A stretch of 32,311 nucleotides of DNA, from contig JAKJGV010000011.1 of assembly GCA_022704185.1 (NCBI GenBank), forward strand, positions 1 to 32,311, given 5' to 3'. A model generated the notes under the pieces. It did not search any database. It was not told where the DNA came from and worked only from the letters and a program-made list of their open reading frames with translations. Position numbers and translations under genes: made by a program. Every line of letters starts with the position of its first letter. Position 1 is the stretch's first letter. Source of the DNA: Verrucomicrobiota bacterium. GTDB taxonomy: Bacteria; Verrucomicrobiota; Kiritimatiellia; CAIQIC01; JAGNIJ01. Shown here one piece after another: positions 1 to 32,311 of the stretch.

Positions 1-31
1 GATGAAGAAATTAGGTTCGATCTAACCATCA

Positions 32-48
32 CTCCGGACGGTCCGGAG
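32..48. repeat. Short perfect inverted repeat
   Basis: CTCCGGA and TCCGGAG form a perfect 7-bp stem around a 3-nt loop. It lies beyond the tRNA-Glu terminator at the window edge. It has no T-run on either side, so it may be a REP-type element or the 3' hairpin of a transcript that starts outside the window. Confidence 0.4.
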
Positions 49-60
49 ATCATGACTTCA

Positions 61-80
61 GAAAAACCCCTCCGGCGGAG
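61..80 (-). terminator. Possible intrinsic terminator after tRNA-Glu
   Basis: Read on the minus strand just past the CCA end of tRNA-Glu, a short CTCC/GGAG stem with a GCC loop is followed by GGGGTTTTTC. A GC-rich hairpin plus a T-run fits a rho-independent terminator, but the stem is only 4-5 bp, so the call is weak. Confidence 0.4.
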
Positions 81-87
81 CTAGAAT

Positions 88-163
88 TGGCGACCCCAAC
101 GGGATTCGAACCCGTGTGTCCAGGATGAAAACCTGGTATCCTAGGCCTCTAGATGATGGGGTC
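88..163 (-). tRNA. tRNA-Glu (anticodon UUC)
   Basis: On the minus strand a full cloverleaf can be folded. The acceptor stem is GACCCCA/TGGGGTC with discriminator G and an encoded CCA. The anticodon stem CCAGG/CCTGG carries the loop TTTTCAT, giving anticodon TTC, and the T arm ACGGG/CCCGT carries the loop TTCGAAT. The length is 76 nt including CCA. It decodes GAA/GAG as glutamate. It lies downstream of holB on the same strand, but a -10-like TATAGT just upstream suggests its own promoter. Confidence 0.96.
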
Positions 164-176
164 GCCCTTTGAGCGA

Positions 177-205
177 ACTATACCCTCGGTCCTCTCGCCT
201 CATCC
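177..205 (-). promoter_or_regulatory. Possible promoter for tRNA-Glu
   Basis: The minus strand reads TATAGT at 177-182, about 13 nt before the tRNA 5' end, which is a suitable place for a -10 box of a tRNA gene. The -35 region near 200-205 is a poor match (TGGATG-like), so only the -10 element is supported. Confidence 0.35.
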
Positions 206-215
206 AGAGCGAATT

Positions 216-235
216 GCGGAATCCGGGGATTCCGC
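216..235. repeat. Perfect 9-bp inverted repeat between holB and tRNA-Glu
   Basis: GCGGAATCC and GGATTCCGC are exact reverse complements separated by GG, making a 20-bp palindrome in the 135-bp space between holB and tRNA-Glu. No T-run follows on either strand, so it does not look like a terminator. It could be an operator-like site or a small REP-like hairpin. Apart from this and the -10 candidate, I see nothing else between 164 and 298. Confidence 0.5.
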
Positions 236-298
236 CCGAGTGGGGTGAGAAGATAGCAGAACGTTCGCGCGGGACAATGATTTTTTGCGGCCACCGCC

Positions 299-1264
299 CT
301 ACGCCGGTATTCGGTTCGCGAGGCCGACGCCAAATACCGCCTCCGGGGGCAGGTTCCGCTCCAGGCGCGAAATCATGATCTCCACGGCGCGCAGATCGGC
401 AAGCGCCTGCGCATAGGTGAGCCCGTCCGCCTGGCGCCCGACCGCTTCGCGTTCGGCCTGGAAATGAAGGTACCGGTCATCCATGCGCAGCACCTTCAGC
501 AGCACGTCCCGCTTCCAGAGCAGGATCGCCCGCATGATGTCTGAACGGACCTCCACCACGCGTGCCGCGATGCGGGCTTCCATGACTTCCTCGTCCTCTT
601 CCGCCCCGCCCTTTTTCTCCACGTCGGCGGCCGCGCCTTCCTTCACCGCGTCCAGCAGGCTTTTCAGCAATCCCGCCTGCAGCCGCGCTTCCAGCGGACC
701 CGCCGGAGGACCCGACCTCAGGATTTCCAGCAGCGGCGCAACCCACTCACCCGTTTCCTCATCCGCGCCCCCACCCAGCACGACGCGCTGGCATCGCGAT
801 ACGATCGTCGGAAGCAGATGCTGCGGCGCATCGCTCAGCAGCAACAACACGCTCCGGCCGGGCGGCTCCTCGAGCGTCTTGAGAAACGCGTTGGCCGCGC
901 CGTCGGTCATGCGGTCGGCGTGAACCAGCACGCCCGCTTTCCAGCCGCCCTCATAGGACGTCTGCGCCATCCGGGGCGAAAGGATTTCGCGAATCTGTTC
1001 GATGCTGATCCTCCGGCTCTTGCTCTCCGGATGCAGCCAGATGATGTCCGGATGCTCGTGCGATCTCACCCGGGCGCACCCGGCGCATTCGCCGCACGGG
1101 CGGTTCTTTGCGCTGCAGAAGAGAAGCTCGAGGAACGACTCCGCCAGCGCGAGCGCGTTGCCGCGCGGGGAGCCCACGACCAGGTACGCGTGCGCCGTCC
1201 GCCCCGACTCGAACCCCTGCCGGAGCCCTTCGAACGCCGCGGTAAAGCTGTCAATCGAGGACAT
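299..1264 (-). CDS. holB: DNA polymerase III delta' subunit (clamp loader)
   Basis: The 321-residue protein is a clamp-loader AAA+ subunit that helps load the beta sliding clamp at replication forks. The Zn-binding module is visible as C50, C57, C60 and C63. The LEEPP motif (131-135) and the SRC motif (156-158), which supplies the arginine finger in this family, follow. The P-loop position reads GSPRGNALAL and lacks the Walker lysine, as expected for a non-ATP-binding delta' subunit. I chose the ATG at 1264 because an AAGGTG Shine-Dalgarno-like sequence precedes it and the family begins near here; an in-frame upstream start would only add residues overlapping tmk. It overlaps the tmk stop by 14 bp, so translation is probably coupled. 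The tmk-holB pair is common in bacteria. Confidence 0.92.
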   Translation of the reverse strand: MSSIDSFTAAFEGLRQGFESGRTAHAYLVVGSPRGNALALAESFLELLFCSAKNRPCGECAGCARVRSHEHPDIIWLHPESKSRRISIEQIREILSPRMAQTSYEGGWKAGVLVHADRMTDGAANAFLKTLEEPPGRSVLLLLSDAPQHLLPTIVSRCQRVVLGGGADEETGEWVAPLLEILRSGPPAGPLEARLQAGLLKSLLDAVKEGAAADVEKKGGAEEDEEVMEARIAARVVEVRSDIMRAILLWKRDVLLKVLRMDDRYLHFQAEREAVGRQADGLTYAQALADLRAVEIMISRLERNLPPEAVFGVGLANRIPA

Positions 1265-1889
1265 CGCGCACCTTGCTCCAGATCTCGTCCGACACCGTCT
1301 CCGGATTCCCGCGCGCGTCAATAATGACGAACCGGGACGGCCAGCGGCGCGCCAGTTCCAAGTAGCCGTTCCGTACCTTCTCGTGGAACACGCGCGCCTC
1401 GCGCTCGATCCGGTCCCACGTGCTGGATGTGTTGCGATGACGCTTCTCGATGCGCTGGAAGCCGGTCTCCACCTCCACGTCGAGTAGCAGCGTGATGTCC
1501 GGCTGCGCCCCGTTGATCGCGAAATCGTTGATCGTCAGCATCTGCTCGATGGGAAATCCGCGCCCGTACCCCTGGTACGCGGTCGTGGAATCCGCGAACC
1601 GGTCGCACACCACGTGCCGGCCCGCCTCGAGCGCGGGAAGGATGACATGGCGCACGAGCTGCGCGCGGCTGGCGGCAAACAACAGCACCTCGGTCTCCGG
1701 GCAGATCGGCTCTCCCGCCTTGTCGTACTGAAGGATCTGCCGGATCGCCTCGCCCGTGGGTGTTCCGCCCGGCTCCCGCGCGTAAAGCACCTCGCCGCCG
1801 GCCTCCTGCAGCCGGGTCACCAGCAGCCCCGCCTGCGTGGTCTTGCCGCTGCCTTCCGGCCCTTCAAAAGTTATGAACTTGCCGCGCAT
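1251..1889 (-). CDS. tmk: Thymidylate kinase
   Basis: The 212-residue cytosolic enzyme phosphorylates dTMP to dTDP with ATP, an essential step of dTTP synthesis. The P-loop GPEGSGKTTQ is at residues 10-19, the REPGG motif at 38-42 and the DRF motif at 96-98. The length is normal for bacterial Tmk. The start is ATG 1889, where the protein begins MRGKFITFEG as in homologues. A longer in-frame reading upstream runs through the palindromic element and is not homologous. No Shine-Dalgarno sequence is visible: the bases before the ATG are pyrimidine-rich on this strand. Since cysS lies only 125 bp upstream and a hairpin intervenes, expression may depend on read-through from cysS. Confidence 0.95.
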   Translation of the reverse strand: MRGKFITFEGPEGSGKTTQAGLLVTRLQEAGGEVLYAREPGGTPTGEAIRQILQYDKAGEPICPETEVLLFAASRAQLVRHVILPALEAGRHVVCDRFADSTTAYQGYGRGFPIEQMLTINDFAINGAQPDITLLLDVEVETGFQRIEKRHRNTSSTWDRIEREARVFHEKVRNGYLELARRWPSRFVIIDARGNPETVSDEIWSKVRDVLD

Positions 1890-1899
1890 GGAGAGAGGA

Positions 1900-2009
1900 T
1901 GGAGTGATGGAGCGTTGGAGAAATGGAGTACTGATAAAGGCAAGAGAGAGAGCATGCAGCCCTTCTGCTTCCTTCCAGCACTCCAGGACTCCACCACTCC
2001 ATCACTCCA
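1900..2009. repeat. Long imperfect palindromic element between cysS and tmk
   Basis: The arm 1900-1920 and the arm 1989-2009 are reverse complements at about 19 of 21 positions. The 68-nt centre contains further partly paired purine/pyrimidine blocks, for example GGAGTACTG against CAGCACTCC. The arms are built from a GGAGTGATGGAG-type purine-rich motif. The element starts 5 nt past the cysS stop codon and ends 10 nt before tmk. This looks like a REP/MITE-like intergenic element, possibly a transcript-end or mRNA-stability structure. There is no transposase and no obvious target duplication. Confidence 0.65.
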
Positions 2010-2014
2010 ACTCC

Positions 2015-3415
2015 TTATACTTTCTTCAGTTTCGGGCCCTGCGCGGTGTCCTGCACGGTCCAGCCGCGCACGGTCAGCTCTTCGCGAAGACGATCGGCCT
2101 CAGCCCAATTCTTCGCCTTCCGCGCCTGCTCGCGCAGTTCAAGGATGGCCAGCGCCTTCGGATCCACGGACTCCTCTTCCGGCCGCAGCAACCCGAGCAC
2201 CTGGTGCCATTCGTCCAACAGCTCCAGCACACCCCAGATTTCCTCTGCCGCAAAGGCACCCGCATCCATCGCTTTGTTGCCCGCGTGCACCATATCGAAA
2301 AGCGCGCCCAGCGCGCCCGAGATGTTGAGATCATCATCCAGGCAATCCGCAAACCGCGTCTTCGCCTCCACGGCCCAGATCGGCAAACGGGTCAGAGGCT
2401 CCTCTCCCGTCGCCTGCCCCTGCAGCCTGAGAATGAACTCGTCGAGCCGCTGCAACGCGGCCCGCGCCGCGTCCAATCCCTCGAACGTGAAGTTGAGCGA
2501 CTGGCGGTAATGGGTCGCCATCAGGATGTAGCGGATCTCGCGTCCGCTGTAGTTGCGGGTGAGCACGTCGCGGAGCGTGTGAAAGTTGCCGAGCGATTTC
2601 GACATCTTTCGCCCGTCCACCACGAGGTGCGCGCAATGGAGCCAGAATCGCGCGAACAGCTTGCCGGTGGCGCCTTCGCTCTGCGCGATTTCGTCCTCGT
2701 GGTGAGGAAAGATGTTGTCCACGCCGCCGGTATGAATGTCGAAGCTCTCCCCGAGATAGCGCATGCTCATCGCCGAGCATTCGATGTGCCAACCGGGACG
2801 CCCCCGGCCCCACGGTGAATCCCAGTACACGTCGCCGTCCGCCTCATCCCAAGCCTTCCACAGCGCGAAGTCTGCCACGTTCTCCTTCTCATACTCGTCC
2901 TGCGCGACCCGCGCCCCCGCCTTGAGCCCCGACACATCCAGGTGCGCGAGCTTTCCGTAGGCGGGGAACTTCGCGATGCTGAAGTAGATCGAACCGTCGT
3001 CGGATTGATACGCCAGCCCGCGCTCGAACAGGCGGTGGATCAGCGTGATCATGTCCTGCACATGGTCCGTGGCCGCGGGATAGTACTCCACCGGCTCGAC
3101 GCCCAGCACGCGCAGGTCGTCGAAAAAGGCGTCCACGTAAGGCTTTGTGTACTCGCGCAGCGACACCCCCTTCTCGCGTGCGCCCCGGATCGTCTTGTCA
3201 TCCACGTCCGTCAGGTTCATCACCTGGGTGACGTGGTATCCCTTGAATTTCAGGTGGCGCCGCAGCAAATCCTCGAAGATGTACGCACGAAAATTGCCGA
3301 TGTGCGCGAAGTTGTAGACCGTGGGGCCGCACGTGTACATCCGTACATGCCCATCTTCCAAGGGCTGGAAATCTTCGACCGAACGGCTCAGCGTGTTGAA
3401 GAATCTCAGTGCCAT
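2015..3415 (-). CDS. cysS: Cysteinyl-tRNA synthetase
   Basis: The 466-residue class I aminoacyl-tRNA synthetase charges tRNA-Cys with cysteine in the cytosol. The HIGH-type signature is HIGN at residues 38-41 and the KMSKS loop is at 270-274. The four zinc ligands that select cysteine are all present: C29, C213, H238 and E242. The C-terminal DALR/anticodon region follows and the length is typical. The start is ATG 3415. No Shine-Dalgarno sequence precedes it, but a good promoter lies so close that the mRNA may be nearly leaderless. It is the first gene of a cysS-tmk-holB run on the minus strand. Confidence 0.97.
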   Translation of the reverse strand: MALRFFNTLSRSVEDFQPLEDGHVRMYTCGPTVYNFAHIGNFRAYIFEDLLRRHLKFKGYHVTQVMNLTDVDDKTIRGAREKGVSLREYTKPYVDAFFDDLRVLGVEPVEYYPAATDHVQDMITLIHRLFERGLAYQSDDGSIYFSIAKFPAYGKLAHLDVSGLKAGARVAQDEYEKENVADFALWKAWDEADGDVYWDSPWGRGRPGWHIECSAMSMRYLGESFDIHTGGVDNIFPHHEDEIAQSEGATGKLFARFWLHCAHLVVDGRKMSKSLGNFHTLRDVLTRNYSGREIRYILMATHYRQSLNFTFEGLDAARAALQRLDEFILRLQGQATGEEPLTRLPIWAVEAKTRFADCLDDDLNISGALGALFDMVHAGNKAMDAGAFAAEEIWGVLELLDEWHQVLGLLRPEEESVDPKALAILELREQARKAKNWAEADRLREELTVRGWTVQDTAQGPKLKKV

Positions 3416-3426
3416 ACTGACGGCGG

Positions 3427-3454
3427 ATTATACGGGCCGCGACGGTTCATGCAA
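3427..3454 (-). promoter_or_regulatory. Promoter for cysS with very short leader
   Basis: The minus strand has a perfect -10 TATAAT (3427-3432) and a -35 TTGCAT (3449-3454) with a 16-bp spacer. Transcription would be expected to begin about 6-7 bp after the -10, near 3420, only about five bases before the cysS ATG at 3415. This fits the lack of a ribosome binding site. Confidence 0.55.
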
Positions 3455-3549
3455 TCAAAAGGAGCGCGGCGACGGCGGATTGTCGTTGAAATCAGCGGGC
3501 AAAACTGTTGACCTAGCGCGAGACATGCCAATACAGAAAGGCCCCGAAT

Positions 3550-5487
3550 ATGATCGGTCGTATCGCCGTTTATCCCCTGCTTCCGGTTCTCTTCGTCGGC
3601 ATGATGGTGGCCGGGTGCCGGCTCATCCCCCGCCCCGCACCGGAAAAACCATCCCGCTACGTCCGCGTTGAGCTGATTGACGGACGTTGGTGGTTTGTGC
3701 GCGGGGAAGAGAAATTCCTCGCCCTCGGCGTCAACGTCGTCAGCCCGCACGACGGCAGCAAACCCAAATCGGGCCCGGTGTACGACGTGCTCGAGCGATA
3801 CAACAACGACCGTGCGGCGTGGGCGGCCGATGCCGCCGCGCGACTGCGCGACTGGAACTTCAACACGGCCGGCGGCTGGAGCGAGCCGGCGATTTACGAC
3901 CGAAAGGACCTGTATCATACGCGCGTGGTGTATCTCGGACCGTGGGGACAGCACGACAGCCGGCTGATCGACGTGTTCTCGCCCGCCTACTCGAACGCGA
4001 TCGAGAAAACCGCCGCCGAGGAAATCGCGCCCCATGCGACGAATGAATATCTCATCGGCTACTTCCTGAACAACGAACTGCCGTGGTACGGCGAAAAAGG
4101 CTGGCCCACATCGGGCGACGTCTCGCTGCTGACCCGCTACATGCGCCTCCCGGAAAGCGCCGCGGGCAAACAGCGGGCCGTCGAGTTTCTCCAGGAACGC
4201 TACGCGGACCGTTTCGAGGCGTTCGCGGAAAACTGGGAAACGCCTGCAAAGAACTTCGCGGAACTGGCCCGACAACGCCGCATGAAACCCCTGAAGCGCG
4301 AAGCGCAAAAGGACGCGATCGCGTGGGCGGGAATCGTCGCGGAGCAGTACTTCCGAATCTGCCATGCGGCGATGCGCCGGCATGATCCCAATCATCTTTT
4401 CCTCGGCGTGCGCTTCGCCGACCGCGCGTACGAACCCGTTCTCGCCGCCTGCGGGCGCTACGCGGACGTCGTCAGCGTGAATCATTACAGAAAACCCGGC
4501 CTGTTCGACGCGCGGCACATCGGCGCCATCGCCGCGCTCACCGGCAAGCCCGTGATGATCACGGAGTACTCCTGGCGGGCCATGGAGAATTCGTCCGGAT
4601 GCCGCAACACGATCGGCGCCGATGTGACGGTCCAAACCCAGCAAGATCGCGCGGACCGTTTTCGCACCTACATGACCAACGCGCTCGCACAACCGTATAT
4701 CGTCGGCTGCGACTGGTTCATGTATCACGACCAGCCGCCCGGGGGCCGTTTCGACGGCGAGGACTCCAATTACGGGCTTCTGGACGTTCGGGACACCCCT
4801 TACTTCGTCCTGCTCTCAACCATCACGGAGATCAACGGGCGCGCCGCGGAAATCCACCTCCAGGGGCCCGCTCCAACGCCCGCCTATGATCCGAACGTGC
4901 TCGCCGACTACAGGGAAGTCACGGTCAGCGGCGGCGAAACGCCCCTGCAGGAGCCTGTCGTGTTCGCCGACGCTTCTTCCGCCTTCCACGTCTGGGGCGA
5001 CACTCCGAAGGGTGCGTCCATCAAGGCCGTCTCGGGACCCGGCGAAAACCCTCTCAAAATCGCCGTCAAAACCGGCCGCGGATGGGGCTGCGGGATCACC
5101 TTCAAACCCGTTTCATCACTGCCCGCCCAGCCGGACGGCTCCGTCAGCGTTTCCGGCGCCTCCCGCGTGATCGTGGAGCTGAAAGCCAAGCCGGGAATCA
5201 AGGTTTCCCTCGGAATCCAAGAATCAGGACACGGACCCTTGGATGCCCAAGCCTACGGCGGCTACGGAAGTGCCGATGGCGAATCCTATGTCCACCGGGA
5301 ATTGACCGTCGAAGCCGATCGGGAATCGTATGTTTTCACGCTGGACCAGATGGAGCCCGCGCCTTCCTACGGGAATCAGCGTGGAAACTATGCGATCAAC
5401 ACGGATGCCATCGCCCAGTGCCATTTGTTCTTTGCCGGCGGCCAAAACGACTTCACAGTCGAGCTGCTGTCAATAAAATTTGACTGA
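3550..5487 (+). CDS. Lipoprotein, probable clan GH-A glycoside hydrolase (agarase/GH50-like)
   Basis: The 645-residue protein has a lipoprotein signal peptide: a hydrophobic stretch (about 8-20) and the lipobox VAGC with C23. Residues about 40-430 look like a TIM-barrel hydrolase. The NNELPW motif puts a candidate acid/base E176 after a beta-4-like strand, and the KPVMITEY motif puts a candidate nucleophile E339 at a beta-7-like strand. VSVNHYR precedes the latter, as in clan GH-A enzymes. Residues about 465-645 look like a beta-sandwich, possibly a carbohydrate-binding module. The nearest family I recognise is beta-agarase (GH50-type), but the family and substrate are uncertain. It would act on a polysaccharide at the cell envelope. 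The start is ATG 3550, preceded by AGAAAGG. It is divergent from cysS. Confidence 0.75.
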   Translation: MIGRIAVYPLLPVLFVGMMVAGCRLIPRPAPEKPSRYVRVELIDGRWWFVRGEEKFLALGVNVVSPHDGSKPKSGPVYDVLERYNNDRAAWAADAAARLRDWNFNTAGGWSEPAIYDRKDLYHTRVVYLGPWGQHDSRLIDVFSPAYSNAIEKTAAEEIAPHATNEYLIGYFLNNELPWYGEKGWPTSGDVSLLTRYMRLPESAAGKQRAVEFLQERYADRFEAFAENWETPAKNFAELARQRRMKPLKREAQKDAIAWAGIVAEQYFRICHAAMRRHDPNHLFLGVRFADRAYEPVLAACGRYADVVSVNHYRKPGLFDARHIGAIAALTGKPVMITEYSWRAMENSSGCRNTIGADVTVQTQQDRADRFRTYMTNALAQPYIVGCDWFMYHDQPPGGRFDGEDSNYGLLDVRDTPYFVLLSTITEINGRAAEIHLQGPAPTPAYDPNVLADYREVTVSGGETPLQEPVVFADASSAFHVWGDTPKGASIKAVSGPGENPLKIAVKTGRGWGCGITFKPVSSLPAQPDGSVSVSGASRVIVELKAKPGIKVSLGIQESGHGPLDAQAYGGYGSADGESYVHRELTVEADRESYVFTLDQMEPAPSYGNQRGNYAINTDAIAQCHLFFAGGQNDFTVELLSIKFD

Positions 5488-5525
5488 TCCGGGCATCAAG
5501 CGTATTGTATCCCCCGTAATAAGTT

Positions 5526-5548
5526 GATGGCATGCAGTTTACGCCATC
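5526..5548. repeat. Small inverted repeat upstream of the exonuclease gene
   Basis: GATGGC (5526-5531) and GCCATC (5543-5548) form a 6-bp stem around an 11-nt loop in the 76-bp gap between the lipoprotein and exonuclease genes. It ends 15 nt before the exonuclease start, just before its AAAGG ribosome binding site. It may be an operator or simply chance. Confidence 0.25.
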
Positions 5549-5563
5549 GAAAGGCAGACCGAT

Positions 5564-6292
5564 ATGACGGCACGGGTAAACATGAACGCTGGAACGCCTG
5601 TTGAACCGCTTCGACTCAGGCTGAGAAGGGGGCTTTTGCTTTGCACAACCCTTCTCATTCTCACGGGGGCAAGCTCCGACGCGAAAGCGAAGGCTTCCAG
5701 TCGGAATCCCGCGCTCGGCGATAAGCTCGAAGACGTGACTTTCGTTGTTTTTGACCTCGAAACCACGGGGTTCAGCGCTGCCTATGACCGCATCGTTGAA
5801 GTAGGCGCCGTGAAGTTCCAGAACGGGCAAATCGTGGATCAGAAAGCCTGGCTTGTAAATCCGGGCCGCCGCATCCCCTGGGGCGCCCAGAGAGTCCACG
5901 GGATTACCGATGCCATGGTGAAAGATTCGCCGGCCTTCAAAGCGATTTACCCGGAATTCCACGATTTCATCAAGGGAAGCGTCCTGATGGCTCATAACGC
6001 CCGCTTCGATGTGGGCTTCCTGGCCGCCGAGATACAACGCGCCGGGTTTCCCCTTCCGAACAACAAGGTTGTGGACAGCCTGAGCCTGTTTCGCCGATGG
6101 TATCCTGACATCAAATCCCACTCGCTCGAAGACGTCGTGAAGCATACCAACGTCGAGCCCGGCCTATTCCACCGGGCTCTGGAAGATTCGATCTACGTGT
6201 ACCGCATCTTCGAACACGGGATGAAGCGGAACCAAAACGTGGAAACCCTCGGCGACGTGTTCGAAGCGTGCGGCGGCCCGATGAAGTTTTAG
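5564..6292 (+). CDS. DnaQ-like DEDDh 3'-5' exonuclease with N-terminal hydrophobic segment
   Basis: The 242-residue protein has an RNase T/DnaQ-type exonuclease domain from about residue 56 to 220. All DEDDh residues are visible: D64 and E66 in FDLETTG, D149 in HNARFD, and H203 and D208 in HRALEDS. Such enzymes remove nucleotides from DNA or RNA 3' ends. Unusually, the catalytic domain is preceded by a basic stretch (about 17-22) and a hydrophobic run (about 23-36), then small residues SSDAKA, which resembles a Sec signal peptide. The ATG at 5564 has AAAGG about 10 nt upstream. No later ATG gives a complete catalytic domain. Its stop codon overlaps the convergent stop of the adenylating-enzyme gene. 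Either an exported/membrane-tethered nuclease or a cytosolic one with a hydrophobic tail is possible. Confidence 0.85.
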   Translation: MTARVNMNAGTPVEPLRLRLRRGLLLCTTLLILTGASSDAKAKASSRNPALGDKLEDVTFVVFDLETTGFSAAYDRIVEVGAVKFQNGQIVDQKAWLVNPGRRIPWGAQRVHGITDAMVKDSPAFKAIYPEFHDFIKGSVLMAHNARFDVGFLAAEIQRAGFPLPNNKVVDSLSLFRRWYPDIKSHSLEDVVKHTNVEPGLFHRALEDSIYVYRIFEHGMKRNQNVETLGDVFEACGGPMKF

Positions 6293-7401
6293 CCCGGCAC
6301 AACGAGGTGCCCTTCCCCGTCGAGCCGGCCCTTTTCACCCGGAGAAAACCATCCGTCCGCGCTGACCGGGCGTTCCGTTCGATCGCCCGTGACATATCCG
6401 ACCATGAGCGGATGCCCCTTGACCCGTATTTCGCCCGCAGGCCCGATTTCCAGCTCCCGGTACTTCAGCGCGCGTCCGCGCGTTGCTTGCTTCTCCGGCG
6501 TCTCTCCCGCTGAAACGGCGGTCACCTGCGAGGCCATCTCGGGCAACCCGTAGTAGCTGTGAATGCGGATCCGCGCGTCACTCGCGCGCTTCAGCGCAGC
6601 GGCGCAGACAGATTCACCCACCATTACACACTTCAGCGCGCTTTCTGCCGCTGCCGGCGAATCCAGGAAGGACTCCAGCTCCTCCATCGTCGCCGAGGCA
6701 TGGGTGATCCCGTGTTGGGCAACGGCACCCGCAAAGGGCTCCGCCGGGTCCGGCGCAACGAGCGTCGCCCCGCTGACGAGACACCGGAAGACGATCGCAA
6801 GACCCTCCACATCATGTATCGCCGGGGCCAGAAGATAACGGTCTCGCGATCGCAGGCTGACATTCGCGTTGCAGCCGAGGGCGCTGTAGTAATGGTTCTC
6901 GTAGGCATGCAGAATCGCGCGAGGCCGTGTCCCCGAATGCCCCGCGAAGAGAATGGTGACCGGACGATCCGCCGGAATGCCGTCGGCAAACGCGCCTTCA
7001 CAGCCCATCGCGCCCAGCGCCGCGACCGATTGGGCATCGTGCAACTGCAAGCCGGTCGTCCTATCCGTCCAAGCCGCGGGATCGGATACCAGCGCGCGGC
7101 GGCACGACACTTCCTGCAACCGCGCGGCCATCTGGACCGGACCCGCTCTCGTGTTCAGGAGGCATGCCACGCCGCCCGCACGGATGATCGCCAGCATCAG
7201 CACCGGCTGGCGCCAACCCAAATCCACTGCCAACCCCACCCGTTCGCCCGGCGCAACGCCCAGGTCGCGCAAGCGCTCCGCGGCCACAGTGACAAGTTGA
7301 TCATACTCGTAGAAAGTGAGCGCGCCTTCCGGGGATCGTAGCCCCGTTTGATGCTTGGAAACGTAGGCGGCTTCTCTCAGCGGACATCTTATCTCAAACA
7401 C
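6289..7401 (-). CDS. Truncated ANL-family adenylating enzyme (MenE-like), C-terminal domain missing
   Basis: The 370-residue protein aligns in layout with acyl-CoA/o-succinylbenzoate-CoA ligases. It has an N-terminal ligase fold, a phosphate-loop region at about 150-163, YGLPEMASQ at 284-292 and the hinge-proximal GWFSPGEKG at 350-358. It ends at HLVVPG, exactly where the hinge and the roughly 100-residue C-terminal domain with the adenylation lysine should begin. The phosphate loop is degenerate (FAGHSGTRPRAI in place of a TSGTTGxPKG type). The usual Asp of the TGD motif is Glu. The start is GTG 7401, set by a strong GGAGG nine bases upstream. The stop overlaps the convergent exonuclease stop. 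No other men genes are nearby. It may be a decaying gene, or a repurposed non-catalytic or half enzyme. Confidence 0.7.
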   Translation of the reverse strand: MFEIRCPLREAAYVSKHQTGLRSPEGALTFYEYDQLVTVAAERLRDLGVAPGERVGLAVDLGWRQPVLMLAIIRAGGVACLLNTRAGPVQMAARLQEVSCRRALVSDPAAWTDRTTGLQLHDAQSVAALGAMGCEGAFADGIPADRPVTILFAGHSGTRPRAILHAYENHYYSALGCNANVSLRSRDRYLLAPAIHDVEGLAIVFRCLVSGATLVAPDPAEPFAGAVAQHGITHASATMEELESFLDSPAAAESALKCVMVGESVCAAALKRASDARIRIHSYYGLPEMASQVTAVSAGETPEKQATRGRALKYRELEIGPAGEIRVKGHPLMVGYVTGDRTERPVSADGWFSPGEKGRLDGEGHLVVPG

Positions 7402-7439
7402 AACTCACGACCTCCGAAGAAGTTCCGGAATTGGGCGCG

Positions 7440-7490
7440 AAGGTGGGTCCAGCCCACTTCCCGCAGCCTGGTCCCTACAGATTTGGGACC
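7440..7490. repeat. Two adjacent hairpins 3' of the small membrane protein gene
   Basis: The first hairpin is a GTGGG/CCCAC stem (7443-7447 with 7453-7457), extended by AA/TT with one bulge. The second is an exact GGTCCC/GGGACC stem (7470-7475 with 7485-7490) with a 9-nt loop. The pair starts 14 nt after the membrane protein stop (reading minus) and ends about 40 nt before the next start. It could be a transcript 3' structure or a REP-like pair. There is no T-run. Confidence 0.45.
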
Positions 7491-7504
7491 CGCGCGCGGC
7501 GGCA

Positions 7505-7867
7505 CTACAGACTCAGCCAGCCGAAAACAAACGCGATCAAGATGAATACCAGCACCGCGACCAAAGCGATCGAAAACCACGGCAGCGGACTCCCGTCTAT
7601 CTTCCGGCGCTCCGACTTTGAATACACTGCCGCCACCGCGAGAATAAGCGACACGGCCAGCGTTGCGCTGAACGCGATGTAGTTCTGTTTCAGGTGCGGA
7701 ACCGCCCCCGCGCCGGGGGATCCGGATCCATGCACCGCCGCGGGACCCACGAGCGGAAGAATCGTGCAAAGAAAAAGAAACGACAACCCGGACAGAATCG
7801 TCAGCACATTTCCCGCCATGGGCAACGCCATGAAAGGGATCACTCTTTCGCTGCGCTTTTCACTCAT
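7505..7867 (-). CDS. Small integral membrane protein, unknown function
   Basis: I do not recognise a family. From the ATG at 7867 the protein has 120 residues and three predicted hydrophobic helices: about 15-40, 63-82 and 97-118. Short polar links separate them, and the linker after helix 2 is basic (KSERRK). The ATG at 7867 was chosen because AGGTGG lies just upstream; starts at 7882 and 7942 are in frame but lack a ribosome binding site. It lies between an LpxL-like acyltransferase and the MenE-like gene on the same strand, so it could be an envelope protein, but nothing in its sequence gives a function. Confidence 0.7.
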   Translation of the reverse strand: MSEKRSERVIPFMALPMAGNVLTILSGLSFLFLCTILPLVGPAAVHGSGSPGAGAVPHLKQNYIAFSATLAVSLILAVAAVYSKSERRKIDGSPLPWFSIALVAVLVFILIAFVFGWLSL

Positions 7868-8005
7868 TCGACCACCTGACATGAACGATTTGACATCCAA
7901 CCCCGAAAAACGTTCGTAAAGTAATCCCGAACCGCTCCGCAAACAAGAAAATATACCTTGGTCGCAGGGAGTCGGGATCGCGCGGCGGGGTTCGATCCAC
8001 CCTTC

Positions 8006-8875
8006 TCAGCCCGTCTCGTCCGGGGTCGTTCGCCAGCGGCGATGGAGCCAGATCCATTGTTCCGGGTATTCCCGGATGTGCTGTTCGATGATGCGCGTGT
8101 AGTTTTGCGTATGCTCGCGAATGGTTTCCGGCTCGCGATTCGGCGGCGGCTCGAGCAGCGGCAAAATCTTCACCAGGTGCCGCCCGCCGGGACGGCGGAC
8201 CATGAACACCGGCAGCACCGGTGCGCCGGACTGCGCGGACATATACGCAAGCCCGGGCGTGGTGCAAGCCGGCTTGCCGAAGAAATCCACAAAAACCCCC
8301 TCCGTGCGGATCATGTTCTGGTCGAGGATGAATCCCACGATCTCGTTCTTCCGCAAGGCCTGCAGGCACGCCCGGTAGGAGTTATGCGCGGGCACGAACT
8401 TCAAGCCGTAGCGGCTTCGGATGTCCATCCAGACATCGTTGATCGCCTTGTTCTTGATCTTCTTGGTGATGATGGTCAGCGGATAGCCCCACGTGGGCGC
8501 CGCGGTGCAGAGGAGGTCCCAGTTGCCCGTGTGCGCGGACAGCACGATCACGCCCTTGCCGCGCGACAATCCTGCCGCAATGTGTTCCGAGCCCTCCATC
8601 TCGACAAGCAAGCCCGGATACCCGCTGCGCGCGTCGATCAGGCGCATCAGTTCCATGACATTCATGCCGAGCCCGGCGTACATTCGCGAAACGATCGAGC
8701 GGATTTCCGTCTCGGGCTTGTCGGGGAAACTCCGGCGCAGCGCCTCACACGCGTCGTGACGGTGGTAGCGGACCACTGAACCGTAGATCCACCCGAGCCC
8801 CCTGCCGACGGCAAGAGCCATCGGCAACGGCAACCGCGAAAAAAGAAATGCCAGCACCTTCAGAAACCGGGCCAC
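8006..8875 (-). CDS. Lipid A biosynthesis acyltransferase family protein (LpxL/HtrB-like)
   Basis: The 289-residue protein belongs to the LpxL/HtrB family, which transfers an acyl chain to the lipid A precursor at the inner membrane. The catalytic HxxxxD motif is visible in SAHTGNWDL. The later DQN and FFGKPACTT segments are family landmarks, and the C-terminal PEQWIWLHRRW is the typical end motif. An N-terminal hydrophobic segment supplies the membrane anchor. I place the start at GTG 8875, because GGAGG lies 10 nt upstream and the protein then begins like homologues. An upstream TTG at 8926 would overlap the GH31 gene and lacks support. Some members of this superfamily acylate other lipids, so the exact substrate is inferred. 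It indicates an LPS-type outer membrane. Confidence 0.9.
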   Translation of the reverse strand: MARFLKVLAFLFSRLPLPMALAVGRGLGWIYGSVVRYHRHDACEALRRSFPDKPETEIRSIVSRMYAGLGMNVMELMRLIDARSGYPGLLVEMEGSEHIAAGLSRGKGVIVLSAHTGNWDLLCTAAPTWGYPLTIITKKIKNKAINDVWMDIRSRYGLKFVPAHNSYRACLQALRKNEIVGFILDQNMIRTEGVFVDFFGKPACTTPGLAYMSAQSGAPVLPVFMVRRPGGRHLVKILPLLEPPPNREPETIREHTQNYTRIIEQHIREYPEQWIWLHRRWRTTPDETG

Positions 8876-8918
8876 GATATCCGAACCTCCGCGGCAGGCC
8901 GCGGACGCAAACGCCCGC

Positions 8919-11111
8919 TCACGCAAGCACGAACCGCAAGGCCACCGCCTCGTTCGCGCTTCTCACCTGCACCTCGCAGAATTGATGCCCGGACTTGACC
9001 TCTCCTGCAAGACATTCCCGCGTGAAACGATGCTTGAGGACCCGCACCGCGCCGCGTCCGACGCGCGCTTCAACACGCGCCACGCTCGCCGTATCCGGAA
9101 CGCGCACGCGAATGACGTATCGCCGCTGCTTCGGCATTCCCGCGTACGCGCCCTTCGGCGCGTCCACGTTCAGCTCGATCGCGCGGCCCGTTGCCCGCGC
9201 GCGGACCCGCGTGACAGCGAAACGGCCCTTCTCGTGATCGCAACTCTCGCCGTCATCCTCGTAAAGCGAGTATTCCGACGCCTGGACCATGTCCGGGAAA
9301 TAGTCGAAATGGAGCTCTTCCGGCGCTCTCGTGCCGATCGCGTTTCCGACCTTCTGCGACGGGATGATCGCGCCGCCGCGCACGTACGTCGGAATCCGCT
9401 CCAGCGGAATCTCGATCGTGCCGTCGCGCATGCCCAGGATCACTTCATCCGTCTCCAGTCCGTACCACGTCGCATTCGGGAAGTACGCGCGCTTGCGGAG
9501 CGTACGGCTCGTTTTGTCCACCGGCCCGTCCGCCGGGACCACGAAAAGGTCGCGCCCGACCAGGTACTGGTGCTTGCGCAAGAGCGCGCCGCCGTCGTTG
9601 TCGTTGTATTCGAGGTACAGAGGGCGGACGATCGGCAGGCCCGACTCGTGCGCCTCGCGCGCGAGCGTGTAGAAATACGGGGCCAGCGCGTAGCGGATGC
9701 GCGTCTGCTTCCGGAACAACCGCTTCGCCTTGTCGCTGAACTTCCACGGCTCGCGGTCCCCGTGGTCGCTGTGCGTGCGGAACACCGGGCTCATCGCGCC
9801 GAACTGGGCCCAGCGGATGAACAACTCCTCGTCCACCTGCTTGCCGAAGAAACCACCGATATCGTGCGACCAATACGCCGCGCCGAGATTGCCCGAGCGC
9901 GCGGTGAACTCGACCTGGAACTGCAGCATGTGCCACTCGGACGGTGTATCGCCGGAAAACTGCACCGGGTACCGGTGCGATCCGATGCCGCCCCAACGCG
10001 CGAGGATCATGCCGCGCTTGCGGGTCTTCTTCTCCGCGAGCTCGAAATACTGCCGGTTCGCCCAGAGCTGGCTGTCGGTGTTCACGAACGGCGGCTTGAT
10101 CCAGCCGTCAATCCACCAGAAGTCCATGCCCTGGTCGTGAAACGGCCCGAGCAGGATATCGTTCCACGCCCGCACCGCCTCCTTGTGGGACCAGTCGCAC
10201 GACCACTGCCCCTGGTGCGGCAGCGCGCCGAGGCGCTTCCGGATCGCCGGGATGTGGCTGTCGCTCGCAGGCAGCGAATCGTAGTTGTCGTAACCGGGAT
10301 GATCGTTGAGGGACGTGCGGCAGCCGAGCCGGTGCAGTTCCGCGAAGGTCTTCTCCGGGTTCGGGAAGAACTTCTTGTTCCAATCGTACCCGCCCCACCC
10401 TCCACGCCAGTCGGTGTCAATCACCATGACGTCCATCGGCACGCCTTCGCGGCGGTAGCGCTTCACGAGGTCAATCACCTCGCGATCGCGGTAGGCATAC
10501 CAGCGCGAGTACCAGAAGCCGAACGTCCAGCGCGGCACCATCGGAATGGGTCCGAGAACCGTGATGAAATCCTTCAGCGCGGCCTTGTAGTCGGCGCCGT
10601 ACGCGAAGAAGTATCCGTCGGAAACCACGGCATGCCCGCGGCACTCCGGCCAGTCGTGTTCCTTGTTCCAGTACACGCGCGGCTCGTCCGCGAGATAATG
10701 TCCGCCGTCCGTGCTGAGAATGCCTTCGACCGGAAAATGCTGCGGCCCGCCGCACCACTTCCACTGGTCCAGGCAGCGCGTCACCGTGCCGAGGTTCCCC
10801 GCGTCCTTCTTGCCCGGAGTCCAGACCGTTTTACGGCCCTGGAAATCCCGGTGCTCGATGCGGAGATTCGCGCCGCTGAACGCTTCGCCGTTGTCTTCGT
10901 AGAACAACTCGACTTGCGCCGTCTTGATGTGCAGCTTCTTGCGCTTCAACGTGCATTCGGCCGGGACCGGCTTCGCGGGCTTCGGACCGACAAGCAGCGA
11001 CGGCCCGTCGCTGAAACTTCCTCCGTGCGCGTATTCGAGCCTGATGCATCCCGGCGAGTAGACGGTGAATCGAGCGTTGCCGATGGTGACGGGCGTCTTG
11101 CGGGCAGACAT
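8919..11111 (-). CDS. Glycoside hydrolase family 31 enzyme (alpha-glucosidase/alpha-xylosidase type)
   Basis: The 730-residue protein has the GH31 layout: an N-terminal beta-sandwich (about 1-180), a TIM barrel (about 190-520) and C-terminal beta domains. The candidate nucleophile is D335 in WWIDGW and the acid/base is D388 in FSGDTPSEW. The ARWGG, WSHDIGG and RTHSDHG segments are also typical. The usual DMNE nucleophile motif is replaced by IDGW, so a specificity other than plain maltose-type alpha-glucosidase is likely. No signal peptide is visible, which suggests cytosolic action on imported oligosaccharides. The start at ATG 11111 is six bases after AAAGGA; an ATG two codons upstream would sit directly on that sequence. 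It is divergent from the EIIA-HTH gene. Confidence 0.92.
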   Translation of the reverse strand: MSARKTPVTIGNARFTVYSPGCIRLEYAHGGSFSDGPSLLVGPKPAKPVPAECTLKRKKLHIKTAQVELFYEDNGEAFSGANLRIEHRDFQGRKTVWTPGKKDAGNLGTVTRCLDQWKWCGGPQHFPVEGILSTDGGHYLADEPRVYWNKEHDWPECRGHAVVSDGYFFAYGADYKAALKDFITVLGPIPMVPRWTFGFWYSRWYAYRDREVIDLVKRYRREGVPMDVMVIDTDWRGGWGGYDWNKKFFPNPEKTFAELHRLGCRTSLNDHPGYDNYDSLPASDSHIPAIRKRLGALPHQGQWSCDWSHKEAVRAWNDILLGPFHDQGMDFWWIDGWIKPPFVNTDSQLWANRQYFELAEKKTRKRGMILARWGGIGSHRYPVQFSGDTPSEWHMLQFQVEFTARSGNLGAAYWSHDIGGFFGKQVDEELFIRWAQFGAMSPVFRTHSDHGDREPWKFSDKAKRLFRKQTRIRYALAPYFYTLAREAHESGLPIVRPLYLEYNDNDGGALLRKHQYLVGRDLFVVPADGPVDKTSRTLRKRAYFPNATWYGLETDEVILGMRDGTIEIPLERIPTYVRGGAIIPSQKVGNAIGTRAPEELHFDYFPDMVQASEYSLYEDDGESCDHEKGRFAVTRVRARATGRAIELNVDAPKGAYAGMPKQRRYVIRVRVPDTASVARVEARVGRGAVRVLKHRFTRECLAGEVKSGHQFCEVQVRSANEAVALRFVLA

Positions 11112-11416
11112 TTTCATTCCTTTGGTTTTGTAGTTTTAGCGTTTCGACAATGCGCGTGAGAGTATGATAGTTCCGTTTGAAATCTAGCAGTATTTTGTAT
11201 TCTACCCCGTCTCGCCATTTCTAACCCGGCCGACACAACTCCAGAAGACCCCATTCAGCCCACCACTGTTCCCATTCTGCTGGACGCATCAAGTGACTCG
11301 TAACAATCGCTACCTGTTGATAATATGGATGTTGCATATTCATATTCTCGCCTCACCTGCAATGTAGTGTCGTTGTATTGACATTTGTGCCTATATTGTG
11401 ATTTCTTTACCTAGGC
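11112..11416. other. AT-richer divergent intergenic region
   Basis: This 305-bp stretch separates the GH31 gene (minus) from the EIIA-HTH/Ehr operon (plus) and must hold both promoters. It is clearly richer in A and T than its neighbours. On the plus strand, TTGATA (11317-11322) followed by CATATT (11341-11346) with an 18-bp spacer is a weak promoter candidate. A TTGACA at 11378-11383 has no good -10 partner. TATCAT on the minus strand (11164-11169) is a possible -10 for GH31 with no clear -35. No ORF and no long palindrome were seen. Confidence 0.4.
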
Positions 11417-12115
11417 ATGAAGCTGTCTGTAAAAGATGCGGCTGAGTTGATGGGGGTCACGCCCAAGACGATCTACCGATGGATCCAGGAATCGGATCTG
11501 CCCGCATATCGTATCGAGGGTCAATACCGGCTCAACAAGATGTTGCTCCTTGAGTGGGCACGCGCGAAACGAATCAACGTCGCGGCTCCCATTCTGGAGG
11601 AAACACCGGGCGGGCCGGTAACCAAGCTGTCCGATGCTCTTCGCAACGGCGGCATCTTCTATCGCATCGGCGGCCATGACCGGGAATCGGTTCTCCGCGC
11701 CGTCGTGGAGATGTTGCGGTTGCCCGAATCGGTTGATCGTGAATTCGTCTACCAGGCCCTCCTCGCCCGCGAACGGCTGCAATCCACCGGCCTCGGTGGA
11801 GGCGTCGCCGTGCCGCACGTGCGCAATCCTCTTGTGCTCGATGTCGAGACGCCCGGCGTGACGCTCTGTTTCCTGGACAAGCCGGTTGATTTCGCCGCAC
11901 TCGACGGACAACCCGTGCAAGTGCTCTTCACCCTCGTGTCCCCCAGCGTTCGCGCGCACCTTTATCTGCTCTCGCGCCTGTCGTTCTGCCTGCAAGATCC
12001 GAAGTTCAAGGCAGCACTCCAAAGGCAGGCGATTCGCGAAGACATCATGGACGAGATCGTTCGCATCGAAACTTCCTTCCCCGGCGCCGATCCGTCCCAA
12101 GCGAGCCGGCCATGA
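11417..12115 (+). CDS. Helix-turn-helix - PTS EIIA (PtsN-like) fusion regulator
   Basis: The 232-residue protein starts with an excisionase/MerR-like DNA-binding helix-turn-helix (about 1-50; AAELMGVTPKTIYRWI). Residues about 68-225 form a type-2 EIIA domain of the PtsN/fructose family. The phosphorylatable histidine is H134 in GGVAVPHVRNP. In the PTS, this histidine receives phosphate from HPr/NPr; in PtsN-like proteins the phosphorylation state is a signal rather than part of sugar uptake. The fusion suggests a phosphorylation-controlled DNA-binding regulator. Its TGA overlaps the ATG of the next gene (ATGA), so it is translationally coupled to the Ehr-type complex and probably controls that operon; this last step is inference. 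No EI, HPr or sugar transporter is nearby. Confidence 0.9.
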   Translation: MKLSVKDAAELMGVTPKTIYRWIQESDLPAYRIEGQYRLNKMLLLEWARAKRINVAAPILEETPGGPVTKLSDALRNGGIFYRIGGHDRESVLRAVVEMLRLPESVDREFVYQALLARERLQSTGLGGGVAVPHVRNPLVLDVETPGVTLCFLDKPVDFAALDGQPVQVLFTLVSPSVRAHLYLLSRLSFCLQDPKFKAALQRQAIREDIMDEIVRIETSFPGADPSQASRP

Positions 12116-14085
12116 ATGGTCTCACGCCGGGTCTCCTTCTCTTCCTCGCGGGCGGAATCTGCGCGCTCGGCCTGCGCCGTTTCCCGGCAGCCGCCTCGTG
12201 GGCCGCCACGACGGGCGCCGTTCTCGGCAGCGTCGCGGGACTCTGCGGGGCGTTGAGTACGCTGATCCACGGCGTGACCGAAGCTTCCAGCTTCCCATGG
12301 TCCCTCCCCTACGCAGCCTTCGATCTCGCCCTCGACCCGCTCTCGGCGTTCTTCATGGTGCCGCTGTTCCTGCTGTCCGCGGTCTCGGCCCTGTACGGAG
12401 AACTCTATCTCCGACACGGAAAGAACGCACAACGGCGAGGGGATGCCGGGTTTCTCTTCAACCTGCTGGTGCTTTCCATGGCGCTCGTACTCGCGGCGCG
12501 CAATACCCTCCTCTTCCTCGTCGCGTGGGAGCTGATGGCGCTCAGCTCGTTTGCGTTGGTGATCTTCGAAGACACGGATGATTCGACGCGCAAGGCGGGC
12601 TGGAGCTACCTGATCGCATCCCAGGCCGGAACGGCATTCCTGTTCTTCTTCTTCATACTTCTCGGAAACGGGGCCACAGATTTTTCGGATTTCACGGCGC
12701 CCGCCGCCCCCGCGCGCAAAGCGATTCTCTTCGTCCTCGCGCTCGCCGGTTTTGGAACCAAGGCCGGGTTTGTCCCCCTGCACGTCTGGCTGCCGCGCGC
12801 ACATCCCGCCGCCCCCAGCCATGTCTCGGCCCTCATGTCAGGCATCATGATCAAGATGGGCATCTATGGGATTCTTCTCACGCTTCGGATCCTCGGCCCC
12901 CTCCCGCCGTGGTGCGGATGGCTGGTCACATCGATCGGGGCCTCGTCCGGTGTGCTCGGGGTGCTGTTCGCCCTGTCTCAACACGATTTGAAGAAGCTGC
13001 TGGCATATCACAGCGTGGAGAACATCGGGATCATCGCATTGGGCATGGGGCTCGGCATGCTGGGACTCGCCTATGAATTGCCGGCCATCGCCCTGCTGGG
13101 TTTCGCGGGAGCTATTCTGCATGTGGTGAATCACGCCCTGTTCAAGGGACTCCTGTTCCTCAGCGCGGGAAGCGTGCTGCAGGCGGCTCGCACTCGCGAA
13201 ATGGATCATCTCGGCGGCCTGGTCCGGCACATGCCCTTCACGGCCGCGGCCTTTCTCGTGGGTTCGGCGGCCATCTGCGGGCTTCCGCCGTTCAACGGGT
13301 TCGTAAGCGAGTTCCTGATCTACCTCGGCTCCCTCTATGCCGTGAGACAACCCACGGCCGAACCCTCGCTGGTCGCGCTGGGAATCCTGGCGAGCCTCGC
13401 GCTGATCGGAGGTCTGGCCCTTGCCTGCTTTGCAAAGGCCTTCTCGATCGTGTTTCTCGGCCATGCGCGATCTACCCAGGCCGGCAGGGTGGCCGACCCG
13501 GGACCGTTGATGACGGTCCCCATGGCCCTTCTCGCGATGCTGTGCCTCGCGATCGGCTGCAGCGCCCCCGCGATGTTCCCGCCCCTCATGCGGGTGGCCG
13601 CACAGCTTGCGGGACAAAACGAGCTGTCCACCGTCCTTCCCGATGTTCTGCCGGTCGCGTCGGCCCTGACGATGGGTGTCGGACTGCTGATCCTGCTCGT
13701 GATTGCCGCGGCCTTCACCCGGAAATGGGTGCTGCGCGGCCGTGATGCCGGTCTCGCGGAAACGTGGGGCTGCGCATACACGGCCCCGTCTCCCCGCATG
13801 CAGTACACCTCTTCGTCGTTTGCCTCTCCGATCGTCCGGTTCTTCTCATCCGTATTGAGGCCGATCGAAACGCACGCGCCTGTTGACGGACTGTTCCCGG
13901 CGCGCGGGCGCGTGGAAACGCATACGCCGGACGTGTTCGAGAACGCGCTTTACGAATCGCCCGCGCGATGGGGCGCGGAAAGGATGAGGCGGCTGCGAGG
14001 AAAGGTTCAGCATGGACATATGAACCTCTATGTCCTCTACATCGCCCTCACGCTGCTCGCCCTGCTGCTGTGGAAGCTCCTATGA
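12112..14085 (+). CDS. hyfB: HyfB-like antiporter-type membrane subunit of Ehr complex
   Basis: The 657-residue polytopic protein belongs to the NuoL/NuoM/MrpA family and resembles HyfB/HycC. It carries the conserved TM glutamate E140 (AWELMALSSF) and the channel lysines K217 (GFGTKAGFVP) and K248. The NuoL-type HDLKKLLAYHSVENIG segment is at about 291-306. It has roughly 14-16 helices, with a C-terminal helix after a cytoplasmic stretch. In this family such subunits translocate H+ or Na+ driven by redox change in the peripheral arm. It shares ATGA junctions with both neighbours, showing tight translational coupling. The name hyfB is by homology; the operon lacks a true NiFe site. Confidence 0.9.
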   Translation: MNGLTPGLLLFLAGGICALGLRRFPAAASWAATTGAVLGSVAGLCGALSTLIHGVTEASSFPWSLPYAAFDLALDPLSAFFMVPLFLLSAVSALYGELYLRHGKNAQRRGDAGFLFNLLVLSMALVLAARNTLLFLVAWELMALSSFALVIFEDTDDSTRKAGWSYLIASQAGTAFLFFFFILLGNGATDFSDFTAPAAPARKAILFVLALAGFGTKAGFVPLHVWLPRAHPAAPSHVSALMSGIMIKMGIYGILLTLRILGPLPPWCGWLVTSIGASSGVLGVLFALSQHDLKKLLAYHSVENIGIIALGMGLGMLGLAYELPAIALLGFAGAILHVVNHALFKGLLFLSAGSVLQAARTREMDHLGGLVRHMPFTAAAFLVGSAAICGLPPFNGFVSEFLIYLGSLYAVRQPTAEPSLVALGILASLALIGGLALACFAKAFSIVFLGHARSTQAGRVADPGPLMTVPMALLAMLCLAIGCSAPAMFPPLMRVAAQLAGQNELSTVLPDVLPVASALTMGVGLLILLVIAAAFTRKWVLRGRDAGLAETWGCAYTAPSPRMQYTSSSFASPIVRFFSSVLRPIETHAPVDGLFPARGRVETHTPDVFENALYESPARWGAERMRRLRGKVQHGHMNLYVLYIALTLLALLLWKLL

Positions 14086-15011
14086 AGCTCGTTCTCCAGA
14101 ATTTGGCCGCCCCGCTCCTGGGGATCCTTCTCGCGCCGCTGCTTCCGGGCATCGTCAACAAGGTAAAGGCCTTTTTCGCGGGCCGGCGTGGCCCCCCCCT
14201 GCTGCAGCTCTATTACGATCTCTTCAAACTGATGTCCAAGGGCGCCGTGTACAGCCACACCACGTCCTGGCTGTTCCGTGCGGGCCCCGTCGTCTCGACG
14301 GCATCCGTCCTCACCGCGCTGTTCTTCGTCCCCTGCGGGATGCGCGCCCCCTGCTCGTTCCCCGGCGACCTGTTGCTGGTCTTCTACCTCCTCGGGCTCG
14401 CGCGGTTCTTCACGGTGATCGCCGCCATGGATACCGGTTCCAGCTTCGAGGGCATGGGAGCCAGCCGCGAGGCGCAATTCTCGGCCTTCGCCGAAGTGGG
14501 GCTCTTCATCGCTTTCGCGGCGTTGGTGCGGATGACGGGACAGCTCTCGCTTTCCGACATCTTCGAACATGTCACCCCGGACCTCTGGCGCACGCACGCG
14601 CCCTCCCTCCTGCTCGGCGCCGTCGTGATCATGATTATTTTGCTGGCGGAGAATTCACGCATCCCGGTGGACGATCCCAACACGCATCTCGAATTAACCA
14701 TGATTCACGAGGTGATGGTGCTGGATCACGGCGGACCCGATTTCGCGATGATCCTCTACTCCTCCGCCCTGAAGCTCTGGCTTTTCGCGGCCTGGTTTGC
14801 GGGCGTCGTCGCACCTCGCTTCGAGGGTTCCAACGCGCTCACGGCGGCAGCCACCCTCGGCGGCATGCTGCTTGCGGCCGTCCTGACCGGCATCATCGAA
14901 TCAACCATGGCAAGGCTCCGCCTGCTGCGAGTGCCCCAACTCCTGATCGGAGCGGCCGCCCTTGCCTTCGTCGCGTTTCTTCTGACATGCCGGGGAGGCG
15001 CCCAGCCATGA
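14082..15011 (+). CDS. hyfC: HyfC/NuoH-like membrane subunit of Ehr complex
   Basis: The 309-residue protein with about eight helices belongs to the NuoH/HyfC/HycD family, which connects the peripheral redox arm with the ion-translocating membrane arm. The RRGPPLLQLYYDLFKL segment (about 35-50) and the cytoplasmic loop SRIPVDDPNTHLELTMIHE are the hallmark acidic loops near the quinone-like cavity in complex I relatives. The start is ATG 14082, inside the ATGA overlap with hyfB. Reading frames that begin earlier would only overlap hyfB. The gene also ends in an ATGA overlap with the next one. Confidence 0.93.
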   Translation: MKLVLQNLAAPLLGILLAPLLPGIVNKVKAFFAGRRGPPLLQLYYDLFKLMSKGAVYSHTTSWLFRAGPVVSTASVLTALFFVPCGMRAPCSFPGDLLLVFYLLGLARFFTVIAAMDTGSSFEGMGASREAQFSAFAEVGLFIAFAALVRMTGQLSLSDIFEHVTPDLWRTHAPSLLLGAVVIMIILLAENSRIPVDDPNTHLELTMIHEVMVLDHGGPDFAMILYSSALKLWLFAAWFAGVVAPRFEGSNALTAAATLGGMLLAAVLTGIIESTMARLRLLRVPQLLIGAAALAFVAFLLTCRGGAQP

Positions 15012-15643
15012 ACGATCTGCTCCTCATCCTCGTCATCCTCACCAACCTCCGCCTGCTGGCCTCGAGCCGGCTCGGCTCGTGCATCACATGGGCGGCGTGG
15101 CAGGGAATCGTGCTGGGCGTGCTCACGATCAGCGCGGCATGGCCCCATCCTCCGCTCCAGACCTGGGTGCTGGCCGTCATGGCCGCTTCGTTGAAGGGGC
15201 TCGTCTTTCCATGGCTCCTCTTCCGAACGCTCCGGCGCGTGCAGGTGCGCCGCGAAATCGAGCCCTATCTCGGATTCAACCTTTCCCTCGGAATCGGACT
15301 TCTGCTGCTTTGCGTCGCGTTCGGTCTTGCGCGGCGCCTGCCCGTCCCGGAGGGGCTCGGCAGCGCATTCTGGATGCCCGCCGCCTTCTTCTCGCTGCTC
15401 GCGGGACTCTTGCTCATCGTCGCGCGCAAGACGGCGATCATGCAGGTGATCGGCTATCTTGTGCTCGAAAACGGAATCTTTGCCTACGGCGCAGGCGCGG
15501 CGCGGCATGCGCCCCTTGTTCTGGAATTGGGCATACTGCTCGACTTGTTCGTGGCCGTTTTCGTGATGGGCATTGCCCTCTTTCATATCGCCCGCGACTT
15601 CGACCACATCAGCGTGGATCGCCTCGTGTCACTGAAGGAATGA
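15008..15643 (+). CDS. hyfE: HyfE-like membrane subunit of Ehr complex
   Basis: The 211-residue protein with about six to seven helices resembles HyfE, which contains a NuoK-like part. The LVLENGIFAYG segment carries an intramembrane glutamate typical of NuoK/HyfE proton paths. A C-terminal HISVDRLVSLKE tail is typical of HyfE. It starts in an ATGA overlap with hyfC and is followed by four bases before hyfF, so it is co-translated. HyfE-type subunits occur in group 4 hydrogenases of the Hyf type and in Ehr complexes. Confidence 0.88.
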   Translation: MNDLLLILVILTNLRLLASSRLGSCITWAAWQGIVLGVLTISAAWPHPPLQTWVLAVMAASLKGLVFPWLLFRTLRRVQVRREIEPYLGFNLSLGIGLLLLCVAFGLARRLPVPEGLGSAFWMPAAFFSLLAGLLLIVARKTAIMQVIGYLVLENGIFAYGAGAARHAPLVLELGILLDLFVAVFVMGIALFHIARDFDHISVDRLVSLKE

Positions 15644-15647
15644 CCGA

Positions 15648-17126
15648 ATGACCAGCGAAACCATACTGTACGGCCTCGTGCTGCTGCCCCTGTTCGGCGG
15701 CTTGGCCGCGTTCGCGCTGCGATCGGACCGGCTGCGGCGCGCGCTTCTGCTGCTCGTCGCATTCGGGCATCTCGCGCTCGCGCTCATGGCGCTGCGCGCG
15801 CGGCCAGCACCGGTGCTGAACGGCTGGATCGCGCTGGATGATGCCGGACTCCTCTTCCTGCTCGTCACGAGCATCCTCTTTGCGGCCGCGGCGGTATATG
15901 CCCAGGGATACCTGCGCTCCGAATCCCGCCCGGCGCACCGTGACCCGGAGGAAAGCTTCCTCTTCGACAACGCGCCCGAGGCGGTATTCACGGGATGCCT
16001 CCTGCTGTTTCTCGGCACCATGACGCTCGTGGAAGTGAGCCGGCATCTCGGACTGGTCTGGGTGGCCGTGGAAGCCACGACGCTGGCCAGCGCGCCGCTG
16101 ATCTACTTTCACCGCCATCACCGCTCGCTCGAGGCCGTGTGGAAGTACCTGATGATCTGTTCCGTCGGCATCGCGCTCGCGCTGCTCGGCCTGTTCTTCC
16201 TCGTTTCCGTCGAGTTCGCCCCCTCGCTGCAACTCGACCACATCCTTCGAGACGCCGCGCGCCTGCCCGCGCCGTGGCTGAAAGCCGCGTTCATCTTCAT
16301 GCTGGTCGGCTACGGCACCAAGATGGGGCTCGCGCCGATGCACACCTGGCTGCCCGACGCACACAGCGAGGCGCCCTCGCTCGTCTCCGCGCTGCTGTCC
16401 GGCTCGCTGCTCAACTGCGCGTTTCTTGCCTTGTGGCGAATGGTCCAGGTTTGCACGGCCGCCGGCCTCGGCGATTTCGTCCGCGACCTGCTTCTCGCGC
16501 TGGGCCTCGTGTCGCTCGGCATGGCCGCCCTGTTCATCGTTCAGCAACGCGACTTCAAACGTCTTCTCGCGTACTCCAGCATCGAGAACATGGGCATCAT
16601 GGCCATCGGCGCGGCCCTCGGCGCAACCGGCGCCGCCGGCGCGTTCCTGCATGCGTTGAATCACTCGCTGATCAAGGGCGCTCTCTTCTTCGTTGCCGGG
16701 AGCCTGCTCGCCCTGTACGGCACCCGCGCGACGGATGCCGTGCGCGGTCTTTCCCGGCGGGCCCCCGCGGTGGCGCGACTCTGGTTGCTCGGACTGCTCG
16801 CCATCGGCGGCATGCCCCCGTTCGGCGCCTTTGCCAGCAAATTCATCGTCGTCCGGTCCGCGATCGTGCAAGGGCACGCAGCCGTTGCCGCCGCATTTCT
16901 TCTCCTGGTGTTCGTTGTGTTCGTCGGTCTGTCCGGCGTCGCGCTGCGGATGATTCTCGGGCCCCCTTCGGAGCCGAAATCCGAATCGCGCGCCGCCCTC
17001 TCGCCGGCGTGGATCGTGCCACCCGCCGTTCTCCTGCTGCTGTCGCTGGTGCTCGGCGTCTGCATCCCCGCGTTCCTGGAGCGCATAATCCAGGGCGCAG
17101 CGGGCATAACGGGGGTGTGGCCGTGA
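15648..17126 (+). CDS. hyfF: HyfF-like antiporter-type membrane subunit of Ehr complex
   Basis: The 492-residue polytopic protein is a second NuoL/M/N-family subunit, shorter than HyfB and closest to HyfF (NuoN/NuoM-like). Conserved residues include E142 (VAVEATTLAS), K225 (GYGTKMGLAPMHTWLPDAHS) and the RDFKRLLAYSSIENMG segment. It has about 13-14 helices. Its presence gives the complex two antiporter-like modules, implying more than one ion-pumping site. The start is ATG 15648, with AAGGA about nine bases upstream in the end of hyfE. Its stop overlaps the GTG of hyfG. Confidence 0.92.
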   Translation: MTSETILYGLVLLPLFGGLAAFALRSDRLRRALLLLVAFGHLALALMALRARPAPVLNGWIALDDAGLLFLLVTSILFAAAAVYAQGYLRSESRPAHRDPEESFLFDNAPEAVFTGCLLLFLGTMTLVEVSRHLGLVWVAVEATTLASAPLIYFHRHHRSLEAVWKYLMICSVGIALALLGLFFLVSVEFAPSLQLDHILRDAARLPAPWLKAAFIFMLVGYGTKMGLAPMHTWLPDAHSEAPSLVSALLSGSLLNCAFLALWRMVQVCTAAGLGDFVRDLLLALGLVSLGMAALFIVQQRDFKRLLAYSSIENMGIMAIGAALGATGAAGAFLHALNHSLIKGALFFVAGSLLALYGTRATDAVRGLSRRAPAVARLWLLGLLAIGGMPPFGAFASKFIVVRSAIVQGHAAVAAAFLLLVFVVFVGLSGVALRMILGPPSEPKSESRAALSPAWIVPPAVLLLLSLVLGVCIPAFLERIIQGAAGITGVWP

Positions 17127-18604
17127 ACACCACGCTCAGAAATCCGGAGGCCATCCGGCTGGCCGACATCCCCCTGCTCGACATCGCGACGTTCCGCAAC
17201 CGCATACTGACCGCGGTCGCCGAAGGCGGCCGTGTGAACGCGCTGTTCTGCCATGAACAAGAGGACCAAGCTCACCAACTCTTCGCCTTGCTCGCGCACC
17301 CGGGGCAGAACACGCTCGAGGGGATCGCCGCGCGGATTGGGGGCGAATACCCCGCGTTGACGCCTGAATGTCCGCAGGTCCACCTGTTCGAACGCGAGAT
17401 GGCGGAAAGCGGCGGAGTGACTCCGGTCGGACACCCGTGGCTGAAACCGGTCCGATTTCCCGCACGCGCCGGTGGGCCCCCCGTCGGACACATGGACTTC
17501 TACCGCGTCGACGGCGACGAGGTCCACGAGGTCGCCGTCGGCCCCGTGCACGCGGGCATCATTGAGCCCGGCCATTTCCGTTTTCAGTGCCACGGGGAGA
17601 CCGTGCTTCATCTCGAAATATCGCTGGGCTATCAGCACCGCGGCGTCGAGCGCGCGCTCATCGGCGGCCCGGACATCCGGACCCTCCACTACATGGAAAC
17701 GCTCGCCGGCGATACCACGATCGGACACACGACCGCGTACTGCCAGCTTGCCGAAGCGCTCGGCGGAATCCGCGTGCCGCTGCGCGCGGAAGCCTTGCGC
17801 GCCGTCGCGCTGGAGCTGGAGCGTCTCGCCAACCACACCGGCGACCTCGGGGCGCTGGCGGCCGACATCGGGTTTCTGCCCACCTCCGCATACTGCGGGC
17901 GCATTCGCGGAGACTTCCTCAATATGAGCGCGCTTCTCTGCGGATCGCGCTTCAGCCGCGGCCTCGTACGGCCCGGCGGTGTCGCGTTCGATCTCGAACC
18001 GGTCCGGCGCGCCGAATTGCAGAAACGTCTGCTCGCGGCCCAGCGCGACGTCACGGGCGCCGTGACTCTCCTCTGGAGCAACCCCTCGGTCCTCGCGCGA
18101 TTCGAAGACACCGGCAGGTTGTCGGCCACGCAGTGCCGCGAATTGGGCCTCGTGGGACCCGCGACTCGCGCGGCCGGTGTGGATCAGGATGTCCGCGCGG
18201 ACCTGCCCCACGGCTTCTACCGGTTCTTCCAGATTCCCGCGGCCGCGATGACGAGCGGCGACGTGTTCGGCCGGGCTTACGTGCGCTGGCTCGAAATCCA
18301 GCGCTCCATCGAGTTCATTCTCAACACCCTGTCCGCCCTGCCCGGAGGGGACGTGACAGCCCATCCGAAGACCCTGAAACTGCAGCCGGAAGCGCTGGCC
18401 GTTTCCCTCGTCGAAGGCTGGCGCGGCGAGATCTGTCACGTGGCCTTGACCGGTCCCAACGGCCGGTTCACGCGGTATAAAGTGTTCGATGCCTCGTTTC
18501 ATAACTGGCTCGGACTCGCGCTCGCTATGCGTGCCGGGCAGATCTCCGATTTCCCACTCTGCAACAAGAGCTTCAATCTTTCGTACTGCGGATTCGATCT
18601 CTGA
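17123..18604 (+). CDS. hyfG: HyfG-like large subunit lacking NiFe ligands (Ehr catalytic-type subunit)
   Basis: The 493-residue protein fuses an N-terminal NuoC-like domain (about 1-115; HLFEREMAESGG) to a NuoD/NiFe-large-subunit domain (about 125-493). HLEISLGYQHRGVE and ERLANHTGDLGALAADIGF are clear family motifs. At the position of the first NiFe CxxC loop (ERICGIC type) it reads ETLAGDTTIGH (192-202), with A195 and T198 in place of the cysteines. The C-terminus FPLCNKSFNLSYCGFDL lacks the DPCxxC motif and the cleavable extension; its cysteines C480 and C489 are not a CxxC. Hence it cannot hold a standard NiFe centre. This fits Ehr complexes, whose substrate is unknown. The start is GTG 17123 (GTGA overlap with hyfF, GGGGGTG upstream). 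Complex I is unlikely because the rest of the operon is Hyf-like. Confidence 0.9.
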   Translation: MNTTLRNPEAIRLADIPLLDIATFRNRILTAVAEGGRVNALFCHEQEDQAHQLFALLAHPGQNTLEGIAARIGGEYPALTPECPQVHLFEREMAESGGVTPVGHPWLKPVRFPARAGGPPVGHMDFYRVDGDEVHEVAVGPVHAGIIEPGHFRFQCHGETVLHLEISLGYQHRGVERALIGGPDIRTLHYMETLAGDTTIGHTTAYCQLAEALGGIRVPLRAEALRAVALELERLANHTGDLGALAADIGFLPTSAYCGRIRGDFLNMSALLCGSRFSRGLVRPGGVAFDLEPVRRAELQKRLLAAQRDVTGAVTLLWSNPSVLARFEDTGRLSATQCRELGLVGPATRAAGVDQDVRADLPHGFYRFFQIPAAAMTSGDVFGRAYVRWLEIQRSIEFILNTLSALPGGDVTAHPKTLKLQPEALAVSLVEGWRGEICHVALTGPNGRFTRYKVFDASFHNWLGLALAMRAGQISDFPLCNKSFNLSYCGFDL

Positions 18605-18616
18605 GGCCATGCACCC

Positions 18617-19378
18617 ATGATCACCACGATCTTCGAACGATTGAAACAGGGCTACCGGACGCAGCGCTTTCCCCCGGCGCAGGACACTCTTCCGGACAGG
18701 CTCCAAGGACTTCCGGCAGTCGAGCCGGATCGCTGCCGCACGGATTGCAGCCAATGCATCGCGGCCTGCCCGACACAAGCCATTGGACGAAACGCCGCCG
18801 GCAGGCTGTCCATTGACCTCGGGCGCTGCCTGTTCTGCGGCGAATGCGAGAAAGCCTGTCCTTCCGGCGCGATCCGTTTCTCGAACGGCTATCGCCTCGC
18901 CACCCGCAAACGCGAAGACCTCCTGGTTTCCGGCAATCACGGCATCCGGCTCGCGGAAGCCTTGAACCGCGAGACGCTGCGGCTGTTCGGCCGCTCGCTG
19001 AAACTCCGGCAGGTCTGCGCGGGCGGCTGCAACGCCTGCGAGGCGGACACCAACGTGCTGAATACGCTGGTATTCGACCTTGGGCGCTTCGGCATCCAGT
19101 TCGTCGCTTCTCCCCGGCACGCGGACGGATTGCTCATCACGGGACCCGTCACGGAGAACATGCGGGAAGCTCTACTCAAGACATGGGAAGCGGTGCCTGC
19201 GCCCCGACTCGTGATCGCCGTCGGGGCCTGCGCGATATCGGGCGGCCCCTTCATCGGCCATCCGGAGGCGCACGATGGCGCATCGAACGTCATCCCCGTG
19301 GATCTCTTCGTCCCCGGTTGCCCGCCGCATCCGTGGACCATCTTGGACGGGATGTTGAGATTGCTGGCGCGCGTTTAG
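18617..19378 (+). CDS. hyfI: Fused ferredoxin - HyfI/NuoB-like small subunit of Ehr complex
   Basis: The 253-residue protein carries two ferredoxin-type cluster motifs: C40, C44, C47, C51 and C71, C74, C77, C81. A NuoB/NiFe-small-subunit domain follows (about 125-253). Its proximal cluster ligands are all present: C138 and C141 (CNACE), C205 (GACAISGG) and C235 (PGCPPHP). It thus combines HyfH/NuoI-like and HyfI/NuoB roles and carries electrons between the clusters and the large subunit. The first ferredoxin motif has C-x3-C instead of the usual C-x2-C spacing. It starts 12 bases after hyfG with a weak GAGG. No terminator is visible between its end and the convergent kinase gene. Confidence 0.92.
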   Translation: MITTIFERLKQGYRTQRFPPAQDTLPDRLQGLPAVEPDRCRTDCSQCIAACPTQAIGRNAAGRLSIDLGRCLFCGECEKACPSGAIRFSNGYRLATRKREDLLVSGNHGIRLAEALNRETLRLFGRSLKLRQVCAGGCNACEADTNVLNTLVFDLGRFGIQFVASPRHADGLLITGPVTENMREALLKTWEAVPAPRLVIAVGACAISGGPFIGHPEAHDGASNVIPVDLFVPGCPPHPWTILDGMLRLLARV

Positions 19379-19414
19379 CCCGCCTTGACCATGGAGGGCC
19401 GGCAACAGACGGTT

Positions 19415-22400
19415 CTACCACATGACCAGGAAGGGGCAGGCGAAGCCGGATTCGATGTCATCCCATTTCCCGTCGGAGAACGTAATCAACGAATGCTGCG
19501 TCCCCCGGTTGTTGTCCGGCTGAACGGGCATCCATGCCGTAAACTTCCATGGCGCGCCGCCGACCCATTGCCAGTCCCCCTCCTTCTTCGCGTCCGTCCC
19601 CCCCAGTCGTATCGGCATGCCCGGCAGCGCAAAGTTGGCAATGATCCAATCCATCTCCTCCTTGCTCGCCACGGAGGCCAGTGTGCCGCCGACCGACCGA
19701 CTGAAGGCCACCGCTCCGTCAAAGTCCGCGTAGCGGGGAGCCAGCGCGTAGTCCTTCCCATTGAACGTTTTGGCGAGCGCGCGGATGTTCTGCGGCGCGG
19801 CGGCCGCGCCCTTGAGATCCGGAATCCGCTTCTCCGCGAACACGCGCAACAGGTTGACCGTCGGCACAAGAGCCGGGACCCCCTCCACGTCGCCCGCAAG
19901 CTTCAGCGCCGCCTGTGCCGCATCGTCGAACCGGCCCGCCTCGACCGCCTGCGCCACCGGCGCCATGATTCGCATCTGGTCCCACCGGTCCCAAACCAGC
20001 ACTTCAAGGGTGGACATGCCGCGGAGCGGACTCATGTCCGCGAATGCAACCCCCGTGATGTTCAGCGCCTTGAGCGGCATGCCCTTCAGGGGAGACAGGT
20101 CCGTCACCTTCGTGCGCGCGAAGTACAGATGCGTCAGGGGCATTCCGCCAAGCGGGCCCAGATCGGCAAGCGCTCCGCAATGATCCGCCACCAGCTCGCG
20201 AAGCGGAAGCGTCTTCACCGGCGTGAGATCTGAAACCCCGGTGCCGGAAATGACGAGGCTCTCGAGAGGCATACCTTCCAGCGGGGAAAGATCGGTCACG
20301 GCCGTGCCCGCGACCATCAGCCACTTCAGCTGCATGCCTTTCAGGGCCTTGAGATCGACGATTCTCGTCTTCCATAGGCTCAGCCACTCGAGCGGCAACG
20401 GGCGAAGCGGACGCACATCCGTTATCGGGCAACTGCCGAGGTCCAGCTTGACCAGCGGCATGTCGGAGAGGCCCGTGACCACATTCACCGGGTTCCCCGA
20501 AAGGTTCAGGACCCTCAAGGGCGCACCCTTCAACGGCCGGACCGTCCGAACCTTGCAGCCGGACAGATTCAGCTCTTCGAGGGGCATCCCGGCAAGGATC
20601 TGGATGTCGTCCACCGGGCAACCGCTGAGGTCGAGTGTGCGCAACGGCATCATGCGCAGCGCCGTGAGATCCACCACCTTGGTTTTCGACAGATTCAGCT
20701 TCGTCAACGGGAGGCGCTCGAGCGCGGCGATATTCGACAATTCGGGGTTGTTGGACAAGTCCATCTCGATGCCTTCGGCACTGACATCATGCATGAACAG
20801 AAGCTCGGTCACCTGCGGATTGTCCATCCGCAGACGCTGAACGGCCTGTTCAAGGATCGCGGGATCCACTTCGCGGGGCACCGTGTCCACTCGTTCAAGC
20901 GCCTGCAGCAGGGCTTCCGCCCGCTTGGCCGTCTCGCTGTCCCCGTATACCTTGTTGAACCTCGATGCCGCATCGCGGATCCGCGCGACATCCGCCGCCG
21001 GATACGGCGTGCGGCGAATGCCGCGAACAACCTCCTCCGTGGCTTCTGTGGCAGGCGGCAGTCCGACCAGTCTCAACAATCCCGCGAAGGTCTTTTCGGC
21101 TTCCACCTCCCGCGCATCGGCGAGCCGCTGGTCAACCTGTTCCGCGAGTTCACGGCCCAGTGACGACCCGGCCCGCGCGAAGAAGACCTTTGCCGCCGAC
21201 GTCTTCTGCCATTGGTTCAGCAGCAGGCCGCGCATGATATCGAGTTCCGGCGACGCCTCCTTGCCCAGCCGGTCGAACCGTTCCTGAAAACCCAACTCCT
21301 CGATGACGAAATCCCTCTGCGCATAACCCGCCCCCTCGAAATGCCTTTGCGCGCGGACGCGCCCGTCCTGCCCGACCAACCCGATCTTCAGCAACTGCGG
21401 TCCAGTGGAAAAAAGCACCCTGATTTCGCGACCCTGGTCGCCGCGGAAGGAATCCAGAATGACCCGCGGCATCTCCGACACCTTGCCGACCTGCTTTCTG
21501 AGCGCTTGCAGCTCGGGCTCGACGGATTGCCACTCGCCCTCGCTTTCGGCCGCGTCCAATCGCATCATCGCCTGCGCGAAATCCGACTTAAGCACGTCGG
21601 CGGCCACCGAGCGCAGCAAATCGTTGAGGCGCGACTGGGCTCTCTCGGTCTTCTCGCGAAGGGCGCGCTTGGCTTCCTCGTCGCGGCGGACGATTTCCTC
21701 TGCCAGCTCCTTCCGCTTCTCCAGCGTGTCGTCCGCATGAGGGCCCTTGTAGTCGAGCAACAACGCCGCGGCTTCCTCCGGCTTGCCCTCCTGCTGCAAC
21801 TGTCCGGCCTCCGCGGTCAACCCGGCGATGACGGCTTCCAGCACCTGCTTCCTGGCCGCATCCAGGCGCCGCAATTCGTTTTCCGCCCGTATCTCGTACT
21901 CGGTTCCCTGGCCCTCACTGCGGATCGCTTCGAACCAGCGGATCACGCCCGCGAAGTCGTCGGGATGCTCGCGTTCATACCGCGCCGCCTCGGCCAGTTT
22001 CTTCTCGAGCGCCGAGGCCCGCGCGTCCTCCGCGGATTCCTGTTGCACCGCCTGGGAAGTCTCTTCCGGAATCGGCGCCCGCGCCCGTTCCCCGGTGACC
22101 ACCCGCCACACCACGACCAACCCCGCAGCGACGGCGGCCAGCAGCAGCACCACCCCGGCCACGGGAAGCCAGGACTCCGATTTCCGCGATGGCTCGACCG
22201 TTCGATCATGAAGCTTTCTCACCTGAGAATGCCGCAACACGATCTTCTTCTGGTCCATCGGACTGCCGCCCATCGCGCGAACGCGGAGCATCGCGGATTC
22301 GCCCGGGCCCAGCGGCTTCTTCAAAGGATGCTCCCCGGCCATAACCCGTTCGATATCCCCGATCAACGCGCTCCAGCTCGGATGCCGGTCGTCGCGTTCC

Positions 22401-23275
22401 ATGGCCAGCATGAGCGCCAGCAGTTCCACGCAGGCATCGGACACGTCCGGATTCAAGTCGCGCGGGTCCGTCAACGGTTCCGACGCCTGCTTCTCGAAAA
22501 CATCTTCCGGCGGCACCCCGTCGAACGGCAGGCTCCCTGTCACCATGTGGTAAAGCGTGGCGCCGAGCGAGTACATGTCCGAACGGAAATCGATTTCCAC
22601 GTTGCCCGCGCCCTGCTCCGGGCTCATGTAGTTGGGTGTGCCGACCACCCAGCCGTCGCTGACCTGGATGCCGGAATGCCGCAGGCTTCGCGACAAGCCG
22701 AGGTCGGTGAGCCGCGGATCGCCGTGGGCGTCCATCACGATGTTCGCCGGCTTGATGTCGCGGTGCAGCAACCGGTGCTCCCTCCAGGCATAGTCCAGCG
22801 CGCCGGCCAGCTTGTGGACGATCTGCAGCGCTTCCTGCTCCGGAATCGAACGCACGCGCTCCAGCCGGGACGCCAGGGATTCGCCCACGTAAGCCATCGC
22901 GAGAAAGTAAACGCCCCCGTCCTCTCCCGATTCATGGGCGGTCACGATGTTCGGATGCTCCAGTTTCGCTTGGAGCCGCACCTCGTGCAGAAAGAGCTCC
23001 ACCGCGTCCTTGTCCCGGGTGAACTCCGGCGGCAGGATCTTCAAGGCGACATCACGATCCATGGAGACCTGGTACGCGAGATAGACTTCGCCCATCGCGC
23101 CGCGACCCAGGAGCTTCTTGATCTTGAACCCGCCGATGGTAACTCCCGGACCCAGCGGCCTGGCGGGAATGGTTACAACGCTCGCGCACTGCGGACAGGG
23201 CACCTGCGAGCCAACGGCATCGGCCTCGACTTCAAGCTTGGCCTTGCATTTCGGGCAAGAGAAGGAAATCAGCAC
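19415..23275 (-). CDS. Membrane Ser/Thr protein kinase with zinc ribbon, leucine-rich repeats and C-type-lectin-like C-terminus
   Basis: The 1286-residue protein has an N-terminal zinc-ribbon-like module (C7, C10, C27, C30) and a Hanks-type kinase domain (about 50-310). Kinase landmarks are the GRGAMGEV loop, K79, the HRDIKPAN catalytic loop (D173), DLG in place of DFG, and GTPNYMSPEQ. A TM helix lies at about 369-390, followed by a long charged, coiled-coil-prone stretch. Leucine-rich repeats of about 22-23 residues span about 850-1095. Residues about 1172-1286 resemble a C-type lectin domain (GGTLASV, WDD) but have a single cysteine. The part after the TM is predicted to be outside. The start is GTG 23275, set by AAGGAAGG upstream; an ATG at 23332 is also in frame. 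It follows clpC by 70 bp. Targets are unknown. Confidence 0.88.
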   Translation of the reverse strand: MLISFSCPKCKAKLEVEADAVGSQVPCPQCASVVTIPARPLGPGVTIGGFKIKKLLGRGAMGEVYLAYQVSMDRDVALKILPPEFTRDKDAVELFLHEVRLQAKLEHPNIVTAHESGEDGGVYFLAMAYVGESLASRLERVRSIPEQEALQIVHKLAGALDYAWREHRLLHRDIKPANIVMDAHGDPRLTDLGLSRSLRHSGIQVSDGWVVGTPNYMSPEQGAGNVEIDFRSDMYSLGATLYHMVTGSLPFDGVPPEDVFEKQASEPLTDPRDLNPDVSDACVELLALMLAMERDDRHPSWSALIGDIERVMAGEHPLKKPLGPGESAMLRVRAMGGSPMDQKKIVLRHSQVRKLHDRTVEPSRKSESWLPVAGVVLLLAAVAAGLVVVWRVVTGERARAPIPEETSQAVQQESAEDARASALEKKLAEAARYEREHPDDFAGVIRWFEAIRSEGQGTEYEIRAENELRRLDAARKQVLEAVIAGLTAEAGQLQQEGKPEEAAALLLDYKGPHADDTLEKRKELAEEIVRRDEEAKRALREKTERAQSRLNDLLRSVAADVLKSDFAQAMMRLDAAESEGEWQSVEPELQALRKQVGKVSEMPRVILDSFRGDQGREIRVLFSTGPQLLKIGLVGQDGRVRAQRHFEGAGYAQRDFVIEELGFQERFDRLGKEASPELDIMRGLLLNQWQKTSAAKVFFARAGSSLGRELAEQVDQRLADAREVEAEKTFAGLLRLVGLPPATEATEEVVRGIRRTPYPAADVARIRDAASRFNKVYGDSETAKRAEALLQALERVDTVPREVDPAILEQAVQRLRMDNPQVTELLFMHDVSAEGIEMDLSNNPELSNIAALERLPLTKLNLSKTKVVDLTALRMMPLRTLDLSGCPVDDIQILAGMPLEELNLSGCKVRTVRPLKGAPLRVLNLSGNPVNVVTGLSDMPLVKLDLGSCPITDVRPLRPLPLEWLSLWKTRIVDLKALKGMQLKWLMVAGTAVTDLSPLEGMPLESLVISGTGVSDLTPVKTLPLRELVADHCGALADLGPLGGMPLTHLYFARTKVTDLSPLKGMPLKALNITGVAFADMSPLRGMSTLEVLVWDRWDQMRIMAPVAQAVEAGRFDDAAQAALKLAGDVEGVPALVPTVNLLRVFAEKRIPDLKGAAAAPQNIRALAKTFNGKDYALAPRYADFDGAVAFSRSVGGTLASVASKEEMDWIIANFALPGMPIRLGGTDAKKEGDWQWVGGAPWKFTAWMPVQPDNNRGTQHSLITFSDGKWDDIESGFACPFLVMW

Positions 23276-23345
23276 GCGCGACCTTCCTTGAAAGAAACCC
23301 TGGGGAAGCGTACCCCTTCGCGAGCCCGGCATAAAGGATTTTCAC

Positions 23346-25817
23346 TCAGCTCGTTCCCGCGAGCTGGCCGAACCGCAGGCGGTCTTCGTCGGCGGTGACT
23401 TCGACGACTTCGTCCTTGTGGATGTGGCCCTTGAGGATCTCTTCGGCCAGCGGGTCTTCCAGGTAGCGCTCCACCGCCCGCCGCATGGGCCGCGCGCCGT
23501 ATTGCGGGTCGTACCCCTTGGCCATCAGGAACTCCTTCGCCGCGTCGGTGAGATGGAGGTCTATCTTCTTCTGCGCGAGGCGCGTCCGGATCTTCTCCAC
23601 CTCGATGTCGAGGATCTTGACCACGTCGTCCTTGGTCAGCTGGCGGAACACCACGATCTCGTCCACGCGATTCAACAACTCGGGACGGAACACGCGCTTG
23701 GCCTCTTCCTGCATCTGCTTCTTCAGCGTCTCGTAATCCGCCGCCAGGTCGCCCTTGCCGAAGCCCAGCGTCCCGCCCTTGCGCACGAGGTCCGCGCCGA
23801 GGTTGGAAGTCATCAGCACGATCGTGTTCCGGAAATCCACGGTGCGCCCGAGGCTGTCCGTGAGCTTGCCCTCCTCGAGGATCTGGAGCAGCACGTGCAT
23901 CACGTCCGGGTGGGCCTTCTCGACCTCGTCGAAAAGCACCACCGAGTACGGCCGCCGGCGCACCTTCTCCGTGAGCTGGCCGCCCTCTTCATAGCCGATG
24001 TAGCCCGGAGGCGATCCGACCAGCCGCGAGACCGCAAACTTCTCCATGTACTCCGACATGTCGATCTGGATGAGCGCGTCCGGGTTGTCGAACATGAACT
24101 CCGCCAGCGCGCGCGCCAGCAGCGTCTTGCCGACGCCCGTCGGGCCCAGCAGGATGAACGAGCCGTTTGGCCGCCGCGGGTCCTTCAGGTCCGCGCGCGA
24201 ACGCCGCAGCGCCTTGGAAATCGCGCCGACCGCTTCCGGCTGGCCGACCACCACCTTCTCGACGTCCTGCTCCATGTGCAGCAGGCGCGCCATCTCGACA
24301 TCTTCCATCTTCGTCACCGGAACGCCGGTCCACTTGGATACGATGACCATGATATCCTCGGCCGAAACCGGCACGATGGTCTCGTCGCGGGACTTGCGCC
24401 ATCCCTCCATGACCTTTTCCATCTCCTCGCGGGCCACCCGTTCCTGGTCGCGGAAAGACGCCGCCTCCTCGAAATGCTGCTGGCGGATCGCCTCTTCCTT
24501 CTTCTTCCGGATCTCCTCGATCTGGCGCTCCTTCTCCTTGATCTCCGGCGGGCGCGTCATCGCCCCGATGCGCGCGCGGGCGCCGGCCTCATCCACGAGA
24601 TCAATCGCCTTGTCGGGAAGATAACGGTCCGTGAGATAGCGCGAACTCAACACCGCGGCGTCGCGAATCGCCTCGTCGCTGATCTGCGCGTGGTGATGCG
24701 CCTCGTAGCGCGGCCGCAGGCCCTTGAGGATTTCGACGGTCTCCTCGATCGTCGGCTCGCGAACCATCACCGACTGGAACCGCCGCTCCAGCGCGGAATC
24801 CTTCTCGATGAATTTCCGGTACTCCGCGAGGGTGGTCGCTCCGATGCACTGCAGCTCCCCGCGGGACAACGCGGGCTTGATGATGTTCGACGCGTCCATC
24901 GCGCCTTCCGCCGAGCCCGCGCCCACGATCGTATGCAATTCGTCAATGAAGAGAATCACGTTCTTCGACCGGCGGATTTCGTCCATCACCGCCTTGATGC
25001 GCTCCTCGAACTGGCCGCGATACTTCGTGCCCGCCACCATCAACGCCAGGTCGAGCGTGATCACCTTCTTGTCCCGCAACAGCTCGGGCGCCTCGCCGCG
25101 CGCGATCGCCTGCGCCAGGCCCTCGACGATCGCCGTCTTGCCGACCCCCGCCTCGCCCAGCAGAACCGGGTTGTTCTTCGTGCGACGGCACAGGATCTGC
25201 ACCACCCGCTCAATCTCGGGCTGCCGCCCGATCACGGGATCCAGCTCGCCCTTGGATGCCAGGTCCGTCAGGTCGCGGCCGAACGTCGCCAGCGCGGGCG
25301 TCTTCGAATCGCGCGGCGCGGCCGCGCCGGGATGGCTCGGCTCCGCCTCCGGTCCACCCGCCATCTCGCTGCCCGGATCGTAGTTCGGGTCGAGTTCCTT
25401 CATGACCTCGACGCGCGTTTTCTCGATATCAATGTTCAGATTCTTCAGCACCCGCGCGGCAACCCCCTCGCCCTCGCGCAGGAGCCCCAGCAGGATGTGC
25501 TCGGTGCCGACATACGCATGATTGAGCGCCCGGGCCTCGCTGCCGGCCAGCGCAAGGACCTTCTTCACGCGCGGGGTGAATGGAACATTCCCGACCGTCT
25601 TCGTCTCCGGCCCCACGCCCACCGCCTTCTCCACCTCGAGCCTGACCGTATCCAGGTCAATGCCCATCTTGCGCAGCACGTTGACCGCGACGCCCTGACC
25701 CAGCGCGATCAGGCCGAGCAGGACGTGCTCCGTTCCCACGTACCCGTGGTTGAAACGGTCCGCTTCCTTGCGTGCCAGTTGCAGCACCTGTTGAGCCCTG
25801 GGCGTAAAGTTGTTCAT
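23346..25817 (-). CDS. clpC: ClpC, ATP-dependent Clp protease ATPase subunit
   Basis: The 823-residue AAA+ unfoldase delivers proteins to ClpP. It has a double Clp-N domain (about 1-145), Walker A GEAGVGKT (221-228) in the first ATPase module, and a middle domain with a UVR-like segment (about 420-470). A second Walker A, GPTGVGKT, is near 555-563, and a ClpP-loop-like LGF motif follows GADLVRKGG. The length matches ClpC and not ClpB. In Firmicutes, ClpC recognises phosphoarginine-tagged proteins made by McsB. Its ATG shares an ATGA overlap with the mcsB stop, so the genes are translationally coupled. No clpP is in the window. Confidence 0.97.
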
Positions 25818-26896
25818 TCCTTCTTCTTCTCTTCCACCATGCCGACACCCGCGCGAACCAACTGCTGGCGCACCCGTTGCGCCCTTGCCAGATCACGATC
25901 CCGGGTCCGCAGCTTCCGTCCCTGCGTTTTCTGCAGATGCCCCGGCTGCGTCGTCAGCAGCAGCGCGTCCACCGCCTGCCGGTTCTTCGCTTTCAATATA
26001 CCCAAATCCAGCCCCAAGCGCAACCCGGACAGGAGATCGAGCGCTTCTTTCGAGGAAAGGATGTGCGCGTGCGACAGGATCCCGTAGGCCCGGCCCACAT
26101 GATCCCGCACCACGCTGCCTTTCTTCTCCATCAGCCGCTCCCGCGCGTTCTTCTCATGTTCGACAATCTCCAGCACGATCTGCTCGATGCTCCCGACAAT
26201 CCGCTCCTCCTTCTCGCCCAGGCTGATCTGGTTCGAGATCTGGAACATGTTGCCGATGGCCTCGGTCCCCTCGCCCCAAAGCCCGCGGACCGCGAGGCCG
26301 ATCTTGCTGACCCCCTTGATGATCGGGTTGATCTCGTTCATCAGGACCAGCCCCGGCACATGCACCATCACGCTCGCGCGCAGTCCCGTGCCCACGTTCG
26401 TCGGGCACGCCGTCAGGTAGCCAAGCTTGGGCGAAAACGCGTAGCGGATGGTCTTCTCGATCTCGCTGTCCACCGCGTCAATCACCTGCCACGCCTCGCG
26501 CACGCCGAGGCCGGGGCGGATGGCCTGCAGCCGCAGGTGGTCCTCTTCGTTCACCATGATGGCGATCGTCTCGTCCCGCCGGGCCACCAATGCGCTGCCC
26601 CGCCCGCGTTCCGCGTGCTCGCGGCTGACCAGGTGCCGCTCGAACAGGATCTGCTTGTCCAGCGGATCCAGCGCGCTCATGTTCAGCACGAAACACGGCT
26701 GAAGCGCCGCGCACGCCTCGACGGCGGGAAGGATCTCGGCGAGGATGCGCTCGCATTCCTCCTCGCCCGCCCAACCGGGAAAAGCCGATTCCTTGAGGTT
26801 GCGCGCCAGCCGCGCGCGGCTGCTGACCACGATGCCGCTGTCCTCGCCCGGCGCGAGCCACGCGCCCTGCTGCTTCAACAAATCGTCAACGGTCAT
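25814..26896 (-). CDS. mcsB: McsB, protein-arginine kinase
   Basis: The 360-residue ATP:guanido phosphotransferase-family enzyme phosphorylates arginine residues in proteins, marking them for Clp[11 protein letters not shown] (25-34), NEEDHLRLQ (116-124) and [14 protein letters not shown] (164-177, with C164) are the family's catalytic and nucleotide-binding motifs. The C-terminal part (about 260-360) has a RDLARA segment similar to the phosphoarginine-binding part of McsB. The start is ATG 26896; longer in-frame readings run into mcsA in another frame and are not homologous. It follows mcsA by 47 bp and overlaps clpC. The order mcsA-mcsB-clpC is that of the Firmicutes stress operon. Confidence 0.96.
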
Positions 26897-26943
26897 ATCC
26901 GTCTTCACCAGAAAAACATCCCCGCCGCTTCGCGCGGCCCAGC

Positions 26944-27447
26944 CTACGGCTGCTTCGCATCTTCCGCGGCCTTCGAGCGCCATCCCGCGATCTGATCGCG
27001 CAGCCGCGCGGCCGTTTCGTAGTCTTCCGCCGCCACCGCCTGCTCCAACTGCTGCTGCAACACCGCCACCGCCGCGGTCATCCGTACCCGCAGGCTCTCG
27101 CCCGCCGGCACCTTCCCGGTGTGCTGCTCGCTCCGGTGCATCGCCTTGACCAGCGGCGCCAGCTCGGAAGCGAAAGTCTCGTAGCAGGAAGGACACCCCA
27201 GGCGCCCCGTCTTCTTGAAGTCGGATCGCCGGAGATGACAGCGGGCGCACGACCGGTCCTCGGCCATGCTGTCCACCTTGCCGCCGCCCATGCCCAGCAG
27301 GATGTCGGTGATGGATATCGGCCCCTGCAAATCCAATCCGCTCTTCGCGGCGCATTCCTCGCACAAGTGGATCTTCTTGACGCTGCCCTCCACCACCTGG
27401 GTGAGATGAACCGTCGCTTCGCGCTCGTTGCATGATTCACAGAGCAT
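26944..27447 (-). CDS. mcsA: McsA, zinc-finger activator of McsB
   Basis: The 167-residue protein has four CxxC knuckles (C3/C6, C29/C32, C67/C70, C85/C88), which bind zinc in McsA, and a C-terminal UVR motif (about 130-155; LQQQLEQAVAAEDYETAARL). In Firmicutes it activates the McsB kinase. The start is ATG 27447, with GGGGGTGG upstream, 16 bp after the ilvE stop. An upstream in-frame reading from 27501 would run into ilvE and lacks support. The full cysteine set suggests a working protein. Confidence 0.94.
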   Translation of the reverse strand: MLCESCNEREATVHLTQVVEGSVKKIHLCEECAAKSGLDLQGPISITDILLGMGGGKVDSMAEDRSCARCHLRRSDFKKTGRLGCPSCYETFASELAPLVKAMHRSEQHTGKVPAGESLRVRMTAAVAVLQQQLEQAVAAEDYETAARLRDQIAGWRSKAAEDAKQP

Positions 27448-27463
27448 GGCGTCCACCCCCGCT

Positions 27464-28333
27464 TCAGCGGATCGGCGTGCCCGAAGACTGCGCGAAGGCA
27501 TGGAACAGGCGCGCCAGTTCCCGCGTCACGCGGCCCGGCTTGCCGTCGCCGATCTTGCGGCGGTCCACGTCCACCACGCTGATGATTTCCGCCGCGGTCC
27601 CGGTCAGGAACATCTCGTCGGCCGTGTAGAGATCGTACCGCGTCAGCACGTCCTCGCGCACTTCCAGCCCGTGCCGCGGCGCGAGCTGCATCACCACCGC
27701 GCGCGTGATGCCCTCGAGCGCGCCGCACCAGGACGGCGGCGTGACGAGCGTCTTGCCGCGCACGATGAACACGTTGTCGCCCGAAGCCTCGGCGATGTAC
27801 CCCTGCGAATTCAGCATGATGCATTCCATCACGCCGGCGTTGATCGCCTCGATCTTCGCGAGCACGTTGTTCAGGTAGTTCAGGCTCTTGATCCGCGGGT
27901 TCACCGCCTCGGCCTGGTTTCGCGTCGTGCCCACCGTCACGATGGACATGCCCGTTTCGTACAGCTTCTTCGGATAAAGCTGGATCGCGGCCGCGATGAT
28001 GATCACCTGCGGCTCCTTGCACGTGAAAGGATTCAGGCCGAGCGTGCCGACGCCGCGCGTCACCACCAGCCGGATGTATCCGTCCTTGATGCGGTTCGCG
28101 GCGCACGTCTTCACCACGGCCCTGGCCATCTCCGCCTTCGACATCGGGATGTCCATCGCGATCGCCTTGGCGGAGCGGTAAAGCCGGTCAATGTGCTCCT
28201 CGAGCATGAATACGCGGCCCCCGTACGCGCGGATGCCCTCGAACACGCCGTCGCCGTACAGCAGCCCGTGGTCGAACACCGACACCACGGCCTTTTGTTC
28301 GTCCACCAGTTTCCCGTTCATGTAGATCTTCAT
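27464..28333 (-). CDS. ilvE: Branched-chain amino acid aminotransferase (fold-type IV PLP enzyme)
   Basis: The 289-residue PLP enzyme belongs to the IlvE/DAAT/ADC-lyase family, which transfers amino groups between branched-chain amino acids and 2-oxoglutarate. The Schiff-base lysine is K149 (PRIKSLNYLNN). EASGDNVF (182-189) and GITRAVV are cofactor-phosphate motifs. YGDGVFEGIRAY near the N-terminus (residues 26-37) fits the IlvE type more than a D-amino acid transaminase. The start is ATG 28333, with GGAGAAG about ten bases upstream. It sits between lolD and mcsA on the same strand, where Firmicutes operons would have ctsR. Whether it belongs to the stress operon is only inferred from the 16-bp spacing to mcsA. 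Confidence 0.9.
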   Translation of the reverse strand: MKIYMNGKLVDEQKAVVSVFDHGLLYGDGVFEGIRAYGGRVFMLEEHIDRLYRSAKAIAMDIPMSKAEMARAVVKTCAANRIKDGYIRLVVTRGVGTLGLNPFTCKEPQVIIIAAAIQLYPKKLYETGMSIVTVGTTRNQAEAVNPRIKSLNYLNNVLAKIEAINAGVMECIMLNSQGYIAEASGDNVFIVRGKTLVTPPSWCGALEGITRAVVMQLAPRHGLEVREDVLTRYDLYTADEMFLTGTAAEIISVVDVDRRKIGDGKPGRVTRELARLFHAFAQSSGTPIR

Positions 28334-28376
28334 GATTTCACTTCTCCAACCCGGCCAATATAGCGGAAAGAACGGC

Positions 28377-29063
28377 CTAAGCCAAACATCCATCCACCAG
28401 TTGCAGCCGGCGCGCGCAACGCGCGGCGACCGCGTCGTTGTGGGTGACGAGCACCACGGTATGCCCTCTCTCCTTCGTCAGATCAAACAAATAGTGCAGC
28501 ACCTGCTCGCCCGTCGCCGTGTCCAGATTGCCGGTCGGCTCGTCCGCCAGCAGCACCTCGGGCCCGTTCATGAGCGCGCGGGCCAGCGCCACGCGCTGCT
28601 GCTCGCCGCCCGACAGCTCCGCCGGACGATGCCGCGCGCGGCCCGCCAGCCCGACACGGTCCAGCAGCTCCAGCGCCCGCCGGCGGTTCGACGCGCCCTG
28701 CCGCCACAACCCGAACCGGCTCATGGAGGGCAGCACCACGTTGTCCAGCACGTCCAGCTCCGGCAGCAGATGGTAGGCCTGGAATACGAACCCGATGCGC
28801 AACGCGCGGATGTCCGCGCGGCCGCTCTCCGGCATCCCGTAGAGGTCCCGCCCGTCGAACCGCACCCGGCCGGCCGTCGGATGGTCCAGCCCGCCCAGGA
28901 TGTGCAGCAGCGTGCTCTTGCCCGCGCCGCTCGCGCCCATGATCGCCACCAGCTCGCCGCGCCGTATCCGCAGCGTGACGCCCTTCAGCACCTCGACCGG
29001 GCTCGTCTCGATCGAGTACGTACGGTGCACTCCGTCCGCCTCTATGATCCATCCGTCGTCCAC
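28377..29063 (-). CDS. lolD: LolD-like lipoprotein-release ABC transporter ATPase
   Basis: The 228-residue ABC ATPase is of the MacB/LolD type. Walker A GASGAGKS is at 43-50, the Q loop Q95, the signature LSGGEQQ at 150-156, Walker B with DEPTGNLD at 174-181 and the switch histidine H208. In LolCDE it powers the release of lipoproteins from the inner membrane to LolA. The start is GTG 29063, with GAGG eight to ten bases upstream, overlapping the end of lolC. The gap to lolC is 9 bp, so the two are co-translated. Confidence 0.93.
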
Positions 29064-29072
29064 GTCGAATCC

Positions 29073-30299
29073 TCACTCGTAACGCAAGGCCGTCACCGGG
29101 TCCAGCCGCGCCGCGCGCAACGCCGGAACCACGCCGGCCAGCGTGCAGATCGCCATCGCCACCAGCGCGATCAGCCCGATGTCGCCCCAGTTCACCACCG
29201 CCGGGATCTCGCTCAGGTGATAAAGCTCCTTCGGAAACAGCTCCATGCTGAACTCCCGCGAAAGGAAACGCAGCAGGTCGTTCCGATACTGGAGAACCAG
29301 CAGCCCGAACCCGATCCCGAGCACCGTCCCCAGCGTGCCCTCGATCCAGCTCTGCCAGAAAAACACCCGCATCACCGTGTCGGACTTGAACCCCAGCGCC
29401 TTCAGCAACCCGATCTCGCGCGTTTTCTGAACGGCCACGGTGATCAATGTGTTCGTGATGCCGAACGCCGCGACGATCGTGATGAAGATCAGCAGGAAGA
29501 ACATCATGTTCTTCTCCACGCGCAGCGCCGCGAACAACTGCCGGTTCTGCTCGATCCAGGTCTCCACGTCGTACTCCATGCCGATCGCGTCGAGGATCGC
29601 GCGCGCCGTGGTGTGCGGCCGGTACGGGTCCTCGACCATCACCTGGATCCCGTGCGCGCCCTCCTCCATGTGGTACAGGTCGCGGGCCTTCGCGATGGAC
29701 GTGATGATGAAGCCCATGTCGAACTCCCACATCCCGACCTCGAAAATGCCCGCCACCGTCAACTGCTCCGGCAGGTGCAGCTCGTCCACGTTCGCGAAGT
29801 TCTGCGGCGAATACACCAGGATGCTGTCGCCGACGCGGATGCCGAGGCGCTGCGCGAGATCGCTGCCGATCACGACCTCGTCGTCCTCCACGGAGAACCG
29901 CCCCTCCACGATGCTGTTCGGGATCCGGCTGACCGTCTTCTCCTGCTCCGGATCCACCCCGCGCACCACGGGCGTGTACACGCGGTCGTGGTACTGGAGA
30001 AAGACCAGCCCCTGCACGTAGGGCGCCGCGCCTTTCACGCCCGGCACCTCGCGGATGCGGTCCACCAGGGCGTCCTCGTCCGTCATCACCTCGGGCGTCG
30101 AAACCGTGACGTGCGCGTTGAAACTCAGGATCTTGTCGCGCCACATCTCGTCGAAACCGCTCATGACCGAAAGGACGATGATCAGCACCGCCACCCCGAG
30201 CAGCACGCCCAGGATCGAAATCAGCGTGACCACCGAGAGGAAAGTCCTCTTCGGCTTCAGGTACTTCAGCGCCAGGAATAGTGAGAAAGGCAGGTTCAC
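29073..30299 (-). CDS. lolC: LolC/LolE-family lipoprotein-release permease
   Basis: The 408-residue inner-membrane protein has an N-terminal TM helix (about 20-45), a large periplasmic MacB-like domain, and three C-terminal helices in an FtsX domain. The MSGFDEMWRDKIL segment after helix 1 is typical of LolC/LolE. With LolD it would form a lipoprotein-sorting transporter in which one permease serves both LolC and LolE roles, as a homodimer. The start is GTG 30299, without a clear Shine-Dalgarno sequence. No second permease gene is nearby. It follows lysS, separated by the palindromic element. Confidence 0.93.
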   Translation of the reverse strand: MNLPFSLFLALKYLKPKRTFLSVVTLISILGVLLGVAVLIIVLSVMSGFDEMWRDKILSFNAHVTVSTPEVMTDEDALVDRIREVPGVKGAAPYVQGLVFLQYHDRVYTPVVRGVDPEQEKTVSRIPNSIVEGRFSVEDDEVVIGSDLAQRLGIRVGDSILVYSPQNFANVDELHLPEQLTVAGIFEVGMWEFDMGFIITSIAKARDLYHMEEGAHGIQVMVEDPYRPHTTARAILDAIGMEYDVETWIEQNRQLFAALRVEKNMMFFLLIFITIVAAFGITNTLITVAVQKTREIGLLKALGFKSDTVMRVFFWQSWIEGTLGTVLGIGFGLLVLQYRNDLLRFLSREFSMELFPKELYHLSEIPAVVNWGDIGLIALVAMAICTLAGVVPALRAARLDPVTALRYE

Positions 30300-30332
30300 G
30301 GGGGTGTCAGGTGTCGGGTTTCAGTTCGTTTT

Positions 30333-30411
30333 CGGCTCGCGTGGACGCTCGCCCTCCATTTCATTCATATTGGCTCAGTCAATTCATGGAGGGCAAGACT
30401 CTGTCGAGCCG
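30333..30411. repeat. Palindromic element between lysS and lolC
   Basis: The outer arms CGGCTCG (30333-30339) and CGAGCCG (30405-30411) are exact reverse complements. So are the inner arms GCCCTCCAT (30351-30359) and ATGGAGGGC (30386-30394). Ten or eleven partly paired bases lie between outer and inner arms, and the loop is about 26 nt. The element starts 3 nt after the lysS stop (reading minus). The fold would make a long hairpin in the mRNA. It looks like a REP/MITE-like repeat or a transcript-end structure; there is no T-run. Confidence 0.65.
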
Positions 30412-30414
30412 CAC

Positions 30415-31860
30415 TCACGCCCCCTTCGGCTTCAATTGCGGGAACAGAATCACGTCCCGGATCGCCTCCACGCCGGTCAACACCATCACCAGCCGGTCAA
30501 TGCCCACCCCCATCCCGCCCGCGGGCGGCATCCCGTGTTCCAGCGCCAATAGAAAATCCTCGTCCACCTTGGAAGGATCGCCCCCCGCCTGTGCCTCGAA
30601 GCGCTTGCGCTGCTCGATGGGATCGTTGAGCTCGCTGTACGCCGGAGCGATCTCCTTGCCCAGGATCACCAGCTCAAACACATCCACCACCGAGGGATCG
30701 TCCTCGCACGGCTTCGCCAGCGGGATCAGCTCCGCGGGGAACCGCGTCACGAACGTCGGGTTCACCAGCGACTTCTCGGCGACCTTCTCGTACACCTCGT
30801 GCGTGACCTCGATCGGCGTCCATTCCGGCGCGATCGCCAGGTCCAGCGATTCCGCCCGCGCGCGCGCCGCGGCCGGATCGAGCCCGTACCAGTCTTTGCC
30901 CGCCACTTCCTCGATGATCTCGCGGTAGGTCACCGTCCGCCACGGCGCCGTCAGGTCCACCGCCGCGGCGCCCTCGCCGATCTTCAGCGTGCCGCATACC
31001 GTCGTCGCCACGTGCGTGATCAGTTCCTGCACCAGGCGCATCATCGAACGCACGTCGCCGAACGCCTCGTAAATCTCCAGCATCGTGAACTCGGGATTGT
31101 GCGAGCGGTCCAGCCCCTCGTTGCGGAAATTGCGGTTCAGCTCGAATACCTTGTCGAACCCGCCCACGAGCAGCCGTTTCAGGTACAGCTCCGGCGCGAT
31201 GCGCAGGAACATGTCCACGCCGAGCGCGTTGTAATGCGTCTTGAACGGAGTCGCCGCCGCGCCGCCCGCCATCGGCTGCATCATCGGCGTTTCCACTTCT
31301 ACGAACCCGCGCTCGGCCAGAAACGCGCGGATCGCGCGGACCATCGCGATCCGCTTGTCGAACAGCGCCCGCGATTCCGGGTTGGCGATCAGGTCGAGAT
31401 AGCGGTACCGGTGCCGCAGCTCCACGTCGTGCAAGCCGTGCCATTTCTCGGGCATCGGCAGGAGCGCCTTGCCCAGCAGCGTCCAGCGCAGCGCCTTCAC
31501 CGACTTCTCGCCGGTCTTCGTGACGAAAAGCTCGCCCTCGATCCCGACATGGTCGCCCAGGTCGAGATACTTGAACGCTTCGAACGCCGGTTCCCCGATC
31601 ACGTCCTTCTTGAAATAGACCTGGAAACGCGCCGTGCCGTCCTGCAGGTGCGCGAAGACGGATTTCCCCATCTCCCGGCGCGACACCATGCGGCCGGCGA
31701 TGCGAACGGCTTTGCCCTCTTCGAAGGAGGCGGTGATTTCCGCCAGCCGGCCTGTTCGCTCGAACGCCGCGCCGAACGGCGAATAGCCCATTTCCTTCAA
31801 CTTCGCCATATTGGCCAGCCGCTGATCGCGGAAATCGTTCTGTCGCGGACCCTGATCCAT
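30415..31860 (-). CDS. lysS: Lysyl-tRNA synthetase, class II
   Basis: The 481-residue class IIb synthetase charges tRNA-Lys. An N-terminal OB-fold anticodon domain (about 50-135) is followed by the catalytic core. Motif 1 covers about 165-192, motif 2 includes FRNEGLDRSHNPEFTMLE (245-262), and motif 3 is GMGVGIDRLVM near 450-460. The length is usual. The start is ATG 31860, five bases after a clear GGAGG; a GTG two codons upstream overlaps that site. A strong promoter lies at 31884-31912. The gene is the first of a long minus-strand run that continues with lolC and lolD. Confidence 0.97.
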   Translation of the reverse strand: MDQGPRQNDFRDQRLANMAKLKEMGYSPFGAAFERTGRLAEITASFEEGKAVRIAGRMVSRREMGKSVFAHLQDGTARFQVYFKKDVIGEPAFEAFKYLDLGDHVGIEGELFVTKTGEKSVKALRWTLLGKALLPMPEKWHGLHDVELRHRYRYLDLIANPESRALFDKRIAMVRAIRAFLAERGFVEVETPMMQPMAGGAAATPFKTHYNALGVDMFLRIAPELYLKRLLVGGFDKVFELNRNFRNEGLDRSHNPEFTMLEIYEAFGDVRSMMRLVQELITHVATTVCGTLKIGEGAAAVDLTAPWRTVTYREIIEEVAGKDWYGLDPAAARARAESLDLAIAPEWTPIEVTHEVYEKVAEKSLVNPTFVTRFPAELIPLAKPCEDDPSVVDVFELVILGKEIAPAYSELNDPIEQRKRFEAQAGGDPSKVDEDFLLALEHGMPPAGGMGVGIDRLVMVLTGVEAIRDVILFPQLKPKGA

Positions 31861-31883
31861 TCGCACCTCCGAAATTGCCCGCC

Positions 31884-31912
31884 AGCATAGGTTTGACGCA
31901 CCGCCAAGTCAA
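31884..31912 (-). promoter_or_regulatory. Sigma-70-type promoter for lysS
   Basis: On the minus strand, TTGACT (31907-31912) and TATGCT (31884-31889) are separated by exactly 17 bp. They lie about 24 bp upstream of the lysS ATG. GGAGG sits between promoter and start, which leaves a short leader of roughly 15-20 nt. Confidence 0.65.
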
Positions 31913-31922
31913 GGAACGCGGC

Positions 31923-31941
31923 GGCGGCAAACCTCGCCGCC
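31923..31941. repeat. Short inverted repeat upstream of the lysS promoter
   Basis: GGCGGC (31923-31928) and GCCGCC (31936-31941) form a 6-bp stem around seven bases. It lies just upstream of the -35 box of lysS and could be a regulatory site or part of the repeat cluster. Confidence 0.3.
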
Positions 31942-31976
31942 GTGGACAGAGATTCCTCGTCGCGAAGGCGATAGGC

Positions 31977-32031
31977 GTAGAAGCGGTCTCCCTGCTTCGC
32001 CCAAGGCTTCGCAGGGCGAGCCAGACCGCTT
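31977..32031. repeat. Palindromic 55-bp repeat, copy 1
   Basis: The copy has perfect 9-bp terminal inverted repeats (AAGCGGTCT at 31981-31989 and AGACCGCTT at 32023-32031) and inner arms CCCTGC/GCAGGG. It is about 53/55 identical to the copy that starts 103 bp further on. It can fold into a hairpin on either strand. It resembles a REP-like element. Confidence 0.75.
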
Positions 32032-32052
32032 GGTGAAACCGACCGGCATCCC

Positions 32053-32072
32053 ACGCGCTCTGGAGAGCGCGT
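32053..32072. repeat. Perfect 9-bp palindrome between the two 55-bp repeats
   Basis: ACGCGCTCT and AGAGCGCGT are exact reverse complements with GG between. The palindrome lies in the 48-bp spacer between the two longer repeats. It may be a second type of REP element, forming an alternating array. Confidence 0.65.
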
Positions 32073-32079
32073 CTACTAA

Positions 32080-32134
32080 GTAGAAGCGGTCTCCCTGCTT
32101 CGCCCAGGGCTTCGCAGGGCAAGCCAGACCGCTT
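32080..32134. repeat. Palindromic 55-bp repeat, copy 2
   Basis: This is a near-identical direct copy of the 31977-32031 element. It differs at two positions (A to G in the centre and G to A near the right arm) and keeps the same 9-bp terminal inverted repeats. The one-to-one orientation with copy 1 suggests local duplication or array growth. Confidence 0.75.
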
Positions 32135-32311
32135 AATCCCACGCACACTCCCCACGGCCTTGCGCCGTGCGGGCGGAAGACGCCTGCGGGAATCTTTCCG
32201 AATGGCTTCCGCGTGGCGGCTGAGGTCAGGCGAGTCTTCGAGCCTCCGCGTGGGAATGCGCTAGACCGGCCCGGATTCAAGGCGGAGCTTGGGGCGCTGG
32301 ACTTGCCCGCC
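32135..32311. other. Non-coding end region with further hairpins
   Basis: No convincing gene was found. CACGGC (32153-32158) pairs with GCCGTG (32164-32169). GCGGGCG (32169-32175) pairs with CGCCTGC (32181-32187) at six of seven positions. A minus-strand reading frame across 31909-32280 runs through the repeats and has no recognisable domain. The region continues the repeat cluster upstream of lysS and reaches the window edge. Confidence 0.45.

Follow-up and report, generated by a model that had tools for sequence, protein, structure and literature searches.

Ehr complexes have been reported from many anaerobes. Previous reports already described them as lacking the CxxC motifs and their function as unknown (PMC6349859, PMC7304191, PMC10284858, PMC7894505), and the literature cited here gives no settled function. 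In Geobacter sulfurreducens, the subunits have been named at GSU0739-45 (PMC7894505). The Pyrococcus MBS (Mbx), another group 4 relative, also has no [NiFe] centre; it keeps two of the four cysteines, has lost the Glu proton donor, and carries a small-subunit proximal-cluster loop that is three residues shorter (PMC7684303).

We analysed a stretch of 32,311 nucleotides from the MAG of a Verrucomicrobiota bacterium of the class Kiritimatiellia (contig JAKJGV010000011.1), hereafter the window. By its sequence, the large subunit encoded there, EhrL, is an ortholog in this known family, whose function is unsettled, and is about 55-58% identical to the Geobacteraceae large subunits. What our analysis adds is a residue signature, the clade with its paralogous sister, a survey of genome markers, and recurrent losses of the proximal cluster.

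The operon and its surroundings

The features of the locus are as follows.

11417-12115, forward strand: regulator with HTH_17 and PTS EIIA (type 2) domains (Pfam), the first gene of the cluster, with the phosphorylatable His134 and a second His181 intact
12112-14085, forward strand: HyfB-like antiporter-type membrane subunit (NCBIfam hydrogenase 4 subunit B, 1e-174, below cut-off)
14082-15011, forward strand: HyfC/HycD/NuoH-like membrane subunit with E-channel carboxylates (PF00146, 6.6e-35)
14999-15643, forward strand: HyfE-like membrane subunit (NCBIfam PRK11492, 1.1e-22, and a weak PF00420, both below cut-offs)
15648-17126, forward strand: HyfF-like antiporter-type membrane subunit (NCBIfam hydrogenase 4 subunit F, 1.9e-106, below cut-off)
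17123-18604, forward strand: EhrL, NuoC-NuoD/HycE-type large subunit without [NiFe] ligands and without a C-terminal extension (alignment, tree and model)
17696-17728, forward strand: ETLAGDTTIGH, EhrL residues 192-202, in place of the first CxxC motif (alignment)
18542-18601, forward strand: ISDFPLCNKSFNLSYCGFDL, residues 474-493, in place of the second CxxC motif and forming the EhrL C-terminus (alignment)
18617-19378, forward strand: EhrS, HyfH (two [4Fe-4S]) fused to HyfI (proximal [4Fe-4S]) (Pfam Fer4 and Oxidored_q6; cysteine census)

The HTH-PTS EIIA gene is thus followed by six genes in the order HyfB-C-E-F-G-H/I, and this six-gene order recurs in 127 loci across phyla. The regulator is the only recurrent extra gene, lying upstream in 67 of the 111 loci whose operon start is covered, and both H134 and H181 are kept in 66 of these 67 Ehr-linked copies. 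The fusion in the window is the only one found in the host genome (76% complete). A narrow literature search found no publication on such a regulator, although papers may exist. Neighbour clustering over the 127 loci revealed no recurrent oxidoreductase partner gene, and no conserved NAD or flavin module, formate dehydrogenase (FDH) or hydrogenase-maturation gene in the Ehr operons; no ferredoxin gene is linked to Ehr. We called the ORFs of each locus with a script weighted by homology rather than a gene finder, and the start sites given for relatives are approximate. The sets of loci behind the neighbour census and the cysteine census overlap, and a few loci taken from different collections lie on the same contig (e.g. 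L080 and L067), so that counts refer to loci and not to independent species. Several thresholds, on E-value, overlap and bit score, were fixed at one value each.

The residues of the ion path are intact in the membrane arm: TM5 E140, TM7 K217, TM8 K248 and TM12 K345 in the HyfB-like subunit, and TM5 E142, TM7 K225 and TM12 K343 in the HyfF-like subunit, in which N occupies the TM8 position, as it does in E. coli HyfF. The HyfC-like E190, D197, E204 and E210 are conserved in 107-108 of 108 relatives, and the antiporter E/K/K and HyfC carboxylates are retained in more than 100 Ehr relatives.

Right after the operon, a minus-strand gene (19415-23332) encodes a protein of 1305 aa that combines leucine-rich repeats with a Ser/Thr kinase and a C-type lectin domain. 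Further on, a ClpC-like AAA protein (23346-25817; Clp_N, UVR) adjoins an ATP:guanido phosphotransferase (25814-27433), an arrangement that resembles clpC-mcsB. Elsewhere, the host encodes an ordinary [NiFe] hydrogenase large subunit with CGIC and CISC intact (G000:C154:39763-40917; L181, L182). Its genome, at 76% completeness, yielded no [FeFe] hydrogenase match and no other NuoD-type gene.

The large subunit and its former [NiFe] pocket

EhrL comprises 493 amino acids, and its GTG start overlaps the stop of the preceding gene. The first-pass annotation had placed the protein in the NuoCD/HyfG family, and this placement holds: it carries a PF00346 domain (Pfam), and its best match among solved structures is E. 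coli HycE (7z0s_E, 4.8e-48). The AlphaFold2 model (mean pLDDT 85.4) also has 7z0s_E as its top Foldseek match, with a query TM of 0.88. Given that pLDDT falls below 50 at residues 109-125, 141-150 and 489-493, the model has little to say about the pocket loops.

Alignment to E. coli HycE bears out the earlier reading of the first CxxC as AGDT within ETLAGDTTIGH, as well as the disappearance of the C-terminal DPCxxC. HycE C241, C244, C531 and C534 correspond to EhrL A195, T198, S487 and G490, CGIC being exchanged for AGDT and CYSC for SYCG, and there is no other CxxC pair anywhere in the protein. The predicted absence of a C-terminal cleavage extension was also correct, as the last residue aligns with HycE R537, the end of mature HycE after HycI cleavage; the Ehr operon of the window encodes no maturation protease. 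Some cysteine-intact hydrogenases in our comparison set also lack the extension, and its absence alone is therefore not decisive against a hydrogenase. The replaced motifs are common to 119 orthologs from many phyla, and the ligand loss is therefore neither chance nor sequencing error. By the ligand criterion, with both CxxC pairs gone, the EhrL of the window would thus not be a group 4 [NiFe] hydrogenase, and hydrogen chemistry by EhrL is excluded as far as sequence can tell.

In a tree of 74 rows, all Ehr sequences form one clade (100/97) and NuoD another (100/100), with the group 4 hydrogenases outside Ehr. EhrL falls in the Ehr clade together with the Geobacteraceae orthologs, which are sequences other than that of G. 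sulfurreducens and include L125, L128 and L142. It lies inside neither the true hydrogenases nor NuoD, and the Ehr-type assignment made at first pass is thereby upheld. Named relatives at 53-65% identity occur in Verrucomicrobiota, Kiritimatiellota, Planctomycetota, Myxococcota, Thermodesulfobacteriota (Geobacter argillaceus, Geomonas), Omnitrophota, Elusimicrobiota, Spirochaetota, Acidobacteriota and others. The sister to all Ehr is a cysteine-intact paralog (L056:13892-15475; CGVC, CYSC) without a C-terminal extension, encoded in a second operon that immediately follows a complete Ehr operon. A search of 388 genomes returned nearer relatives of this paralog, and those that we read are cysteine-free Ehr-B types or ordinary hydrogenases.

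Ehr-B operons are found on plasmids of Rhizobium, Cupriavidus, Variovorax and Azospirillum. They share the NKSFxxSYxGxD motif and the clade with the window and differ from it in their identity of only 33-42% and in a small subunit of about 177 aa, mostly without the HyfH domain. Three such loci (L159, L160 and the second operon of L155) belong to plant-associated or soil Proteobacteria and have a small subunit without this electron-entry domain. Ehr-A and Ehr-B operons stand in tandem in unrelated genomes (L136, L155, L207, L209). Rv0082-Rv0087 of M. tuberculosis may be a further Ehr relative, a candidate suggested in part by the gene order in Rhodococcus.

We scored the ligand, proton-relay and canopy positions defined in the structural study of the formate hydrogenlyase (PMC9474812) in 120 rows, comprising 119 Ehr large subunits and one cysteine-intact hydrogenase (L084_1105). 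The proton-relay residues E148, H238, R349, E391 and R434 are fixed across the 119 orthologs (R349 in 118, with K in two of the 120 scored rows), and E148 aligns with the proton donor E193 of HycE. In nearly all relatives, each of the four ligand positions holds Ala, Ser, Thr or Gly. The canopy Asp has become Asn485 in 115 of the 119 and the canopy Ser Asn237 in 112, D197 is present in every one, and G196 is invariant in groups A1 and A2. The metal and canopy positions thus carry a new conserved set, D197, N237, N485, S487 and G490, and Ehr keeps the hydrogenase-type proton relay without the metal site.

The annotation had further suggested that C480 and C489 point to a different site. The two cysteines are indeed at these positions. 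As a general rule, however, a new metal site there is rejected, since neither cysteine is constant. Among the orthologs, four have N and one has I in place of C480, others have G, A or S in place of C489, and across the wider family both cysteines are mostly replaced. D197, N237, N485 and S487, together with the retained relay, are the better candidates for a site.

Electron supply, coupling and candidate partners

On these grounds, Ehr may be viewed as an ion-translocating membrane complex, related to formate hydrogenlyase and complex I, that has no [NiFe] centre. We infer that a soluble low-potential carrier, presumably ferredoxin, would donate electrons to the fused HyfH/HyfI subunit, and that they would run through three [4Fe-4S] clusters into the former [NiFe] pocket of EhrL. 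This pocket would be the substrate site for a putative proton-requiring reaction with a small non-quinone partner, and the reaction would power the movement of H+ or Na+ via HyfC, HyfB and HyfF. Beneath this proposal stand the family membership, the loss of all four ligands, the conserved relay, the 12 Fe-S cysteines and the unaltered ion-path residues. The six-gene operon without a recurrent redox partner and the marker absences described below also speak for it. We hold it tentatively as a whole, at a little short of even confidence. It is the most likely reading because the window's own clusters are complete: EhrS has 12 of 12 ligand cysteines and is one of the 92 among 133 paired small subunits that keep them all.

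The same census also yielded evidence against an electron-fed pump. Most of the first ferredoxin-type motif is missing in about 28 of the 133 small subunits, and in seven (L094, L143, L146, L156, L207, L208, L209) the proximal ligands are lost by substitution in otherwise alignable sequence; in L208, the large and small subunits were paired at a distance of 7.3 kb and the pairing is less sure. Parsimony on a quick tree gives seven changes, at least five of them forced by supported branches. The NKSF motif of EhrL is nevertheless intact in all seven loci, which is odd if the pocket needs electrons and suggests that their delivery there is not required in every Ehr. Every HyfB and HyfF recovered from these loci has an intact TM5 E, TM7 K and TM12 K (five of seven for HyfB, not L146 and L156; seven of seven for HyfF), and the HyfC carboxylates are likewise intact in L094, L143, L146 and L209, the only ones with HyfC recovered. 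The lack of a linked ferredoxin gene also counts against the pump, and the marker absences described below rest on MAGs and single profiles.

The repeated cluster loss therefore keeps alive another reading, which we consider possible, though less probable. Ehr may be a gated Mrp-type cation/proton antiporter, with the hydrogenase arm as a regulatory cap and its synthesis controlled by the PTS phosphorylation state. The remodelled pocket would act by proton or ligand binding, and electrons would merely tune it and be dispensable. The relatives in Rhizobium, Azospirillum and Variovorax (second operon) without the HyfH electron-entry domain, the missing conserved redox partner and the EIIA-fused regulator fit this reading. 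However, the retention of all 12 cysteines in most small subunits indicates that a redox function is maintained in most Ehr, and next to L207 and L209 stands a further Ehr operon that has the proximal cysteines and whose cluster-bearing small subunit may be shared. In its full form, in which the pocket is a proton- or ligand-coupled gate, the EIIA control acts at the gene level and the Fe-S chain is repeatedly lost as electrons are no longer essential, the idea seems rather unlikely. If redox is dispensable, Ehr would be a complex I relative without electron delivery to the coupling site, which would bear on coupling throughout the superfamily. Sequence cannot separate the two readings, and we favour electron-fed pumping over redox-dispensable gating.

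As for the partner, we surveyed markers in 37 Ehr-positive relatives, 36 of them with a completeness of 90% or more and a contamination of 5% or less (the exception, G109, is 6% contaminated). Both menaquinone-pathway markers, which cover the menaquinone route alone, are missing in 23 of the 37; HypD is missing in nine; and strong Fdh-alpha matches occur in eight and are missing in 29. All three kinds of marker are missing together in five genomes (G042, G043, G046, G055, G179). Between Ehr-positive and Ehr-negative relatives, no association with menaquinone (p = 0.31), HypD, FDH or Rnf (p = 0.08, in the direction of avoidance) was significant. Any single absence is weak because the tests use single profiles and the genomes are mostly MAGs. 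Together, the absences argue against an obligate partnership with H2, a quinone or formate, and drop all three as general Ehr partners within this one bacterial class.

A ferredoxin:quinone oxidoreductase with a NuoD-like quinone pocket, which the homology to NuoD and the NuoH-like subunit might suggest, is accordingly improbable. The His position of complex I is I147/E148 in Ehr (I nearly always, E148 always) and never His, the canopy Asp conserved in all NuoD examined is nearly always Asn, the small subunit has the hydrogenase-type CxxC and not the adjacent CC of NuoB, and the menaquinone markers show neither constancy nor association. Cooperation with formate dehydrogenase was proposed for Margulisbacteria and suggested for Geobacter: FDH and NuoE/F-like genes lie beside Ehr in Margulisbacteria and Saganbacteria (PMC6349859), and Ehr protein levels in G. 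sulfurreducens are higher on formate (PMC7894505). We regard it as very improbable here, given that FDH is found neither in the operon nor among the recurrent neighbours, and that Fdh-alpha is as frequent in Ehr-free relatives. For a sulfane-sulfur reductase of the MBS type, catalysing at the proximal cluster, there is a precedent in a group 4 relative that acts on polysulfide and has lost [NiFe] ligands (PMC7684303), yet Ehr is the reverse of MBS in its ligands and donor and keeps the hydrogenase-spaced CxxC, which makes this reading highly doubtful. A hydrogenase with other ligands has nothing beyond homology in its favour and a negligible probability: no Cys stands at the four ligand positions of the EhrL studied here, and in the nine near-complete genomes without HypD no NiFe(CN)2CO cofactor would be made by the known route, which strengthens the annotation's view that hydrogen chemistry is unlikely.

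Comparison with known systems

The closest described systems are the Geobacteraceae Ehr, in which G. argillaceus (L128) and Geomonas (L125, L142) share the gene set, the replaced motifs and the clade with the window. They differ in detail: the window has one HyfB-like gene, while several relatives, including Geomonas limicola, have two, and part of the first ferredoxin-type cluster is lost in G. argillaceus and kept in the window.

On the larger scale, Ehr resembles MBS as a group 4 relative without the [NiFe] centre. In contrast to MBS as described in PMC7684303, it lacks all four cysteines, has the E148 donor and keeps the hydrogenase-type spacing. With complex I (NuoCD/NuoB), it shares homologous subunits and a membrane arm, but has the Glu donor in place of the β1-β2 loop His, N485 in place of the canopy Asp, and a CxxC instead of the adjacent CC. 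The Ehr pattern is that of neither complex I, with its His and Asp, nor MBS.

The module of the E. coli formate hydrogenlyase (HycE/HycG/HycF, HyfG/HyfI) is similar in its fold, NuoC-NuoD fusion, proton relay and proximal cluster spacing. The window differs in that it lacks the [NiFe] ligands, the C-terminal extension, the protease and the FDH module, has Asn for the canopy Asp and Ser, and has HyfH and HyfI fused. The residue signature thus parts the hydrogenase features that Ehr has kept, the proton relay and the ion path, from those that it has replaced, the metal site and the canopy.
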